A DNA stretch of 64,000 nucleotides, taken from positions 124,001 to 188,000 of the forward strand of contig WGMG01000006.1 in NCBI GenBank assembly GCA_016125185.1, given 5' to 3'. A model generated the notes under the pieces. It was not told where the DNA came from. It was given only the letters and a program-made list of their open reading frames with translations, and ran no database searches. This document shows, piece after piece, positions 1 to 64,000 of the stretch; the first letter of the stretch is position 1, and each line of letters opens with the position of its first letter. This DNA comes from Armatimonadota bacterium (lineage in GTDB: Bacteria > Armatimonadota > Fimbriimonadia > Fimbriimonadales > Fimbriimonadaceae). A program made the position numbers and the translations under genes.

Positions 1-667
1 GTGCGCCAAACAGGGCATCTCGGTCGGCCTGAAATCCGCCAAACTGCATGTCGACAGCCAAAATGGCTTTGACCTTTCCGTCCTTGCCAACCAGGGGTCG
101 GTACCCGGTAACGTACATGCCCATTGGGCCAGTTTTTGTCACCCGTTCGACGGTCGGAACGACCTTCTTGTTGGACTTGAATAGCTCCGCCGGATGCGTC
201 TTTAAAATCTGATTGACGTCTTGCGTCGGTTGGAGCGGCACTGACTTACGATATTGGGTCGCATCCACCAAGTAGTAGGCGCTGTTCCCTCGAATTTCCA
301 GCGTGTAAGCCCGCAAGGCGTTGGGATAGCTGTGCAGGAAGTTCTTGATCGTCTTTTGGGTCGATAGATACGCTTTTGACTTCTTCGATCCTGCCTTTGC
401 GATTTCCTGCTGGGCGTCAGCGTCGAGGATGCGGGCGAGATAGGCAGATGCGTTGCGAACGTGCTCGACGCGGGTGTCGAACACTTGGTCGAGCGACTTC
501 CGGTACATGATGTACGTGGAAATACTGCCGCCGACAAAGGAAACCAAAAGCACGAAAATCGCGACATTGAAGACCTGGCGACCCGAGGCGTCGTTCCGCC
601 ACAGGCTGAAGCCTTTCTTTTTCCCGTATGTGAATCGCTTTTGTTTCTTGCGCCAAGGTGCCTGCAT
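1..667 (-). CDS. Membrane-bound sensor protein, N-terminal part (cut by window edge)
   Basis: An uninterrupted frame of 222 codons runs from ATG at 667 off the left edge, so the C-terminal output domain is not visible. After a basic N-terminus (rich in Lys and Arg, residues 1-25) there is one membrane segment at about residues 31-55, then a soluble region of about 165 residues containing 'GYRPLVGKDGKVKAILAVDM', which is typical of extracellular Cache/PAS-like sensor domains. It is therefore probably the sensing half of a histidine kinase, diguanylate cyclase or chemoreceptor; which one cannot be decided here. The frame stays open upstream of the ATG, so a GTG/TTG start further out is possible. 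It is divergent from flhA, with 147 bp between them. Confidence 0.75.
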   Translation of the reverse strand, partial: MQAPWRKKQKRFTYGKKKGFSLWRNDASGRQVFNVAIFVLLVSFVGGSISTYIMYRKSLDQVFDTRVEHVRNASAYLARILDADAQQEIAKAGSKKSKAYLSTQKTIKNFLHSYPNALRAYTLEIRGNSAYYLVDATQYRKSVPLQPTQDVNQILKTHPAELFKSNKKVVPTVERVTKTGPMGMYVTGYRPLVGKDGKVKAILAVDMQFGGFQADRDALFGA

Positions 668-814
668 AACCCTGAAGAAGCGGCGTTCCCAAACCGGCTT
701 CCACAGACTCTTGTTCCACAGTCCAGCCCTGTTTATTGGGTACAAAGCACTCCTTAGCCGACTTTTGGGAGGAACCCGAGGAAATTGCCGGATTTGGCCT
801 GAAGTTCTAGAGGT

Positions 815-2926
815 TTGGTGCCAAACATTCCAATGAGCGCTCTTTGCGTCTCTGGGTTTATGCAAACGTTCGCCAAGATTCTTAAGCACACCGACGTCCT
901 CCTCGGAGTCGGCCTCCTCTTGGTGGTTTCGATGCTCATTTTGCCGCTCCCACACTGGGCGGTGGACCTTGGTCTTGTCATGGCGATCGGGTCGTCGGTC
1001 ATGATCCTTTTGACCTCAGTCAACGTCTCCGATCCGCTTCAATTTTCCGTCTTCCCGTCGATGCTTGTCATCACGACGCTGTTCCGACTGGCGCTCAGTA
1101 TCGCCGCCACCAAACTCATTCTTGGCACCGGTCAGGCTGGCCATGTCATCGAGACGTTCGGTAACTTCGTCATGGGTGGCGACTTCGTGGTCGGCTTTGT
1201 CGCGTTCCTTATCTTGGTCGTCGTCCAGTTCGTCGTCATCACGAACGGTGCCGGACGCGTGTCAGAAGTCGTCGCGCGGTTCACCTTGGATGCGATGCCA
1301 GGTAAGCAGATGGCGATCGACGCCGATCTCGCCGCGGGCCTCATCGACGAAGAAATGGCCAAAGAGCGCCGCAAAAAGATCAAGCAGGAAGCGGACTTCT
1401 ACGGTGCGATGGACGGTGCCTCGAAGTTCGTGAAGGGCGATGCTATCGCCTCGATCCTCATCATCATTATCAACATCATCGGCGGCTTCGCGGTCGGCTT
1501 CTTCAAGGGCCAAAGCGATCCGTTGACGATCCTCAAAACGTATTCGCTACTCAGCGTGGGCGAAGGTCTGACCTCGCAGTTGCCCGCACTGCTCATCAGC
1601 TCTGCTAGCGGTCTTTTGGTCACTCGTGCCGGCCAGGATCGAACGATGGCGGGCGAAGTCGCTTCTCAGATTTTCAACCAGCCCAAGGCGCTCTTGGTTG
1701 GATCTGGCTCCATCGCGGCATTTGGTTTAGTGCCTGGCTTCCCGGCGACTCTGTTCTTCGGTGCCGGTGCCATCATGTTCGGTTTGTACCGCTTTGCCAT
1801 CAGCAATCCAGGCGTCTCAAAGATGTTTGATCCCGCTCCCGAGAAGCCGAAGCAGGAAGCGGCTCCCGCTCCGGCACCGACTGGACCGGAAGCGGTTCTG
1901 CCTTTGCTGGCCGTCGATCCCATCGAGATCGAAATAGGTTACGGCCTGACCAAACTGGCTGACCCCAAGGTCGGTGGTGACCTGTCCGATCGGATTGCCT
2001 CGACCCGACGTCAGATCGCGACCGAACTCGGTTTCGTCATGCCGACGGTACGCATCCGCGACTCCATCCAGCTCACCAATACGGAGTACATCATCAAGAT
2101 TCGTGGCGAGGAAGTCGCCCGTGCCGAGATGATGCCCGACCGCATGCTGGCCGTCAACAGCGGTGACGCAGTGGATTCGATTCCTGGTATCAAGACTATC
2201 GACCCCGTCTTCAAGATGGAAGCGCTGTGGATTTCGTCGGACCAGCAGGAACTAGCCGAGCGCGTCGGCTACACCGTCATCGAGCCGTCGGCGGTCATCT
2301 CGACCCACCTTTCCGAACTCGTCAAGGGCCACGCACCGGAACTGCTCAGCCGCCAAGACGTCCAGACCCTCATCGACGAAGTCCGAAAGACCAACGATGC
2401 GGCCGTCAACGAGATCATTCCCGATGTCGTCAGCCTTTCCGATGTCCAGAAGGTCCTTCAGCACCTGCTCCGCGAGCGCATTCCGATTCGCGACATGGTG
2501 ACCATCGTCGAAACCCTTGCCGATTTCGCCGGTCGAACCAAGGATGTCGAGCAGTTGGGAGAAATCGTCCGATCCGCCATTGCGCGCACCGTCACCCGCC
2601 AGTATTTGGATTTCGAAGACAAGCTCCGCTGTATCACGCTGGAGCCGCCGCTTGAGCGAGAACTCGCCGACAAGGTGAGCCTGACTTCGGCCGGAACCGC
2701 CATGGTGCTCGACCCCATGACCCAGACCAAGCTGGTTCAGCAACTGAAGACCGAGTACGACCGCCTCACCATGCAGGGCTACCAGCCGGTGCTGTTGTGC
2801 GGAGCCCAACTCCGACTCTCCATGCGCCGATTCCTCGACCGACACCTGCCCAACCTTGCGGTCCTGGCGTACAGCGAGATTTCCGCCAAGGCCGACGTCG
2901 AATTTGTTGGTCAGGTTGCGGCTTAG
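815..2926 (+). CDS. flhA: Flagellar biosynthesis protein FlhA
   Basis: FlhA is the export-gate subunit of the flagellar type III secretion apparatus; it sits in the inner membrane and its cytoplasmic domain docks export substrates and chaperones. The roughly 700-residue product has the family layout: about eight hydrophobic segments in the first 330 residues, the conserved stretch around 'FPSMLVITTLFRLALSIA', a charged cytoplasmic loop ('IDEEMAKERRKKIKQEADF'), then a soluble C-terminal half of about 350 residues. The start is uncertain: TTG 815, GTG 818, ATG 833 and ATG 860 are all in frame; an AGAGG lies at 809-813 and favours 818, while ATG 860 gives the more usual N-terminus. No other flagellar gene is adjacent. 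Its stop overlaps the stop of the convergent hydrolase gene. Confidence 0.95.
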   Translation: MVPNIPMSALCVSGFMQTFAKILKHTDVLLGVGLLLVVSMLILPLPHWAVDLGLVMAIGSSVMILLTSVNVSDPLQFSVFPSMLVITTLFRLALSIAATKLILGTGQAGHVIETFGNFVMGGDFVVGFVAFLILVVVQFVVITNGAGRVSEVVARFTLDAMPGKQMAIDADLAAGLIDEEMAKERRKKIKQEADFYGAMDGASKFVKGDAIASILIIIINIIGGFAVGFFKGQSDPLTILKTYSLLSVGEGLTSQLPALLISSASGLLVTRAGQDRTMAGEVASQIFNQPKALLVGSGSIAAFGLVPGFPATLFFGAGAIMFGLYRFAISNPGVSKMFDPAPEKPKQEAAPAPAPTGPEAVLPLLAVDPIEIEIGYGLTKLADPKVGGDLSDRIASTRRQIATELGFVMPTVRIRDSIQLTNTEYIIKIRGEEVARAEMMPDRMLAVNSGDAVDSIPGIKTIDPVFKMEALWISSDQQELAERVGYTVIEPSAVISTHLSELVKGHAPELLSRQDVQTLIDEVRKTNDAAVNEIIPDVVSLSDVQKVLQHLLRERIPIRDMVTIVETLADFAGRTKDVEQLGEIVRSAIARTVTRQYLDFEDKLRCITLEPPLERELADKVSLTSAGTAMVLDPMTQTKLVQQLKTEYDRLTMQGYQPVLLCGAQLRLSMRRFLDRHLPNLAVLAYSEISAKADVEFVGQVAA

Positions 2927-5109
2927 TTGGCTTCCAACAGCACGTAAAGTGCGTTTTCCGGGAAGCCGATTCGAATGCCGTCCGACGATGGCGTGACATC
3001 CAACTTCCCGCTGGGAACCAGGTTGGAATCCAACACCGAACCCTTCACCAGGTTCTTGTTTTTGATAGCGAGAACGAGGTTGGCCTTCTCGCACACCCAC
3101 GGTGCGTGTCCGATGTCCGTGATCTCAAAGCCGGGGACCTCCTTTCCGCCATCGAGCTTGATAGTCGTCGGACGTTCTTTCCATCCGCTCGGGCGAGCCT
3201 CGGTGTTGAACTGCACCAGCACCTTCTTTGAAGTTGCGATCGGCTGGTTGTCCAGCGAGACGACCACCAGGGAACCAAACGACGATTGCATCACGGCGGT
3301 CATGCTTGAGGTTTGAACTCGGATCGCGCCCGGACCCTTGGCCACGAAGCCTTGCGCCATCGGAGCATCGAGCTTACAGACTCCCTTGCCGTAGTCGAAG
3401 GTCAGTTCGCCGGTATTGGAGGTGACGGTCTTATTGGCCTTATCCCAGCCTTTTGTCGAGGCGTACGATTCGCCTTTGCCTCCATAGTTCACCTGCACCG
3501 GACCGATGAAGTACGCCATCGGGTCGACGCCGGTTTTGATGTTCGAGGACGGGGCGATATCGCCCGAGTCTCGATTCGGATCGTAGCCCGACTCCTCCGA
3601 GATGATCGGCACGTTTCGGTTCCAAATGTCCTGCAGTTGGCGATTCTCGATGACGGCGGGTTTCCCGCGCTGAATCAGTCCTTTGCGGTACATGTAGGCG
3701 GTGGCAGGGAAGGCGCCGAGGACGTCGGGCGAGCCAAAGAACCACTTCATTTGCCCTTCGTTGTAGCCGTTCGCACTTTGCGGCGGAGTCCATTGCTCAT
3801 CGCCGGTAGCGAACCAGCAGTAAGCATCGACCCCATTGAGTGATGAATAGGCCGAGACAAGGAAGGGAGCCTCCACCATATTGCGGCACGGCATCACCCA
3901 CATGCTCTCGGTGACCACCATCGGTCGTCCCACGGTTTGCTTGATGTTCAACGGAAATTCCTTCGGATCGTCCAGGATCGACGTCGACGCGTATTTGTCT
4001 CCGCGGTCGACTGACCATCCTTCGTTCGGTCCTTTGTGGATGCCACCTGTGTAGCGATTGACGGCGTCAACCTCGTTGGCCGTGTAGCTCCATCGCTCGG
4101 CGTCGTTGAGTCGAACCGTGTCCGCCGTGCGCCAATTCCCAGCGTTCACCAGCGCTTTACATCCGAGGGTATCGCGCAAATACTTCTCGATGTCGGCGTT
4201 GAAATCATACATGGTTTTGCTCATGAACTCTAACTGATCGGCAAGTCTCGCCTCGACGCCTCCGGTCCGATGCTGGGTCATCTCCCAGATGTTCATGAGG
4301 TCGTAATGACCAGTCGCATCTGCTGGTTGGCTCGCCCCCTGCCAGGCGCGACGGATCGCGGCGTCGTTGCCATATTTCTTCATGAGGAATTGGTTGAAGA
4401 GCCGGATCAGATTGTCTCGTTGCCGACCTTTGATGTTATTGAAGGTCCAAAACAGGAGTGAGTCTTCATTCTGAATCTCGAAGATGGCCATGGCCGGATC
4501 CTTCGCCAAAGAAATCCCAGTGTACGGATTCTTCGGTTCGAGTAGCTTTCGAAGCCAAATCTTGTACGCATTGCGCATCGTGGGGTCGAAGAAGAGGAGC
4601 CCATCTGCACCCTGCGCGCCACCCGGAACACCCCAGCTCTCGGGAATCTTGGTCGGCACCATCCAGTAAGGTGAGACCACCGAGTACACGCCTGCCTTCT
4701 TCATCGCCGCGACGCCGCGCCACACCCAATCGATCTCGCTCTGATTGACGTCGTCGATTCGCTGCTTGTCTGTTGGCGCGATCTGGGCATGGAACCGAAC
4801 GAGGTTGATCCCCCGCTTGGCCATGAAGTTCGCATGCGTCTTGAGGTCCGGTTCTTGCTGGGTCCAGCGTGGCCGGGCATGCCAAGGCTTTTCTCGGCCG
4901 ACGACGGTATCCATCGCCCAAAATCGAATCGGCTCCCCATCGCCTCGCACAAAATCGCCGTTCTTATCGACCGAGATGTAGCCATGCTCGCCCGCCTCTT
5001 TCTCGTTGAGCGACCGCATGTCGAGCACTGCCGATGGACTGAACGTATCCGGCCTCGGATTGAATTCAAACCCGTTCGACTGGAAAAAGAGCAGGGCGGC
5101 GATGACCAT
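2923..5109 (-). CDS. Secreted glycoside hydrolase-like protein (clan GH-A type TIM barrel)
   Basis: A 728-residue product with a short hydrophobic N-terminus (MVIAALLFFQS) that may be a weak signal or anchor. The central 400 residues read like a cellulase-type TIM barrel: a likely acid/base pair Asn214-Glu215 in 'AIFEIQNEDS' and a likely nucleophile Glu401 in 'PMVVTESMWV', with 'GINLVRFHAQI' as an early barrel strand. The last 200 residues are beta-rich and may form an accessory domain. The substrate is unknown. The frame stays open to 5568, but that extension is antisense to hrcA; the start at 5109 is chosen because a TATAAT box ends 6 nt before the ATG. It is convergent with flhA, with overlapping stop codons. 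Confidence 0.75.
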   Translation of the reverse strand: MVIAALLFFQSNGFEFNPRPDTFSPSAVLDMRSLNEKEAGEHGYISVDKNGDFVRGDGEPIRFWAMDTVVGREKPWHARPRWTQQEPDLKTHANFMAKRGINLVRFHAQIAPTDKQRIDDVNQSEIDWVWRGVAAMKKAGVYSVVSPYWMVPTKIPESWGVPGGAQGADGLLFFDPTMRNAYKIWLRKLLEPKNPYTGISLAKDPAMAIFEIQNEDSLLFWTFNNIKGRQRDNLIRLFNQFLMKKYGNDAAIRRAWQGASQPADATGHYDLMNIWEMTQHRTGGVEARLADQLEFMSKTMYDFNADIEKYLRDTLGCKALVNAGNWRTADTVRLNDAERWSYTANEVDAVNRYTGGIHKGPNEGWSVDRGDKYASTSILDDPKEFPLNIKQTVGRPMVVTESMWVMPCRNMVEAPFLVSAYSSLNGVDAYCWFATGDEQWTPPQSANGYNEGQMKWFFGSPDVLGAFPATAYMYRKGLIQRGKPAVIENRQLQDIWNRNVPIISEESGYDPNRDSGDIAPSSNIKTGVDPMAYFIGPVQVNYGGKGESYASTKGWDKANKTVTSNTGELTFDYGKGVCKLDAPMAQGFVAKGPGAIRVQTSSMTAVMQSSFGSLVVVSLDNQPIATSKKVLVQFNTEARPSGWKERPTTIKLDGGKEVPGFEITDIGHAPWVCEKANLVLAIKNKNLVKGSVLDSNLVPSGKLDVTPSSDGIRIGFPENALYVLLEAN

Positions 5110-5115
5110 AGGCAC

Positions 5116-5144
5116 ATTATAGAGGGGGCATCGCCGGTGGGCAA
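5116..5144 (-). promoter_or_regulatory. Sigma-70-type promoter placed for a leaderless transcript
   Basis: On the minus strand TTGCCC (5144-5139) is followed by a 17-nt spacer and a perfect TATAAT (5121-5116). The ATG of the hydrolase gene begins 6 nt after the -10 box, so transcription should start at or next to the A of the start codon. No Shine-Dalgarno sequence is present. Confidence 0.65.
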
Positions 5145-5199
5145 GATGAGCCAATGACGGACAAGCGAGCAAACTCGTAAACATCGTCGTAAAATAGAA

Positions 5200-6225
5200 G
5201 TGTCCATGCACGAACTCGATCCGAGAAAACAGCGGCTTCTGCGCGCCATCGTGATCGAATATGTGACCGGTGCGGAGCCGATTGCCTCCGAAATGCTCGT
5301 TCAGAAATACGATCTCGGCGTCAAGTCGGCGACCGTTCGCAACGAGCTTGCCGAGATGTCGGAACTGGGATATCTTGAACAGCCCCACACATCTGCAGGG
5401 CGAATCCCCAGCGACTCCGGCTATCGCTTCTATGTTGACCGACTGATCGTCGAGAAGGTCATCGACGAGGGGCAGCAGAGGGTTCTCCGCGACGCGACCG
5501 AAGACACCGAAGCCTTGCAGGACCTCCTTCGCGATACGGTCAAGGTCCTCAGTCGCGCTACCGCTCAACTCGGCGTCGCGACGACCACCAAAGACTCAAG
5601 CGTGACGGTGAGGACCGCCATCGTGTCCGCCCTTGGGCCGACTCAGGCACTTCTCGTGGTCGCTCTCAGCAATGGGCACATCGAGAACCGCATGATCGAG
5701 TGTCCGAAGAATTTGACTCTCGAAGACATCGGCGCGACCAACGAAGCTCTGCGGCTCCAGATCGTCGGCAACGACCTGAAGACCCTGACGAAGTCCAAGC
5801 CGCTTCCGGTCGAGAGCCCTGTCATCGAGAAGCTTCTCGCCTTGGTCTGGACTCAGCTTCGGGCGATGGCCAAACAACTGACGCGCGGCAAACTGATCAC
5901 CGAAGGCGAAGAATTCCTCTTCTCCAAACCCGAATTTCAGCGCGACGCCACCGCGCTGGCCGAGCTTTTCCGCCAGCTAGACGAAACCGACGTCCTGTAC
6001 GACGCCGTCTCGCCCAAGACCGACGTGGTCACGATCGGTAAGGAGAACCGCTCTGAGCAGCTCCACCGCTTCAGCGTTGTCCGCAAAGGCTACTACATCG
6101 GCGATCAAGAGGTCGGCGTAGTCGCAATCGTCGGACCTACAAGAATGGATTACGACGGTAGTATCCCGCTCGTCAATTTCACCGCCGATGCCTTAAGCCG
6201 TAGCCTCACCCGATTCTTCGGGTGA
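5200..6225 (+). CDS. hrcA: Heat-inducible transcription repressor HrcA
   Basis: HrcA represses chaperone operons by binding CIRCE inverted repeats and is kept active by GroEL. The 341-residue product is of family length and carries the N-terminal winged helix ('KSATVRNELAEMSELGYLE' followed by 'HTSAGRIPSDSGYRFYVD', both family signatures) and the C-terminal GAF-like domain ending 'VGPTRMDYDGSIPLVNF'. A GTG at 5200 and an ATG at 5206 both fit; TAAAAT at 5190-5195 sits immediately upstream, implying a very short leader. No dnaJ, grpE or dnaK is adjacent, and no CIRCE element is visible upstream, so autoregulation is not supported here. The last codons form half of a 15-bp hairpin. Confidence 0.96.
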   Translation: MSMHELDPRKQRLLRAIVIEYVTGAEPIASEMLVQKYDLGVKSATVRNELAEMSELGYLEQPHTSAGRIPSDSGYRFYVDRLIVEKVIDEGQQRVLRDATEDTEALQDLLRDTVKVLSRATAQLGVATTTKDSSVTVRTAIVSALGPTQALLVVALSNGHIENRMIECPKNLTLEDIGATNEALRLQIVGNDLKTLTKSKPLPVESPVIEKLLALVWTQLRAMAKQLTRGKLITEGEEFLFSKPEFQRDATALAELFRQLDETDVLYDAVSPKTDVVTIGKENRSEQLHRFSVVRKGYYIGDQEVGVVAIVGPTRMDYDGSIPLVNFTADALSRSLTRFFG

Positions 6226-6232
6226 GGCTACG
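6199..6232. terminator. 15-bp hairpin between convergent hrcA and TPR gene, no U-tract
   Basis: Positions 6199-6213 pair perfectly with 6218-6232 around a TTCT loop. The left arm and part of the right arm are the last codons and stop of hrcA. There is no run of T on either strand, so it may stop transcription from both sides in a factor-dependent way or protect 3' ends. Confidence 0.55.
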
Positions 6233-6238
6233 TGCAAG

Positions 6239-9049
6239 CTAACGAATCCAAGTGCCTTCTTCGGGGCCATAGGCCGACTGAAGAATCGTTTGGATCGGCT
6301 CAAACTTGGCGATTTGACTGCCGGGAGTGGTGCGGTTGCTGAAGGATGTCAGTACCTGGTTCATTTCGACAAAACCTTGACGTGTGGCGGCCTGTGAGGC
6401 CCTGAGTGGATACACCGATTCAGTGGACGGCACCCTTGGCGTAGTCTTTTGAAAAGCCAAGTAAATCTGAGCAAAGTCGCTCACGGGCATGCTGTTTGAA
6501 TAACCGTAACCATGTCGCTGTCGAGGGTCCAGTCGGATAAGATTCAACATGATCCTTTGCCCCTCGGCCGAACTCACACCTGCGCCATCGGCCACGACCG
6601 AGTACTGTTTCCAAGCGTTGAGATAGTCGGGATCAAGCTCCACCGCCTTTTTGAAGTACTGGGCCGCTTCGGGATAGCGGTCCTCTTCCATTCGCAGATA
6701 ACCCAATAGATACTGAGACTGTGGCTTGGTCGGATTCTTCTTCGCCGCCTCGGTCAGCACCGTCTCGGCCACGCCTTCGGCGGGACCAGTTGTGAAGACA
6801 CCTTCACAGCCAAAGCAGTGAGTCTCGACCCGGCCAAAGCTATCCGGCATCAGTTCGAACGCCTTTCGGAAATGCTCGATCGCCTCGGCCGTCTTTCCTT
6901 CGTTGGCCAGGTTGACCGCCATTCGCGACTGAATGCAGTAGGCATCGGAAAAGATTTTTAGCGAGTCGCTGTACATCGAAATCGCTTCCTTCATCAATCC
7001 CGCCTGCAGGAAGTCGTCGCCTCGCTCGCTCAGCCGGATCGCATCGACGACCGACTTATACGTCTTGCTTCCTTCCGCGTCGCCCTTCTTGGCCAATACT
7101 TCGGATAGCACTTTGTAGCCTAACATGCGCTTGCCATGTCCCATATCTCCGTCGGAGGGATCGATTGAAATAGCCTCTCGAGCGGTTTTCTCGGCGTCGT
7201 ACAGTTTGCCTTGACGCTCAAAAATGATTGCTTTCCAAATGAGTGGCCGTTCTTCAAACATGTCACTTGCAAACATCTGGTCGAGTTGGCTGAGGGCGTC
7301 TTCTGGCTTTAGATTGTCAACTAATAACTGGTAGGCGTCGTCGTCTTTATTGTTCTGGTCAAGCTGAACTTGAACGAGTTTCATGCCCGTATCGACTTTG
7401 CCGAGCCTGATAAATGACTTCGCGATGACATCGAGAAGAGGTGTCTCCGACTCATCGTTGGAGTATCCATACCCGTTGTAGGAATCGGCAAATTGGCGCA
7501 AATCGGGAACTCCCCATTCTGGAGACTGGTCGAGCAAGTCGACAACATCTTGATCACGCCCGACTTTGGCGTAGAGGCGGATGAGGTCGCGATTGAGCAT
7601 CCCCGCACCCTGGTAGTAACGATCAGGTCCCCCCGCAACAGCTAATTGTTCTGCTTCGCCGTACTTTCCTTGGTCGATGAGCCAGCGCATCGCGACTTCG
7701 GGCTCGTCCTTCTTGGTCACTTTTAGTCCGGCATCAGAAAGATCCTTGCGATTCATCAGGTCGCCCAGAACCAGGGCTTTTGAACCCGGAATCTTTCCCG
7801 CCTTGACTCCATTGAGGACAACGTTCGCGACATCCTCCGACGTCCCGGAGACGCTGACGGCCTGGATCAGGAGGTACGGCACGGAGCCTGAGCGCCCTCC
7901 GCCATCCTCTTCGGACGACGCCTTTGCCATGGCGTTTTCGAGGATCGGAACCATTTCCTTGGCTCGATTGGCGCTAAAGGCGGCCGGACCATAGTAGGAC
8001 CATAGGTCGAGCTTCGGGTTCTGAGTCAGAGCCTTTTCGAAGAAACCCACGGCGATCTTTGCGATCTTTGGCGAGGCAAGCATCGTGGCGATCTTTGCGG
8101 TTGAGTTGTAGCCGATTATCGTCAAAATGGAAGCCTCTTTGAGATACGGGTCTCCCTGGCCGACCATGATTTTCGAGAAAATGAACAGGGCGCGAGCGGC
8201 AACCTTGGTTGGCCCCGTACTCTTGGGAAACCACTTGTTGAAGAGGGGATAGAGGTCGGCATCCTCCAGGTCCTGGATTAGTTCGCAATGGTGGGTGGGG
8301 AAGGTCGAGCCGCTTTGGCGGCACAGAGCAATTGCTATCTTTCGGTCGGTTTCGCTCGAAAACTCGATGGGCAGCTTGACCATCTTGAGGGCATCGAGGA
8401 TCATGGCTTTGGCTTTGTCCTTCCCAAAGTTGCGGGTTAAGTCGGGAATCAATGCCATGCTTCCCTGCACCTCAGACGACCCCTGAGCCTTTGCGCTTTC
8501 GGCATTGCCAAGGCTGATGGTGTGATAGATCGCCTTCTTCATGAGCGCTTCATCGCGCCATATAGACGCGAACTGAAGCACAATGTCCCAATCGCTTCTC
8601 TTCGAGGTGGGTGAGTCGGCGATGGCGTCGATGATCGCTCTTTGCTTGGTCTTATCCTGGTTCAGGACTGCGGCAACAAGTCGAAATTCTTTCTTGGCCT
8701 TCTTGGCATCAAGTTCAGCGGCAATCGATGGCCAACTGGTCGGTGGCGGCAAATAGGTCATCGCATACTGCGAAGCGTAATTGCCGTAGCCGTTGAGTTG
8801 CGGATTGTTCGCAGTCCCCAGCAAATCCGCCCACCGTCGCCCAGCTTCTTGTGGGCTCAGCTTTGGCAGGTCGTTCGAAAAGTCGACAAATGCTTGAAGA
8901 GCCCCCAACTCTGGATTCTTCGAACTCGCCATTTGACGACGAACGACCTCCTTTGCTCCCATCAGGTCTTGGGCATCGGCTACGGCGCCCGCAATAACGA
9001 TTATCGAGAGCGCCAGCGCTCTCGTGCTCTTTGAGCCGAATATTCTCAT
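6239..9049 (-). CDS. Exported tetratricopeptide-repeat protein
   Basis: A 936-residue product with an N-terminal signal peptide (basic start, hydrophobic core to about residue 26, 'AVADAQ' as likely cleavage region). Most of the chain is alpha-helical with degenerate repeats; clear TPR units occur in the last third, for example 'EGKTAEAIEHFRKAFELMP' and 'EEDRYPEAAQYFKKAVELDP'. TPR arrays mediate protein-protein contacts; a specific partner cannot be named. The gene stands alone and is convergent with hrcA. On the minus strand TATACT lies 22 nt before the ATG, giving a possible promoter. Confidence 0.8.
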   Translation of the reverse strand: MRIFGSKSTRALALSIIVIAGAVADAQDLMGAKEVVRRQMASSKNPELGALQAFVDFSNDLPKLSPQEAGRRWADLLGTANNPQLNGYGNYASQYAMTYLPPPTSWPSIAAELDAKKAKKEFRLVAAVLNQDKTKQRAIIDAIADSPTSKRSDWDIVLQFASIWRDEALMKKAIYHTISLGNAESAKAQGSSEVQGSMALIPDLTRNFGKDKAKAMILDALKMVKLPIEFSSETDRKIAIALCRQSGSTFPTHHCELIQDLEDADLYPLFNKWFPKSTGPTKVAARALFIFSKIMVGQGDPYLKEASILTIIGYNSTAKIATMLASPKIAKIAVGFFEKALTQNPKLDLWSYYGPAAFSANRAKEMVPILENAMAKASSEEDGGGRSGSVPYLLIQAVSVSGTSEDVANVVLNGVKAGKIPGSKALVLGDLMNRKDLSDAGLKVTKKDEPEVAMRWLIDQGKYGEAEQLAVAGGPDRYYQGAGMLNRDLIRLYAKVGRDQDVVDLLDQSPEWGVPDLRQFADSYNGYGYSNDESETPLLDVIAKSFIRLGKVDTGMKLVQVQLDQNNKDDDAYQLLVDNLKPEDALSQLDQMFASDMFEERPLIWKAIIFERQGKLYDAEKTAREAISIDPSDGDMGHGKRMLGYKVLSEVLAKKGDAEGSKTYKSVVDAIRLSERGDDFLQAGLMKEAISMYSDSLKIFSDAYCIQSRMAVNLANEGKTAEAIEHFRKAFELMPDSFGRVETHCFGCEGVFTTGPAEGVAETVLTEAAKKNPTKPQSQYLLGYLRMEEDRYPEAAQYFKKAVELDPDYLNAWKQYSVVADGAGVSSAEGQRIMLNLIRLDPRQRHGYGYSNSMPVSDFAQIYLAFQKTTPRVPSTESVYPLRASQAATRQGFVEMNQVLTSFSNRTTPGSQIAKFEPIQTILQSAYGPEEGTWIR

Positions 9050-9244
9050 ACTAAAACCCCAGTACTTCTACAGTATAAGACTGAATTTGGTCGGTGTTTA
9101 AAAGGTGTGAGATCGTTCTGCTACTGAATGGACCTAGTACTTTTGATAGTTCTATGGCTGCAAGACTATTATTGGATTGTTGGAAAGCTGTAAGATTCTT
9201 GTGTTTCGTGCGCCGCGTGGGCACGAACATCTTTGGGGCTAAAA

Positions 9245-9820
9245 ATGAAAGCATTCTATATGCTGCTAGTCGTGGGTGCCGCTGTTAGCGCGCACGCACA
9301 AGTTATCGACACTTACCCTTTCTGGGACGGAAGCATCACCGCTGGATGGACCGCGATCGGACAATCGTTCGACGCTCCGGGATCCACTCTGACCGACTAC
9401 CAATTTGCGATCGAAGGCAACGCCAACGGCGGAACCCTTAACGTCTCGGTATTCAATTGGATTGCGGGCACAGGACCCACGGGTGCTTCCCTCTATTCCA
9501 CCTCGGTTGCTTGGCCGACCTCCACTGGAGACGTCGTCCTGAGTGGTCTCAACATTCCGATGACGGTCGGCGGCCATTACGGCGTTGTGGTTGACCTGAG
9601 CGGATCGACGAGCCAATCGGTCCATTATATGGGCAACACGACGGGTAACCCTTCCGGAAACGGATACTGGAGCGGAGACGATGGAGCCACCTGGAATGAC
9701 TTCCCGGGCCTGAGCACTGAGTTCAAAGCGACCTTCTCCTCGGTTCCCGAACCGGCTTCGATGGCCGTTCTCGGATTGGGTGCGCTTGCGCTTCTGCGCC
9801 GCCGACGCCAAACCAACTAA
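9245..9820 (+). CDS. PEP-CTERM sorting-domain protein
   Basis: A 191-residue exported protein. The signal peptide spans about residues 1-20 (MKAFYMLLVVGAAVSAHAQ). The body is rich in Gly, Thr and Ser and looks like a beta-sandwich. The C-terminus is a canonical PEP-CTERM tripartite signal: 'VPEPASM', a short hydrophobic segment 'AVLGLGALALL', then 'RRRRQ'. In other bacteria such proteins are handled by exosortase and are linked to the cell surface or extracellular matrix; no exosortase gene lies in this window. An in-frame TTG 12 nt upstream is less likely as start. It is followed by a strong terminator. Confidence 0.88.
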   Translation: MKAFYMLLVVGAAVSAHAQVIDTYPFWDGSITAGWTAIGQSFDAPGSTLTDYQFAIEGNANGGTLNVSVFNWIAGTGPTGASLYSTSVAWPTSTGDVVLSGLNIPMTVGGHYGVVVDLSGSTSQSVHYMGNTTGNPSGNGYWSGDDGATWNDFPGLSTEFKATFSSVPEPASMAVLGLGALALLRRRRQTN

Positions 9821-9839
9821 TTCGTCCTCGACCAAAACG

Positions 9840-9869
9840 AGGGACTTCATGAAAATGAAGTCCCTTTTT
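9840..9869. terminator. Rho-independent terminator of the PEP-CTERM gene
   Basis: An 11-bp perfect stem (9840-9850 with 9855-9865) with a GAAA tetraloop is followed on the plus strand by a T-run (9865-9869). A shorter T-run on the minus strand may let it also serve the convergent pirin gene. Confidence 0.85.
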
Positions 9870-9871
9870 GT

Positions 9872-10702
9872 TTACCGAGCGAACGTGCCCGCGTGGATCA
9901 TTTCCAGCGTTTCGTCGATGTCATCGACGGAATTCATCACGAACGAGCGGTACTGCAGGATCGGCTCGTCGAGTGGCACCGCCGAAACAAAGAAGAGCCG
10001 CGCGCCGTTCGGACCGGCTTGGATCACGACCTTTTCGCCACTGCTAAACACGACGACTTTCGGAGCCGATGCGGCCTTTCCGTCCGTCGTGACCGAACCG
10101 CGGATGACATAGGCAAGGGTGGCTGCATTGACCTCGGTCGGAATTTCAAACTCGGTATTAGGCTCCAACTGGACGTCCAAAATCGTCGGCTTGGCCGCGA
10201 TTCCGTCAAACATTCCGCTTGTGTTGGCATAGCTTCCGGCGACGATTCGAACCGTTTTTCCGCCCTCAACGATCTGGGGAACCGAGGCGGCTGGTCCGCC
10301 GTGGTAGGCGGGCGGAATGCGCTTCTGGTCGCGAGGAAGACTAAACCAAAGCTGAAGCATTTCGGCACCCTCGTTCCCTGGCTTCATCATCTCTTCGTGG
10401 TAGATGCCGTTGCCTGCCGTCATCCACTGGGTGCCACCCGGGCCGACAATGCCCTCATTACCAATACTATCCTTGTGACCGACCTCCCCTGTGATCACAT
10501 AGCTGACGGTCTCGATGCCGCGGTGGGGATGGCGAGGAAAGCCGACGACATCCGACTCTGGTCCGATGCTGGCATGATCGAGAAGCATGATGGGATCGAG
10601 AATCGCCATCCGCTCCCCACCGATGACTCGGTTGATCGTCACCCCTTTGGCCTCATCGATGGACGTTGGAGAGAAGAGAATAGCGGCTCGGCGTTGGCTC
10701 AT
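9872..10702 (-). CDS. Pirin family protein (cupin)
   Basis: A 276-residue bicupin. The metal-binding motif of pirins is present ('GFPRHPHRGIETVSYV', then 'GEVGHKDSIGNEG' and 'TAGNGIYHEE'), which gives the His and Glu ligands of the N-terminal cupin. Known pirins act as quercetinases or redox-sensing co-regulators; the role of this one cannot be read from context. A TATATT box (10714-10709) ends 6 nt before the ATG with no Shine-Dalgarno sequence, pointing to a leaderless mRNA. Confidence 0.92.
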   Translation of the reverse strand: MSQRRAAILFSPTSIDEAKGVTINRVIGGERMAILDPIMLLDHASIGPESDVVGFPRHPHRGIETVSYVITGEVGHKDSIGNEGIVGPGGTQWMTAGNGIYHEEMMKPGNEGAEMLQLWFSLPRDQKRIPPAYHGGPAASVPQIVEGGKTVRIVAGSYANTSGMFDGIAAKPTILDVQLEPNTEFEIPTEVNAATLAYVIRGSVTTDGKAASAPKVVVFSSGEKVVIQAGPNGARLFFVSAVPLDEPILQYRSFVMNSVDDIDETLEMIHAGTFAR

Positions 10703-10782
10703 ACGGTGAATATACGCTGACGATCGTTAAGCAAGATGTATGGCCGCATACAACTTGGAAAAAGGCTCTGGAACGTAGGTAG

Positions 10783-12927
10783 CTATCCCGCCCCGTCGGC
10801 CAAGGATAATTCTTTGTTCACCAAAGTGAGCGCGTCATTTAGAGCATTCACCGGACCCTGTGCTTCCTTGGGGTCGATATTGGCACTATTCATGTTCGCA
10901 AGCATCGATTCGAAACTGGCCTTGAACTTCTTCAGTTGATCGACTGAAATGAGGCCCGCATTTCTCTCGATCAGTTCTCTTGTGGCTGGGGAAAGTTCTC
11001 GATACCCATATAACCGCGAATCTGGAAATTGGCTCGGTTCCAGAAAGTCGGCTGCGTACCAGTGGGTCGGCGAAAAGTAGAACCGAAGCGTCCATCGCCT
11101 CTGGTGACCGATTTGGAATAGGTCGCTACGATAAATCTCACTACCAGACCGCACACAACTGTTGCGTTGGTCCACGACTTCAGGACGATCGGTGACTCCG
11201 ATTTCGATTTTGGCCCGATCCGTCTTCGCCGGATCGCACGTTCCGCAGACGACGTCATCGCTCGTGATCAGGCCGATTCCAGGTGCGCCGTAGATTCCGT
11301 TTTTCAACTCAAATGTGGGATCGTCCTCTGACCAGAGGTCTGGTGAAGATCCTCCAACTGACTTCCAATCGGGCGGCGAAAGAAGATATCTCTTGGCCAT
11401 TTCCAACTGGGCTGGTGTTAGGGAACGGTAGGAGAGGATCTCTCCATTCATCAACTTGGAAAGTTGCACTTCCGTCAGGGATGCGAACAAGTGCCGGACG
11501 CACGGCTCTTCGGGCAATTTGCAGTGGCTTCCCGTGGAGGAATATCCGTAGAATCGGTCGACAATGGTCTTGGAAAGAGCATCTGCATCGTAACCTAACT
11601 GACCACAAGTGAGCCCAACATAGGTGCGCATATCAAATGTGCTCGTGGCTGGCCCAATCAGCTTGCGGTCGCACTTCGATTGCCAATGCTCGGTGTAGTT
11701 GTAGGGATACAATTCAAGCCAGTCTTGAGACGAGCAATGAGCCCAAGTCATATCATCCGGATCCAAGTAGGACTTAAATCCGTAACTGGACTTTTGTGTC
11801 ACCATGGCCCAGTCTGGAACGCAAGCAACAATATTCTTGTGAAGCTGTTGTCCCAGGGATGCAAGCAATTCCTGGTTGCCCAGCGCAAGTCCATCGTGGA
11901 GGAACGATCGATGCACGAGGTCATCCAGGCACTTCGGATCGTCGGTGAATCGTCCACTTCCCCAAAAGGCAACTAAAGTGGCGGACGGAGGAGGCACAAC
12001 CAGCTTCTTGCTCCAGCTTGGAATCTCCAACTCGCTGTCATCGTCTTCAAGACTTAATTCGAGGCCAGTGCTTCCAATATCGTGCCCATCCCGATCGTAG
12101 GCGTTCAGATCCACGTAGCGCTCACCGTAGGTCTTGTAAACGATCGTCATGGTGACCACATAGGGTTCAGGGTCTGCTCTTTCGGATTCAGTGTAGGATT
12201 GGTAGCTCAGGGTTGTCTCATCCAGCAAGTTTTTGAGGCATTTGCCGTTTGGCCCCTCGACCGGCATCGATGCTAATTCGGATTTCCAAAGTCGGTTTTC
12301 CGACTCCAGCTTGCTGGCAATCATGGGATCCAGCCCTCGCTGGCTTGCCGTCGGGCAAGTAGAAAAGACAATCCGTTCGTCCGGTTGTAGCTGGGCAAGA
12401 GTGGCCGCGTCGAGATGACTGAGACCGCGCGAAAGGGCCCGCTCAAGAGGCTTCCACGACCTCATCTCTGTCGACTGACCCAAGTCAACCGATCGCAAAT
12501 AGGCGCGGCCACCGCTTCGAACGAACTTTGCGTCATAGGTCTCTGGGAAGTCGCGAGTCGCGCTGTCTAGTTGGTGCCGGTAGGTTTGGGTGAGTTTCCC
12601 AAATTCTTGATCCTCTTCTTTCTTACGCATCTCATTGGTGCGAATAAGAGCCCAGGCGTGATCGCGACTTTCGTGCCATTCGCCCTTCGTCACCGATGCG
12701 ATCTTGTCCATGATCTCTCGAATGGGGCGACTCTCAGCATGGACGAAAAGTATCTCGTCGCCAACTGGCCCGACTGCGTTCATGGGAATGCCGGTCACCG
12801 CGGAGAGTCTATCGACGACGAGAGTAGCCCGAGAGACCGGCGCATCGAGGGTGATCTGGCGCGCTAAGTCCTGTTGGCCCAGAGCTAGCCGGGCAAAACC
12901 CACCAACGCGACAAGACTCACCGCCAT
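10783..12927 (-). CDS. Large secreted protein of unknown function
   Basis: A 714-residue product with a signal peptide (residues 1-17, 'MAVSLVALVGFARLALG'). Residues 25-100 ('ITLDAPVSRATLVVDRLSAV' and 'PIREIMDKIASVTKGEW') resemble the small STN/secretin-N type domain that begins many Armatimonadota exported proteins. The rest is rich in Asp, Ser and Trp, with several Cys pairs (for example 'VCGTCDPAKT'), and I recognise no family. TATAAT (12942-12937) ends 9 nt before the ATG. It could be a periplasmic binding or structural protein; no enzyme signature was seen. Confidence 0.6.
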   Translation of the reverse strand: MAVSLVALVGFARLALGQQDLARQITLDAPVSRATLVVDRLSAVTGIPMNAVGPVGDEILFVHAESRPIREIMDKIASVTKGEWHESRDHAWALIRTNEMRKKEEDQEFGKLTQTYRHQLDSATRDFPETYDAKFVRSGGRAYLRSVDLGQSTEMRSWKPLERALSRGLSHLDAATLAQLQPDERIVFSTCPTASQRGLDPMIASKLESENRLWKSELASMPVEGPNGKCLKNLLDETTLSYQSYTESERADPEPYVVTMTIVYKTYGERYVDLNAYDRDGHDIGSTGLELSLEDDDSELEIPSWSKKLVVPPPSATLVAFWGSGRFTDDPKCLDDLVHRSFLHDGLALGNQELLASLGQQLHKNIVACVPDWAMVTQKSSYGFKSYLDPDDMTWAHCSSQDWLELYPYNYTEHWQSKCDRKLIGPATSTFDMRTYVGLTCGQLGYDADALSKTIVDRFYGYSSTGSHCKLPEEPCVRHLFASLTEVQLSKLMNGEILSYRSLTPAQLEMAKRYLLSPPDWKSVGGSSPDLWSEDDPTFELKNGIYGAPGIGLITSDDVVCGTCDPAKTDRAKIEIGVTDRPEVVDQRNSCVRSGSEIYRSDLFQIGHQRRWTLRFYFSPTHWYAADFLEPSQFPDSRLYGYRELSPATRELIERNAGLISVDQLKKFKASFESMLANMNSANIDPKEAQGPVNALNDALTLVNKELSLADGAG

Positions 12928-12975
12928 GCTATCCGCATTATAACGTGAGAGCGACGTGCAGGTGATTTGAGAAAG

Positions 12976-14013
12976 CTACCGAACCGCCGAAGCCAGCTTC
13001 TCCAGCAACGCGACCGTATCCTCAAACGAGGTACAGGCGTCCGTCACGCTCTGCCCATAGATCATGTGGTCCGAGATGTCCTGCCGTCCTTCGACGAGGT
13101 GGCTCTCGATCATCACGCCCATGATCCCATGGTCCGGCGACGCCAGTTGCTCGCAGATGCTCTCCACGACCTTGCCCTGGTTACGGTGGTCCTTGTTGCT
13201 GTTTCCGTGGCTCGCGTCGATCATAACCTTCGCCGGAAGGTCGTGCTTGTTCAGAAGCTTCACCGCGTTCTGCACATGCTCCTTCGAGAAGTTCGGCCCG
13301 GTTTGGGTTCCGCCGCGCAGGATCACATGGCAATCTTCATTGCCGCGCGTTTGAAACAGCGACGACACGCCCTGCTTGGTGATCGAAGGGAACCAATGCG
13401 ACTGCTTCGCCGCCATGACCGCCTCGACCGCACGCTGGACGTTGCCCTCGGTGGTGTTTTTGAATCCGACCGGCATCGACACGCCGCTGGCGAGTTCACG
13501 ATGGACTTGGCTCTCTGTGGTTCGCGCACCGATGGCCACCCACGCGGTGATGTCGGCGACGTGCTGAGGAATCTGAAGGTCGAGGAACTCGGAGCCGGTC
13601 GGCAGGCCCATCTCGTTGATGTCGAGCAGGAGCTTTCGCGCCGCTCGCAGGCCCTTATTAATATGGTACGACTCGTTCAGGTCGGGGTCGTTGATATAGC
13701 CCTTCCAGCCAACCGTCGTTCGCGGCTTCTCAAAGTAGGCGCGAACGACCATGACCAACTTGTCCGAAAGCTTTTCGGCAACCGGTGCCAGGCGCGACGC
13801 ATACTCGAAAACGCTCGCTGGGTCGTGGACGCTACACGGACCGACGACCACCACCAATCGGTTATCCCCACCGTGCAAAACCTCGACGATCGACTGGCGC
13901 GCCTTATCCACCGTTTCGGAAACCTCGTCGGAGACCGGCAGTTCTTCGTGCAGGATCGCCGGCGGGATCATGGGTCTCGCGTCAGTTATTCGTAAGTCGT
14001 CCGTAGGTCGCAT
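12976..14013 (-). CDS. aroF: 3-deoxy-7-phosphoheptulonate (DAHP) synthase, class I
   Basis: This enzyme condenses phosphoenolpyruvate and erythrose 4-phosphate in the first step of the shikimate pathway. The 345-residue product matches the AroF/G/H (type I-alpha) family in length and motifs: 'VVVVGPCSVHDP', 'VVRAYFEKPRTTVGWKG', 'CHVILRGG' and 'MIDASHGNS'. The reading frame is open for 47 more codons upstream, but the extension is not family-like; the ATG at 14013 gives a normal N-terminus with 'MRPTDDLRI'. Which allosteric isozyme it is (Phe, Tyr or Trp sensitive) cannot be judged, so the symbol is generic. TATACT at about 14057-14052 is a candidate -10 box. Confidence 0.95.
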   Translation of the reverse strand: MRPTDDLRITDARPMIPPAILHEELPVSDEVSETVDKARQSIVEVLHGGDNRLVVVVGPCSVHDPASVFEYASRLAPVAEKLSDKLVMVVRAYFEKPRTTVGWKGYINDPDLNESYHINKGLRAARKLLLDINEMGLPTGSEFLDLQIPQHVADITAWVAIGARTTESQVHRELASGVSMPVGFKNTTEGNVQRAVEAVMAAKQSHWFPSITKQGVSSLFQTRGNEDCHVILRGGTQTGPNFSKEHVQNAVKLLNKHDLPAKVMIDASHGNSNKDHRNQGKVVESICEQLASPDHGIMGVMIESHLVEGRQDISDHMIYGQSVTDACTSFEDTVALLEKLASAVR

Positions 14014-14151
14014 AGGGGTGTCGGCGGACGTCTTTGTTCGCCTCCCTAGTATATCTAGTTCAAGATTCGGGCCGAAGCAAAACGAGACGAATAACGTGGG
14101 GAAAACGATGCGCAAAAAATGTGACAAAACGTTGGCGAAAAAAACTCTTCC

Positions 14152-14199
14152 CATCTAGGGGTAGTGGTGACATAATGGTAGGGCCCCTATATCTAGTGG
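14152..14199 (+). promoter_or_regulatory. Candidate paired NrdR boxes upstream of nrdR-nrdJ
   Basis: Two imperfect 16-bp elements, one ending in TAGTGG at 14162-14167 and a better one (CCCCTATATCTAGTGG, 14184-14199), have their TAGTGG ends 32 bp apart, about three helical turns. The second resembles the NrdR-box pattern (AC-rich half, TATA centre, TAGTG half). They lie in the 200-bp gap before nrdR, where self-regulation of a reductase operon would be expected. Confidence 0.35.
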
Positions 14200-14215
14200 T
14201 TGAAGAGTTGCCCCC

Positions 14216-14713
14216 ATGCACTGCCCTTTTTGCGGAAACGATGATTTGAAGGTCCTGGATTCTCGTCCGGGAGCCGATGGCGAGTCGATCCGGCGTAGAA
14301 GGGAATGTGCCGGTTGCGCCAAGCGCTTCACCACCTGGGAGCGGTTCGAGAGGGCTCGCCTGTTCGTCATCAAACGCGACGGCAGTCGGTGCGATTTCAA
14401 CCGCGAAAAAGTGTTCGATTCCATGCGACTCGCCTGCGGCAAGCGCCCGGTCTCAGTTGAGACAATGCGACAGGCGGCCATCCGCATCGAAGACGAACTC
14501 TATCGCAAATTCGAGGACGAGGTCAGTACGAAGGAAATCGGGTCGTGTGTCATGCGCGAACTCGCGACGATCGACACGGTTGCCTACGTCCGGTTCGCAT
14601 CGGTCTATCGAGAATTCGAAACCGTTGCCGACTTCGCCGAAATGATCGAGCGAGTGCAGACCGAAGAGGCGCTCTCGCCGTTCAAACACCTTCAAAAAGA
14701 ACTTATATCATAG
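14216..14713 (+). CDS. nrdR: Transcriptional repressor NrdR
   Basis: NrdR senses ATP/dATP and represses ribonucleotide reductase genes. The 165-residue product is of family length. It has a zinc ribbon made by Cys3, Cys6, Cys31 and Cys34 (MHCPFC and 'ECAGCAK'), the signature 'DSRPGADGESIRRRRE', and an ATP-cone domain from about residue 48 ('FVIKRDGSRCDFNREKVF'). It lies 21 nt upstream of nrdJ on the same strand, so the two probably form an operon that NrdR itself controls. Confidence 0.97.
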   Translation: MHCPFCGNDDLKVLDSRPGADGESIRRRRECAGCAKRFTTWERFERARLFVIKRDGSRCDFNREKVFDSMRLACGKRPVSVETMRQAAIRIEDELYRKFEDEVSTKEIGSCVMRELATIDTVAYVRFASVYREFETVADFAEMIERVQTEEALSPFKHLQKELIS

Positions 14714-14734
14714 GAGAACTCAGGAAGAGAAATC

Positions 14735-17700
14735 ATGAAAATTCGACGCTACTTTACGCAATCTGGTAAGGACCCATACGCCGGTATCGACTTCGAGCCG
14801 CGCAAGAGCGAAATCCGCAACCCGGACGGTTCAACCGTTTTCCTTATGGAGAACGTCATGGTCCCGTCGCCGTGGAGCCAAGTCGCCACCGACATCCTCG
14901 CCCAGAAGTATTTTCGTAAAGCCGGACTGACACCAGGGAAGGTATATGGCGTCGAATACAGTCCGATGAACGAGTCGTCCATCAACCCGGCCGAGGCTCG
15001 CGAGACCGACTCGCGCCAGGTCTTCCACCGCCTCGCCGGCTGCTGGCGGCACTGGGGCGAGGAGTATGGCTACTTCGACTCCAAAGAGGATGCCCAAGCG
15101 TTCTATGACGAGCTTGTGCACATGCTGGCCCGGCAGATCGCCGCGCCCAACTCGCCGCAGTGGTTCAACACCGGCCTGCACTTCGCCTACGGCATCACCG
15201 GGACCCCGCAGGGCCACTACTATGTGGACCCCAAGACGACCCAGCTTTCGCTTTCCAAGAACGCCTACGAGCGCCCGCAACCCCACGCGTGCTTCATCCT
15301 AAGTGTGCGAGACGACCTGGTCAACGAAGGCGGCATCATGGACCTGTGGACCCGCGAGGCCCGCATCTTCAAGTACGGTTCCGGCGTCGGCACCAACTTC
15401 TCTCAGATTCGCGGCGAGAACGAAAAGCTCAGCGGCGGCGGCAAATCCAGCGGTCTCATGAGCTTCCTTCGCGTTGGCGACCGATCGGCGGGCGCCATCA
15501 AGTCCGGCGGCACCACTCGCCGTGCGGCCAAGATGGTTTGTCTTGACATCGACCACCCGGATATCGAAGAGTTCATCCACTGGAAGGTCAAGGAGGAACA
15601 GAAAGTCGCCTCTCTCGTGACTGGCTCCAAGCTCAACCAGCGGCACATCAACGCCATCATGAAGGCGTGTTATGTGGACGGCGTCGTCAACGCCAATCCG
15701 CGAACCAACTCCGCCCTCTGGACGGCTGTCGCCGAAGCCAAGCTCGACGAAATCCCGACGAACTACATCCAGCGCGCCATCCAGTTTGCCGAGCAAGGCT
15801 ACACCAGCATCGAGTTCCCGACCTACGACACCGGTTACGAATCCGAAGCATATATGACGGTTTCGGGTCAGAACTCTAACAATTCGATCCGCGTTTCCAA
15901 CGAATTCTTCCAAGCCGTCGAGGCCGATTCCGACTGGAACCTCACCACCCGGACCACCAAGAAGGTCGCCAAGACCCTATCGGCCAAGGACCTGTGGGAG
16001 GACCTCTGCGAGGCCGCATGGAACTGCGCCGACCCCGGACTCCAGTACGACAGCACCATCAACGAGTGGCACACCTGCCCAGCCCACGGGCGCATCAACG
16101 CCAGCAATCCGTGCTCGGAATACATGTTCCTGGACGACACCGCGTGCAACCTGGCATCGATCAACCTCGCCACGCTGTACGATCGCGAGACCGGAATTTT
16201 CGACGTCGAAGGCTATGTCCATGCCATCAACGTCTGGACTGTGGTCCTGGAAATCTCGGTGCTGATGGCCCAGTTCCCCAGCAAGGAGATCGCCCAGCTC
16301 AGCTACGACTTCCGCACCCTCGGCCTCGGCTATGCAAACCTTGGCGCATTGCTCATGCAGATGGGCATCCCCTACGACAGCAAGGACGGCTTTGCCATCG
16401 CTGGCGCGCTGACCTCTATCCTCGGCGGCGAAAGCTACGCTACCAGCGCCGAGATGGCCAAACAGCACGGCCCGTTCCCCAAGTTCCACCCGAACCGGGA
16501 CCACATGCTCCGCGTCATCCGCAACCACCGACGCGCCGCCTACGACGCACCGACCGAAGAGTACGAAGAGCTTTCGATCCTGCCTGTCGGCATCGACCAG
16601 CAGGTCTGCCCGTCGCTGTTGCTGAAGGCGGCTCACAAGGCGTGGGACCGTGCCGTCGAGATCGGCGAACGAAACGGTTTCCGCAACGCTCAGGTGACCG
16701 TCCTTGCCCCCACCGGCACCATCGGCCTCATCATGGACTGCGACACTACCGGCATCGAGCCCGACTTCGCCTTGGTGAAGTTCAAGAAGCTCTCCGGCGG
16801 TGGCTACTTCAAGATCATCAACCAGAGCATTCCGCCAGCGCTGAAGAAGCTCGGCTACTCGCAAGAGCAGATCGAAGACATCGTCGGCTACGCTACCGGC
16901 TACAAAACGCTGAAAAACGCGCCGTCGATCAACCACGAAACGCTGAAGGCAAAGGGCTTTACCGACGAGGTCCTGACTCAGTTGGAGAAGGGGCTGGAGT
17001 CGGCTTTCGAACTCAAGTTCGTTTTCAATAAGTTCAATCTTGGTGAAGAATTCTGTACCAAAACGCTCGGAATCTCCGAAGAGGATCTGAACGATTGGAC
17101 GTTCGACATGCTCGCCTATCTTGGCTTCACTCGTGACCAGATTGAAGCCGCCAACGAGTACGTGTGCGGCTCGATGACGATCGAAGGCGCTCCGCACCTT
17201 AAGGAAGAGCACCTGCCAATCTTTGACTGCGCCAACAAGTGCGGCAAGAAAGGCAAGCGGTTCATCTCCGCCGAAGGACACATCCGCATGATGGCGGCGG
17301 CCCAGCCGTTCCTCTCGGGTGCGATCTCCAAGACGATTAACCTTCCGGCCGAAGCGCGAGTGCAGGACGTGCATGACGCTTACTGGCTTTCGTGGAAGCT
17401 CGGCCTCAAAGCCAACGCGCTGTACCGAGACGGCTCGAAGCTCAGCCAACCGCTGAACTCGTCGACCAGCGACTCCGCCGCCGCAATTCTGGAAGCAACC
17501 CTGGATGGGGACCAAATCGGTGAGCATCGCGAACTGGTGGGTGCCTCGGCTAGCGGACCGACGAAGGATGCTTCTCCGGATGGAGAAGCCGGTGAGCTTG
17601 CGAACCGGATGAGGGGAACCGATCTCATCGGTCAGGACCTCTCCCAACACGAACAAATCGAAAAGATCGCCACGAAACTGGTCTACCGCTACATCAGCAA

Positions 17701-18652
17701 GCGACGCCTGATGCCTGGCCGACGCCGAGGCTACACCCAAAAGGCCCGAGTTGGCGGTCACAAGGTCTATCTGCGAACTGGTGAATTCGAAGACGGGACC
17801 CTGGGCGAAATCTTTGTCGACATGCACCGGGAAGGAGCCGCCTTCCGGTCGTTGATGAACTGCTTCGCCATCGCCGTCTCGCTCGGCCTGCAGTACGGCG
17901 TCCCGCTCGAAGAGTTCGTCGAGGCGTTCGTCTTCACCCGCTTCGAGCCGAACGGCATGGTCAGCGGCCACGACAACATCAAGATGTCCACCTCGGTCAT
18001 CGACTACATCTTCCGCGAACTCGCGATGTCGTACCTCGGCCGCAACGAGCTGGTCCAGGTGAAGCCGGAAGACCTGCGCAACGACACCGTTGGCCAGCCG
18101 ACCGACTACCCGGACTACGACGATGAAGAGGAAATCGCTGAACTGGAGGACTCCGAAATCCCGCCGGGATTCGCGGCCTCCGACCACTCCTCGCGTGGCT
18201 ACCTCGCCAACCGCGACCAGAGCCCGCTCCCTTTTGACGGCAACCCAGAGGCCCTGGGCTCACCGACCGAATCGCTCACCCGCAACCAGCAGGGAACCGA
18301 GCCGAAGTTCGAAGAGCGAATGGTCAGTGGCCACGGTGCGAACGGCGTCGGCCTGTTCGAGGTGTCCGACAATGCCCCCACAATCGTGAAGAAGGCTTAT
18401 CTCGCGGGCGAAGCTCCGGCTGTATCTAGCCCCTCCCCTAATGGGGAGGTGTCCGGCGGCATAGTCGCAGGACGGAGGGGTGAGGTTGCGAAAGCAACAC
18501 CTAAACTTTCCGAAGTCTCCGAGAAGATCCGAATGGCCCGCCTGCAAGGCTACGAAGGCGACCCCTGCGGTAACTGCGGCGCGTTCACGCTGGTGAGGAA
18601 CGGCGTGTGCCTGAAGTGCCAGAGTTGCGGAGAAACCAGCGGCTGTAGCTAG
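14735..18652 (+). CDS. nrdJ: Adenosylcobalamin-dependent (class II) ribonucleotide reductase NrdJ
   Basis: NrdJ reduces ribonucleotides to deoxyribonucleotides using a thiyl radical generated from adenosylcobalamin, with or without oxygen. The 1305-residue protein has '[19 protein letters not shown]' and '[11 protein letters not shown]' (active-site cysteine and barrel loops), '[13 protein letters not shown]' and '[19 protein letters not shown]'. The C-terminal tail carries paired cysteines ('[21 protein letters not shown]') that act as redox relay or zinc site. A good ribosome site (AGGAAGAG) precedes the ATG. Two linker stretches, about residues 935-955 and 1229-1256, are encoded by palindromic elements (listed separately) and are not part of the family core. 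Confidence 0.97.
17570..17589. repeat. Small palindrome in frame inside nrdJ
   Basis: GCTTCTCC (17570-17577) and GGAGAAGC (17582-17589) form a perfect 8-bp stem around GGAT. It encodes 'ASPDGEA' inside a low-complexity linker. This looks like the remains of a mobile palindromic element tolerated in a flexible part of the protein. Confidence 0.5.
18430..18500. repeat. In-frame palindromic element in the 3' part of nrdJ
   Basis: CCCCTCC (18430-18436) pairs with GGAGGGG (18474-18480). Nested inside are CCTCCCC/GGGGAGG (18432-18438 with 18443-18449) and GTCC/GGAC (18451-18454 with 18470-18473); a GNRA-type hairpin GTTGC-GAAA-GCAAC follows at 18485-18498. The stretch is translated as a Pro/Gly/Arg-rich linker beginning '[11 protein letters not shown]'. 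It resembles the palindromic repeats that insert in frame in some bacterial genes. Confidence 0.6.
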
Positions 18653-18688
18653 TATTCAGAGTTCGCGAACACTGGTTTAGAGGAAAGA

Positions 18689-18766
18689 CTCGGGTGGCAC
18701 GTATAGATGCATCCGAGTCTTTGCTTTCAGTGGAGTTCCTTTCCATCTATGCGTGCAATTGTCCAA
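18689..18766. repeat. REP-like fold-back repeat, copy 1 (downstream of RAYT)
   Basis: A 78-bp unit, 73/78 identical to the copy at 19418 and in the same orientation. Within it GCACGTATAGATG (18697-18709) can pair with CATCTATGCGTGC (18744-18756) at 12 of 13 positions plus one G-T. A competing stem is AGACTCGG (18686-18693) with CCGAGTCT (18713-18720). Confidence 0.8.
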
Positions 18767-18824
18767 CATGGACAGAGGTGTCTCTCACTTTTTGAAGACA
18801 AAGACTCTACTACCTCTGTCCATG
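18767..18824. repeat. Perfect 13-bp inverted repeat
   Basis: CATGGACAGAGGT (18767-18779) and ACCTCTGTCCATG (18812-18824) are exact reverse complements separated by 32 nt. It starts immediately where repeat copy 1 ends and lies just beyond the 3' end of the RAYT gene. It has no T-run on either strand. Confidence 0.7.
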
Positions 18825-18846
18825 CCACCCACAAACATCTCAAACC

Positions 18847-19368
18847 TCAGAAAGCTTCCAAATCCGATAAGTGAATACAAGGAATCGCACCAACCTTGCC
18901 TGTTTCGCACCAATTCGCGGACGACCACCGATAGTCCAATGCTTCCTCGACTAATTCTGCCTGAACCGGATTTTGATGGATATAGTTGACCACAAACCGG
19001 CGCGTTCGGTCTCTTGAGACATTTCTGTCATAGCCTCCTCCAGTCTCCCAAAGATAGGTGTCGATCCAGCCATTGTTTCGAGCCTTGGCCGAGACACCTT
19101 GCTTAATGGACTTCAAGAACTCAGAGATGTCGTATTCGTCTTCCAAAGGATGCACCAACAAGTGCACATGGTCGGGCATCAGCGCGTACGCCAAGATGGC
19201 ATAGTTGTAGGTTCGAATCTCGCGAGCGACCGTTCCTGCAAAGAGCCGACAAATCCGATTATCCAATAGGTAGGGTCTTCGATCGAGAGTCGAAAAGGTT
19301 AGGTAGTGGCTGTCATCAGGTCGGTTGTAGACTTTTCGAGTCTTGTACTTGATCGGCCCCTGGCCCAT
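18847..19368 (-). CDS. REP-associated tyrosine transposase (RAYT, IS200/Y1 family)
   Basis: A 173-residue Y1 single-strand transposase. The HUH motif is 'MPDHVHLLV', and the catalytic Tyr is probably the one in 'VVNYIHQNPVQAELVEE', followed by the RAYT-typical 'DYRWSS'. Such enzymes cut and rejoin the imperfect palindromes (REPs) that flank them and are usually single-copy domesticated genes rather than free insertion sequences. Here the gene is bracketed by two direct copies of a fold-back repeat, one 49 nt upstream of the ATG and one 80 nt beyond the stop. Full family length and no disruption suggest it is intact. Confidence 0.88.
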   Translation of the reverse strand: MGQGPIKYKTRKVYNRPDDSHYLTFSTLDRRPYLLDNRICRLFAGTVAREIRTYNYAILAYALMPDHVHLLVHPLEDEYDISEFLKSIKQGVSAKARNNGWIDTYLWETGGGYDRNVSRDRTRRFVVNYIHQNPVQAELVEEALDYRWSSANWCETGKVGAIPCIHLSDLEAF

Positions 19369-19417
19369 CGATAGGTTTTACCTCTCTTCCAATGCCTGAC
19401 GATCCAATCACGTAAGC

Positions 19418-19495
19418 CTCGGGTGGCACGTATAGATGCATCCGAGTCTTTGCTTTCGGTGGAGTTCTTTTCCATCTTTGCGTGCAATGGGCCAA
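19418..19495. repeat. REP-like fold-back repeat, copy 2 (upstream of RAYT)
   Basis: Direct copy of the 78-bp unit at 18689 with five substitutions and no indels. The long inverted arms persist (GCACGTATAGATG with CATCTTTGCGTGC). It lies between the RAYT start and the CoiA-like gene. Confidence 0.8.
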
Positions 19496-19515
19496 ATCGC
19501 ATGATCTGAAATGTC

Positions 19516-20244
19516 CTAATTTGCGCCTAGCCGCGTCCGAAGCTCAGACATATCGAGAACCTCGACGCTCCCTCGACCACTTTCGTATATCGTATTGATC
19601 CTCAGCACACTGTGATTTCGAACCTCCTCGGGAATGCCCACCAGCGTATGGTTGATGTGCGAACCATTGGTGCCGTCGTACCGGGACAGATTCTTCTGAA
19701 CGCCATAGGCAAACGCCGATGGACCTTTGACTTCGACTCCCAAAAGGTCTTTGACCGAAAAGCGTCCGAGGTCTAAGAAGACTGGTTTTCGTGCGTACCG
19801 CCACGAAGGACGCATGTGCTTCCACTTGAACGCAAATATCTGGGGCGCCATCCGCTTCATGAGGAATAGTCGATCGGCAAACAGCTCCGCATTGACGACC
19901 CAAACCATGTTGCCGTAAAATCGTTCCCGTTCCAGGATTTCGGCCGGTGAAATGCTGGAATTTTGGAGTTCGACGACCAATCCGCTTTCATTTTGGATAT
20001 CGGCCCGATGCGGCCCCATCGGCACCTCCACAAAGCATGGGTCGAAGATCGTCTTCCACGCTCGGTGCCACTCCGTCTCCGGCTCCGTCCAGGAGTCGCA
20101 GTCCAAGTCCGCCACATGCGCCCAATGGTGAATCTTGATCCGTCCGCAACGGGCGAGCACGGGCTCAAGGCAAATGGGGCAGAAGGCTTCCACATCCTTC
20201 ACCGCCTCGATCTTCTCCCCATCTCGCGTGACCGCGTACTGCAC
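19516..20244 (-). CDS. CoiA-like protein (competence CoiA family)
   Basis: A 242-residue protein with an N-terminal zinc-binding-like segment ('FCPICLEPVLARCG' and 'IKIHHWAH') and a nuclease-like core: 'ETEWHRAWKTIF', 'HRADI' and 'LVVELQNSSIS', matching the CoiA pattern of an H-x3-W motif and a restriction-endonuclease-type D...E-x-Q site. CoiA acts after DNA uptake to promote recombination in Gram-positive bacteria, but orphan homologues are widespread and of unclear role. The start is GTG; TAATCT (20256-20251) ends 6 nt before it and no Shine-Dalgarno sequence is seen. It sits next to the RAYT locus. Confidence 0.75.
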   Translation of the reverse strand: MQYAVTRDGEKIEAVKDVEAFCPICLEPVLARCGRIKIHHWAHVADLDCDSWTEPETEWHRAWKTIFDPCFVEVPMGPHRADIQNESGLVVELQNSSISPAEILERERFYGNMVWVVNAELFADRLFLMKRMAPQIFAFKWKHMRPSWRYARKPVFLDLGRFSVKDLLGVEVKGPSAFAYGVQKNLSRYDGTNGSHINHTLVGIPEEVRNHSVLRINTIYESGRGSVEVLDMSELRTRLGAN

Positions 20245-20408
20245 GGATTCAGATTACACGAGAAGGATTGGCCCTGTGTCTTTAGCCGTTTTGCTTCTCA
20301 CGCTTGAGGTTGCGAACGAGTCAGGCCCGCCTGATTGAGAAGTCTCTGTATGAACTTGATCCGTGACCAGAAATCGGTTGTCGCAAGTCCTATAATTGAC
20401 AATAGCGA

Positions 20409-20648
20409 ATGAAACAGAAGCAGTCCCGGGCCTCGAGGTTTTTCAAGAGCATGGCGTGCTCCCTCACGGAGGCGTGGCTCTTGCCGATGATGCTGATTCC
20501 GCTGTTCAAAATCGGAAGTCCTATGGCTCAAGGTTTGGTCGCTGGGACTATTTGCGTTAGCCTCTTAGCTCTGCATGTACTTTTTGAGTACGTCTTGCTT
20601 TGGCCCGACGGCCCGAAGACGACGAAGCCCGCTAACGAAAACGTCTAA
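20409..20648 (+). CDS. Small membrane protein of unknown function
   Basis: A 79-residue product with a basic N-terminus and two hydrophobic stretches (about residues 20-40 and 43-66), ending in a polar tail 'DGPKTTKPANENV'. I recognise no family. A TATAAT box at 20391-20396 ends 12 nt before the ATG with no ribosome site, the recurring short-leader arrangement of this window. The next membrane-protein gene follows after 67 nt. Confidence 0.55.
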   Translation: MKQKQSRASRFFKSMACSLTEAWLLPMMLIPLFKIGSPMAQGLVAGTICVSLLALHVLFEYVLLWPDGPKTTKPANENV

Positions 20649-20715
20649 GAACGTTGTCGGCATATTCAATCCTTACTCGGGCTCAAACTTCTTCCATAAA
20701 TTGTTCAGAACGAAT

Positions 20716-21141
20716 ATGAAACCCTACGCCGATCTGACGGAGAGTACGGTTATATTCACCTTGATCGGAGTGTTCTTGGCGGCCGAGTTGCTGATCGACA
20801 CCACCGTTCTTTCGATCTCGTCGCTCACTTATGGCACGATTTACGTGTTCATTCTCGATGGCGCAAAGATCGCGACAGCGGCCTGGGTGCTGGTGAGCTC
20901 GCGAAAGTTCGAATTGGACCGGACCGGGCCAGGATTGGCTTTGCTCCTTACGTCCATTGCCAACTTTATGTGCCTGACTCCGCTCATGATGGGCGATTAT
21001 TTCGGTCCCGGCAACGACGCTCATCGAACGCTCTTGGCCATCGAAACCCTGCACATGGGTCTCACATTGATCGCCTCTTCAGTCACGGGAATTCTGGGGC
21101 TAACGTTGTTGCTCTCGCCCCACCCATCCGAGCGCAAATAG
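20716..21141 (+). CDS. Four-helix integral membrane protein, unknown function
   Basis: A 141-residue product with four hydrophobic segments (about residues 10-30, 35-58, 72-92 and 105-133). An alternative start 141 nt upstream (20575) would overlap the previous gene in another frame and adds an Arg-rich stretch unlike a membrane protein, so ATG 20716 is preferred. No motif allows a function. Same direction as the preceding small membrane gene, so possibly co-transcribed. Confidence 0.6.
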   Translation: MKPYADLTESTVIFTLIGVFLAAELLIDTTVLSISSLTYGTIYVFILDGAKIATAAWVLVSSRKFELDRTGPGLALLLTSIANFMCLTPLMMGDYFGPGNDAHRTLLAIETLHMGLTLIASSVTGILGLTLLLSPHPSERK

Positions 21142-21146
21142 CCAAT

Positions 21147-21554
21147 TCACATTGGCGAAGACACCGCACGATATTGGATGTCGCCATAATGCCAGAAAGC
21201 GAATGCTCCGTTTTCAATATGGAGGGTCGGCTCAAAGCTAGTTGTTGCAAACTGTTGGGCGGCTTCTTGTGGATCATTTACGTTCGAAAAGGTCAATAAG
21301 AATCTTTGCACCGTGATGTCGCCATAATGCCTTGCATCGCTAGCATCCATTCTTTCGACCATCTGATCGATTGTATCGACCCGAAAAACCCGTATGTCGC
21401 GATCAAATGCATGCGTGTGAATCATAAATGTATCGACGGGACCGATCCACGCCTGAATCGTGTCTGCATCCGACAAGCCTTTGGCTTCATAGGCGACTTC
21501 GTCCTTATAGCTGCTACAAGTCGATAGAATTCGGATGAGTAAGGTCCCTGTCAT
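21147..21554 (-). CDS. Small exported protein, possibly a lipoprotein
   Basis: A 135-residue product from ATG 21554 (a GTG at 21590 would add 12 residues). The N-terminus 'MTGTLLIRILSTCSS' is short and hydrophobic with a possible lipobox Leu-Ser-Thr-Cys, though it lacks the usual basic start, so export is uncertain. The motif His-Tyr-Gly-Asp-Ile occurs twice, 46 residues apart, encoded by an identical 17-nt sequence (21177-21193 and 21315-21331). Function unknown. It is convergent with the upstream membrane gene. Confidence 0.5.
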   Translation of the reverse strand: MTGTLLIRILSTCSSYKDEVAYEAKGLSDADTIQAWIGPVDTFMIHTHAFDRDIRVFRVDTIDQMVERMDASDARHYGDITVQRFLLTFSNVNDPQEAAQQFATTSFEPTLHIENGAFAFWHYGDIQYRAVSSPM

Positions 21555-21649
21555 AGTCGTCGAATGTTTTACCAGCAGTAGCCGAGGCACGCCTCTTCAA
21601 TGCCGTTAGTAACATTGATTTAAGTATTGCCTTATAATGCCGTAAAGCT

Positions 21650-22021
21650 ATGGCCAATCAACCGTTGTCCGTCGAGCCTCCACCAACCGCCCAGGGCGTT
21701 TGGATCGGCTACGAGCGAAATGGTAAGCGGGTCGGTTGGCGATTCACCCGCACCAAGCGACCGCATCGAATCCTTTTGTACGAGTTCGGTCTTGCTCTCG
21801 TGGTCCTCGCGATTTTCTATACGCTTCTCTCGCGGCCAGGAGTCGCCTACACCGGACCTTATCCCGCCGAAGCGGAAGCATACTCCTGGGTTAAATCCGT
21901 CCAACACTTCATGATTGTTGGACCGCCTTTCTTCGTCGGGCTCCTCTGCATGTTCGTCGCCCGATGTCGGCAATGGAAGGCACGCCGCGCTACCAACCGT
22001 GCAAAACTTTCTTCACCTTAA
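21650..22021 (+). CDS. Two-helix membrane protein, unknown function
   Basis: A 123-residue product with a cytoplasmic-looking N-terminal part ('QGVWIGYERNGKRVGWRF') and two hydrophobic segments (about residues 43-61 and 86-105), ending in an Arg/Lys-rich tail. TATAAT at 21633-21638 ends 11 nt before the ATG. Its 3' end overlaps the convergent gene by 32 nt. Confidence 0.55.
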   Translation: MANQPLSVEPPPTAQGVWIGYERNGKRVGWRFTRTKRPHRILLYEFGLALVVLAIFYTLLSRPGVAYTGPYPAEAEAYSWVKSVQHFMIVGPPFFVGLLCMFVARCRQWKARRATNRAKLSSP

Positions 22022-22472
22022 ACCAGTTAATCGACGTATCCGTACCCGGGCCATTCTTGACTAGAATACACGACCAGGGCCCTGGTGAAGGCCCGGTAGT
22101 GCTCGGCTTTGGCTTCATCAGTTTGGACCCACCCAAAGTTCGGTTGACTCCGAACTCATGGTGGTTGCACACCACGACCGACACATTCCCCTTATTGAAC
22201 TCGTACCAGGGCTTGGCCGAGGGGTCTTCGACAAATCCTTCCGGACCCAACTCCGCTCGCACCTTGGCCGCCAAGTCCTTGGTTTCCCCCGGCCCCATCG
22301 AATAATACGCCCACTTGTCCTTGCCATCCTGCCACATGTCCACCGGGTGGTCGACCGTTACAAAGCTGTAGGATTTTGGCGCGGGAGTCAGCGACTTCCA
22401 TCCCGCCAACACCAGCGTGAGGATGACGATGCCGACAAGAACCTGCATGGGTGTGAGCTTCGTGCGCTTCAT
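21990..22472 (-). CDS. Membrane-anchored hypothetical protein
   Basis: A 160-residue product with a basic start and a single N-terminal hydrophobic helix (residues 9-24, 'MQVLVGIVILTLVLAGW') that should act as a signal anchor, followed by an extracytoplasmic domain of about 130 residues containing 'VDMWQDGKDKWAYYSMGPGE'. No known family. TACAAT (22489-22484) ends 11 nt before the ATG. Confidence 0.55.
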   Translation of the reverse strand: MKRTKLTPMQVLVGIVILTLVLAGWKSLTPAPKSYSFVTVDHPVDMWQDGKDKWAYYSMGPGETKDLAAKVRAELGPEGFVEDPSAKPWYEFNKGNVSVVVCNHHEFGVNRTLGGSKLMKPKPSTTGPSPGPWSCILVKNGPGTDTSINWFKVKKVLHGW

Positions 22473-22603
22473 GAGTTGAGTTTATTGTACGAAGAAACAG
22501 ATACGATTACGAACGAATCTAGCGCTAGGTAACAAATATCAAACCGAAGTGATCCATTCGACGAAGACGATCCGCTTCCTCGTCGGAAGGAACTCGGAAG
22601 ACG

Positions 22604-22855
22604 CTAGCGCTTCCGAGTAAACGACAGCGCCCCGGACGGGCACTTCTCAATCTGGGCAACGATCTCATCCGACGTCGCCCCTTCCATGTCGATCCACGGA
22701 TGGCGTTGCAGATCGAACACCGTGGATAGTCCACGCACGCAGTTTCCGCAATGCACACACTTGGCGCTACGCCAATGCACTGTCAGATCATCCGACTCGT
22801 AATCCCGCTCAACGTGGCGATCCATGAAGGAATTTTGGCCGATGGCGGAAGCCAT
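22604..22855 (-). CDS. YjdI-like divergent 4Fe-4S mono-cluster protein
   Basis: An 83-residue small iron-sulfur protein. Cysteines lie in 'AKCVHCGNCVRGL' and in 'IEKCPSGALSF', and 'HPWIDMEGATSDEIVAQI' matches the spacer of the YjdI-type single-cluster ferredoxin family. Such proteins carry one cluster and probably transfer electrons; the partner is unknown. Its start codon is only 14 bp from the start codon of the divergent gene at 22870, so the promoters of both genes must overlap coding sequence. Confidence 0.8.
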   Translation of the reverse strand: MASAIGQNSFMDRHVERDYESDDLTVHWRSAKCVHCGNCVRGLSTVFDLQRHPWIDMEGATSDEIVAQIEKCPSGALSFTRKR

Positions 22856-22872
22856 AATGATAGAAAAGTATG
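22853..22872. promoter_or_regulatory. Face-to-face -10 boxes in a 14-bp divergent gap
   Basis: On the plus strand CATAAT (22853-22858) ends 11 nt before ATG 22870. On the minus strand CATACT (22872-22867) ends 11 nt before ATG 22855. Each -10 box overlaps the start codon of the opposite gene, so the two transcription starts would compete. Confidence 0.4.
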
Positions 22873-23121
22873 TCCAGCACGAAGAACCCCTACACCAGCG
22901 ACCGTGTCGGTCGCAGCGTCACCGCCAATTTCGTCATTGTGCTGGGAGTTCTCTTCGGGCTTTGTGGTGGCGGGGGCTCGCTGTTTGGCGGGCTTGGCGG
23001 GTCAGAGAAGTTTATCGGCTTAGTCGTGTCGCTGGTCCTCTGTCTGGCTTGCGTTGGCTATGGCGTACGCACCCTCCGCACTTTGGCTCGCGAGAAGCGG
23101 GAATCCGAAGAATCTCAGTAA
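22870..23121 (+). CDS. Small two-helix membrane protein
   Basis: An 83-residue product with two hydrophobic segments (about residues 17-33 and 47-64) and a charged C-terminal tail ('LAREKRESEESQ'). A Gly-rich linker ('CGGGGSLFGGLGG') joins the helices. No family recognised. Divergent from the YjdI-like ferredoxin gene with 14 bp between the start codons. Confidence 0.55.
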   Translation: MSSTKNPYTSDRVGRSVTANFVIVLGVLFGLCGGGGSLFGGLGGSEKFIGLVVSLVLCLACVGYGVRTLRTLAREKRESEESQ

Positions 23122-23289
23122 GGGACCACGAGTACCCTGGTCCGTTATCTCGGGCCACTCATTCCGTTTACTTTGGAACGGAAGGTCCCAGTGTTTTGAT
23201 AATTTTCATTAACGTGGGATAAGACTTGAGATTCTCTTGTACCATGATTTAGGTACTAAGCAAATTTGCGAGGTGCCAGGTTGATTCTC

Positions 23290-24555
23290 ATGAAGAAACT
23301 CACTCTTATTTCAATTTCGGCTGTAGCAATCACCGGCATGAGCGTTGCCGCTATGCGGTTTCTTCCCGGAAACGTGACCCCTTGGCGGGCCTTCCACGCC
23401 TTTGCCGAGCGAAACGGTATCGGCGCAAATACGCTTGCGAGCTACAACACCAGCTCAATTGGCAGCATTGGTACGACTTATGGGTCACCTGTGCTGACGT
23501 CGGGTCCATCGGCAAATTTCAGCTATGGGTATCGCGGTGCACTCGTGGTTTGCAACACGTCGGGTGATGTCTGCTGTCTGCCGATCTCCGGCGGTGGCAC
23601 CCAAAGCTGGACCTACACGACTGGGGGTGCCATTTACGGTACGCCGTGGATTGGCAATCTCCTCGACCTAGACGATGTTTTTGTCGGGTCGGACGACAAT
23701 TATTTTTATCGGATCAGTAACGACCCCAATTCCACGAATCAGGGTTCGGTCAAAGCAGCCTATCAGACCGGTGGGGCAATTCGGTCTTCGCCGTGTGGAG
23801 ACGAATCGCCGGCCTCGGCCCCGGGGGGTCCCAATGATGGCTACATTTACTTTGGTTGCGACGACTACAAGATTTATAGCCTGCGCGCCCAAACCCCGAC
23901 CAATGGTGATGGCCTTTCCTTCGAATGGAGCTACACAACGGGTGGAGTCGTAGAATCCTCGCCGACCTTTGACAGTGTTAACGTCTACGTTGGATCGGAC
24001 GACGGGTACATGTATGCCATTCGGCGAAAGGACAACGGCTCGCTCTGGTCGAAAGGTGATCTTTGCTTCCGCTATCAAACCGGCGATGCAATCCGTTCGA
24101 CGCCGTGCATCTACGGAGGAAAGATTTTCTTTGGTTCGCGAGACGACTATATCTACGCCATCGATGTCACTACCCAGTCGCTCAGTTGGAGCTACCAGAC
24201 GGGGGGAAATGTTGATTCGTCGCCCGCGGTCTCGAAGAGCGGCTCAAACATCTACGTTGGGTCTGATGATGGGTATCTGTACTGTATCTCGACCGGTGGA
24301 ACTTACCAGTGGAGTCTCAACCTCGGATCGCCAATCAAGTCGTCGCCAGCGGTTGCGAACGACGGCACGATCTTCGTCGGCACTGACTCGGACGGCGTGT
24401 ACCACGTTTCAACCAGCGGTTCGGTTCTCCACCATTTCAGCAGTGGTGTGAACGTGTATCCCTCGGTTGCGATCGGCAAGACCGATGCTACTTCTGGTGC
24501 TACGGGGCGAGCCTTCTACGTCACGACGGCTGGCAACATCTACGACATCAAGTAG
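23290..24555 (+). CDS. Secreted PQQ-like repeat beta-propeller protein
   Basis: A 421-residue exported protein from ATG 23290 (GAGGTG lies upstream; an upstream in-frame start would add eight residues). After a signal peptide (residues 1-21) it consists of repeated blades built on 'SSP....VYVGSDDGYLYCI....WSYQTGG', as in the PQQ-like/YVTN family of seven- or eight-bladed propellers. Catalytic residues of quinoprotein dehydrogenases are not evident, so a structural or binding role is likely. It ends at a 14-bp hairpin shared with the convergent pilin operon. Confidence 0.78.
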   Translation: MKKLTLISISAVAITGMSVAAMRFLPGNVTPWRAFHAFAERNGIGANTLASYNTSSIGSIGTTYGSPVLTSGPSANFSYGYRGALVVCNTSGDVCCLPISGGGTQSWTYTTGGAIYGTPWIGNLLDLDDVFVGSDDNYFYRISNDPNSTNQGSVKAAYQTGGAIRSSPCGDESPASAPGGPNDGYIYFGCDDYKIYSLRAQTPTNGDGLSFEWSYTTGGVVESSPTFDSVNVYVGSDDGYMYAIRRKDNGSLWSKGDLCFRYQTGDAIRSTPCIYGGKIFFGSRDDYIYAIDVTTQSLSWSYQTGGNVDSSPAVSKSGSNIYVGSDDGYLYCISTGGTYQWSLNLGSPIKSSPAVANDGTIFVGTDSDGVYHVSTSGSVLHHFSSGVNVYPSVAIGKTDATSGATGRAFYVTTAGNIYDIK

Positions 24556-24562
24556 GTGGCCA

Positions 24563-24594
24563 AGATTCCTTCGGACAACTGTCCGAAGGAATCT
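24563..24594. terminator. 14-bp hairpin between convergent genes, no U-tract
   Basis: AGATTCCTTCGGAC (24563-24576) pairs perfectly with GTCCGAAGGAATCT (24581-24594) around AACT. It sits between the propeller gene and the last gene of the minus-strand pilin operon, reaching that gene's stop codon. No T-run on either side, as at 6199-6232. Confidence 0.55.
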
Positions 24595-25054
24595 ACCGCG
24601 TCTGGTTCATCCCAGGAGGCAAAGGCATTCGTTGCAGAAAGAACCGAATTCCCGCCGCAATCAACAGGCCGACAAGCAGGAAGATGCCGCCCACCAGCAC
24701 GACGCTAGGACCATGCTTCTCTGGTGCGACGACTGCCGTTCCGGCTACCCCGAACTCGTCTTTCACGAGCCGCTCAGACTGATCGCCGACCGCTTTTGTT
24801 GCGCCATTGTCCATTTGCATCGCGCCACCCGACTTGTCGCCGGATGAAGCAACTGGATCGCCATTCTCGTCCAAAACCGAGGGGTCATCACCGACCGGTG
24901 CCACGGCTCCGTTGAACTTCATCTCTTGGGTTACCTGCGCCTGCGTTTGCTCAGGTCGCTTCAGATGCCATTCTTTGGCTCGGTTGATATCCTGCCCAAA
25001 ACCAAGGGCCGAACCGGCGCAAAAAGCGACGAGAAATAGAATTCTAAAGCGCAT
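24593..25054 (-). CDS. Exported single-pass membrane protein of the minor-pilin operon
   Basis: A 153-residue product with a signal peptide (residues 1-20, 'MRFRILFLVAFCAGSALGFG'), a polar central part rich in Asp, Gly and Gln, and a C-terminal hydrophobic helix (about residues 118-138, 'VVLVGGIFLLVGLLIAAGI') followed by a short basic tail. No family recognised. Its start overlaps the end of the PilX-like gene by 11 nt, so it is translated as the last gene of the operon and may assist pilus assembly or anchoring. Confidence 0.6.
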   Translation of the reverse strand: MRFRILFLVAFCAGSALGFGQDINRAKEWHLKRPEQTQAQVTQEMKFNGAVAPVGDDPSVLDENGDPVASSGDKSGGAMQMDNGATKAVGDQSERLVKDEFGVAGTAVVAPEKHGPSVVLVGGIFLLVGLLIAAGIRFFLQRMPLPPGMNQTR

Positions 25055-26888
25055 ACTTCACCCCTTTGCTTTGCCAAGTTCCGAAGACCAACGCCGGGCT
25101 TCGCGGCAGCACGATATCGATCAGCGGCTTCTGCGTGGATGACCGCTCTTTAATCCTCGGATCGTAGTTGCGGTACGACGGGCCACTAAAGTGCGAGTGA
25201 GCGCTGTCTTTGCAGATAACCGATCCGTTCAGGATGACGCCGTTTCCGCCCTTGCCCAACTCGCCGCCACTCAGGTTGTTTGTATATACGATGGCGTCAA
25301 CTTGGTTGACATCCTCCGCGACCTTCTTGAGCGCGGCATCGCCCAGCACGCTCTTGTACCGCATCGTGCCGGTGTAATCGACCGACGTGGCATCGTAGGC
25401 TGGAATCGTATTGCCGTTGTCGTCAAGCCGCGGCTTTGTAAATGGTGGCGTCATGTACTTTAGCGTGTTAGCGTTGAACTGAGAGGGATCACCGAAGATC
25501 ACCGAACCTCGTGCGGCAAGACCCAATACATCCGCCTGCTCGTTCTGGTCGTCGATATCGGTCGGAGACGTCCCGCGAAAGTCCGGCGGCGTGGTATAGC
25601 GGAGCGATCCGACCACATGGACATTCCGCCCGGTATAGATCGTGCCTTGGCCCGAAACGTAGCCTTTGATAACCGCATCCTGGCTGATCGTCACGGGACC
25701 ATGAATCTTGATCGGGTGCGCAGAAGTTCCGACCATGATAGCCGAGCCGACTACGTTCCCGTTGGTCGTGATCCTTTGATAGGCGTTCGTGGTCGAATTC
25801 CAAACGTCGATGTAGGCTCCCTGGTTGTAGTTCGGATTGGCGGTCCCGTCCAGATAACTTGCCTTGTCGTCCTTGTAGGTGGAACTCAGCGTTTGATACG
25901 ACGAAATATCGCTGAGGTCGGGCATGACCGTCTCCTGGGCCGACTCGGCATCCAACAAAGTCGTCGACAGCGGATCGCCGATTTTCTCCAGGCTCCAAGC
26001 CTTCGAGCCATTCTTATCCTTTAGGACTGCCCCGTCAACTTCACCAGAAACGACGCTGGCGTCGGAGTCGAAGATGATGTCCTTCCAAAGCTGATACTGC
26101 GGACTGTTGCGCGTACCGTGCTTGAGCGGATCATAAGCCTGACGCCATCGCGCCTCGTTGTCGGCGGTTGCTTTCTTGTTGGCCTGGTTCGTTTCGTAGG
26201 TCGTCGAGGACCATTTGACGGGGATTCCCGAAATGAGCCCTGTGACTCCCGAGTCGAGCTTAGCGTTCGGACATGCCACCAGCGAGCCATTGTTGGTAAA
26301 CGTGCCGCTCAGCATCGTATGGTCACCATTCGACTTGATGTCGCCGTTGATGATCAGTGTCTGAGGCGAAAATCCGGTGGCGTAGCCGTAGTTGTTGGTG
26401 AACTTCACGTAGTCGAAAACTGAACTGCGCATCAGCTTGAATTCAACTTTTACGTCAACGACCTTTACGGGCTCGTCGCTGTCCAACACACCATTCGAAT
26501 TCGTATCGAGCCACCCGAGCGTGCGAACCGTTACATCGCGAGTATAAGTGTCGGTTCCTGGCTGAGCGCAATGGATGATCGCGGCGGTGTAGCGTCCAAC
26601 GCCGTCGATCGCATCTGAAACGGCACCTTTTGGCACGACGGCCGAGGCTGACCCGCACACGGTGTCTAGGTTGCTAAACGACTGAGTCGTCTTAAAAGTC
26701 TTCCAAAAGCCTTTGAGGCAATCCTGTGCGCCAGCATCGCAAAGGTGCGACATCGCGTTGTCCTGTCCGCGCCGTCGCGCGTCCCGCAGTTCCTTGGTCG
26801 AGGCATCGACGTAGCTCAGAGCGGCGATCGCAATGAGCGACGCCAGAGCCATCGTGATAATGTAGGCGCTTCCGCATCGCGTTCTCAT
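25044..26888 (-). CDS. PilX-like large pilus assembly protein
   Basis: A 614-residue product with a single N-terminal hydrophobic segment after 'MRTRCGS' ('AYIITMALASLIAIAALSYV'), as in PilX_N proteins (which lack the class III prepilin Glu5 motif), and then a long extracellular beta-rich region with 'GDIKSNGDHTMLSGTFTNNG' and 'VSGQGTIYTGRNVHVVGSL', like the polar-rich passenger parts of PilX/PilY-type proteins. It overlaps the PilW-like gene by 4 nt (ATGA) and the next gene by 11 nt. A role in tip or minor-pilin assembly is inferred from position. Confidence 0.65.
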   Translation of the reverse strand: MRTRCGSAYIITMALASLIAIAALSYVDASTKELRDARRRGQDNAMSHLCDAGAQDCLKGFWKTFKTTQSFSNLDTVCGSASAVVPKGAVSDAIDGVGRYTAAIIHCAQPGTDTYTRDVTVRTLGWLDTNSNGVLDSDEPVKVVDVKVEFKLMRSSVFDYVKFTNNYGYATGFSPQTLIINGDIKSNGDHTMLSGTFTNNGSLVACPNAKLDSGVTGLISGIPVKWSSTTYETNQANKKATADNEARWRQAYDPLKHGTRNSPQYQLWKDIIFDSDASVVSGEVDGAVLKDKNGSKAWSLEKIGDPLSTTLLDAESAQETVMPDLSDISSYQTLSSTYKDDKASYLDGTANPNYNQGAYIDVWNSTTNAYQRITTNGNVVGSAIMVGTSAHPIKIHGPVTISQDAVIKGYVSGQGTIYTGRNVHVVGSLRYTTPPDFRGTSPTDIDDQNEQADVLGLAARGSVIFGDPSQFNANTLKYMTPPFTKPRLDDNGNTIPAYDATSVDYTGTMRYKSVLGDAALKKVAEDVNQVDAIVYTNNLSGGELGKGGNGVILNGSVICKDSAHSHFSGPSYRNYDPRIKERSSTQKPLIDIVLPRSPALVFGTWQSKGVKYAL

Positions 26889-27436
26889 TGTTTCTTCCTC
26901 GGGATGTTGCGCAGATAGACGGTCTCGGAAACACAGGACGAGCGCTTGTTATTGACTTGGCCGTCCTTTTGGGTGGCCAGCGTGATCTCAACTCGGCGAG
27001 TCAAGACCGTGCCATCGCCACGAAAGGGAAGGAAGGCTTGCTTGGTCAGTGGATCAGCGAGTACTACGTTGGTGGCGATGGGTCGTGGGACTCCGCCCAC
27101 GACGTTGTCCAGCTCGCCGCCACTGATAATGTACGAGCGGTTAATATTGTCTGAAACGGCCGGGCTGACATAGCTTCCGCTAAGGTCTTTTTTCGGCATC
27201 TGGTAGCTGACCGACATCCCATCTTTGGCGACCTTTACAGAAATGGCCTCCTGGAGATCTTTAGAAATCTTGGCAACGGCCACCTGGCTCGAGGCCATGG
27301 CGTCCATGTCGCCTCGCCCCTTGGCCCAGGAACCCATGCCCGAAAAATAGATGAAGGTCGCGACTGCGATGGCCCCGACCGAGATTGACGCCGCCACGAG
27401 AGCCTCGATGAGCGAAATGCCGCGACGCCGCCTCAT
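26885..27436 (-). CDS. PilW/GspJ-like minor prepilin
   Basis: A 183-residue prepilin starting at ATG 27436. The leader 'MRRRRG' is cut before 'ISLIEALVAASISVG', with Glu at position 5 of the mature chain as required for pilus assembly. The rest has the size and composition of a GspJ/PilW minor pilin. A longer start at 27493 would run into the preceding gene and spoil the leader. It overlaps the upstream PilV-like gene by 4 nt, so translation is coupled. Confidence 0.75.
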   Translation of the reverse strand: MRRRRGISLIEALVAASISVGAIAVATFIYFSGMGSWAKGRGDMDAMASSQVAVAKISKDLQEAISVKVAKDGMSVSYQMPKKDLSGSYVSPAVSDNINRSYIISGGELDNVVGGVPRPIATNVVLADPLTKQAFLPFRGDGTVLTRRVEITLATQKDGQVNNKRSSCVSETVYLRNIPRKKQ

Positions 27437-27876
27437 AGATCGGCCACCACGGTTCCCAGATCGAACGACCGCGTTTGGGATCGTTCTAGCCACTCCACAT
27501 GGACCGTGACACGCTTGCTATCCATAGTCACGTCCTGGATTCGAACAGTGGCTTTGCCGTTCGGCAGTTTGCTCGAAATCAATTCGTTTGCGCCAAACGA
27601 AACGTTGGTACAGGGGTACGTATCGGTGCCGGCAACAGGCGTCTTACTGTCGATCAGCCCTGCGGTCTTTAGGTCGTCGGCGTTGAGTTTGGCAAAGCCA
27701 CGGTACTGGAGTTCTTCGATCTGCCGCGTCGCATAGTTGACGGCAAAGTTGTAATACTTGGCTTTAGTTTTGCTGGCGGTGCTGGCGGGCATGGATACGA
27801 CCGCGATCGCTGCCGCGCAGCCGACAAACATGATTGAGAACAACGTCTCGATGAGCGTAAAGCCCGACTTCCCCAT
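27433..27876 (-). CDS. PilV/GspI-like minor prepilin
   Basis: A 147-residue prepilin starting at ATG 27876 (a TTG 6 nt upstream is also in frame). The class III leader 'MGKSG' is cut before 'FTLIETLFSIMFVGCAAAI', with Glu5. First gene of a four-gene minus-strand operon (PilV-like, PilW-like, PilX-like, small anchored protein). No pilus ATPase or platform protein is nearby, so these subunits must work with machinery encoded elsewhere. Confidence 0.78.
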   Translation of the reverse strand: MGKSGFTLIETLFSIMFVGCAAAIAVVSMPASTASKTKAKYYNFAVNYATRQIEELQYRGFAKLNADDLKTAGLIDSKTPVAGTDTYPCTNVSFGANELISSKLPNGKATVRIQDVTMDSKRVTVHVEWLERSQTRSFDLGTVVADL

Positions 27877-27980
27877 GACCAACTTTTCCCCAACGGACTT
27901 GATCCCACACTTTTGCTGGGTCCCACCCGGTGAAAGTGCGAGGTTTAGGCTCGAATCTTGAACCGATATACTGAAAGACG

Positions 27981-28469
27981 ATGTCGCCAGAAGCCCGTTT
28001 GAAACGAATTCGCCTCCTCGTCGTTGGCTTCATTATTGGGCTCGCCCTCTCGGGAATCACGGCGTTCCCCCTCACGTGGGAGCTGGACGTCCTCGTTCGA
28101 AATTTCGGGCAGGGCGACACCGGCACGGCCATCTGGCTGCGCACTGTTCAAGCTGCCCTACACGAAAACGACGTCAAATATCCGTTCATCGCGTACGGAA
28201 CGGATTGGCTGGCTTTCGGGCATTTGGTCATCGCGACAGCGTTCTTTGGACCGCTTAAAGACCCTGTCCGAAACAAATGGATTATCGATTGGGGGATCAT
28301 CGCATGCCTCGCGGTTCCGTTTTTGGCCCTCATCGCGGGACCTATACGAGGAATCCCGGTTACGTGGCGACTTATCGACTGCTCGTTTGGCGTAGTGGGC
28401 ATCGTCCCGCTGCTTATCGTTCGAAAGGATATACAGATTCTCGAAGTGGCCGCCGAGCCAGGATCATAA
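27981..28469 (+). CDS. Four-helix membrane protein, unknown function
   Basis: A 162-residue product with about four hydrophobic segments (residues 10-30, 70-90, 102-120 and 130-147). 'HENDVKYPFIAYGTDWLAFGH' between helices one and two is likely conserved, but I recognise no named family. TATACT at 27967-27972 ends 8 nt before the ATG, with no ribosome site. Divergent from the minor-pilin operon. Confidence 0.6.
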   Translation: MSPEARLKRIRLLVVGFIIGLALSGITAFPLTWELDVLVRNFGQGDTGTAIWLRTVQAALHENDVKYPFIAYGTDWLAFGHLVIATAFFGPLKDPVRNKWIIDWGIIACLAVPFLALIAGPIRGIPVTWRLIDCSFGVVGIVPLLIVRKDIQILEVAAEPGS

Positions 28470-28581
28470 ATACAAACTATGGGATTCTCATAGACTAGTT
28501 GTTAGGGCAAATAAAGAGAGATACCGAAGCCATTCTGGGAACAATGGATTCCCGAAATCGTCCAGAAAATCAAGGTGTCTC

Positions 28582-29217
28582 ATGGGAATCCTGCTGGCTA
28601 GCTTGGCATTGGCTCACACGCGATCGACGGCCCTCGATTACGACTTTTCGTCCACGTGCGATGCTCCCACCTACATGATGCTGCTCAGCAGCTTGGCGGA
28701 CGATCCCGATCGGGTCGAGTACGCGGGCAAATCGGGCCCGACTGCCTCAGGCAACCCCGGCAGCTTCTGGACCATGAAAGGCGTTTGGACCAAGAGCAAG
28801 GTCAATCTCCTTGGCGGCATGGGCGACCCGTGGGGCTTCACACTCCCATCCGACGCTCATATCGATTCGATCGACTTCACCACCGACATCCGAGTCGAGA
28901 ACTCTCACCGCCCGGCGATCATCCTTATCCTGCAGAATGGCAAGACTTACTATGGGGAAGTAAAGGCGGCGCAGCACCACGAGAATGCCTGGCAAACCGT
29001 GACTCGCACCTTCCGCGACAAGGACTTTACGCAGCTTCCCAACTACGGCGAAAAACCGCCTCTCCACCTTGGCCATCCCGACTTCGGCCATGGTTCATCG
29101 ATGCAGTTCCTGGTCGGATTCCGGCAAGACGGCGTGCAGTCATCGGCTGGAAACGAGAAGATCGATTACGACAATATCCACATACATGTCGCGGTCAACT
29201 CAGAACAAGCTCATTAA
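28582..29217 (+). CDS. Hypothetical exported protein
   Basis: A 211-residue product with a short hydrophobic N-terminus ('MGILLASLALAHT') that may be a signal sequence. The remainder is mixed alpha/beta with many aromatic and His residues ('PPLHLGHPDFGHGSSMQF'). AAGGTG lies 5 nt before the ATG and can serve as a ribosome site. No family or neighbour gives a function. Confidence 0.5.
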   Translation: MGILLASLALAHTRSTALDYDFSSTCDAPTYMMLLSSLADDPDRVEYAGKSGPTASGNPGSFWTMKGVWTKSKVNLLGGMGDPWGFTLPSDAHIDSIDFTTDIRVENSHRPAIILILQNGKTYYGEVKAAQHHENAWQTVTRTFRDKDFTQLPNYGEKPPLHLGHPDFGHGSSMQFLVGFRQDGVQSSAGNEKIDYDNIHIHVAVNSEQAH

Positions 29218-29394
29218 CTAGCTCTCAAAAGGTTGGCCTAAACGCCGACAATAGTCGGTAGGGAAGTGAATTTCAGTCATTACTTCAGCTTTTTTCCCTA
29301 CAAAACCTGACATTAATGCCAGGTTTGCCCTAAAGAGAATGTGGAAACCTGGTCAATATTACAGTGAGCGTGTAGTCTCATGGAGTGGTCTTGA
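29218..29394. other. Structure-rich intergenic region upstream of the fliA locus
   Basis: Three hairpins follow one another: CCGAC-AATA-GTCGG (29245-29258), TAGGGAA with TTCCCTA (29259-29265 and 29294-29300), and AAACCTG with CAGGTTT (29303-29309 and 29320-29326). A further copy of 'AAACCTGG' lies at 29345. The middle hairpin's right arm is preceded by T6. It may hold a terminator of the previous gene and a leader of the next. Confidence 0.4.
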
Positions 29395-29622
29395 ATGCCA
29401 AAACTGATTGGATGTGTCGCCGGCCTAGTGGCGCTCGCAGCCGGGATTTTTGGCAATGTCGAACCAGCCCTGTGTCTACAACGCGGCTTTATAGCCTTGA
29501 TCATTGGGTGGTGCTTGGGAGCAATTTTGCAAGCTCTCGGTGGAAATCCGGTACAACTACAGTTGGTGCAGTCGGAGATCAGGGAACCATCGAATGAGGG
29601 AGACAAAGCTGACGCTGCTTAA
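29395..29622 (+). CDS. Small two-helix membrane protein upstream of fliA
   Basis: A 75-residue product with two hydrophobic helices (residues 4-20 and 30-48) separated by 'NVEPALCLQR', and a polar acidic tail. A GGAG lies about 11 nt upstream. Small two-helix proteins of this kind are found beside fliA in several flagellated phyla, but I cannot name a family. It precedes fliA by 22 nt on the same strand and is probably co-transcribed. Confidence 0.6.
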   Translation: MPKLIGCVAGLVALAAGIFGNVEPALCLQRGFIALIIGWCLGAILQALGGNPVQLQLVQSEIREPSNEGDKADAA

Positions 29623-29644
29623 GAATTGAACCAGGATTAAAAAA

Positions 29645-30424
29645 ATGCCACTCAGCGCAGACCAGCTTCAGAAAGCGTGGAAGGACTTCAAGGTCTTTAA
29701 GGACCCCGATGCCCGCGCCGAAATCATCAACCATTTTTCGTATCTCGTAAAGATCACAGCCGGTCGTCTCGTGACCAGTCTGCCTGGTGGCTTGGACAGG
29801 GAAGACCTCGTCGGCTCTGGCGTCATCGGTCTCATCAAAGCGGTCGATCAATTCGATCCCACTCGAGATGTTAAGTTTGAGACGTATGCGATCGCCCTTA
29901 TCCGCGGCGCAATCCTCGAAATGCTTCGCGACGAGGACTGGGTGCCCCGCTCGATCCGCGAGAAGCTGAAGGCGCTTGATCGCACCATGATGTCGCTCGA
30001 AACCGAGCTTGGCCGACCCGCCACCGACCACGAAATCGCCGAGACGATGCAGGTTTCGAAGGAAGAGGTCAGCGAACTGATGGTTCGCATGGGTCGCACC
30101 AACATCTACAGCCTTGACGACATTCTCGGAACCAGCGACGGCGAAGAGCATGTCTCGTTCCTCGAACTTTTAGCCGACGATGACAGCAACACGTCGGGCG
30201 AAGTCGAAGGCAAAGAGATTCGACGAATCCTCACTTCTGGCGTCGACAATCTCCCAGAGCGAGAGCGGCTCGTTATTGCGCTTTACTACTTCGAAGGTCT
30301 GACTTTCAAAGAAATCGGACGCGTCTTGGGCGTTAGCGAGAGCCGAGTGTATCAGCTCCACACCCAAGCCATGAATCGCCTCCGCAACCACATGCGGGGA
30401 GAAGGCGGGATTCACATTCGGTGA
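29645..30424 (+). CDS. fliA: RNA polymerase sigma-28 factor FliA/WhiG family
   Basis: Sigma-28 directs late flagellar and chemotaxis genes. The 259-residue product has region 2 ('DLVGSGVIGLIKAVDQFDP' and 'KFETYAIALIRGAILEMLR', then 'DWVPRS'), region 3 and region 4 ('LPERERLVIALYYFEGLTF' with 'KEIGRVLGVSESRVYQLH'), all typical of the FliA/WhiG/SigD group. A CAGGA lies 9-13 nt before the ATG. The gene is flanked by two small unknown genes on the same strand. Flagellar structural genes are elsewhere in the window, so it acts in trans. Confidence 0.95.
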   Translation: MPLSADQLQKAWKDFKVFKDPDARAEIINHFSYLVKITAGRLVTSLPGGLDREDLVGSGVIGLIKAVDQFDPTRDVKFETYAIALIRGAILEMLRDEDWVPRSIREKLKALDRTMMSLETELGRPATDHEIAETMQVSKEEVSELMVRMGRTNIYSLDDILGTSDGEEHVSFLELLADDDSNTSGEVEGKEIRRILTSGVDNLPERERLVIALYYFEGLTFKEIGRVLGVSESRVYQLHTQAMNRLRNHMRGEGGIHIR

Positions 30425-30428
30425 TGCC

Positions 30429-30656
30429 GTGGGCGAAGTCGAACGCGTTAACGCCAGCTATGGAGCTTCTTTTGGAAGCTATGGCCGACGCATAAACGAA
30501 GCCGCCCACCGTCAACCGAAGAAAGACGATCACCATCAGGAGCATCATCCCAAGGATGACGCCCTCGAACTTCATGAAGATGGCACCGAGGAAGCCAAAC
30601 CTCGCGTTCACCAAATTCAACCTGAATCCGACGAACATCTCGATTTGTCGGCATAA
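30429..30656 (+). CDS. Small hydrophilic protein downstream of fliA
   Basis: A 75-residue product from GTG 30429, 4 nt after the fliA stop. It is strongly charged, rich in His, Asp, Glu and Lys ('KKDDHHQEHHPKDD'), with no hydrophobic segment, so probably disordered. The opposite strand also has an open frame (30333-30638) with a hydrophobic stretch, but that one runs antisense into fliA. Tight spacing behind fliA favours the plus-strand gene. Function unknown. Confidence 0.45.
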   Translation: MGEVERVNASYGASFGSYGRRINEAAHRQPKKDDHHQEHHPKDDALELHEDGTEEAKPRVHQIQPESDEHLDLSA

Positions 30657-30772
30657 GGTCCCTTCTTTGGCACGAATCCTGTATCCTCCTTGTTCTATCT
30701 AACGGAATGTCTGATGTTCGCCCGACGGGTACCATGAGCATAGGTATTTTTACTAGGAGAATGGATTCTTTA

Positions 30773-31804
30773 ATGCACAAATCTCTGATCTCGACAATTT
30801 CGATTCTCGGTCTAGCTTTTGCCCTCGTGGGATGTAAAGGCGGCAGTTCCAGCGGTGAAAACATGGCGATCGTCAACGGCGTGCCAATTTCTAAGGATGA
30901 GTACATCTCGCACCTGGAACGAAAGGTTCAGGTGTTGGTCCAAAGTCAGCAAGGTCCAGTCCAGGCCACCGTTGCCCAACCGCTGAACTTCCAGGCGCTG
31001 AACGACCTCGTCAACCAGAAATTGCTCCTCCAAATGGCCAAGAAGGAAAACGTCCTTCCGACCGACGAGGACATCAACAAGGAACTGGAGTTCCAGTCCA
31101 CCAAGCGATCCGACTTTGTTTCATCTCTGACGGCTCAGGGAATGACCCTTTCTGAAATCAAGAACGAGCTGATGATCTCGCTCTGCCGACACAACCTGCT
31201 CAGCAAGGGAATCCACATCAGCGACGCGCAGGTCGACGCCTATATCAAGGACAACCCCAAGCAGTTCGAGACTCCTCCGATGGTCGATCTGACGTGGATC
31301 ACCCTGAAGAACGCCGACGACAAGCCCAAGGTCGATGCCGACCTCAAATCCGGCCAAACCTTTAGCGTCGTTTCCAAGCAGTACTCCACCCAGACCTCAC
31401 CGCAGTACCCAACCCGCGACTACACTCGATTCCCGGATCGTCTGAAGCAGGTCGTTGATAAGCTCAACGAGAACGGCACCAGTGAATGGCTGCAAGATGG
31501 CGCGACTTGGGTTAAGTTCCACGTCGAGAAGAAGACTCCGGCCGGCAAGATTGAAGTTAAGCCGTGGATGAAGACCGAAATTCAGCGAAGCTTGGCCGAG
31601 CAGAAAGGCGCCGCTGCGGTCGACCTCGACAAGCGACTCCTCGACATGCGCAAGCAGGCCGAAATCAATATCACGAAGCCAGGCCTGAAGGAGCGATTTG
31701 ACCAGCTCTCGCGAACCCTGAAGGAAGCCGATATGAAGAACGGCACCGGCAGTGCAAACAAGGGCGAAGCTCCCGCCGACAACAACGCCGAAGCCAAGAA
31801 CTAA
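30773..31804 (+). CDS. SurA/PrsA-like foldase lipoprotein
   Basis: A 343-residue lipoprotein: lipobox 'FALVGC' after 'MHKSLISTISILGLA'. The mature part has the SurA N-terminal layout ('MAIVNGVPISKDEYISHLE', 'LNDLVNQKLLLQMAKKENV' and 'SLTAQGMTLSEIKNELM'), then a degenerate PPIase-like region. Such proteins fold exported substrates. ATG 30761 is in frame but lies only 1 nt after an AGGAGA, so ATG 30773 is chosen with moderate confidence. The C-terminal tail is low-complexity (Asn, Ala, Lys, Glu). It ends at a strong terminator. Confidence 0.78.
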   Translation: MHKSLISTISILGLAFALVGCKGGSSSGENMAIVNGVPISKDEYISHLERKVQVLVQSQQGPVQATVAQPLNFQALNDLVNQKLLLQMAKKENVLPTDEDINKELEFQSTKRSDFVSSLTAQGMTLSEIKNELMISLCRHNLLSKGIHISDAQVDAYIKDNPKQFETPPMVDLTWITLKNADDKPKVDADLKSGQTFSVVSKQYSTQTSPQYPTRDYTRFPDRLKQVVDKLNENGTSEWLQDGATWVKFHVEKKTPAGKIEVKPWMKTEIQRSLAEQKGAAAVDLDKRLLDMRKQAEINITKPGLKERFDQLSRTLKEADMKNGTGSANKGEAPADNNAEAKN

Positions 31805-31829
31805 GGCGAACAAAGAATCCAAACCATTA

Positions 31830-31853
31830 GCCCCCGACACCGGGGGCTTTTTT
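31830..31853 (+). terminator. Rho-independent terminator of the foldase gene
   Basis: GCCCCCG (31830-31836) pairs with CGGGGGC (31841-31847) around ACAC and is followed by six T. Confidence 0.92.
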
Positions 31854-31921
31854 CATGCCTTCATAAAGACAAAGCGGCCATCCTGTTCAGGATGACCGCT
31901 TGCCTGCGTGACTGGATTACC

Positions 31922-32224
31922 TTAGGCTGCCACGTTGGTTCCCACGAGGCTCGTGATTAAGAGCCGGACATGCTCGCTCGAGAACTCTTCTGTCTTCAGA
32001 TACGGCATCATTGCCGCTTCGAGACCCTCGAAATTCGGCGAAAGCCAGCAACCGAGAGGTTCCTTGTTTGAGTCGAGCTTGGTGAGCGTGAGCCGAAGTT
32101 GGCCCTGCTCGGGAAATCGGAGTCCGTAATGGACGAGATCGGGGATGGAAGTATATACGCCGTTAACGGAAGAAGTGCCGTCTGAATAGACCTGCTCACT
32201 TACCCAGTAGAGTCTTCGAAACAT
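31922..32224 (-). CDS. Hypothetical 100-residue protein
   Basis: A 100-residue soluble protein ('MFRRLYWVSEQVYSDGTSSV') with mixed composition and no recognised motif. AGGAGC lies about 12 nt before the ATG and TATACT about 42 nt further out, giving a more conventional promoter and leader than most genes here. It is convergent with the foldase gene and isolated. Confidence 0.55.
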   Translation of the reverse strand: MFRRLYWVSEQVYSDGTSSVNGVYTSIPDLVHYGLRFPEQGQLRLTLTKLDSNKEPLGCWLSPNFEGLEAAMMPYLKTEEFSSEHVRLLITSLVGTNVAA

Positions 32225-32407
32225 CGTTGTTTTCTGCTCCTAGTGGCATCTGCGCCGAACGGAAGTATACGCGATTCGGATCATCAAAATGCCTAGCCTA
32301 AGTTTTCGGACGCCGAATAACTGTCATTGTTGCCAGTATATGAACGTTCATATAGATTTTCGGCACGAAGGCGGCAATATAGAGGCCTATTTCGTCCTTT
32401 TATCATC

Positions 32408-33064
32408 ATGAACAAAAAGGCACTCATCGCTGAGTTTATTGGCCCGTTCGCTCTCTGTTATGGAGGAATCCTTTCAATTCACAATTCAGGGGGGAATCTT
32501 GTCGTCCCCGCTCTTTGTCATGGTCTTATCATCGCCGTTTTTGTCACTGCCTTTGCTGCCATCAGTGGCGGGCACCTTAATCCTGCCGTTACCTGCGCCT
32601 TCATCGCGACCGGCAAGATCAAAATGACCGACGGCATTGCCTACATCGTGTCTCAATGCATTGGGGCCGTGTGCGGTTCACTCGCCGTCCTGGGCTCAGG
32701 GCTTGGCAAAGACGTGGTTTCGGGCGGGACTCCCGTTCTTGCGCCCAACCTGACCATGGTGAACGGTATCGTGCTCGAAGCCATCGCGACATTCTTCTTT
32801 CTACTGGTCATCTTTGGCACCGCCGTTGACAAGCGCGCACCGAAGATGGGCGGTCTTCTGATCGGGCTGACTATTTCCCTCGACATCCTCGCCATCGGTC
32901 CGCTGACTGGCGGCGCGATGAATCCGTCGCGCTGGCTCGGCCCCGCTTTGGTAACGCAGGAGAATCTCGGCAATGTCGTCATCTATTTCGTCGGTCCAAT
33001 CCTCGGCGCCGTGCTGGGGGCGGTGCTTTACGATAAGGTTCTGGCCCCACAATCAACTGAATGA
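32408..33064 (+). CDS. Aquaporin / MIP family channel
   Basis: A 218-residue channel with six hydrophobic segments. The first NPA motif is intact ('SGGHLNPAVT'); the second is altered to Asn-Pro-Ser ('GGAMNPSRWLGPAL'), with the conserved Arg one residue further on. This second-motif change occurs in plant NIP-like and some bacterial members. Substrate (water, glycerol or other small neutral solute) is undecided. The frame is open 81 nt further upstream, but ATG 32408 gives the family N-terminus. Its stop overlaps the start of tsaE (ATGA). Confidence 0.9.
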   Translation: MNKKALIAEFIGPFALCYGGILSIHNSGGNLVVPALCHGLIIAVFVTAFAAISGGHLNPAVTCAFIATGKIKMTDGIAYIVSQCIGAVCGSLAVLGSGLGKDVVSGGTPVLAPNLTMVNGIVLEAIATFFFLLVIFGTAVDKRAPKMGGLLIGLTISLDILAIGPLTGGAMNPSRWLGPALVTQENLGNVVIYFVGPILGAVLGAVLYDKVLAPQSTE

Positions 33065-33471
33065 CGGAAATTTTCGTCGGATCTGAAAGAGAAATGCTCG
33101 AGCTAGGCGAACGCCTAGCTCGAATGTTTGTGGAAGCCGATCTGGTTCTCTTCGAGGGAGAACTTGGGGCAGGCAAGACGACGCTGATTCGAGGCATCCT
33201 GCACGGATTGGGGTGGAAGGATGCGGTGCGCTCACCCACCTACAATCTCTTCTCGGTTTACGACACGGTGCCGCCGGTCCTGCACGCTGATCTGTATCGC
33301 GTGGCCAATACTGCGGGAACCGGCATCGAGGACTATCTCGAATCGCATGTATGCCTGGTGGAGTGGCCAAAGGCGCTGGAGGGCGTCGTTGATCTGGACG
33401 ACGCGAAGCGGATTTCCATCGTCTTCGAGGGCGACGGGCGACGGGTCCGACTGAGTAACATCAATCTATGA
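33061..33471 (+). CDS. tsaE: tRNA threonylcarbamoyladenosine biosynthesis ATPase TsaE
   Basis: TsaE is the ATPase that resets the TsaBD complex making t6A37 on ANN-decoding tRNAs. The 136-residue product has the Walker A 'GELGAGKTTLIRGI', the family 'VRSPTYNLFSVYDT', 'HADLYRV' and 'VCLVEWPKALE'. It overlaps the aquaporin gene and the following oxidoreductase gene by 4 nt each, so all three are translationally coupled even though their roles are unrelated. No other t6A gene is in view. Confidence 0.95.
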   Translation: MTEIFVGSEREMLELGERLARMFVEADLVLFEGELGAGKTTLIRGILHGLGWKDAVRSPTYNLFSVYDTVPPVLHADLYRVANTAGTGIEDYLESHVCLVEWPKALEGVVDLDDAKRISIVFEGDGRRVRLSNINL

Positions 33472-34451
33472 GTCTTCGCATCGGGTTGGTGAGCGCCGCC
33501 CACGTCCACACGCCGAGCTATGCGCACCAGTTTGCCAACCACGAGCGAACGACGGTCAGCGGCGTCTGGGACGACGATGCGGCGCGAGGAAAGAAGTTTG
33601 CCGCCGATCGCGGACTTCGATTTTTCGCCAAGTTGGAAGACCTGCTCGACGAATGCGATGCCGTGGCGATTTCGAGCGAGAACAACAAGCACGCCACCCA
33701 CATTCAGGCGTGCGCTAACGCCAAGAAACCGATTATCTGCGAAAAGCCGGTTGTCGCGAAACGCGAGGAGTTCGACGTCGTTCGGCGGGCGGTCAGTGAC
33801 AATGGCGTCAAATTCATGACCGCTTTCCCATGCCGTTTCTCGCCGGCTTACCAAGCTCTGCGGGCGCGCGTTCAGAGCGGCGAAGTGGGAGAGATCCGCG
33901 CCATCAACGCTACCAACCGAGGTACCTGCCCAGGACGTTGGTTCACGGATCCGTCGCTGAGCGGCGGCGGTGCGATGATCGACCACGTTGTCCATGTGGC
34001 CGATCTTCTGCGCGACCTCCTTGGTCAGGAGCCGAGTTCGGTCTACGCTCAGATCGGGAATAACATGTACGGCCAGGTGTGGGACGACACCGCGATGGTC
34101 TCGCTTGAGTACCCGAGCGGCGTTTTTGCCACCCTGGATTCGTCCTGGTCTCGCCCGCCGTCGTTTAAGACTTGGGGCGACGTGACGATGAAGATCGTGG
34201 GCGACGACGGGGTGCTCAACCTCGATATGTTCGGGCAGGGAATCGACCTTTATCGCAATGACGCCAAGGTCAGCCACGGCCTCGCCGGTTATGGGAGCGA
34301 CCTGGACGGCGCGATGGTGGAAGCGTTCATCCGAAGCGTTCTCGACGACGAGCCGATCGCCGTCACCCTGGAGGACGGGCTGGCGGCTGTGTCGGTTTCC
34401 CTGCGGGCCTACGAGGCGACGAAGCGAAAGGAAACCGTTGGCGTTTCCTAA
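33468..34451 (+). CDS. Gfo/Idh/MocA family NAD(P)-dependent oxidoreductase
   Basis: A 327-residue dehydrogenase. The N-terminal Rossmann part begins 'LRIGLVSAAHVHTPSYAHQF' (GxxxxxH variant of the dinucleotide loop), with the family motif 'KKPIICEKPV' (Lys of the EKP motif) and the C-terminal domain 'RWFTDPSLSGGGAMIDHVVH', where the GGxxxDxxxH residues bind substrate. The substrate is probably a sugar or inositol derivative and cannot be named. It is coupled to tsaE by a 4-nt overlap. Confidence 0.92.
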   Translation: MSLRIGLVSAAHVHTPSYAHQFANHERTTVSGVWDDDAARGKKFAADRGLRFFAKLEDLLDECDAVAISSENNKHATHIQACANAKKPIICEKPVVAKREEFDVVRRAVSDNGVKFMTAFPCRFSPAYQALRARVQSGEVGEIRAINATNRGTCPGRWFTDPSLSGGGAMIDHVVHVADLLRDLLGQEPSSVYAQIGNNMYGQVWDDTAMVSLEYPSGVFATLDSSWSRPPSFKTWGDVTMKIVGDDGVLNLDMFGQGIDLYRNDAKVSHGLAGYGSDLDGAMVEAFIRSVLDDEPIAVTLEDGLAAVSVSLRAYEATKRKETVGVS

Positions 34452-34514
34452 CTTCGTTAGGTCTGGGCACTATGAATTGATTTCCGCCCGTCTCGCGTAG
34501 GAAACAATTCAGAT

Positions 34515-35774
34515 ATGGCGATCAAGATTCCTGTTGCTCACGACTTTATTTGCCCCTGGTGTTGGGTCGCCATCGAGCAGATTCGGAAGCTCCGACAGGA
34601 ATTCGACATCGAGATCGAATGGCGCGGTTACGAGCTACTGCCAGAGTGGATGGAGGATTTGCCATCTGAGTCCAAAACCGAGCCACCCAACAAGCCGCCG
34701 CTTCTGTCCCGCTTTCGCTTTCTCCTTGCCGCTGATGGCCTAGAACTGCCGTTGGTGCCCAAGCCGCCGAAGATGCGGTCGTTCAATGCCCATCAGGCGG
34801 CTGAATACGCCAAGACCGAGGGCGTGCAGGATGCCTTCATCGAACGCCTGTACGACGCCTTCTGGAAGGAAGGGCGTGAGATCAACCGGCCGCGCGTGAT
34901 ATTGCAACTAGCGGAGGGCATCATCAAGGACTTGGATGCGCTGGCTAATGCGATCGAAACCAAGCAGTTCAAGGCGAACATCGTCGATTTCGACGACGAT
35001 GCGCATGCGAACGGCGTCTACAACGTCCCGACCTTTTACATTGGCGAACAACGCCTTGCCGAACAGCCTTATTCGGTCCTGAGAAAGGCCATCGCCGAGC
35101 TGGCGGGCGAGGAGCCGGTGACGAGCGTCTACGCGGACATCCGCTACGAGAACCCTCATCAGAACCGCCCCTACACCTTCATCAACATGGTGACGACCAT
35201 CGATGGCAAGATCATCACCGGTGAGCGGAACGAGCCGGTGGGCGACCTTGGAACCAAGACCGACCACTTCCTGATGCACCGCCTGGAGCGCAAGGCCGAC
35301 TCAATCCTGATGGGAGCCAACAGTCTGCGGGCTACCGGCGGAAACTGGGACCCCAAGACCCCCAAACGAGTCGTGGTGACGGGGAGCGGCAATGTGCCGT
35401 GGGACTCGCAGTTCCTCACCAAAGGTGAGCCATTCGTGCTGACGTCTGGCCATGCCAAGATCGATGATCGTCCTGGTGTGACCATCATCCGGGCGGGCGA
35501 AGAGCAGATCGATTGGGTCGACGCCCTGCGCCAGTTGAAGGAGCATGGCATCGAGGTTCTCAACGTCCTCGGCGGCAGTGAGATCAACGCCCAACTGCTG
35601 GAGCTTGAACTCATCGACGAGCTTTTCCTCACTCTTGCTCCCAAGATTAAGCTGGGTGACGACACCCCAACCTATGCCGGCGGCACGCCGCTCCCGAGGG
35701 AGAGGGTGCAAAAGTACACGCTGGTTAGTTGCCAGCCGATCGGCAACGAGGTCTTTCTCCGCTACCGGAAATAA
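34515..35774 (+). CDS. Fusion of a DsbA-type thioredoxin domain and a RibD-C/DHFR-like reductase
   Basis: A 419-residue two-domain protein without signal peptide. Residues 1-200 are a FrnE/DsbA-like domain with 'DFICPWCW' (Cys13, Cys16) and 'GVYNVPTFYIG', the cis-Pro loop. Residues 215-419 are a RibD C-terminal/dihydrofolate-reductase-like domain: 'TFINMVTTIDGKIITGE', 'ADSILMGANSLRATGG' and 'VLNVLGGSEINAQLLEL'. Each domain is complete, and the join shows no frameshift. The combination suggests a cytosolic NADPH-linked redox enzyme acting on a small molecule. The substrate is unknown. Confidence 0.85.
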   Translation: MAIKIPVAHDFICPWCWVAIEQIRKLRQEFDIEIEWRGYELLPEWMEDLPSESKTEPPNKPPLLSRFRFLLAADGLELPLVPKPPKMRSFNAHQAAEYAKTEGVQDAFIERLYDAFWKEGREINRPRVILQLAEGIIKDLDALANAIETKQFKANIVDFDDDAHANGVYNVPTFYIGEQRLAEQPYSVLRKAIAELAGEEPVTSVYADIRYENPHQNRPYTFINMVTTIDGKIITGERNEPVGDLGTKTDHFLMHRLERKADSILMGANSLRATGGNWDPKTPKRVVVTGSGNVPWDSQFLTKGEPFVLTSGHAKIDDRPGVTIIRAGEEQIDWVDALRQLKEHGIEVLNVLGGSEINAQLLELELIDELFLTLAPKIKLGDDTPTYAGGTPLPRERVQKYTLVSCQPIGNEVFLRYRK

Positions 35775-35815
35775 AGTCGCGACACCTGCAACCGCGTATA
35801 ATCGTCAATTAGATC

Positions 35816-36313
35816 ATGAGGATTTTCGGATATGCTGTTGCGGCCGTCTTGGGCTTGACGGTCGGCGTCAACATGGGGCAACAATTGGAGCCCAAGCAGG
35901 GAGCGCCAGCCGATAAGCTCACCGCCCTGACCCTTCGCAACATGGCCCAGGGCCTCGGCTATGAAGTCAAAGTTTTGAATGAAACCGAGGGCAAAGAAAA
36001 GTACGAGATCAAGACGAAGACGGCGAACCTCGATGTGCCAATTGGATTGGAGATCAGCCCTAGCACCAACTACATATGGCTGACCGTGTTTCTGGGCGAG
36101 AATAATCCGAGCAAGAAGCATGAGGACTTGTTAAAGGAAAACGCCAATCTGCAGCCCACATTCTTTTATATAACGTCGAAAAACAATCTGATGGCGGCCG
36201 AGGCGATCGACAACCGAGACGTCTCGTCGGCGATTCTGAAGCGATGCCTGGAAAAGCTTTCGGCCGATATCGACAAGACGTCGAAGGTCTGGGGCGACTC
36301 GGGCGCGAAATAG
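35816..36313 (+). CDS. Exported YbjN-like (CesT-fold) protein
   Basis: A 165-residue product with a signal peptide or anchor (residues 1-20, 'MRIFGYAVAAVLGLTVGVN'). The mature part resembles the YbjN/type-III-chaperone-like fold: 'LTLRNMAQGLGYEVKVLN', 'YIWLTVFLG' and 'FYITSKNNLMAAEAIDNRDV'. YbjN proteins of the cytosol are regulators or chaperones; an exported form would bind a peptide or be a minor envelope protein. TATAAT (35797-35802) ends 13 nt before the ATG. Confidence 0.6.
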   Translation: MRIFGYAVAAVLGLTVGVNMGQQLEPKQGAPADKLTALTLRNMAQGLGYEVKVLNETEGKEKYEIKTKTANLDVPIGLEISPSTNYIWLTVFLGENNPSKKHEDLLKENANLQPTFFYITSKNNLMAAEAIDNRDVSSAILKRCLEKLSADIDKTSKVWGDSGAK

Positions 36314-36346
36314 GTTCGGCGGAATTCGCGTAGTAGCATTGTATCG

Positions 36347-37498
36347 ATGATCCGCATCACCCGTCCGTTGGCGCCGATGACCTTTCTGCGCCGCAATACG
36401 GGGAAAACGGTCCCCCTGCTTGCGGTCATCTCGCTGGCGGTGATGCTGGTCCAGAGCATCATCGCCCTCATCAACTCGATCCCGCTAAGCATCCGCACGA
36501 TCTATCGCTATACGGATACGTTCCTGGGCGTGTCGCCTCGGCTCGATCCGACCTTGACGCCGGTCTTTGTCAAGGAACTGACGACCAATCCGCCGGTTCC
36601 GATCGATCGCGTCATCCTTTGCCGAGGTAGCGGAGCTCAGGTTAAGAGCATCGTTGGCAAGTGGCCGTTCGCGGTGATGGGTTTCGATTCTGACGACCTG
36701 GACTACTATCTTAAGCGCCAACATGTTCAGGGCATCGAGGGGCGGAAGCCAATCGACGGCAAGCCGGAGATGATGGTGAGTGAGCCGGTCGCCAAGAACC
36801 TTGGGGCTCACCTTGGGAGCATCATTCTGAAGCCGGACGACTCCGACAACTTTTCTCGCCAACCCGTGAAGCTCGTCGGCATACTGAAGACCGACCGCTG
36901 GCTGATGGTCTCCAATAAGAAGTATTTCGCCGATACTCAGCCGATTCCCATCGACTTCGCGCTTATCTTTACCAAGGACCCCGCCCAGCAGAAGACCTAC
37001 GACCAGTGGGCGGTGAAGAAGATGAAAGGGAAGTTTGCCCAGCTCTTTGCCTATCACGAAATTGAGAAACAAAGCCAGGAAATGTTTGAGGTTTTGTACA
37101 GCATTATTGACGCAGTCATTGGCATATTGGTCCTCGTCATCTCGATCATGATGGGCATGCTGATGAACATCTACCAGACCCAGCGCCTGGTGGAGTTCGG
37201 CCTGCTCCAGGCCATCGGATTGACTAAACGGCAGCTATTTTGGCGCGTCTTGTCGGAGTCGGTTATCGTCATCATGGGAGGGTGGGTTCTCGGCCTCATC
37301 GTGAGTCGAGTCCTCCTAATGGTCCTTAAGCACCAACTGATGGACCCTCACGCGTTCGCCCTCGACGTCTCGGATCCGATGGCCCTCGGTTACACCATTC
37401 CCGTTCCGTTCGCCATCCTCATCATCGCTCTCGCGACGATCTGGCTCCGTTTCCGAAAGTTCGATCCGGTGGCGGTCGTCGAAAGGAGGATCGTCTGA
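36347..37498 (+). CDS. ABC transporter permease (MacB/FtsX-like)
   Basis: A 383-residue permease with one N-terminal helix (about residues 24-44), an extracytoplasmic domain of about 200 residues, and three C-terminal helices ('VIGILVLVISIMMGMLMNIY', 'VIVIMGGWVLGLIVSRVLL' and 'PVPFAILIIALATIWLRF'), the layout of FtsX/MacB-type mechanotransmitting permeases. The motif 'LLQAIGLTKRQLFWRVLSES' faces the ATPase. It shares 1 nt with the ATPase gene that follows. TAGCAT ends 7 nt before the ATG. A lipoprotein-release or peptide-efflux role is likely but not proven. Confidence 0.88.
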   Translation: MIRITRPLAPMTFLRRNTGKTVPLLAVISLAVMLVQSIIALINSIPLSIRTIYRYTDTFLGVSPRLDPTLTPVFVKELTTNPPVPIDRVILCRGSGAQVKSIVGKWPFAVMGFDSDDLDYYLKRQHVQGIEGRKPIDGKPEMMVSEPVAKNLGAHLGSIILKPDDSDNFSRQPVKLVGILKTDRWLMVSNKKYFADTQPIPIDFALIFTKDPAQQKTYDQWAVKKMKGKFAQLFAYHEIEKQSQEMFEVLYSIIDAVIGILVLVISIMMGMLMNIYQTQRLVEFGLLQAIGLTKRQLFWRVLSESVIVIMGGWVLGLIVSRVLLMVLKHQLMDPHAFALDVSDPMALGYTIPVPFAILIIALATIWLRFRKFDPVAVVERRIV

Positions 37499-38139
37499 TG
37501 ATCGCCGCCGAAGGCGTCTCGCTGATCTACCACGACCACGACCGGGAGGTATTTGCCTGTCGAGACATCGATCTTGCTATCCAACCGAGCGAGTTTGTGG
37601 GGATCCTTGGACCTAGTGGCTCGGGGAAAAGTTCGCTCCTTTATTTGCTGAGCGGCCTCAAGAATCCGACCCGGGGAACCGTTACTTTTAGTGGTCAAGA
37701 CCTCCAGGCGATGGACGACGACGAGCGCGCCTATCTCCGGCTTCGGAAGTTTGGATTCGTGTTCCAGCAACCCTATCTCCTGGGGTACCTGACCGCCCTC
37801 GAAAACGTACTCACCACCGCGCCGAAATCGATCGACCGAGCCCGGGGCCTTCTGAGGGACCTAGGACTCGAAGAGAAGATGAACCGCTTCCCTCATGAGC
37901 TAAGCGGAGGCGAAAGGCAGCGGGTTTGCGTGGCCCGAGCGCTCATCAATGAACCCGAGGTTATCTTTGCCGATGAACCGACGGCAGCCCTCGACCATCA
38001 CAACGGTGAACTCGTCGTTCAGATGCTCGACCGGCACCGCCAGGGCGGCTCGCTGGTGATGGTGACCCACGACCCGGCGATGCTCAACGGATCGGATCGG
38101 GTGCTCGTAATTAATGACGGAACAATTACGAGAAACTAA
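37498..38139 (+). CDS. ABC transporter ATP-binding protein (LolD/MacB-like)
   Basis: A 213-residue ATPase with Walker A 'GPSGSGKSS', Q-loop 'FVFQQPYLLGYLTALENV', signature 'LSGGERQR', Walker B 'VIFADEPTAALD' and H-loop 'MVTHDP'. It pairs with the permease encoded immediately upstream (start and stop overlap by 1 nt) to form a LolCDE/MacB-like exporter. No membrane-fusion protein gene is adjacent, so it may act alone or with an unlinked partner. Confidence 0.93.
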   Translation: MIAAEGVSLIYHDHDREVFACRDIDLAIQPSEFVGILGPSGSGKSSLLYLLSGLKNPTRGTVTFSGQDLQAMDDDERAYLRLRKFGFVFQQPYLLGYLTALENVLTTAPKSIDRARGLLRDLGLEEKMNRFPHELSGGERQRVCVARALINEPEVIFADEPTAALDHHNGELVVQMLDRHRQGGSLVMVTHDPAMLNGSDRVLVINDGTITRN

Positions 38140-38148
38140 GTTGTTGAG

Positions 38149-38176
38149 TTGACAGAGGCCCCCGACGTGGTATATT
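38149..38176 (+). promoter_or_regulatory. Strong sigma-70-type promoter of speD
   Basis: A perfect TTGACA (38149-38154), 16-nt spacer and TATATT (38171-38176). Transcription should start near 38183, giving a leader of about 220 nt before speD, unlike the leaderless pattern of most genes here. Confidence 0.75.
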
Positions 38177-38182
38177 TTTGAA

Positions 38183-38400
38183 TTGCGTCACACGGGTAAC
38201 CGAGTGGCTTCTGTGGAGTCAAATCCACAAAAGGCGAAAACTTAGACGAAGAGATGAGACTGACGGATGGCAACCGGGGAGGCTCAACGAGGTGCTAGAA
38301 CCAATCGCACAAGGTCGCTCGATTCAAATCGTCCCAATCTCGTCTGGTTTTCCGCGCAAGAGCAATCTTGTGTCTGCGCACGGTCAAGAAAAAGAGGAAA
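38183..38400 (+). ncRNA. Structured 5' leader of speD, candidate cis-regulatory RNA
   Basis: The leader folds into TGTGGA/TCCACA (38212-38217 with 38224-38229) and then a long closing stem made by 38236-38255 (GAAAAC...AGAC...GAGAT) with 38337-38352 (ATCTCGTCTGGTTTTC). Enclosed are GGCAACC (38269-38275) and GGTGCTAGAACC (38291-38302), which resemble the two most conserved blocks of the SAM-I (S-box) riboswitch, and an AAGAG at the J1/2-like position. The S-box P2 arm and pseudoknot seem shortened or absent, so it is either a divergent SAM sensor or a different RNA. Control of SAM decarboxylase by SAM or polyamine would make sense. Confidence 0.4.
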
Positions 38401-38406
38401 GTGTGA

Positions 38407-39024
38407 TTGTCGAACCTACCGATCATTTTCGTTAGCAGTCTAATGACTGCCGCTCTCGCTGCTGATCCCGAGAAGCTCGGCTTCATGGGATGGCTTCGCC
38501 GTCTTGTGGAAGGCAAGCCTAAATTTGAGCCGATGCAGGTGTCCGCACCGCCGCGCATCATCAACGAAGAAGGCTGGACCATGATCCAGTGCGACGACGA
38601 AGAGGCCTTCAACGAGTGGCTGGATAAGGACACTGAAGGACTTCCGTTCCGCTTAGGCGAAGAACCGTCGCTGGGCTCCCATTTGCTGATCGAGCTGTTC
38701 GGCTGCAATGGCGCGACGCTTGAGAAGGACGACACCGTTGGCGAGGCCATGGTCGACGCCGCGCGCGTCTCCGAGGCGACCATCGTCGCCGAATGCTTCA
38801 AGGAATTCAAGCCGTACGGCGTCAGCGGCGCGGTGATCATCCAGGAGTCGCACTACACCATCCACACGTGGCCAGAGCATGGCTACGCGGCTGTGGACCT
38901 GTTCTACTGCGGCGGCACCGTCAAGGTCCGACGCGCGGTCGAACTCCTGAAAGAGCGATTCCAGCCCGAGCGAATCAAGTTCCTCGTCGTGCGACGCGGA
39001 ACCCGAAGCGAAGTCGAGCGCTAA
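38407..39024 (+). CDS. speD: S-adenosylmethionine decarboxylase proenzyme with N-terminal extension
   Basis: The enzyme makes decarboxylated SAM, the aminopropyl donor for spermidine. The core (from about residue 80) has 'GSHLLIELFGCN' and the self-cleavage motif 'QESHYTIHTWPEHGYAAVD', where the Ser becomes the pyruvoyl cofactor. Usual bacterial SpeH enzymes are about 130 residues; this one has 205. The extra N-terminal region starts with a hydrophobic stretch ('LPIIFVSSLMTAALAAD') that looks like a signal or anchor. TTG 38407 is chosen because AGAGGA lies 8 nt upstream; ATG 38443 is also in frame. speE lies 6 kb away. Confidence 0.9.
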   Translation: MSNLPIIFVSSLMTAALAADPEKLGFMGWLRRLVEGKPKFEPMQVSAPPRIINEEGWTMIQCDDEEAFNEWLDKDTEGLPFRLGEEPSLGSHLLIELFGCNGATLEKDDTVGEAMVDAARVSEATIVAECFKEFKPYGVSGAVIIQESHYTIHTWPEHGYAAVDLFYCGGTVKVRRAVELLKERFQPERIKFLVVRRGTRSEVER

Positions 39025-39040
39025 GCGAACTCGAACCGCG

Positions 39041-39073
39041 AAGCCCCTTCAAGCGACTTGAAGGGGCTTTTTT
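39041..39073 (+). terminator. Rho-independent terminator of speD
   Basis: A 13-bp perfect stem (39041-39053 with 39057-39069) closed by CGA, with a T-run to 39073. Confidence 0.95.
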
Positions 39074-39111
39074 GTTGCGCGGCGGTGACTGCTCTTCGCG
39101 AGAATTTGGTC

Positions 39112-39546
39112 TTAGCTTGTGAATTGGGCCCGCACGCTTGGACGGTTCAAAACAACGAGTGACATAATCCCTAGGATCAAGCCCAGAGGTTGAAAGAGCA
39201 GGAATAGGATGGACACTCCGAAACAAAGCGACCACCTTCGTCGCTGATCCATCGATCGGGCCGTAGAAAAGCTTAGGGTTGCTAGGGCGATTGAGCAAAG
39301 AATGAACAGAATTCCAAATCCTAGCGCAAACGCACTCGTTGCCAGTGGAGGGCCGGAAAAGCCTGGATCAGCCGTGCCCGCCGAAAGTCGTGCCGATTCT
39401 GCTTGAAGGCTCATAAGCCAAGGAAAAAGTAGAAAGCTAAGGGCTCCGATCAGAATTCCCAAGGCATACAAAGTGCCAATTACTTTGAATCCAATCGCCA
39501 AGCTTCGTAGATTGGCAGAATCCTGGTTGACTGCGGGAAGTGACAT
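39112..39546 (-). CDS. Membrane protein of unknown function
   Basis: A 144-residue product with about three to four hydrophobic segments (residues 18-45, 72-95 and 108-135). ATG 39546 is preferred over GTG 39552. TACAAT (39560-39555) ends 8 nt before it. Nothing in the sequence names a family. Confidence 0.55.
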   Translation of the reverse strand: MSLPAVNQDSANLRSLAIGFKVIGTLYALGILIGALSFLLFPWLMSLQAESARLSAGTADPGFSGPPLATSAFALGFGILFILCSIALATLSFSTARSMDQRRRWSLCFGVSILFLLFQPLGLILGIMSLVVLNRPSVRAQFTS

Positions 39547-39641
39547 GTTCACTAATTGTACGACTTGGCGAGCATTAAGGTTTGGTCATTAATGATTTGC
39601 CCATGCAGGTGAAGACCACCCCGAGGCATTAATCTATTCCC

Positions 39642-42278
39642 GTGCTGAGTTTGCTCGCCGCCATCTCGTTGGCTCAAGGCCCCTACTTCGAAGCCCCCGC
39701 CGGCTCCCGCTTTGCCAAAATCGTCTACGGTGGCGAGACGGTTCTGCCCAACGGACGCTTGCTGACTCCGATGGGGCGGCGCATGTACACCCAGGAAAAC
39801 CTTTGGCGGGTCGAACTCTCGCCCGACGAAAAGACGGCGGTCGGTATCCACGACAGCGGCCTCAGCATTCTGGACCTCACGCAAGAAAAGCCAAAGCAGA
39901 AGATCGTCGGCTACAAGGATGGATCGATCTGCGGCTGCTTCACCAAGGACGGAACCAAATTTGTGATGGGCGGTGGCGAGTCGGGTGACGTGGTGGTTTA
40001 CGATCCAAAGACCTGGGAGATCACAAAGCGGATCTCTATCAAGGATGAGAAGCACGATGTGCCCTTCATCGTCGATCTCGCCATTACCAAGAACGGAAAA
40101 GTCGTTTATGCGCTCGATATCGCCTATCAGCGGGTCGTCACCATCGACCTCGAAAAGGGAACCGTTACCAGCGACGCGAAGGCTGGTCGCCAGCCGTATG
40201 CGATTGTCCTGAGCCCCGACGAGCAGCATCTTTACATCGCCAATATCGGTCTCTTTGACTATTCGCTGGTTGGAAAGCCGAAAGACGGGGAAGGCAATCC
40301 GAGGGGACTCAAGTTCCCGCCGTTCGGCTTTCCGAGCAAGGAGTCCGAAAAGGGGGTCCACACCGAAGGTCAAGACGTCGACGGGCTAGGTAGTCCGCAA
40401 GTTCCCGATGCACAATCCATTTGGCGTTACGACCTGGGAAATTCAAGGAAGCCAGTGGCCGATAAGAAGGTCAAGACTGGCATTCTCATCCACGCTCAGG
40501 CCGATCGAGGAAAGTCGGTCGGCGGAAGCGCTCCGAACGCGCTCACATTTGCTGGGTCTAAGCTGTTAGTCACGAATGCTAATAATGATACGCTTCAGGT
40601 CTTCGATCAGTCGTGTCGTTTGCTACGAACGGTCAAGTTTACGCCCCAGCCTTTGCTGAAGCAGTACCGAGGCGTGATGCCGACCGGCATTGCCTACAGC
40701 CCTTCCAAAAAGCAGATTTACGTCTGCGCCACCGGGCTCAACGCGGTGGCGGTAATTGACGCCAAAACGTTTGCCGTCGCCGGCTACCTCCCGGCCGGCG
40801 ACTGGCCGATTGCCGTCACCCCGTCGGAAAAGCGCGGCACTTTGCTGGTCGCTAGCAGTTACGGTGTTGGCATCGGGCCCCGAGGTCCGAAGGAATTTCG
40901 TCAGCCGGACGATGAGCGGTTCGCCATGCCGCTCCCTGGTCCTGTGATGGAGGACTTCCTGCCCGGGCTCGTTACCGAATTCAAAGTGCCGACCGCTTTT
41001 GCCGCCCCGACCCAGACCGTTCTTCGCAACAACGGATTGATGCCAATTCGCCGCAAACCGGCCTTTCCGAAGGAGATCACGCATGTCGTTTTCATCACCA
41101 AGGAGAACCACACGTTCGATGGCATCTTTGGCGAGCTTAAGGGGGCGAATGGCGAACCAGACTACGCCGAGCATGGGCTCCATGGTTGGCTAAATCGCAA
41201 GAAGGGCGACGAAACCTACCAAGTGATGCCCAACCATATCAAACTTGCCGAGCAATTTGGCGTCTCCGATAACTTCTACATGGAGGTCGGCGCGTCCGGT
41301 GCGGGACACCGCTGGCTGGTGGGCGACTACGCTAGTCTATGGACTTCGCGCATCTACTATTCGGGTTGGAACTTCAAAGCCGAAAACGATGCGAAAGGCC
41401 GTTTAATCAGTTTCGGATCGAACGGAAGTCAAATTCCCGAGGACTACTTAGAGAACGGATCGATGTGGGAGCACTTGGGTCGAAACAATATTAGCTTTCG
41501 CAACTACGGCGAGGGGTTTGAGTTTGCCGATACCGACGAGGGTGAGCCATTTTCACGATCCGGGGCGGCCGAAAAAGTGAATTTCCCCATGCCGAAAGTT
41601 CTCTTCGACAACACTTGCCGAGAGTTTCCAATCTTCAACATGAATATCCCTGACATCGCTCGCGTGGATTGGTTCAAGGAGGACATCGACAAGACATACC
41701 GGCAGAAAGGGAAGCCGTTGCCTCAATTCCTTAACGTCGCGCTTTGCAACGACCATGGCACGCGACCCAAGCCAGAGTTTGGCTATCCTTATTCGAGCAG
41801 CTTCCTCGCCGATAACGACCTCGCCCTTGGCGAGATCGTCGAGTACCTCTCGCACACGCCAGAGTGGAAGCACATGGCGATTTTCGTTACCCAGGACGAT
41901 GCTGGCGGCGACTATGACCATGTGGATCGACAGCGAAGCTATGTTCTCTGCATCAGTCCCTACGCCAAGCACAGTTACGTCTCGCATGTTCATGGGAGCA
42001 TCATGAGCATCATCAAGTCGATCTACTCGATCTTCAACCTGGGACCGAACAATATGTTCGACGCCGTGGCTACGCCCCTCGACGACATGTTTACCGATAA
42101 GCCCGACTTCACGCCGTATACCCACGTCGACTCTGACCGGCGCATTTTTAAGCCGGAAGCAACCCTCGATCCTGACGACCCCGAGTTCAAGAAACGGCGC
42201 TCGATGCCTAGCGAAAAGATGGACAGCAAGGAGTGGTTCGAGTGGCTTGATCGCCAACGGAAGAACAGAAGCGGTTAA
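39642..42278 (+). CDS. Secreted beta-propeller plus phosphoesterase (AcpA/phospholipase C-like)
   Basis: An 878-residue protein starting at GTG with a very short hydrophobic N-terminus ('MLSLLAAISLAQG'). Residues 40-420 are a YVTN/WD-like seven-bladed propeller ('NLWRVELSPDEKTAVGIHD', 'GRQPYAIVLSPDEQHLYIAN' and 'ANNDTLQVFDQ'). From about residue 480 follows a phosphoesterase domain of the acid-phosphatase/phospholipase C class: 'THVVFITKENHTFDGIFG' carries the Glu-Asn-His-Thr nucleophile motif, and 'ALCNDHGTRPK' and 'FVTQDDAGGDYDHVDRQRS' give later metal ligands. It probably releases phosphate from organic substrates outside the cell. Confidence 0.85.
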   Translation: MLSLLAAISLAQGPYFEAPAGSRFAKIVYGGETVLPNGRLLTPMGRRMYTQENLWRVELSPDEKTAVGIHDSGLSILDLTQEKPKQKIVGYKDGSICGCFTKDGTKFVMGGGESGDVVVYDPKTWEITKRISIKDEKHDVPFIVDLAITKNGKVVYALDIAYQRVVTIDLEKGTVTSDAKAGRQPYAIVLSPDEQHLYIANIGLFDYSLVGKPKDGEGNPRGLKFPPFGFPSKESEKGVHTEGQDVDGLGSPQVPDAQSIWRYDLGNSRKPVADKKVKTGILIHAQADRGKSVGGSAPNALTFAGSKLLVTNANNDTLQVFDQSCRLLRTVKFTPQPLLKQYRGVMPTGIAYSPSKKQIYVCATGLNAVAVIDAKTFAVAGYLPAGDWPIAVTPSEKRGTLLVASSYGVGIGPRGPKEFRQPDDERFAMPLPGPVMEDFLPGLVTEFKVPTAFAAPTQTVLRNNGLMPIRRKPAFPKEITHVVFITKENHTFDGIFGELKGANGEPDYAEHGLHGWLNRKKGDETYQVMPNHIKLAEQFGVSDNFYMEVGASGAGHRWLVGDYASLWTSRIYYSGWNFKAENDAKGRLISFGSNGSQIPEDYLENGSMWEHLGRNNISFRNYGEGFEFADTDEGEPFSRSGAAEKVNFPMPKVLFDNTCREFPIFNMNIPDIARVDWFKEDIDKTYRQKGKPLPQFLNVALCNDHGTRPKPEFGYPYSSSFLADNDLALGEIVEYLSHTPEWKHMAIFVTQDDAGGDYDHVDRQRSYVLCISPYAKHSYVSHVHGSIMSIIKSIYSIFNLGPNNMFDAVATPLDDMFTDKPDFTPYTHVDSDRRIFKPEATLDPDDPEFKKRRSMPSEKMDSKEWFEWLDRQRKNRSG

Positions 42279-42371
42279 GGCCAAGCTTTGACGACAGACT
42301 TAGGCATATAGTTCGAGTCTTAACAATATTAACAACAGAAGGATAACGCAAAACTAACGGAGTTTTAATAC

Positions 42372-42391
42372 GGCATCAGTAACATGATGCC
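42372..42391. repeat. Hairpin just upstream of the prepilin ribosome site
   Basis: GGCATCA (42372-42378) pairs with TGATGCC (42385-42391) around GTAACA. It ends 2 nt before the TTGGAGG ribosome site of the prepilin gene, so folding could modulate initiation. A second weaker stem AAAACT/AGTTTT lies just upstream. Confidence 0.5.
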
Positions 42392-42404
42392 TTGGAGGAA
42401 CCAA

Positions 42405-43274
42405 ATGCGAAAAGCATTTACACTAATTGAGCTACTTGTAGTTATTGCAATTATCGCCATCCTTGCTGCGATCCTATTCCCGGTTTTTGCCCAGGCAAAG
42501 GCTGCGGCTAAAAAGACTGCGTGCCTTAGCAACGCCAAGAATATTGGTACTGCGTCTATGCTGTACTCGTCCGACAACGACGACCTTTTCCCCTCGGTCT
42601 ACGACGGCGGCGATGGTGTCAACCATGGCGGCGACCCGATCGCCACGATGCAGCCTTACATCAAGAATATGCAGATCTGGATTGGCTATCGCCCGAACTT
42701 CGATAAGGCGACGAACAACTCGGACGGCACTTATAGCTACAACCGGAACGACTTCGGCTACAACTGGGGCTACGAAATCCGCGGCGCTGAGGCCATGCTG
42801 AATGAAGAGCGATGCACTGACGGAGGCCTCGTTCAGGGTTGCGGCGGTCGCGGCGGCCGACGCTACAATACCGGAAAGTCCAACTCGCAGATGGCCAACC
42901 CCGCCAAGCTGTTCGCATTTGGCAACTCGTACGATACGCCTCGCCAAACGATGGGCGGCATCGACTGGTTCTTCGATAGCTACCCGGGTGGCGCTCGAAA
43001 CAACGACATTTACTTCACCGGTAATATCGTTTCTTCCTTCGCCGATGGCCACGCAAAGAGCGTTGCTTATAAGGGTGGGTATATCGGCGGAGCCTCCGGC
43101 ACTTGGATCGCTTCTCCAAAGAATTTCGATGACCGAGTAAATGGTTACTGTGCCGATCCAGACGCGCTGATTAACCCGTTCCCGCGAGATGGATTCCCGC
43201 TTGGAAAAGGTTGGTTGTGCCGCGACTTCCTGGCCTACCCAGAAGCGGCGGGAGTCGTTTGGTGGCCAAACTAA
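42405..43274 (+). CDS. Type II pseudopilin / prepilin with H-X9-DG type C-terminus
   Basis: A 289-residue prepilin. The leader and helix '[20 protein letters not shown]' is canonical: cleavage before Phe, Glu at mature position 5. '[20 protein letters not shown]' continues the pilin helix. Near the end 'FADGHAKSV' is the motif of the H-X9-DG family of surface pilins that are expanded in Armatimonadota and Planctomycetota. GGAGG lies 7 nt before ATG 42405. A small lipoprotein gene overlaps its 3' end by 13 nt, so the two are coupled. Confidence 0.88.
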
Positions 43275-43492
43275 GCCTGGCATTGATGATCGTTGCTTCC
43301 GCCCTCCTCATCGGGTGCGGAAGCAACGAACCTTCTCCCGAGCCAACGGCGGCCGAGAAGCAGACCATTTCCCAGTCGACTACCACTTGGACTCCTGGCA
43401 AGATCGACGCCTTTAAGAAGGCCCACGAACGCGCCCGCTCGGGTGCAGACAACGACGGACCGCCCACTTCGAGCGGCCAAAAGTCGAAGTAA
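43262..43492 (+). CDS. Small lipoprotein coupled to the prepilin gene
   Basis: A 76-residue product from GTG 43262, which lies inside the end of the prepilin gene. The signal '[19 protein letters not shown]' ends in the lipobox Leu-Ile-Gly-Cys; the mature part is only about 58 residues, rich in Pro, Thr, Ser and Lys. Similar short lipoproteins often follow H-X9-DG prepilin genes in related genomes (from general knowledge), which suggests a role in anchoring or assembly. Confidence 0.7.
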
Positions 43493-43498
43493 TCGAAC

Positions 43499-43525
43499 AT
43501 CCCCATCCGGCATCTGGATGGGGAT
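43499..43525. terminator. Hairpin after the prepilin-lipoprotein pair
   Basis: ATCCCCATCC (43499-43508) pairs with GGATGGGGAT (43516-43525). No T-run follows, so termination is uncertain. Confidence 0.5.
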
Positions 43526-43545
43526 ATCGACGGTAAATTAGAGTC

Positions 43546-44652
43546 GTGAGCGCGCTACTTCTTTGCTTGCTGGCTTCGTTGCAGACTGGCCCAGGTCCAA
43601 CCATTTCTAAGGACAAGCGCACCTCACCCGAAGAAATCGGTCGATTTTCATGGGGTGACGCCTCTATTCCCATTCAGGGCGAGGGGCAGGACTTTGCCGC
43701 ACCCTACGACAAGATCATGACCAATTATCTGCGGAAAGTTGGTGCGCCCGGCGGTGCGCTGGTGGTGTATTACCGAGGAAAGCAAGTCTATTCGAAGGGG
43801 TTTGGCTACGCGGATGTCGACACACAAAGTCCCTTCGAACCCAGCATGGCGAGCCGCATCTCCAGCGTCTCCAAATTCCTGACCCAAAGCGCCATTAAAA
43901 TCCTCATCGAAGACGGTCGCCTCGACAAGGACGAAAAGATCATGCCGATCCTCAAAAAGGGCGGGATTGTTCCCCTGACCCAACCCGACCCGCGGCTAAA
44001 AGACGTTACGATTCAACAACTACTCGACCATAAGTCGGGGCTTGAAGCCGGCCTCAATATCGGCGACTATACGTCTGCCGACACCATCAAACAGATGGGC
44101 CTGACCCAGCCCCTCGACACCAAGCAGGTCCTAGGTGTCATCCTCAGCCGAAAGCTCGAAGCCGACCCCGGCAAGACTGAGATCTATTCCAACTGCGGCT
44201 ACGCCTTGTTGGGGCAGATCATTGAAATCGTCTCCGGCCAGTCGTATGAGACGTTTGTGAAGGAAAATGTCATCGCTCCGGTCGTCAAGCCGGACCATTG
44301 GTTCGTCACGACCGCCAGCCGGACGGACAAGCGTCCGACCGAGCCGGACTACTATTCGACCCGCTCCTTGGCCACCTGGGACGCCTTCCATTGGAACATC
44401 TTTCAGGGCGCCGGTGGCTGGGTTGTCCCTACTAACGAGCTGGCCGACTTTTTCCAGCGCGTGTTCCCGGGCGAAGGGTGGGACTACACGCTTTTCGGCA
44501 GCTACATCGGCGCCGTCACCGTCATGAAGGTCCATGAAAACAGCCTGACTTACGCCGCGTCCGTCAACTATCGTCGGGGCAACGGGCCCAACGACAACGA
44601 AGTTCTCTACAACATGCTGGAGGAGGCCACCAAGAGCCTAACCCTGCCATGA
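43546..44652 (+). CDS. Secreted serine hydrolase of the beta-lactamase (class C-like) family
   Basis: A 368-residue exported protein with a signal peptide (residues 1-14). The catalytic Ser-x-x-Lys is Ser107-Val-Ser-Lys110, the second motif is Tyr-Ser-Asn ('TEIYSNCGYALLG'), and the fold region 'GAPGGALVVYYRGKQVYSKG' is typical. Members include esterases, DD-peptidases and D-aminopeptidases; true beta-lactamase activity should not be assumed. TAAATT (43534-43539) ends 6 nt before the GTG start, another leaderless arrangement. Confidence 0.88.
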   Translation: MSALLLCLLASLQTGPGPTISKDKRTSPEEIGRFSWGDASIPIQGEGQDFAAPYDKIMTNYLRKVGAPGGALVVYYRGKQVYSKGFGYADVDTQSPFEPSMASRISSVSKFLTQSAIKILIEDGRLDKDEKIMPILKKGGIVPLTQPDPRLKDVTIQQLLDHKSGLEAGLNIGDYTSADTIKQMGLTQPLDTKQVLGVILSRKLEADPGKTEIYSNCGYALLGQIIEIVSGQSYETFVKENVIAPVVKPDHWFVTTASRTDKRPTEPDYYSTRSLATWDAFHWNIFQGAGGWVVPTNELADFFQRVFPGEGWDYTLFGSYIGAVTVMKVHENSLTYAASVNYRRGNGPNDNEVLYNMLEEATKSLTLP

Positions 44653-44680
44653 ATCTATGTCACAATATCCGAGGTTAAAA

Positions 44681-45610
44681 ATGTCCAGCGACGCAACAGG
44701 AATTTTCATCAACGAGACCCACACTTCGGCCGCCATTTGGCAGTACCGAGTCGAGCGAATGATCCTCGAGGGAAAGACGCAGTACCAGACCTACCAAATC
44801 TGCGACATCCCGCGCTTCGGCAAGTCCCTGTTCCTGGACTACAACATCCAAACGTCCATTCTGGACGAGTACGTTTTTCATGAGTGTATGAGCCAGCCGG
44901 CCATGACGCTTCACCCCAACCCCAAGTCCGTCGTTGTTTGTGGCGGTGGCGAGGGCGCGACCCTGCGCGAGGCGCTGAAGCACAACACGGTCGAGAAGGC
45001 CATCATGGTCGATATCGACGAAGAATTGGTCGATATGGTGAAGGAGCACATGCCGGAGTGGCATCAGGGCGCGTTCGAGGACCCTCGCACCACCCTCCTC
45101 CACACCGACGCACGGCAATGGCTGGTTGACCACAAGGGCGCAGGATTCGACGTGATCCTGAGCGACCTGCCCAACCCCCATGAGGATGGCCCGGGCCAAT
45201 TCCTGTTTACGAAGGAATATTTCCAAATCGCGGCCGACGCGATGAGCGAGGATGGCGTGTTCGCCATGCAGGCGGGCTCGGCCAACGAGAACTACCCCGA
45301 ATGCATGGTCTCCTGCATTGAGACGCTGGAGAGTATGAAAGACGTTTTCCCCTATGTATACGGCTATTACGGTATCGTGTCCACCTTCTTCCAGCCGTGG
45401 GGCTTCGTGCTCGCGTCGAAGAAGCACGACCCAATGGCCCTGACGGTTGCCGAGATCGAAGATCGCTTTGCCAAGCGCGGCGTCAAGAATCGTTACTACA
45501 CCGGTCGCTTCCACCACGCCTGCTTCACCTTGCCGGAATATCTGGTTGAAGCTCAGAAGACCAGCGGTCGAATCCTCACCGATGCCGAGCCGTTTGTTTG
45601 GACGGCATAA
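44681..45610 (+). CDS. speE: Spermidine synthase
   Basis: SpeE transfers the aminopropyl group of decarboxylated SAM to putrescine (or a longer diamine). The 309-residue product has the N-terminal beta domain with 'SLFLDYNIQTSILDEYVFHE', the nucleotide loop 'VVCGGGEGATLREALKH', 'DARQWLVDH' and the catalytic 'FDVILSDLPNPHEDGP'. ATG 44681 is preferred because GAGG lies 7 nt upstream; ATG 44657 in frame would add eight residues. In place of the usual DSTDP motif it has Ser-Asp-Leu-Pro-Asn-Pro, as in some thermospermine-type or agmatine-using enzymes. Confidence 0.93.
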   Translation: MSSDATGIFINETHTSAAIWQYRVERMILEGKTQYQTYQICDIPRFGKSLFLDYNIQTSILDEYVFHECMSQPAMTLHPNPKSVVVCGGGEGATLREALKHNTVEKAIMVDIDEELVDMVKEHMPEWHQGAFEDPRTTLLHTDARQWLVDHKGAGFDVILSDLPNPHEDGPGQFLFTKEYFQIAADAMSEDGVFAMQAGSANENYPECMVSCIETLESMKDVFPYVYGYYGIVSTFFQPWGFVLASKKHDPMALTVAEIEDRFAKRGVKNRYYTGRFHHACFTLPEYLVEAQKTSGRILTDAEPFVWTA

Positions 45611-45658
45611 CCCCAGGAAATTAGGGACTTCTTAAAAAGTCGTTATATCGAAATACTT

Positions 45659-45679
45659 CCACCTTTTATCAAAAGGTGG
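45659..45679. repeat. Perfect hairpin upstream of the redox operon
   Basis: CCACCTTTT (45659-45667) pairs with AAAAGGTGG (45671-45679) around ATC. It lies 49 nt after the speE stop and 54 nt before the next gene. It may be an operator, or a terminator for speE lacking a T-run. Confidence 0.5.
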
Positions 45680-45733
45680 TATGGTTAGCCGTTGACGGCT
45701 GACAATCGTGGTCGTCGACCATTGGTTGTTGAA

Positions 45734-47152
45734 ATGAAACAGTGGGGAAGATACTCTTGGAGTCTCTTTGTTATAAGCGCCGGGCTCTTAGTCGCCAGTT
45801 GTAACAATTCGGATGCGACGTCGAGCGCGGTTCTGACGACCAATGCGCCGCCCCCCACGGCCACTGGCCCGATCGTTCCCAAACTTTCCGGCAACGTACC
45901 GACCGAAGTGACCGGTGCGAGCCCGACCAAGACGCCGGAAGAAAACCGACCATTCTTTGACCAGTTCAGTTGGCAGTCTTTTATCGCCCTCTGCTGGCCG
46001 ACCAATACCTCGAAGCGTGGCGTTCCGGCCAATCCGAACGACCCGGCGATGCTCCTGACAATGAAGAACACGACCCCGATCGTGTGGGTTAGCTATAAGA
46101 ATCAGTGGGACCTTTTCGCCCAGGGTAATAACCGTCCAAGTCCGTGGAACTCCTTTGACGACCCTATCAACCCGTGCCCGTCTGCCCATTCCATGACCCA
46201 CGTCTTCGGTTTGGCGAAGGGCGCGACACTTCCCAACGGCAAGGGCCTAACCGGCGACATCGACGAGGCTTTCTCGGTGCCCCTGGTCGATCAGCAGAAG
46301 AACTACGCGCTGTACGAGATTCGCTATAACCAGCCTCAGTACGACTTTATTCGGGGCAGCGACTCCGATCCAACAACTTGGATTTACCTGAAGAAGAACC
46401 TGATGACCCAGGAAATGAAGGGCGGCGGGACCGTGACGATGCCCATCAGCAATACGACGACTCCCGGAGCGATGCTGATCAAAGCGGCATGGAAGGTGAT
46501 CACCGCCGTCGATGATCCTAGCCGCTATTACATCATCGACGAGCCGGTCTTCGATCCGGTTTCTGGCAAGTGCATCAAGATGAAGCTCGGCCTGGTCGGC
46601 CTGCATATCGCGCAAAAGGTCGATGGCTTCTCCGAGTGGATTTGGTCGTCGTTCGAGCAGGTGGACAACGTTCCCGGTGCGCCGAACGCCCGCGCCCCGT
46701 ACTCGTTCAACAACGGAACGAGTACGCCAAAGACTGATCGCGGCTATGCCAACAAGCCGACTGGCACTGGCGCTTTGCCGGTCTCCCAACGCGTTCCTGT
46801 CCAGGTCACTCGGTTCAACCCGATCCCCACCACGCCGAAGGGTCTCAGCACCGTCGATCTCAACGCTCTTTACCAAAAGGCGGTCGGCAATGCTTGGCTG
46901 AAATACTACGAACTGGTCATCACCCAATGGCCAACCGACGATACCAGCTTCAAGTTGTATGGCTCTGGCGGAGGCATTTACCCCAAGGATTGTGGGGTCG
47001 CATTCCCCGTCGATGGTTGCGCCAACACGTCGATGGAGACCTACTTCCAGAGCAAGCTCGACGCTTCTACCTTCGGAAACTCCTGCATGAGTTGCCACTA
47101 CCAGGCACCGGGCACCGACTTTAGCTGGTCACTCCAGAACCGATCTCACTAA
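45734..47152 (+). CDS. Lipoprotein with C-terminal c-type haem motif
   Basis: A 472-residue lipoprotein starting at ATG 45734: 'LFVISAGLLVASC' ends in a lipobox. The long middle part is Pro/Thr-rich then beta-like, without a family I can name. Near the end 'NSCMSCHYQAPG' is a CxxCH haem-attachment motif, so it is probably a single-haem cytochrome with an unusual large N-terminal domain. First gene of a five-gene operon (next gene 12 nt away) that also encodes a PQQ-like propeller and a sugar-dehydrogenase-like propeller. Confidence 0.78.
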   Translation: MKQWGRYSWSLFVISAGLLVASCNNSDATSSAVLTTNAPPPTATGPIVPKLSGNVPTEVTGASPTKTPEENRPFFDQFSWQSFIALCWPTNTSKRGVPANPNDPAMLLTMKNTTPIVWVSYKNQWDLFAQGNNRPSPWNSFDDPINPCPSAHSMTHVFGLAKGATLPNGKGLTGDIDEAFSVPLVDQQKNYALYEIRYNQPQYDFIRGSDSDPTTWIYLKKNLMTQEMKGGGTVTMPISNTTTPGAMLIKAAWKVITAVDDPSRYYIIDEPVFDPVSGKCIKMKLGLVGLHIAQKVDGFSEWIWSSFEQVDNVPGAPNARAPYSFNNGTSTPKTDRGYANKPTGTGALPVSQRVPVQVTRFNPIPTTPKGLSTVDLNALYQKAVGNAWLKYYELVITQWPTDDTSFKLYGSGGGIYPKDCGVAFPVDGCANTSMETYFQSKLDASTFGNSCMSCHYQAPGTDFSWSLQNRSH

Positions 47153-47164
47153 TCAAGAATCACC

Positions 47165-48919
47165 ATGTCTTCCGCTCCCTCGCCTCCGGCCCCGCAGAAT
47201 TGGTTCATGTATCACGGCGGATACGATCATGCCGGCTACATTCCGCCCACGAGCACCAGCCTCAGCAGCTCCAACGTCAACTCCAGCACCTTTGGGCTCC
47301 TGAATTCGATCAACGTCTCGGGGCCGATCCTTTCGGTGCCCGCCGTCGTGGACGGATTCATTTACGTTGGAGTGGCCAATAGCCACAAAGCGCCTGGCTC
47401 AATCGGTGGCTCCATCCTAAAGATCAATATTCTGACGGGCGAGCAGATGGCCTCGTTCACCTGGCCCATCGAGATCGACGAACGCGACGCTCACGGCTTT
47501 ACGGGCATGGGTTGTACGCCGACCGTCATCAACAATTTCGTCTACTTCGTGGGCTTCAATGCCAAGTTGTATTGCCTCAATCAACTCGATCTTTCGCTGG
47601 TTTGGGTGACGGACCTACGCAATGCCGATCCGACGCATAACCAACCGATCACGAATACCGCGGGCACGCCGGACAATCCGGTTGCCGCCGGCTGGTCTAG
47701 CCCGCTGGTGGTGACTCTCAATATCAGTGGGGTCCAAACTCCCTGCGTGATACTTGGCATTGGGGAGGGTGAAAATCCATACCTTTACAGCTTCATTTAC
47801 TGCCTGAATGCCAAGACCGGAAACGTCATTTGGATCTACTGCACCTGTCAATTCATCACCGGTAAGCCGAATCCGGTTAATCAGCTTCCGGCGAGCGTGG
47901 TGACCGGCACTCCGCCCGCTCCCTTCACGGTCTTCAATGGGACCGAGGTGACGCGCGGTTGCTCAGTTTGGTCCGCCATCGCTTACGATCCCACCACTGG
48001 GTATTTGTATGCCACCACCGGTCAGCCAGCCTCGCCGACAAACCCGAATATCGACCAGGGTTTGCCATCGGTCGGCTGGTCGTCGGGCATCATGGCGCTT
48101 AATGCCGCGAATGGCAACTTCGTCGCCTTTTCCCAGATGCCCTCATCGACGGCCTATCGTCCGACGGATTTGGACGTTGACATCGGCTCAGCGCCGACCC
48201 TCTACACATTGCCAAGCGGACAACGAGTCGTGGCCGTCGGGTGTAAGAACGGCGGATTCATGGTCTGCGACGCCAAGACGCTCAAGGTCCTCAACGTCAC
48301 TTCGCTCTTGCCAAGGATGGCGAACGGCGACCAAATCCCGAGGATCGACCCTCACCCACCAGTGAGCGAGCAAAACACAGTCGCTCCGCTTGTGCCGAAC
48401 AACGTCTCTAACCAGAATTGGGGCGAAAACTACTTCGGGCCGTTCAACACCGCCGCTGTGCATCCGCCTAGCGGAACTCTCTTCATAGGTATTGGCGGCC
48501 CGAATTACCATCTTCAAGGTCCTGGCATCGACAGCGAAACGACCCCGTTCATGAAAGTGATTGACTGGGCCACGCTCAAAGATAAGTGGGCGCTGGACTC
48601 GCAAGATCCGCCCCACTATGCGAACGTGGGCGCGACGATGTACCAAAACCCGGGTGAAAGCGGTCTCAGTTCGCCCGCGGTGGTCAACGACGTCGTGTTC
48701 GTCACTACGTCTTGGGTTTCGATCTACGCGTATAAGGTTTCCGACGGGACGCCGTTGTGGTCCGACCAGATTGGCCAGCAAACCGGCGGCCTAAATGGTG
48801 GCTACGGCTACTGCCTCGGCCCCGCCATTTGGGGGAACTATGTCGTCGCTGGAGCGCTGATCCTTGGTTCGAATACGTCTCCTGGAGGAGTTCTCAATAT
48901 CTATGGTCTACTATCGTAA
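47165..48919 (+). CDS. PQQ-like beta-propeller protein
   Basis: A 584-residue protein made of PQQ-like blades ('ILSVPAVVDGFIYVGVANSH', 'YCLNQLDLSLVWVTDLRNAD', 'GNVIWIYCTC' and 'SSPAVVNDVVFVTTSW'). No obvious signal peptide: the N-terminus 'MSSAPSPPAPQNWFMYHGG' starts almost directly with the first blade, so it may be cytoplasmic, exported by an unusual route, or start further upstream. Quinoprotein dehydrogenases carry adjacent Cys-Cys and Trp stacking residues; none is clearly seen. Second gene of the operon. Confidence 0.78.
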   Translation: MSSAPSPPAPQNWFMYHGGYDHAGYIPPTSTSLSSSNVNSSTFGLLNSINVSGPILSVPAVVDGFIYVGVANSHKAPGSIGGSILKINILTGEQMASFTWPIEIDERDAHGFTGMGCTPTVINNFVYFVGFNAKLYCLNQLDLSLVWVTDLRNADPTHNQPITNTAGTPDNPVAAGWSSPLVVTLNISGVQTPCVILGIGEGENPYLYSFIYCLNAKTGNVIWIYCTCQFITGKPNPVNQLPASVVTGTPPAPFTVFNGTEVTRGCSVWSAIAYDPTTGYLYATTGQPASPTNPNIDQGLPSVGWSSGIMALNAANGNFVAFSQMPSSTAYRPTDLDVDIGSAPTLYTLPSGQRVVAVGCKNGGFMVCDAKTLKVLNVTSLLPRMANGDQIPRIDPHPPVSEQNTVAPLVPNNVSNQNWGENYFGPFNTAAVHPPSGTLFIGIGGPNYHLQGPGIDSETTPFMKVIDWATLKDKWALDSQDPPHYANVGATMYQNPGESGLSSPAVVNDVVFVTTSWVSIYAYKVSDGTPLWSDQIGQQTGGLNGGYGYCLGPAIWGNYVVAGALILGSNTSPGGVLNIYGLLS

Positions 48920-48940
48920 TCTCGGTTGGAGGGACGCGGC

Positions 48941-49474
48941 ATGCTGAGCGTCTTCCTTTTCGGCATCCTCACTGGGCTCGATAACTTTCAGTTGTCCTCG
49001 GCCCTCGGGCTATCCGGCATTCCCTGGCGTCGGAAATGGCTCGTCGTGAGCATCTTTGCCTTTTTCGAAATGGTCATGCCCGTCGTCGGTGTTCTCTTGG
49101 GCAATGGAATGAAGTTGGCTGTAGACAAAGTCGCGCCGTGGCTTGCCGCCAGTTTGCTCTTGGTCGTTGGACTGAGTCTCTTGGTACGTTCGCTTCGAAA
49201 CAAGCGCGAGATGGACTTCCTTTCAAAAGGCTGGCTCGTGGTGCCGCTTGCGTTTCTGATGAGCCTGGATAACCTGGCCGCAGGTGTTGGCTTGGGTGCG
49301 AATGCCGCATCGGTCGTCATGTCGGCGTTAGCAATGGGCCTTAGCGCCGTGTCGCTCTGCATCCTTGGATTGTTCGTGGGCGACAAGGTCCGACGCTTTG
49401 TCCCGACTCGAATCGAAATGGTAACTGGGTGCTGGCTGATCGGTCTGGCTATCTGCAAAATCGTCCTCGAATAG
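48941..49474 (+). CDS. MntP/TerC-like metal efflux membrane protein
   Basis: A 177-residue protein with six hydrophobic segments in two repeats of three. Acidic residues sit in the hydrophobic stretches 'FGILTGLDNFQLSSALGL' and 'AFLMSLDNLAAGVGLGANA' (Asp-Asn in each repeat), the signature of the MntP manganese-export fold. GGAGGG lies 8 nt before ATG 48941. Third gene of the operon; a metal (Mn, Ca or similar) may be needed by, or released near, the neighbouring propeller enzymes. Confidence 0.78.
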   Translation: MLSVFLFGILTGLDNFQLSSALGLSGIPWRRKWLVVSIFAFFEMVMPVVGVLLGNGMKLAVDKVAPWLAASLLLVVGLSLLVRSLRNKREMDFLSKGWLVVPLAFLMSLDNLAAGVGLGANAASVVMSALAMGLSAVSLCILGLFVGDKVRRFVPTRIEMVTGCWLIGLAICKIVLE

Positions 49475-49483
49475 CTTCTCGCC

Positions 49484-50785
49484 ATGAACTCCCCAACCGT
49501 CCAAAAAGTCTCCAAATCGGTCGTCGCTGAGAGGCTCTCGTTTCCCACCAGCCTGTGCTTCGACCCGGATGGGAATGCGTGGGTAGCGGAATCCGGCCTG
49601 CCTTGGGATGGCGCGCCCATCGGAGGCCGGGTGTCGCGAATCCACCCAAATGGTGTGTGTGAGGTCATCGCCTCCGACCTGCGCCACCCGGTCAACGGGC
49701 TCTGCTGGCTGGATGGCGCGTTGATCGTATCGGAAGGGGGCTACCCTGGGCGGATCAGCCGTCTGACGCCCGAAGGCGAGCGAACCACGATCCTCGATAA
49801 CCTGCCTGGCCTGGGGAACTATCACACGAACATGGTCGCGCCTGGGCCGGATGGAAAGCTCTACTTCAGTCAGGGGGCGCTCACGAACCTCGGCGTCATC
49901 GGACTCGATGCGTATCAGTTGGGATGGCTGGGGCATTTGCCGCACAACTGCGATGTTCCGGGCCTGGACGTGACGCTCGTCGGTCAAGGTTTCGAGACCC
50001 CCGATCCGCTTTCCTCGGTGCCCGACGCCCGAACCCAGACCGGCGCTTTTTCGCCCTTTGGAAGCAAGCACGAGCCGGGAGCTCGCCTTTCGGCCAGCCT
50101 GCCATGCACCGCCGCGATCATGCGATGCAACCCCGATGGAAGCGAATTGGAGTTGGTCGCGTGGGGCGTTCGTAACGCCTACGGACTTGGATTTCTGCCC
50201 GATGGACGGCTGATCGCCACAGACCAGGGTTCAGATGACCGCGGCAGTCGCTCGATCGGACATGCGCCAGAACTACTTTTCGAAATCAAAGAGGGTGCTT
50301 GGTATGGTTGGCCGGACTTCGTCGGCGGCGTGCCAGTAACCGACCCTCAATTCAAACCGACGCGGGGAGCCGATCTGGAATTCGTCCTCGCCAACCACGA
50401 CGAATTGCCCTCGCCCGAAGCGCCGCTAATGCGTCTACCGGTCAACTCGGCCGCGACAAAGTTCGACCGAATCCCTTCGACCGACCCGTCCTACCCAGGA
50501 CAGTTGCTCATCTGCCTCTTCGGTGACGAGAAGCCGATGACGGCGCCCGCCGGATTCCGGGTTGGCCGCAACATCTCCCGAATAGACCCGAGCGATTGGT
50601 CGCTTCATCCGTTGCCCGATCTCGAACTCTCCCGCCCGATCGATGTTCGCGTGAACCCGGTCGATGGAAGCATCTGGATTGTGGATTTTGGCGAATTCGA
50701 AATGGTCCCGCGCGGCGTCGATGCCCGAAGTGGCTCCGGCAAGGTTTGGCGCGTCGAGCCAGATGAACTCTTTTCTTCAACTTAG
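49484..50785 (+). CDS. Six-bladed propeller, sorbosone/glucose dehydrogenase-like
   Basis: A 433-residue protein of the GSDH/NHL type: 'LSFPTSLCFDPDGNAWVAES', 'LPGLGNYHTNMVAPGPDGKL' and 'VAWGVRNAYGLGFLPDGRLI'. The motif with conserved Arg-Asn and the following acidic loop binds PQQ and calcium in soluble sugar dehydrogenases. There is no signal peptide, as in the preceding propeller. Fourth gene of the operon, 9 nt after the MntP-like gene. Substrate unknown. Confidence 0.78.
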   Translation: MNSPTVQKVSKSVVAERLSFPTSLCFDPDGNAWVAESGLPWDGAPIGGRVSRIHPNGVCEVIASDLRHPVNGLCWLDGALIVSEGGYPGRISRLTPEGERTTILDNLPGLGNYHTNMVAPGPDGKLYFSQGALTNLGVIGLDAYQLGWLGHLPHNCDVPGLDVTLVGQGFETPDPLSSVPDARTQTGAFSPFGSKHEPGARLSASLPCTAAIMRCNPDGSELELVAWGVRNAYGLGFLPDGRLIATDQGSDDRGSRSIGHAPELLFEIKEGAWYGWPDFVGGVPVTDPQFKPTRGADLEFVLANHDELPSPEAPLMRLPVNSAATKFDRIPSTDPSYPGQLLICLFGDEKPMTAPAGFRVGRNISRIDPSDWSLHPLPDLELSRPIDVRVNPVDGSIWIVDFGEFEMVPRGVDARSGSGKVWRVEPDELFSST

Positions 50786-50801
50786 AACAAGGTCAACCAG
50801 C

Positions 50802-51038
50802 ATGAGTGTTTCCTTCCAAAACGACATTTTGCCTTTCCTCTACCCATGGCGGGAGCAGATGATGTGGCGTCTCGACCTCACCAGCTATCAGGATGTGAAG
50901 ATGAACGCACCGGCGATATGGGAGCAGATCGACCCCGCTAACGGCCCTGCGCAGATGCCGCCACCGCCGCTCCAGCCGCTCACGCCGGACGAGGTGTCGT
51001 TGTTCCAGCAGTGGATGAATTCCGGCTTTCCTCCCTAG
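50802..51038 (+). CDS. Small conserved protein closing the redox operon
   Basis: A 78-residue hydrophilic protein starting 'MSVSFQNDILPFLYPWREQM' and ending in Pro-rich 'MPPPPLQPLTPDEV' and 'FQQWMNSGFPP'. This pattern recurs in short proteins and C-terminal modules next to cytochromes and copper or quinone oxidases (from general knowledge); some forms carry a CxxCH, which is absent here. It lies 16 nt after the dehydrogenase-like gene. Confidence 0.6.
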   Translation: MSVSFQNDILPFLYPWREQMMWRLDLTSYQDVKMNAPAIWEQIDPANGPAQMPPPPLQPLTPDEVSLFQQWMNSGFPP

Positions 51039-51076
51039 TCGATCCCGCGATTCGTTGTGACACAATTTCGAGTATT

Positions 51077-51583
51077 GTGGTCATTCGAAAATTGGTTCCT
51101 GGCGATGCGAGAGCGTATCGTGAAGTGCGCTTGAATGCCCTGAAAAATGACCCAGGAAACTATGGCTCTACCTATGAGGAAGAGTCTAAAAGGGATAAGT
51201 TGGCCTTTGAAACTTATATTGAAACGCAATGCCCCGACCACGTGGTATTTGGTGCGTTCCAAGGTAGCGATTTAGTTGGTATTACGTCTTGGTTTCGCGA
51301 TGAGCGCTCGCGGCTACGGCATCGAGGAAAAATCACGCAGGTGTACCTCGCATCAGAATTCCGAGGGCGGGGGTTTTCAAAGCTTCTCGTCGGGGCGACG
51401 ATTGAAGACGCTTTCTCCAATCTGGAGATTGAATTACTGACCTTAGAAGTCGTTACGACCAATCTCCCGGCGGTTCGTCTCTATGAAAGCCTTGGATTCA
51501 AAACATACGGAGTCTTTGAAAGGTATTTCAAAACTGGTGCAGAGTATCTTGACCAAAGATTCATGGTTCTGGCGAGGCCCTAA
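51077..51583 (+). CDS. GNAT family N-acetyltransferase
   Basis: A 168-residue acetyltransferase from GTG 51077. Motif A for acetyl-CoA binding is 'QVYLASEFRGRGFSKLL' (R-G-x-G-F variant of R/Q-x-x-G-x-G/A), and the C-terminal 'NLPAVRLYESLGFKTYGV' matches the RimI-like class. CACAAT preceded by TG lies 10 nt upstream. Codon choice is visibly more A/T-rich than in neighbours, so recent transfer is possible. Its stop overlaps the stop of the convergent gene. Confidence 0.88.
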   Translation: MVIRKLVPGDARAYREVRLNALKNDPGNYGSTYEEESKRDKLAFETYIETQCPDHVVFGAFQGSDLVGITSWFRDERSRLRHRGKITQVYLASEFRGRGFSKLLVGATIEDAFSNLEIELLTLEVVTTNLPAVRLYESLGFKTYGVFERYFKTGAEYLDQRFMVLARP

Positions 51584-52074
51584 GCCAGCTCGACTTCCTT
51601 ATTGCATCGCGCCGCCAACTCTTCGATGATCAGATGGTACGGCGTCTCCAGTCCGTTGCGCTCCCAGCCAATCGGGACCTTCAGCGGCCCCGACACGATG
51701 TAAGCGAAGGGCTTGATCGTAAACGTCCCTTTATCCAAAATCAACTGAGCCTTGTCGCCCTTCAGCGTGATCTTCTTTACCGACGAGTAGGGAACCGCCT
51801 TGATCGACGTTCCTGACACGATGTCCATGCGGTCGTCGAGCAACACAAACTCGCTCGCGTTGGCCCGAATATGCGCCATCTCGGCGTAGGCGCTTCGCCC
51901 TAAATTGAATACAGCGCTCGCCGCATTTTTCACCGTCTCCGAGATGCCCTGCATGTCCACGGACTGCGGCTCGGTCGCCGCACGGCCACTCGCCTTGGCG
52001 TCCGACTTGAGTCGTCCCGCCTCGGTCTGAAACCATCTGATTGCTTCGCCTGGCTTGTACCGCACGATTTCCAC
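51580..52074 (-). CDS. Hypothetical soluble protein
   Basis: A 164-residue product without signal or membrane segment. 'SVDMQGISETVKNAASAVFN' is helical and 'FVLLDDRMDIVSGTSIKAVP' looks like a small beta/PH-like module. No family named. TAAAAT (52086-52081) ends 6 nt before the GTG start, again leaderless. Confidence 0.55.
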   Translation of the reverse strand: MEIVRYKPGEAIRWFQTEAGRLKSDAKASGRAATEPQSVDMQGISETVKNAASAVFNLGRSAYAEMAHIRANASEFVLLDDRMDIVSGTSIKAVPYSSVKKITLKGDKAQLILDKGTFTIKPFAYIVSGPLKVPIGWERNGLETPYHLIIEELAARCNKEVELA

Positions 52075-52111
52075 TGGACTATTTTACGGAATCCTCCAAA
52101 TGGCGGTTGCA

Positions 52112-53527
52112 TTACACCCGCACGGTTTTCCATTTGCCGATTTTCCAGGCTACAGCGGCAAAGATGCCTTGCACGCCCTGGGTCCCGGCCATCGCCATCC
52201 AGGCTCCGTGCGCGCCCAGGCTGAATCCGATCGGCAACGCCAATCCAAACACCACTGCCGCACCGGCCGGCAACGCTAACACGAGGGCCAGCGGCACGCG
52301 CATGAACCATAGCGCGACCACGCCGATCCACAGAGGCCGCTTGGTGTCACCCGCACCCTGCATTCCCCCGATCAGCACCATGGCTAGGCAGAACAGCGGC
52401 TCGGTCAGGCACAAGAGCCGTACCAACTGCACGATCTCGTGCACCACCGCGTCCTTATGTCCTGCCAGGGCGGGGGCAAAGCTCGGCACCAACATGTACA
52501 CCGGCACCGCGATGACCACAGTCGAGAGGAGCGACACAACGGCCGCGAGCCACCCGATATGCTCGGCCCTTTCGGGCCGTTTTGCGCCGAGGTTTTGCCC
52601 TACGAGAGCGCTCGTGGCCGCGCTGAGGCCAAACGCCTGCGCAAACATCAGCGATTCGATGGCGAAGCCAGTTCCCATGGCCGCGATCGCCGCTTCGTGG
52701 TCGGGAACGCTACTCAAGATTAAGGTAAATGCCGTCAGCGACGCAGTTCGGAGCCCGGCCTGAACCGCCGACGGAACTGCGATTTTCAGAATCCTAGAGA
52801 CCCAAATCCTTTGCGGGAATTTCAGCGAAAACCTCACCGCCAAATTCGTCGAGCGGACATGCCATATGTACAACCCTGCCGCGATCCATGCGCTGGTCGA
52901 AAGTGCGAGTCCCGCTCCCAACAGGCCGAGGTTCAGACCAGGAATCCACCCCCGTGGCGGGAAAATGAAGATGAAATTCAGGGTGATGTGGAGCAAAATC
53001 TGAATCCCAGAAAGCACCATCGGGCTCTTGGTATCGCCGATGCTTCGCAGGCAAGCCGCGATCACTTGGATCACGCAAATCGCGGGAACGCCGAGCGAAT
53101 AAGCGCGAAGGAACTGCACCAGATACTTGATGTCCTCAACGTCCTTGTCGTTGAAGACCGTGTGCGCCGCTACCGGCGCAAGCAGGAAAGAAAGGATTCC
53201 CAGCACGATTCCGCCGTAGATCGAGACTTGGAGCGCCTGTTGCGATCCCGCCCGAAATTCGTGCTCATGTTTTGCCCCGAACGCCCGCGCCACGATGGCG
53301 CCTGCACCAATGGAAATTGCGATGGCGAGGGAAAAAAGGAGGAAGATGAAGCTCATCGAAGCGCCATGCCCGCTCATCGCGGCCTCTGGCAAACTGCCGA
53401 TGAACGAGCGGTCTAATAAACCGTTCACAACCTGAAGCAGATTCAGCGCGACCACCGGCCAAGCCATCTGCCACAGCTCGGAAACGAGCGAAATATCTGG
53501 CTCCGATATCTCGGCCGCAGAGTCCAT
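52112..53527 (-). CDS. MATE family multidrug/Na+ or H+ antiporter
   Basis: A 471-residue efflux protein with about 12 hydrophobic segments in two homologous halves ('MAWPVVALNLLQVVNGLLDR' and 'ILKIAVPSAVQAGLRTAS'), 'GAGAIVARAFGAKHEHE' and 'ATSALVGQNLGAKRPERAE' as the paired G-x-x-x-Q/A-x-x-G-x-x motifs. The frame is open to 53731, but that would run over the divergent thioredoxin-like gene; ATG 53527 gives the normal length. Substrate specificity cannot be inferred. Confidence 0.92.
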   Translation of the reverse strand: MDSAAEISEPDISLVSELWQMAWPVVALNLLQVVNGLLDRSFIGSLPEAAMSGHGASMSFIFLLFSLAIAISIGAGAIVARAFGAKHEHEFRAGSQQALQVSIYGGIVLGILSFLLAPVAAHTVFNDKDVEDIKYLVQFLRAYSLGVPAICVIQVIAACLRSIGDTKSPMVLSGIQILLHITLNFIFIFPPRGWIPGLNLGLLGAGLALSTSAWIAAGLYIWHVRSTNLAVRFSLKFPQRIWVSRILKIAVPSAVQAGLRTASLTAFTLILSSVPDHEAAIAAMGTGFAIESLMFAQAFGLSAATSALVGQNLGAKRPERAEHIGWLAAVVSLLSTVVIAVPVYMLVPSFAPALAGHKDAVVHEIVQLVRLLCLTEPLFCLAMVLIGGMQGAGDTKRPLWIGVVALWFMRVPLALVLALPAGAAVVFGLALPIGFSLGAHGAWMAMAGTQGVQGIFAAVAWKIGKWKTVRV

Positions 53528-53579
53528 GAACCATAAAGCTACCTCGAAAACCACCAAAATGGCGGTACAACTAAGATAT

Positions 53580-54062
53580 ATGAAAACGCGGGTTGCAATC
53601 TTAGCCGCTCTTGCCGGTGTCGTGCTGGTTGCGTGTAAGGGCAACACCAACGACCCGATCGACTTCATCGTTAAGCCGATCAAACCGGGCGGCGACATCA
53701 AGATCTCCACCGAGGACAAAGGCAAGCCCATGGTGGTCTATATGTGGGCGACTTGGTGCGGCCCCTGCAAGCAGTTTGCCCCCATTCTGAACGGAATCGC
53801 CGACAAGTATCGGCCAAAGGGAATCGAGTTTCTTGCCATCTCTCCCGAAACCCAAAAGGTTGTCGAGCAATCTGAACTCCTAGAACCGCACCGTATGACG
53901 GTCGCCATCGACGCCTATGGTTCCGCCACTCAGGTCCTCCAAGCAAACGCCTTGCCCACCATCGTGATCTTGGACAAAGAGCACCGACCGGTTTGGGCAA
54001 GCCAGGGCTACAACAGCGGGACCGAGGACGAGATCATCGCGGCCCTCGATAACCTGCAGTAG
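53580..54062 (+). CDS. TlpA/thioredoxin-like lipoprotein
   Basis: A 160-residue lipoprotein: signal 'MKTRVAILAALAGVVLVAC' with lipobox Leu-Val-Ala-Cys. The mature part is a thioredoxin fold with 'WATWCGPCKQF' (Cys60, Cys63) and the cis-Pro 'NALPTIVILD'. Such anchored thioredoxins keep cysteines reduced outside the cytoplasm, for example for cytochrome c maturation. An upstream in-frame ATG (53526) lies inside the divergent promoter region. It is followed 2 nt later by a small unknown gene. Confidence 0.9.
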   Translation: MKTRVAILAALAGVVLVACKGNTNDPIDFIVKPIKPGGDIKISTEDKGKPMVVYMWATWCGPCKQFAPILNGIADKYRPKGIEFLAISPETQKVVEQSELLEPHRMTVAIDAYGSATQVLQANALPTIVILDKEHRPVWASQGYNSGTEDEIIAALDNLQ

Positions 54063-54064
54063 GC

Positions 54065-54511
54065 ATGCTCTGGCGCAAGCACTACGAAACCCGCATTTTG
54101 CGGGACCTTCCGTGCCCCGTTACCCAACTTGTCGCCCTCGACGGCGACTCGAAAATCTACGAATCCGAAGTCTGGATCGGGGGTATCGGCTTTACCGCTC
54201 TCGCCGAGCAGGAAGTTTGGTGGCGACTCTTTCAATCCGACTTTCCTAACGACGAACGGGTGCGACGGGTCTTCGTGGTCGAAAGCGCCGATGCGAGGAC
54301 CGTAGAAACAGCCCTCAGCCTGATCCCGCCGAGTCAAACGAGTCGAACCCTTCTTGCACTGGATCTCAATCAGGCCTGGCAGAGGGCACTCGAAACCGAC
54401 CAGGGTTTCACCGCCTTGATCGAAGGTGGTCGAATCCCCTTAGCCATGACCGGACCGCCCACCGAAGACGCATGGGAGCTATTCCACGATGAGTGGAAAC
54501 TTAGAACTTGA
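54065..54511 (+). CDS. Hypothetical soluble protein coupled to the TlpA-like gene
   Basis: A 148-residue product starting 2 nt after the TlpA-like stop. No signal or membrane segment. It has 'LAEQEVWWRLFQSDFPNDER' and a Leu/Ala-rich helix near the end. No family known; probably co-expressed with the lipoprotein. Confidence 0.55.
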   Translation: MLWRKHYETRILRDLPCPVTQLVALDGDSKIYESEVWIGGIGFTALAEQEVWWRLFQSDFPNDERVRRVFVVESADARTVETALSLIPPSQTSRTLLALDLNQAWQRALETDQGFTALIEGGRIPLAMTGPPTEDAWELFHDEWKLRT

Positions 54512-55349
54512 TGGTTCTCGGACTTGCCAAAACCTTGGATCGGGCCGGTGGCACAAATGTAAAATCGGTGCTGGTCTTGGTATAGCTGAGAGGGAAGCCG
54601 TTCGAATCCTTCGCCAGGGTCAGATAGGTATCCAGTACCCGCGTCGACGTGCCAATCTTGTCTTCTTTATGGATTTGGACCGAATTCAGGGTCCAAGTCA
54701 AGCCCGTATCGTACGTCTCGGTGTTGAACTGAACAAATCGCGAGTTGTCCGGCAATTTCTGCCAAATCAGGTTCGTGATGTGGGTCGGATCGTTGGCGTC
54801 GATGACCTGCTGGCCGGTAAACGAGAGTCCGCCAAGCCAGTCCTTCACTCGGGCTGCGCCGGTGATGCTCGCCTGATCCATCAGGGCCATCAGGTTCTGC
54901 GGAGTCCCCATCGCCGTCTCTTTGAAAAGGTTGATGAAACCGCCCCGGTAGTTGACCACGTTCGGGCCGGATTCGACATTGTAGGCGTTGACGCTGTAGG
55001 CGTTACCAATCGGGTCGTACGACCACACCTTAACGCCGTCAGCGACGGTTCGCTGGATCAACGTCGCTCCCTCATACACCGTCAGTTCGGCTTTAATCGA
55101 CTCGTCGGTTGGGTTGGCATCATCGAAAAGCTTCAGCCAGCCAGTGTAGTTGGTGGTCCGCGAGCCGATGCTCTGCGTCGTATCTAGCCGCAAGCAGTAG
55201 GAATAAGCCGACGGGTAGGAAGAGTCGATCACGCGAAGATTGCCGAACGCGTTAGTGAGCGTGACCCGACAGTCGTTGTCCGTGAGGGTGGTTTGCCCCA
55301 TCGCGGCTCCCCCGAGCGCGATGGTCAGAATCGTCAGAACTGATCGCAC
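54501..55349 (-). CDS. Secreted protein of unknown function
   Basis: A 282-residue product with a signal peptide (residues 1-18, 'MRSVLTILTIALGGAAMG'). The mature part is beta-rich with many Thr, Asn and Tyr, and includes two half-related stretches, but no named domain. It overlaps the convergent gene by 11 nt. Spacing to the next minus-strand gene is 58 nt. Confidence 0.6.
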   Translation of the reverse strand: MRSVLTILTIALGGAAMGQTTLTDNDCRVTLTNAFGNLRVIDSSYPSAYSYCLRLDTTQSIGSRTTNYTGWLKLFDDANPTDESIKAELTVYEGATLIQRTVADGVKVWSYDPIGNAYSVNAYNVESGPNVVNYRGGFINLFKETAMGTPQNLMALMDQASITGAARVKDWLGGLSFTGQQVIDANDPTHITNLIWQKLPDNSRFVQFNTETYDTGLTWTLNSVQIHKEDKIGTSTRVLDTYLTLAKDSNGFPLSYTKTSTDFTFVPPARSKVLASPRTIKF

Positions 55350-55407
55350 GCCTAATTGGACCCCCGAAGTCCCGCCAATGTTTCCGCGACTAGGACTTTT
55401 GCCATGC

Positions 55408-56181
55408 CTAGCCGAACACCATGTTCCCGCCGAAGTGTCCCGCCGCTAGCACCAGTAAGCCCGAAACCAGGATCAAAGGCAGATACGAAGGTTTCTCCCG
55501 CTGGGTGTACGCCCCGATGCCAACCAAGATGCTTCCCGATGCCAAGAGGACGTGGATGAGCAGATCGCCGTGAAGCAGGTCGTAGCCCAATCGTAGCCAT
55601 GCCGCGACGCCGGTTGCGATCGCGGCTGTCGAGCAGATCAGGCCAATGGCCAAGTTGATGACCGAGGCAGCGTGGTATCCCGACTCGGGTTTGCGCCGGG
55701 CAAAGACCTCCAGCACCGCCGCGATCGCCAGCAGGGCGATAGGGAAGTGGACCAGCGCCGGATGGAACGAATGCTTGGGAATGAGTTCGCTCTTCTCGGC
55801 CCCACCTGGTTGACTGCCGCCGGTCGATGGCGCGGAATTGGTGGCTCTTGCCGCCGGTTTCGAGTTCGGATCGCCCGGCAAGGTACCCGCGTTGATTTCG
55901 TCGATGTTCGACACGCCGTCGCCGTCGGAGTCCTGCTGTTCCAGCGGCTTCATCACCTCTTTGGTCAGCATTCCATCTTGGGTTTGGTCGAGGGCGTCCT
56001 TCACCGCTTTGCCAAAAGCGTTCCGCTTTGGCGGCTTGGTGTGGCACTCTTCGCAGGTTGTGGCAGGCTTGTTGTAGATCGCCTTAAACTCTTTGAGAAT
56101 ATCTGGGGTCGCAAAGGCGGAAACGCCGAGACACGCTAGGACCAGCACGAAGACAGCTCGCAGATTTCTCATTTTCGTCAC
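55408..56181 (-). CDS. Haem/calcium-binding DUF2231-type membrane protein
   Basis: A 257-residue exported protein, GTG 56181 or ATG 56172. After the signal peptide comes a one-haem motif ('TTCEECHTK'), then a thrombospondin-type-3-like calcium loop ('DSDGDGVSNIDEINAGTL'), a Ser/Gly-rich linker and a DUF2231-type membrane domain of about 120 residues with 'FHPALVHFPIALLAIAA' and four hydrophobic helices. DUF2231 proteins appear with cytochromes and may pass electrons across the membrane. The mix in one chain is unusual. It is transcribed away from the fliI terminator. Confidence 0.78.
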   Translation of the reverse strand: MTKMRNLRAVFVLVLACLGVSAFATPDILKEFKAIYNKPATTCEECHTKPPKRNAFGKAVKDALDQTQDGMLTKEVMKPLEQQDSDGDGVSNIDEINAGTLPGDPNSKPAARATNSAPSTGGSQPGGAEKSELIPKHSFHPALVHFPIALLAIAAVLEVFARRKPESGYHAASVINLAIGLICSTAAIATGVAAWLRLGYDLLHGDLLIHVLLASGSILVGIGAYTQREKPSYLPLILVSGLLVLAAGHFGGNMVFG

Positions 56182-56257
56182 GAGTTTTACCTGAACGTCC
56201 CCCTTGAAGCGGGATTCGCTCAGAATTACCCACTTTTACGAGTGTCATAAAAGCAAA

Positions 56258-56280
56258 AGTGCCCCGTTTTTGGGGGCACT
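56258..56280 (-). terminator. Rho-independent terminator of the flagellar operon
   Basis: On the minus strand AGTGCCCC/GGGGCACT (56280-56273 with 56265-56258) forms an 8-bp stem followed by TTTGCTTTT. It lies 140 nt beyond the fliI stop and before the DUF2231 gene. Nothing else was seen in 56281-56420. Confidence 0.75.
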
Positions 56281-56420
56281 CTCCAAACCCATCGGGCCCT
56301 TAACAAGGTTCCGTATGGTCAATTGAATAATTAAAGTATGTTGCGAGGTTTTCCTTTCGGAACACTGTGATGTTACAACGGCTTTGTGCCGTTTGCGATT
56401 TGCGGGGCCCTGAACTGGGA

Positions 56421-57767
56421 TTATTGCGGGCCGGAATCCGGCGTAATTGCCTGCAATACGCCCGTTTGAGCGTCGGGCAGACTCGTAAACTCGGCCTTAT
56501 CCTGTCGTAAGAACCCGTTGATCGAGTCGATTCGGTCAATTGCCCGGTCGCTGATCGCCTTCGAACCCTTCTTGTAGGCACCGATCGAAACTAGGTCTTC
56601 GACGTCGTTGTACGCGGCCATCAATTCGCGCAGTTCGTTCGCCTTCAGCATCTGCTCGGGCGAAACCACAAAAGGCATGGTTCGGCTTAGACTCTGCAGA
56701 ATGTCAATCGGAGGATAGTGGCCTCTGCTCGTCAGCCGTCGGTTCAAAACCAGGTGGCCGTCCAAGATACCACGCGCCGCGTCGGCGATCGGGTCGTTGG
56801 TATCGTCGCCTTCGACCAAAACCGTATAGAGAGCCGTGATCGCGCCCTTCGGTCCCATGCCTGCGCGCTCCATCAGTCTCGGAAGCAGAGCAAATACGCT
56901 CGGCGTGTAGCCCTTTGTGCTCGGTGGCTCGCCGACGGCAAGCCCAAGCTCGCGTTGGGCCATCGCAAATCGAGTAACACTGTCCATCATCAGTAGGACC
57001 GATTTGCCCATGTCCCGAAATCCTTCGGCAATCGCAGTCGCGGTAAACGCCGCCTTGATGCGCATCAGCGCCGGCGTGTCGCCGGTGGCACAAACGATGA
57101 CGCTCTTCTTGAGGCCCTCGGGCCCTAAATCGTTCTCGATGAACTCGCGCACTTCACGGCCTCGTTCACCAACCAGACAGATCACGTTGACATCCGCTTC
57201 CGCATTCCGGGCAATCATGCCCAGCAGGGTGCTCTTACCCACGCCGGAGCCGGCGAAGATGCCCATTCGCTGACCCTCACAAAGGGTGATCAAGCCGTCG
57301 ATCGCCCGAACGCCAGTCTCCATCGGGCGCGAGATCATGCGTCGGTCCAACGCGTTCGGCGGATTCGCCATCGTCGGATATTGTTGTTCGCACATCGGAG
57401 CGGGCTTACCGTCGAGGGGTTGTCCCAGGCCATCCAAAATACGTCCAAGCAGGTTCATTCCGATGGGGACGCTCAAGAATTCGCCGGTGCCATGTACCAG
57501 GTCGCCCGCCCGAATTCCGTCGAGGTCGCCCAGCGGCATCAATAGGGTTCGCGGGCCGCGGAAGCCAACGACTTCGACCGGCACCTCGCGCATGTTCCCG
57601 TCGCTGTCGCGAGTCGACACAAAACACAAGTGACCAATGCTCGCCACCGGACCGCTGGATTCAACCACCAGGCCGACGACCTGCTCCACGCGGCCGTAAA
57701 GTCGAAACTTCGGCGCATTTTGCATCGCCGTTCGCAGCCGTTCAAATTTTGGTTCAGCGAGGGTCAT
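56421..57767 (-). CDS. fliI: Flagellum-specific ATPase FliI
   Basis: FliI is the ATPase of the flagellar export apparatus, homologous to F1 beta. The 448-residue product has Walker A 'GIFAGSGVGKST', Walker B 'VLLMMDSVTRFA', 'ICLVGERGREVREFIE' and 'RGHYPPIDILQSLSR', with a lysine finger and arginine finger region as in the family. Last gene of the operon; its ATG overlaps the fliH stop by 1 nt. Confidence 0.97.
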   Translation of the reverse strand: MTLAEPKFERLRTAMQNAPKFRLYGRVEQVVGLVVESSGPVASIGHLCFVSTRDSDGNMREVPVEVVGFRGPRTLLMPLGDLDGIRAGDLVHGTGEFLSVPIGMNLLGRILDGLGQPLDGKPAPMCEQQYPTMANPPNALDRRMISRPMETGVRAIDGLITLCEGQRMGIFAGSGVGKSTLLGMIARNAEADVNVICLVGERGREVREFIENDLGPEGLKKSVIVCATGDTPALMRIKAAFTATAIAEGFRDMGKSVLLMMDSVTRFAMAQRELGLAVGEPPSTKGYTPSVFALLPRLMERAGMGPKGAITALYTVLVEGDDTNDPIADAARGILDGHLVLNRRLTSRGHYPPIDILQSLSRTMPFVVSPEQMLKANELRELMAAYNDVEDLVSIGAYKKGSKAISDRAIDRIDSINGFLRQDKAEFTSLPDAQTGVLQAITPDSGPQ

Positions 57768-58465
57768 TAGGCCGCCTGGTCAAACTCTTCTTGGATGAGG
57801 CTCAGACGCGTATCGACGGTTGCGTCGATGATGCCCGCCTCGGTCTCGACCATTACACCGCTCATAATCGTGTGGTCCTGCACAATCTCGATCCCCTTCA
57901 GGTCACGCGAAAGCATCGCCAACTCGTCGCGGTGGCTTTCAAACAGCGCGTAGTCGCTCGGATTGATCAAGATTCTTGCTTGCTTTGCGTGCGTTACCAG
58001 TTGAAGAACGTCTTTACAGATCGAAAGCGCAACCATGTGGTTGGTCTCGAGTTCCGTCGCGAGAATTCGTCGCACGACTTCCATCGACATGTGAGTCAGC
58101 GTTTCCTCGGCCTGGGCAAACCAGCCCTCGATCGCCTTGTCGAGGTCTGCCCGCAGGTGCTCCCAATCCTCGAAGAACTGAGCCGCTTCCTTGTTGCGCT
58201 GGCTCCGCGCATCGCTAAGGGCCATCTCCAATCCGGCCTTCCGCCCTTCGGCGATGCCGGTCCTCATTCCGTTGTCCATTCCGGCCTTGTAGCCATCCTG
58301 GTACGCCTTTTCCTTGATGAGGCCGATCTGGTCGGTCAGGCGCTGAGGCTTGTTCTGCACTCCTTTGAGGGTCGGAATTTCACCGAAAAGAAGCTTGCCT
58401 TGGAGCGTCTCGGCCGTCTTTGCCGCTTTGGCGTCGACCCTAGACAAGCATCTCCTCCTCGCCAC
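57767..58465 (-). CDS. fliH: Flagellar assembly protein FliH
   Basis: FliH binds and restrains FliI and guides it to the export gate. The product is about 226-232 residues with a long charged helical centre ('RTGIAEGRKAGLEMALSDAR') containing the small-residue heptad pattern (A/G at every fourth position), and a C-terminal domain like the F1 delta/b parts. GTG 58465 opens the frame, but AGGAGGAG (58459-58452) favours TTG 58447, which overlaps the end of fliG by 8 nt. Confidence 0.88.
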   Translation of the reverse strand: MARRRCLSRVDAKAAKTAETLQGKLLFGEIPTLKGVQNKPQRLTDQIGLIKEKAYQDGYKAGMDNGMRTGIAEGRKAGLEMALSDARSQRNKEAAQFFEDWEHLRADLDKAIEGWFAQAEETLTHMSMEVVRRILATELETNHMVALSICKDVLQLVTHAKQARILINPSDYALFESHRDELAMLSRDLKGIEIVQDHTIMSGVMVETEAGIIDATVDTRLSLIQEEFDQAA

Positions 58466-59453
58466 CTCGGCTGAGGACGATCTCGCCCGATTCTTCCAGT
58501 CGACGGATGATGGCCACGATCTTTTGCTGGGCCTCTTCCACCGCCTTCAGTCGAACCGGCCCCATAAACTCCATGTCCTCCTTCAACATCGCCATTGCGC
58601 GTTCGGACATGTTTGTGTAGATCTTGTTTTGAACTTCGACCTTGACACCCTTCAGCGCAACGCCCAGTTCCTTCATATCGACTTCGCGCAGGATCGCTTG
58701 GATGGCGCGGTCGTCGAGCAGGATGATGTCTTCGAAGATGAACATCATTCCCTTGATCGTGTCCGCCAGTTCCGGCTCGTTGTCCTCCAAGTGCTCGATG
58801 ATCAGCTTTTCCGTCGTCCGGTCGCATCGGTTCAAAAGATCGACCAGCGCCTTCGGGCCACCCGCCTGGGTCAACTCTTGCGAGAGAACCGACGAAATCT
58901 TCTTCTCCAAAATCGCCTCGACTTTCTTGATGACTTCCGGAGGCGTCTGCTCCATCATTGCGATTCTCGCCGCGACGTCCGCGCGGAGGTCGCCTTCCAA
59001 TTTGCCGAGGATCATCGCCGCGCTGGAGATCGGCATATAGGAAAGGATGAGGGCGATCGTCTGCGGATGCTCGTCCTGGATAAAGCTAAGAACCTGTTGT
59101 GGGTCGGCCTTTTTGAGGAACTCGAATGGCACGATCTGCATCGCCGTTAAAATCTTGCTGAGGATTTCGTTCGCTCGGTCCGAACCGAACGCCGATTCCA
59201 AAACTGCACGTGCGTTGCCGACGCCACCTTCGGCGATGTACTCCTGCGCGATCGCCAGTTCGTAGAATTCGTCGATGATCTGCTCGCGGACTTCAGGGAA
59301 CACCTTGTCCAAACGCGCGACTTCCAGCGCCAGCGTCTCAATGTCCGAGTCGCTGAGGTGCTTGACGATTTCTCCCGAAGTCTCCGGGCCGAGCACCATC
59401 ATGAGGACGGCGGCTTTTGTCTTATTCGGCAATTCTTTTTGCTTGGGTGTCAT
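58440..59453 (-). CDS. fliG: Flagellar motor switch protein FliG
   Basis: FliG forms the top of the C-ring and contacts the stator. The 337-residue product has the central 'DEHPQTIALIL' (EHPQR-type motif) and the C-terminal torque helix 'IFEDIILLDDRAIQAILREVD' with the charged residues that meet MotA. It overlaps fliF by 4 nt. Confidence 0.97.
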   Translation of the reverse strand: MTPKQKELPNKTKAAVLMMVLGPETSGEIVKHLSDSDIETLALEVARLDKVFPEVREQIIDEFYELAIAQEYIAEGGVGNARAVLESAFGSDRANEILSKILTAMQIVPFEFLKKADPQQVLSFIQDEHPQTIALILSYMPISSAAMILGKLEGDLRADVAARIAMMEQTPPEVIKKVEAILEKKISSVLSQELTQAGGPKALVDLLNRCDRTTEKLIIEHLEDNEPELADTIKGMMFIFEDIILLDDRAIQAILREVDMKELGVALKGVKVEVQNKIYTNMSERAMAMLKEDMEFMGPVRLKAVEEAQQKIVAIIRRLEESGEIVLSRGGEEEMLV

Positions 59454-61150
59454 CGCGTTGGGGTCTCCGCAAGCCAGGTCTTAATGAGCATGGCAGTCGG
59501 CTCGGGTCGATCCTTGGCCATTTGCTTGATGGCGGCCAAGTGAACCGATTTCTTCTCTCGAATCTTTTCGACCTCGACGATCTCGCCGTTGTCGCGGTAG
59601 ATCACGCCGTCTTCGGTCATTTGCGCCAATTCCTCTTCGCTGAAGCGGGCAATGTGCTTGTTCAGCGAGTCGCCGTGCGATGCGTCTGCGGCTGCATCGT
59701 GCGAGCTAACCATCGCATATTGCTGGGGAACCTGGCCGTTCACAAGCGGAACCTGGACCATTTGGCCGTCCGGCATTGCAAGCGTGGTGTACGAAGGCTT
59801 GCCAATCTTGCTGATCTGTTTGACCACCATGATTCCGACGATCAGCAGGGCAAAGATGGGAAGCATCGACATGATCTGCTGGAGTCGAGCCGAACTGGCG
59901 GCCTCGCCCTGAGCCTGCATCACCTGGTTCTTTGCCGAGTTGTCGAAGGAGGTTGCCGTGACGCTAGCCACGAAGCTCTTCTTGTCCTTGTTGGCGATCT
60001 CGGCATTGATGTAATCCTTCAGGGACTGGAGTCGGCCCGCATCGGCAAACGGCTTGTCTTTGCCGCTGTCGGCCAAGATGTTGATGGTCATGGACTTGAT
60101 GACGCCAACGGCGGGATTGCTCTCCGTTTCGGTCAGGGTCGAGTTCGGCGCCAACTCTTGTACGCTGTTCTCATAGTGGTCCTTGTCTCCACCTGAAGTC
60201 CCCGCTGGTTGTTGCGTCAAGTTAGCAGCCGCTCCTGCGGCGACGGGCGCACCGCCGCCCTGACCGTTCATCTTTTCGGTCATGGACTTGGTGGCCGCGC
60301 CTTTCTTGAATTCCTGCGAAGTCGTCTTCACATGCTTCTGGTCCATGTCGACCTCGCACGTGACGCTGACGCTGGTAGATCCGGTTCCAAATACCGCGTC
60401 GAGTTTGCTCTGGAGTCGGGTCTCTTCCTTTCGGGCTAAAGACTGCTCCATGTCGAGCTTGCTGGTAGCCATGGTATCGCTACCGTCCAATTCGTTACCG
60501 TTATAAAGGGCTTGGGATCGTTCGTCGAGAACCACGACATGCTTCAAATCGAGTCCGTCAACCGAGTTTGCAACCAGCATGGCGATTCCTTTGGCCGATT
60601 CGTGGGAAATGGAACCATTGCCTGAGGTAACGAGGTTGATGGCGGCGGTGGGCGGTCGCTGCTGCTCGGCAAAGGGCGATGGGTCGCCGAGCGTAATATG
60701 AACCTGGGCCATCCGAACGCCGGGATTAGTTTCGATCGAAGCGGAAAGTTCACCTTCGGCGATTGCTTTCAACCGCTGTCGCTCGACCGCAGGCGTGGTG
60801 GTGAGGTTCATGTCACCGAGGTTTTCGACTCCGAGGTGAGCGCCTTTAGGAATCTTGCCACTCGAAGCGAGTTGCATGCGCAGCTCGTTGACCCTGTCGG
60901 CAGGGACCTCGACCTGACCGGGCAGATCGTACTTGACCGGAACGCCGCGCGTCTGTAGCTCGGCTACGATTTGCCCCTGGCTGGCGTCGTCCAGACCGCC
61001 GTAGAGCAAGGCGTACCGAGGCCGCGAGGCCACGGAGTAGATCCCGACGAGCAGCAGCAACGTAACTGCGATGCCGCCCAGCGTCGTGTATCGTTGGGCC
61101 GGACTGCTGTCCGCCCACCAATTCTTTATTCGTTCGATGATTCCGCCCAT
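59450..61150 (-). CDS. fliF: Flagellar MS-ring protein FliF
   Basis: FliF makes the MS ring, the base of the flagellum. The 566-residue product has two membrane segments (about residues 22-42 and 437-458), 'SRPRYALLYGGLDDASQGQI' of the first ring-building motif, and a C-terminal FliG-binding helix ending 'AMLIKTWLAE'. It sits 30 nt after fliE. Confidence 0.97.
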   Translation of the reverse strand: MGGIIERIKNWWADSSPAQRYTTLGGIAVTLLLLVGIYSVASRPRYALLYGGLDDASQGQIVAELQTRGVPVKYDLPGQVEVPADRVNELRMQLASSGKIPKGAHLGVENLGDMNLTTTPAVERQRLKAIAEGELSASIETNPGVRMAQVHITLGDPSPFAEQQRPPTAAINLVTSGNGSISHESAKGIAMLVANSVDGLDLKHVVVLDERSQALYNGNELDGSDTMATSKLDMEQSLARKEETRLQSKLDAVFGTGSTSVSVTCEVDMDQKHVKTTSQEFKKGAATKSMTEKMNGQGGGAPVAAGAAANLTQQPAGTSGGDKDHYENSVQELAPNSTLTETESNPAVGVIKSMTINILADSGKDKPFADAGRLQSLKDYINAEIANKDKKSFVASVTATSFDNSAKNQVMQAQGEAASSARLQQIMSMLPIFALLIVGIMVVKQISKIGKPSYTTLAMPDGQMVQVPLVNGQVPQQYAMVSSHDAAADASHGDSLNKHIARFSEEELAQMTEDGVIYRDNGEIVEVEKIREKKSVHLAAIKQMAKDRPEPTAMLIKTWLAETPTR

Positions 61151-61180
61151 GGTTTTAGTCCCGAGGGGCAGAAGCTAGGA

Positions 61181-61486
61181 CTAGATTTGCATTCTCGAAA
61201 GCTCCTGATACGCCTCAAGCAGCTTGTTTCGCACCGCAAGGGTGAGCTGCATAGACGTGGAAGCTTTTTCCATTGCAATCATGACGTCGTGAACTTCTAC
61301 CGGTCGTCGACCCGTCATAAAGTCCGTTTGAATCTCAGAAGCTTTATTCTGAGAGTTGTTTACTTCCTTCATGACGTCCATCAACATTTCGGCGAAATCG
61401 CCTTTTTTACCAGCGGACTGAGTCGCAGTACCAAGCTGACCCTGTTCAAGGGCTTGCTGAACCGCTGGATTGATAGAAATGTTCAT
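61181..61486 (-). CDS. fliE: Flagellar hook-basal body adaptor FliE
   Basis: FliE links the MS ring to the rod. The 101-residue product has the conserved C-terminal part 'EVHDVMIAMEKASTSMQLTL' and 'VRNKLLEAYQELSRMQI'. It lies between flgC and fliF. Confidence 0.96.
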   Translation of the reverse strand: MNISINPAVQQALEQGQLGTATQSAGKKGDFAEMLMDVMKEVNNSQNKASEIQTDFMTGRRPVEVHDVMIAMEKASTSMQLTLAVRNKLLEAYQELSRMQI

Positions 61487-61505
61487 CTACTTTGTTAGGT
61501 TTCGG

Positions 61506-61910
61506 CTAGATCTTGCCGATCTGGAGGGCGGAATTGATCATTCCTTTCGCCGTGTTGAAAGCGGCGATGTTTGCCTCGTATGCGCGGCTTGCACCGATCA
61601 TGTCCACCATTTCCATCGTGGGGTCCACGTTGGTCATCGTGACTTCGCCGGTTGCGGGATCGTGGAACGGGCTGGACCAGTCCACCTTCTTCAGGCAGGG
61701 GCGATCCATATCCTGGATAACGGACGTGATCTTCACGCCCTGATCCGTCGAATCGAGGACGACTTCGCGCCGCCGATAGCCGTCTTGGCCCGGTCGGGCG
61801 ACGGTGTTGGCGTTTGCGATGTTGCCAGAAATCACGTCCATGCGGAACCGCTCGGCGGCAAGACCGCTAGAGCTGTACTGCAAGGCGTTGGCGAGGGATC
61901 CAATTCTCAT
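61506..61910 (-). CDS. flgC: Flagellar basal-body rod protein FlgC
   Basis: Proximal rod component. The 134-residue product has the rod signature 'DVISGNIANANT' and the C-terminal helix 'EMVDMIGASRAYEANIAAFN'. It is exported by the flagellar apparatus. It lies 3 nt after flgB. Confidence 0.97.
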   Translation of the reverse strand: MRIGSLANALQYSSSGLAAERFRMDVISGNIANANTVARPGQDGYRRREVVLDSTDQGVKITSVIQDMDRPCLKKVDWSSPFHDPATGEVTMTNVDPTMEMVDMIGASRAYEANIAAFNTAKGMINSALQIGKI

Positions 61911-61913
61911 CTA

Positions 61914-62285
61914 TTAATGTCCTTCTCGAATCACGTTCTTCAAGCCGGAGAAATACCGACTCGTCAGCTCGGTGAGCGTGTTGTATCGGGTCTCGGTGTT
62001 GGCAATCGACATGACTTCGTACTCCATATCGACGTTATTGCCGTCGGTGCGGAGAGAAGACTTTTCGCTGCGCATTCCCGCGATGCTTCGATTTGCGACG
62101 AGCTGGTCGAAGTTGTCCATGCTGTCTTCCAGCATGATGTTGAAATCGCAGTCTTGGCGCTTGTAGCCGGGCGTGTTGACGTTGGCCAGATTCTTCATCA
62201 AGAGCGACTGGCGCTCGGATGTGCGATCCAGCGACCGATTTAAGCGGTCGGAAGTCGGCCCAAATAGATTATCCAAATAAGACAC
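61914..62285 (-). CDS. flgB: Flagellar basal-body rod protein FlgB
   Basis: Proximal rod component and first gene of the flgB-flgC-fliE-fliF-fliG-fliH-fliI operon. The 123-residue product has 'LLMKNLANVNTPGYKRQD', the rod-family N-terminal motif. The start is GTG with AGGAAAA upstream. The 111-bp gap before it holds a small AGGCGT/ACGCCT hairpin (62351-62365); no clear sigma-28 or sigma-54 promoter was found there. Confidence 0.96.
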   Translation of the reverse strand: MSYLDNLFGPTSDRLNRSLDRTSERQSLLMKNLANVNTPGYKRQDCDFNIMLEDSMDNFDQLVANRSIAGMRSEKSSLRTDGNNVDMEYEVMSIANTETRYNTLTELTSRYFSGLKNVIREGH

Positions 62286-62396
62286 GGTCGTTTTCCTACG
62301 ATCCGCGCATCCTTGTGCTGGCTCGATCCGATCCTTGGACCGAGAGGCGTTCGACGCCTACCTTGGTTATCGGAGCAAATTTGAAAAAATGGAGCG

Positions 62397-63209
62397 TTAG
62401 CCGCCGTTCAGTACCGACGGCGCGACTTTGCGGTCGAACCCAAAGAAGCGATTAGCCGCGATGTGCTTGGGGTTGGACGTCAGGAAGAACGCATAGTTGT
62501 TGTCGTCCACCTTCGCCATCTCTTCACCGTATCGCGACGCGTACTGAGCCTTCAGTCGGCGCGCGACCTCGCTCAGTTCCTCCGTCTTATCGTCGCGAGT
62601 CTGCGTATTCTCGACGGCGGCCAGGCGAACCTTTTGCGACTCGCTCAGTTTGCCGATGCCACGGTTGAGAACCTTGAACGGTCGGCGCAGGTAGGAACCG
62701 GCAGTAAAAAGCGTTTCGAAGTTGCCGAATCGAACGATATTGATGAGCTCGAGCGCACGAATCGCATCTTCATTTGCTTGGGGATTGCCCTTCTCGACCT
62801 CATGCTCGGCCAGTTCGGAAAGTCGGTTGGCCAACGATGCACAGGAGTTGAAGATGTCGCCCTTCGGACCTTCGATCAGTGACTCGCCGCAGTAGCCGGG
62901 ATAGATTTGCTGGAGTCGACCGGATTTTGATCCCTCCACCCAACTTTCGGCAAGGTGACGAATTACAGCGTCGTCGGTATTGAGGTGTTCGACCGCGGAC
63001 TTTGTCTCGCCCACGATCTCCGTATAGGCGTCAGCCCTCGCATCGATCTTTTCATCGATGACGACCGGAAAGAAAGAGTCATGGCAGCGGATGCTGTCGA
63101 CGGCACCAACCGTTCCTCCAAATACTATAACCAGGACTCCCGCTTTGGGCAGGAGCGCGAATACACCCCGCATAAATACAATCATCGGCACGCGTTTGCC
63201 GGGTTCCAT
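62397..63209 (-). CDS. Hypothetical membrane-anchored protein
   Basis: A 270-residue product with an N-terminal hydrophobic segment (about residues 10-36, signal anchor or signal peptide), then a long soluble helical region ('LANRLSELAEHEVEKGNPQA' and 'ELSEVARRLKAQYASRYGEE'). ATG 63185, inside the hydrophobic start, is an alternative. No family known. It lies upstream of flgB in the same direction and could be its operon leader gene, but the 111-nt gap makes this uncertain. Confidence 0.6.
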   Translation of the reverse strand: MEPGKRVPMIVFMRGVFALLPKAGVLVIVFGGTVGAVDSIRCHDSFFPVVIDEKIDARADAYTEIVGETKSAVEHLNTDDAVIRHLAESWVEGSKSGRLQQIYPGYCGESLIEGPKGDIFNSCASLANRLSELAEHEVEKGNPQANEDAIRALELINIVRFGNFETLFTAGSYLRRPFKVLNRGIGKLSESQKVRLAAVENTQTRDDKTEELSEVARRLKAQYASRYGEEMAKVDDNNYAFFLTSNPKHIAANRFFGFDRKVAPSVLNGG

Positions 63210-63280
63210 AGGGTTTTTACAAATAGGGGAAAAGTCCCGGTAATTTTCAGAAAATCTAAAAGACGCTTTAAGTTTTCTGA

Positions 63281-63286
63281 TATAAT
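63281..63286 (+). promoter_or_regulatory. -10 box of the ECF sigma gene
   Basis: TATAAT at 63281-63286 in an A/T-rich stretch. No clear -35 box. Transcription should start near 63293, between the two candidate starts. Confidence 0.5.
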
Positions 63287-63334
63287 GATTGCAGGGTAAT
63301 GAAGATTACTCAAGGGAAATACGGAGAATCCGAA

Positions 63335-63889
63335 ATGAATACATATTGTCAGAGCTGGGAGTCCAACCTTGTCGAAGAAATTCGAAAAGGAGACGAGGTC
63401 GCCTTCGATCTCTTCATGGACACATACCGACCGATGCTAACGGGCCTCGCTCTGCGCAAGCTGCATAACACCGAGGACGCCAATGATGTTGTCCAAGAGA
63501 CGTTCGTCAAAGCGTTTCGAAGCCTGAAAGACTTCGACACCACTCGACCGCTGCGGCCCTGGCTCACACGAATCTGCCTTAACTGCATCGTGGATCTTGC
63601 CCGACAGCGCCGAACCAATATCGAATCGATCGAAAACGTGGAGTACTCGCTCTCCGATGGAGGAGCAGCGTCAGAATCCGCGGACGGAGCGCTCATTCGC
63701 GGCCAGGTGATGGAAGCGATCAAGCGATTGCCGTGGCGATACCGACAGATCATCATGATGCGACACTTCGACCATCTCGACGTAAGCGAGATTGCGACGC
63801 AGTTGCACAAGCCGGAAGGCACGATCAAGAGCTGGCTGTTCCGAGCGAGAGCCATGCTCCAGCGCGACCTTTCGCCGATCTTCGGCTAA
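63335..63889 (+). CDS. ECF-type RNA polymerase sigma factor
   Basis: A 184-residue group 4 sigma factor. Region 2 contains 'EDANDVVQETFVKAFRSL' and 'PLRPWLTRICLNCIVDLARQ'; region 4 contains 'YRQIIMMRHFDHLDVSEIAT' and 'KPEGTIKSWLFRARAML'. ATG 63335 has a GGAG 8 nt upstream and is preferred to ATG 63299, which is in frame. No anti-sigma gene follows; two terminators do. It probably belongs to a surface-stress or envelope response, but the regulon cannot be inferred. Confidence 0.93.
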   Translation: MNTYCQSWESNLVEEIRKGDEVAFDLFMDTYRPMLTGLALRKLHNTEDANDVVQETFVKAFRSLKDFDTTRPLRPWLTRICLNCIVDLARQRRTNIESIENVEYSLSDGGAASESADGALIRGQVMEAIKRLPWRYRQIIMMRHFDHLDVSEIATQLHKPEGTIKSWLFRARAMLQRDLSPIFG

Positions 63890-63907
63890 TCGCCGATCTA
63901 GACGTCG

Positions 63908-63945
63908 AAGTGCCCCCAAGTACTTGGGGGCACTTAAATTTTTTT
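63908..63945. terminator. Rho-independent terminator of the sigma gene
   Basis: A 28-nt perfect palindrome (63908-63935) can form a hairpin of up to 12-14 bp; AAATTTTTTT follows. Confidence 0.93.
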
Positions 63946-63960
63946 GGGTTAGAAAAATGA

Positions 63961-63995
63961 GAACGCCCGCTTTTAAAAGCGGGCGTTCTTGTTTT
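63961..63995. terminator. Second strong hairpin, possibly bidirectional terminator
   Basis: A 28-nt perfect palindrome (63961-63988) with a centre of TTTTAAAA, followed by TTGTTTT on the plus strand and preceded by AAAAAT. A gene on the minus strand beyond the window may share it. Confidence 0.85.
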
Positions 63996-64000
63996 CGAAA

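Follow-up and report, generated by a model that had tools for sequence, protein, structure and literature searches.

A conserved, putatively regulatory leader RNA upstream of speD in Fimbriimonadaceae, with a mini-ORF overlapping the start of the gene

The window (the whole 64,000-nucleotide stretch of DNA analyzed here) carries speD, preceded by a promoter and a long leader (Table 1). Its assembly groups with the Fimbriimonadaceae, and its nearest relatives are named Fimbriimonas or Armatimonadetes MAGs. The speD product matches the S-adenosylmethionine decarboxylase models PF02675 (3.8e-36) and TIGR03330 (131 bits, cut-off 75.65), confirming the identity that an earlier note on this DNA had assigned to the gene. 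The reading frame begins at the TTG at 38407 and is directly preceded by an in-frame TGA, which excludes an upstream start and bears out the leader length of about 220 nt given in that note. The TTGACA/TATATT promoter yields two overlapping matches where 0.3 are expected; it lies where previously described as 'perfect', but is one base short of the consensus. Transcription probably starts near 38183, and in relatives the GGTATNNT box is found at a similar distance from the RNA. The leader region contains no terminator-like site, and its longest T run is four. Transcription attenuation is therefore unlikely, and this candidate mechanism was dropped.

Table 1. Features of the speD locus, in window coordinates.
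Feature	Position	Strand	Basis or remark
Sigma-70-type promoter, TTGACA-16-TATATT	38149..38176	+	11/12 consensus bases
Structured speD leader	38183..38406	+	Comparison of relatives' leaders
Helix P1 (CACACGG-GUAA-CCGAGUG)	38189..38206	+	Nearly invariant, hence without covariation evidence
Helix P2	38208..38233	+	8/9 pairs covary across relatives
Long-range helix P3, 5' strand	38236..38249	+	Anti-anti-Shine-Dalgarno in the proposed model
Variable insert within P3	38250..38339	+	64-140 nt in relatives; contains S-box-like strings
Helix P3, 3' strand	38340..38352	+	Its GGUUUUC block (38346-38352) complements the Shine-Dalgarno region
Hairpin P4, loop GCAA (38362-38365)	38355..38372	+	Covaries; wholly replaced in some relatives
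GUCUGCG	38372..38378	+	Invariant in 31/31 aligned leaders
Shine-Dalgarno GAGGA	38394..38398	+	GAGG invariant in relatives
Mini-ORF GTG...TAG (VIVEPTDHFR), out of frame with speD	38403..38435	+	Second start 4 nt upstream of TTG
speD, S-adenosylmethionine decarboxylase, TTG start	38407..39024	+	PF02675, TIGR03330

SpeD itself has an N-terminal extension of about 80 residues (window 38407-38680), conserved in about 50 relatives, in which a hydrophobic segment of about 16 residues is followed by a basic segment (WLRRL..K); the extension may serve as a membrane tether. About 5.6 kb downstream of speD, at 44657-45610, lies a polyamine aminopropyltransferase-like gene (NF002010, 247.8 bits, slightly below the cut-off of 260), which begins directly after the preceding ORF and has no leader. 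The same genome encodes a second PF01564 gene elsewhere.

The earlier note had suggested that the leader might be a reduced SAM-I riboswitch or else a new RNA sensing SAM or polyamines. The first of these readings draws on the order of AAGAG, GGCAACC and GGTGC in the window, on the consumption of SAM by the speD product, and on the occurrence in Bacilli of SAM-I variants that sense spermidine (PMC10853860). The S-box-like strings are present as text, but the insert that holds them is variable and they lack conservation: of 35 homologous inserts, 1 has GGTGCTAGAACC and 3 have GGCAACC. The conserved parts of the leader fall outside these strings. Rfam 15 gives no match at the gathering threshold across the whole window or in the speD leaders of 20 relatives, and the leader alone matches no family even at E ≤ 10, the SAM clan included. 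RF00162 is absent from 85 family genomes, whereas the identical search was positive in 3 of 14 control genomes. The leader thus shares a few short strings with RF00162 in the window's clade, but has different helices, and the probability that it is a reduced SAM-I riboswitch is close to nil.

The leader was compared using DNA upstream of speD from the family Fimbriimonadaceae and its order; speD is present in 78 of the 85 family genomes. A DNA search with the leader matches about 20 relatives, the seven nearest along its whole length and the distant ones mainly in a 45-nt block just upstream of speD. Nearly all family members have a leader of about 190-330 nt that begins a few nucleotides past the GGTATNNT -10 region. 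These leaders fall into three sequence types, 37 of them belonging to the window's type 1, and a (U)CGGGUUUCUC block occupies a comparable position in most leaders of all three types. At E<1e-3, a covariance model of type 1 (R1) finds type 1 leaders in 37 of the 85 family genomes. All of these matches map just upstream of speD by their coordinates, and no genome has a second copy elsewhere at that threshold. Across 206 other Armatimonadota (291 genomes in total), R1 adds weak, scattered matches, none of them convincing, and speD leaders in other genera are diverged. The idea that the element also serves other genes was accordingly rejected, as R1 places it on none. What survives of the earlier proposal is a structured cis-regulatory leader tied to speD, conserved across relatives and found on that gene only. 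This restriction speaks for control of the speD branch in particular, although autoregulation would give the same pattern, and against a general SAM sensor, since such a sensor should also occur on metK or met genes.

Type 2 leaders (n=20) possess their own covarying fold, with 152 double changes versus 44 in shuffled and 37-56 in slid versions; examples such as L155 and L024 show helices around GGUGCGUAACGUACGGCGGU and ACGAACGGCCUGCAGG...GUCGUUCGG. On this comparative evidence, the type 2 fold is a candidate for a separate RNA family. Two naturally shortened type 1 leaders, L165 and L175 (about 70-100 nt), have lost P2, P3 and the insert, retaining a 5' hairpin, GCGCACGG, GUGAGG and the mini-ORF; they possibly represent a minimal regulatory core. 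In one relative (L177 and G008 contig 145), speD occurs as two overlapping pieces in different frames, reflecting either a frameshift or an assembly error.

Single-sequence folding of the window's leader is uninformative (z -0.67; 48 of 200 shuffles equally stable), so the structural case rests on comparison. In the window's ensemble, P1 has pair probabilities of 0.99 and P4 of 0.57-0.74, while P3, which runs from G38236-C38352 through A38249-U38340, mostly reaches 0.85-0.96. The small hairpins noted before are thus found as P1 and P2. The long closing stem, P3, both forms in the ensemble and recurs with covariation in 31 relatives. These helices, together with a small helix by the Shine-Dalgarno, were tested on an alignment (A1) of 31 non-redundant type 1 cores from which the variable insert had been removed. 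The structure leaves 86.4% of cells paired and includes 19 pairs with double-sided changes. Such changes number 74 versus 25.5 in shuffles, and the covariation score is 0.242 versus 0.134 in shuffles (0 of 500 as high) and 0.05-0.10 in slid versions. Compensatory changes, which the earlier note had named among the checks to make, are therefore found in P2, P3 and P4. Support is best for P2, whose pairs are seen as GC, AU, UA and CG, and for P4, seen as AU/CG. P3 shows double-sided changes at four of nine pairs and one-sided changes at four, and in half the sequences its pair at columns 81/95 is not a canonical one. Covariation is uninformative for P1 and the outermost P4 pair, both of which lack variation. 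Unguided RNAalifold recovers the same helices. GCGU, CGG...CCG, GUCUGCG and the Shine-Dalgarno GAGG are among the columns that never vary. On these grounds, the speD leader almost certainly contains a conserved regulatory RNA.

Two other interpretations of the leader were rejected. Its SSGFPRKSNLVSAHG stretch looks codon-like; a reading as coding DNA fails because relatives carry frame-breaking single-base insertions and exchanged hairpins. An eye-catching strand exchange between 5' CCGUG and 3' CACGG by the Shine-Dalgarno covaries no more than shuffles do. A local CAC:GUG helix that flanks the Shine-Dalgarno is 72% paired but missing from the window clade, and counts as no more than a possibility.

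The conserved RNA could also be a binding site for a protein, SpeD itself (autogenous control) or another RNA-binding protein, with no small molecule involved. Association with a single gene in every genome is typical of autoregulation, and the basic segment that follows the N-terminal hydrophobic stretch of SpeD is unusual. However, with several helices and so much invariant sequence beyond them (GUCUGCG, GCGU), the leader resembles an aptamer more than a simple protein site, and we regard a protein-bound leader as improbable.

The Shine-Dalgarno lies outside the covarying helices and has its complement in the conserved GGUUUCUC strand of P3. The shared UCGGGUUUCUC block forms the 3' strand of P3 and is complementary to the Shine-Dalgarno plus the start region. 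The complementary elements differ between leaders: most type 1 leaders combine UCUCGC with GUGAGG, the window has GUUUUCC with GGAAAGU, and in types 2 and 3 GGGUUUCUC(CC) is complementary to GAGGGAAAC. The GGUUUCUC segment pairs with its own Shine-Dalgarno at a mean of -8.1 kcal/mol versus -7.5 for those of other species (permuted, P 0.0005), a difference slightly biased towards cognate pairing, since each segment was picked as the top motif match; shuffled segments get no further than -6.2 kcal/mol. By type, the cognate advantage has P 0.013 in type 1 and P 0.0055 in type 2, and is not significant in type 3. The window's own duplex is among the weaker ones (-5.6 kcal/mol), and the pairing has zero probability in its folded ensemble. 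The complementarity suggests a switch between P3 and an anti-Shine-Dalgarno duplex, which is a good model and not a demonstrated one. Neither this complementarity nor the overlapping mini-ORF figured in the earlier note.

The mini-ORF arises from a second start directly upstream of that of speD. Almost every leader reads xTGATTG, placing a GTG or TTG 4 nt before the speD TTG: GTG in most type 1 leaders, TTG in types 2 and 3 and in some of type 1. The triplet at -4 is GTG or TTG in 65 of 71 leaders, a count whose anchor requires GATTG or GAGTGG, so that conservation of the speD TTG is partly built in. Among the 65, 57 reach a stop within 12 codons, nearly always a TAG after 8-11. Judged against synonymous recoding with each gene's own codon usage, a stop within speD codons 2-13 is greatly overrepresented (43 of 46 distinct genes with a -4 start versus 9.5 expected, z 13.7). 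The excess persists in representatives below 75% identity (26 of 28 versus 5.9, z 10.6) and under a null with N-terminal codon usage (z 13.2). The other frame and 12 downstream control windows show no comparable excess (window z -2.0 to 0.7). The speD codon preceding the stop ends in T at 43 of 43 sites, versus 129 of 466 elsewhere in the segment. Changes at speD codon positions 1/2/3 number 376/276/361 in the overlap and 1771/978/3933 in a control block, indicating that third positions are not free there, no freer than first positions. The peptides vary in sequence and length (8-11 residues, mostly 9-10). These patterns make it highly probable that the mini-ORF is under selection. It is absent in several genera that retain the TTG start, and is thus not essential everywhere.

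Selection on the stop could also operate on a mini-ORF without any part in regulation. Next to a weak TTG, an out-of-frame start may be unavoidable, with the stop merely ending wasteful translation. Genes and genera without the -4 start also lack the TAG, as such an explanation would have it, and the peptide sequence is unconserved. The base before the TG is nevertheless G or T in 65 of 65 leaders with a TG there, never A or C, and the -4 start is kept although other genera show that it can be lost, which leaves the absence of a role doubtful.

A different reading takes the stop as a programmed +1 frameshift site, as in prfB and eukaryotic antizyme. Translation would start at the GTG or TTG and slip at UAG-C into the speD frame, stimulated by polyamines. 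The mini-ORF stop is TAGC at 41 of 43 sites, and a +1 step there lands exactly on the AGC serine codon of speD. In E. coli, polyamines are reported to promote initiation at UUG/GUG, read-through of UAG and the prfB +1 shift (PMC4405209). The codon before the UAG varies (UGU, CGU, UAU, GGC, CCU and others), however, leaving no slippery site, and in the speD frame the stretch before the UAG codes for an N-terminus that is hydrophobic (mean hydropathy +1.4) and conserved; direct initiation at the TTG is thus the default. Where the mini-ORF is lost, the speD TTG is retained with its Shine-Dalgarno spacing, and UAG-C is equally explicable if speD tolerates Ser, but not Asp, Glu, Lys or Asn, at that codon. 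Programmed frameshifting is accordingly very unlikely.

Our main reading, to which we assign a probability of roughly 0.6, is that the leader is a cis-regulatory RNA outside Rfam, dedicated to speD of the Fimbriimonadaceae and acting at translation initiation. With the GGUUUCUC strand paired upstream in P3, the Shine-Dalgarno would be free; with that strand paired to the Shine-Dalgarno, initiation would be shut off. Such translational on/off control through the anti-Shine-Dalgarno is somewhat favored. Ribosomes that load would start either at the upstream GTG or TTG, making a throw-away peptide of 9-10 residues, or at the speD TTG, and the RNA fold would shift the choice between the decoy and the productive non-AUG start; such start-site choice by the leader is plausible, at slightly under even odds. 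The signal would most likely be dcSAM or a polyamine end product such as spermidine, so that the committed aminopropyl-donor step would come under feedback control. Judged from the identity of the gene, a ligand from the polyamine pathway is an even bet; feedback by spermidine or dcSAM ranks before SAM, itself a poor candidate. Like riboswitches, the leader is a conserved, covarying RNA upstream of one metabolic pathway. That it constitutes a new riboswitch class, sensing a polyamine or dcSAM by choosing between the decoy mini-ORF and the speD start, is a tentative proposal, in line with the second suggestion of the earlier note.

In working principle, the nearest precedent is the odc1 motif (uORF-25-1) of alphaproteobacteria, a structured ornithine-decarboxylase leader with a UUG main start and a second UUG 5 nt upstream that opens an 11-residue uORF, both starts being active in reporters (PMC8632094). 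Both leaders are structured, precede a decarboxylase of polyamine synthesis with a non-AUG main start, place a second UUG or GUG start a few nucleotides upstream and out of frame to open a short uORF (spacing of 5 nt in odc1 and 4 nt in the speD leaders), and implicate the Shine-Dalgarno in base pairing. They differ in gene (odc versus speD), and the phyla are distant. Whereas odc1 consists of a single extended hairpin (about 80 nt) plus a pseudoknot, the speD leader has several helices over about 220 nt; leaving out L165 and L175, the speD leaders lack the odc1 arrangement of a single hairpin whose right shoulder holds the Shine-Dalgarno, alongside a 5'-to-loop pseudoknot. The odc1 peptide is highly conserved and fixed at 11 residues, while the speD mini-ORFs keep the UAG and vary in peptide and length. 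Measured against the published description of odc1, the speD leader therefore stands outside that motif in both architecture and peptide conservation.

The spermidine riboswitch, a SAM-I variant with a transcription terminator (PMC10853860), likewise acts on polyamine-synthesis genes, speD included, and makes end-product feedback a natural hypothesis. Its SAM-I four-stem fold with altered pocket positions is not found in the speD leader, which has no SAM-I match at E ≤ 10, nor is an intrinsic terminator. The polyamine modulon of E. coli, in which UUG/GUG starts and weak Shine-Dalgarno contexts respond to polyamines (PMC4405209), resembles speD in start codon usage, the response being a prediction for speD; the modulon is defined by measured response, whereas a conserved leader RNA with a mini-ORF plays no part in its definition.

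By comparative sequence analysis, the speD leader is a conserved regulatory RNA that matches no family catalogued in Rfam. A literature search, with subscription journals and supplements outside its scope, found no riboswitch or noncoding RNA described from Armatimonadetes or Fimbriimonas, a weak sign of novelty. Among bacterial RNAs that sense polyamines, a single class has been validated (13 sequences, mostly Bacilli), and odc1 is the one candidate, still unexplained. The speD leader would be a third, unrelated and speD-specific, with firm comparative support and a mini-ORF that appears to be under strong selection. This overlapping mini-ORF is its most interesting part. If the proposed mechanism is true, speD would be the second independent polyamine decarboxylase wired by start-site choice, after odc1, and adjacent non-AUG starts with an overlapping mini-ORF would represent a convergent bacterial device for polyamine feedback. 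Eukaryotic SAM decarboxylase mRNAs carry uORFs, to which the arrangement would be analogous. Whether upstream reading frames control SAM decarboxylase in bacteria as well as in eukaryotes is now a directly testable question.
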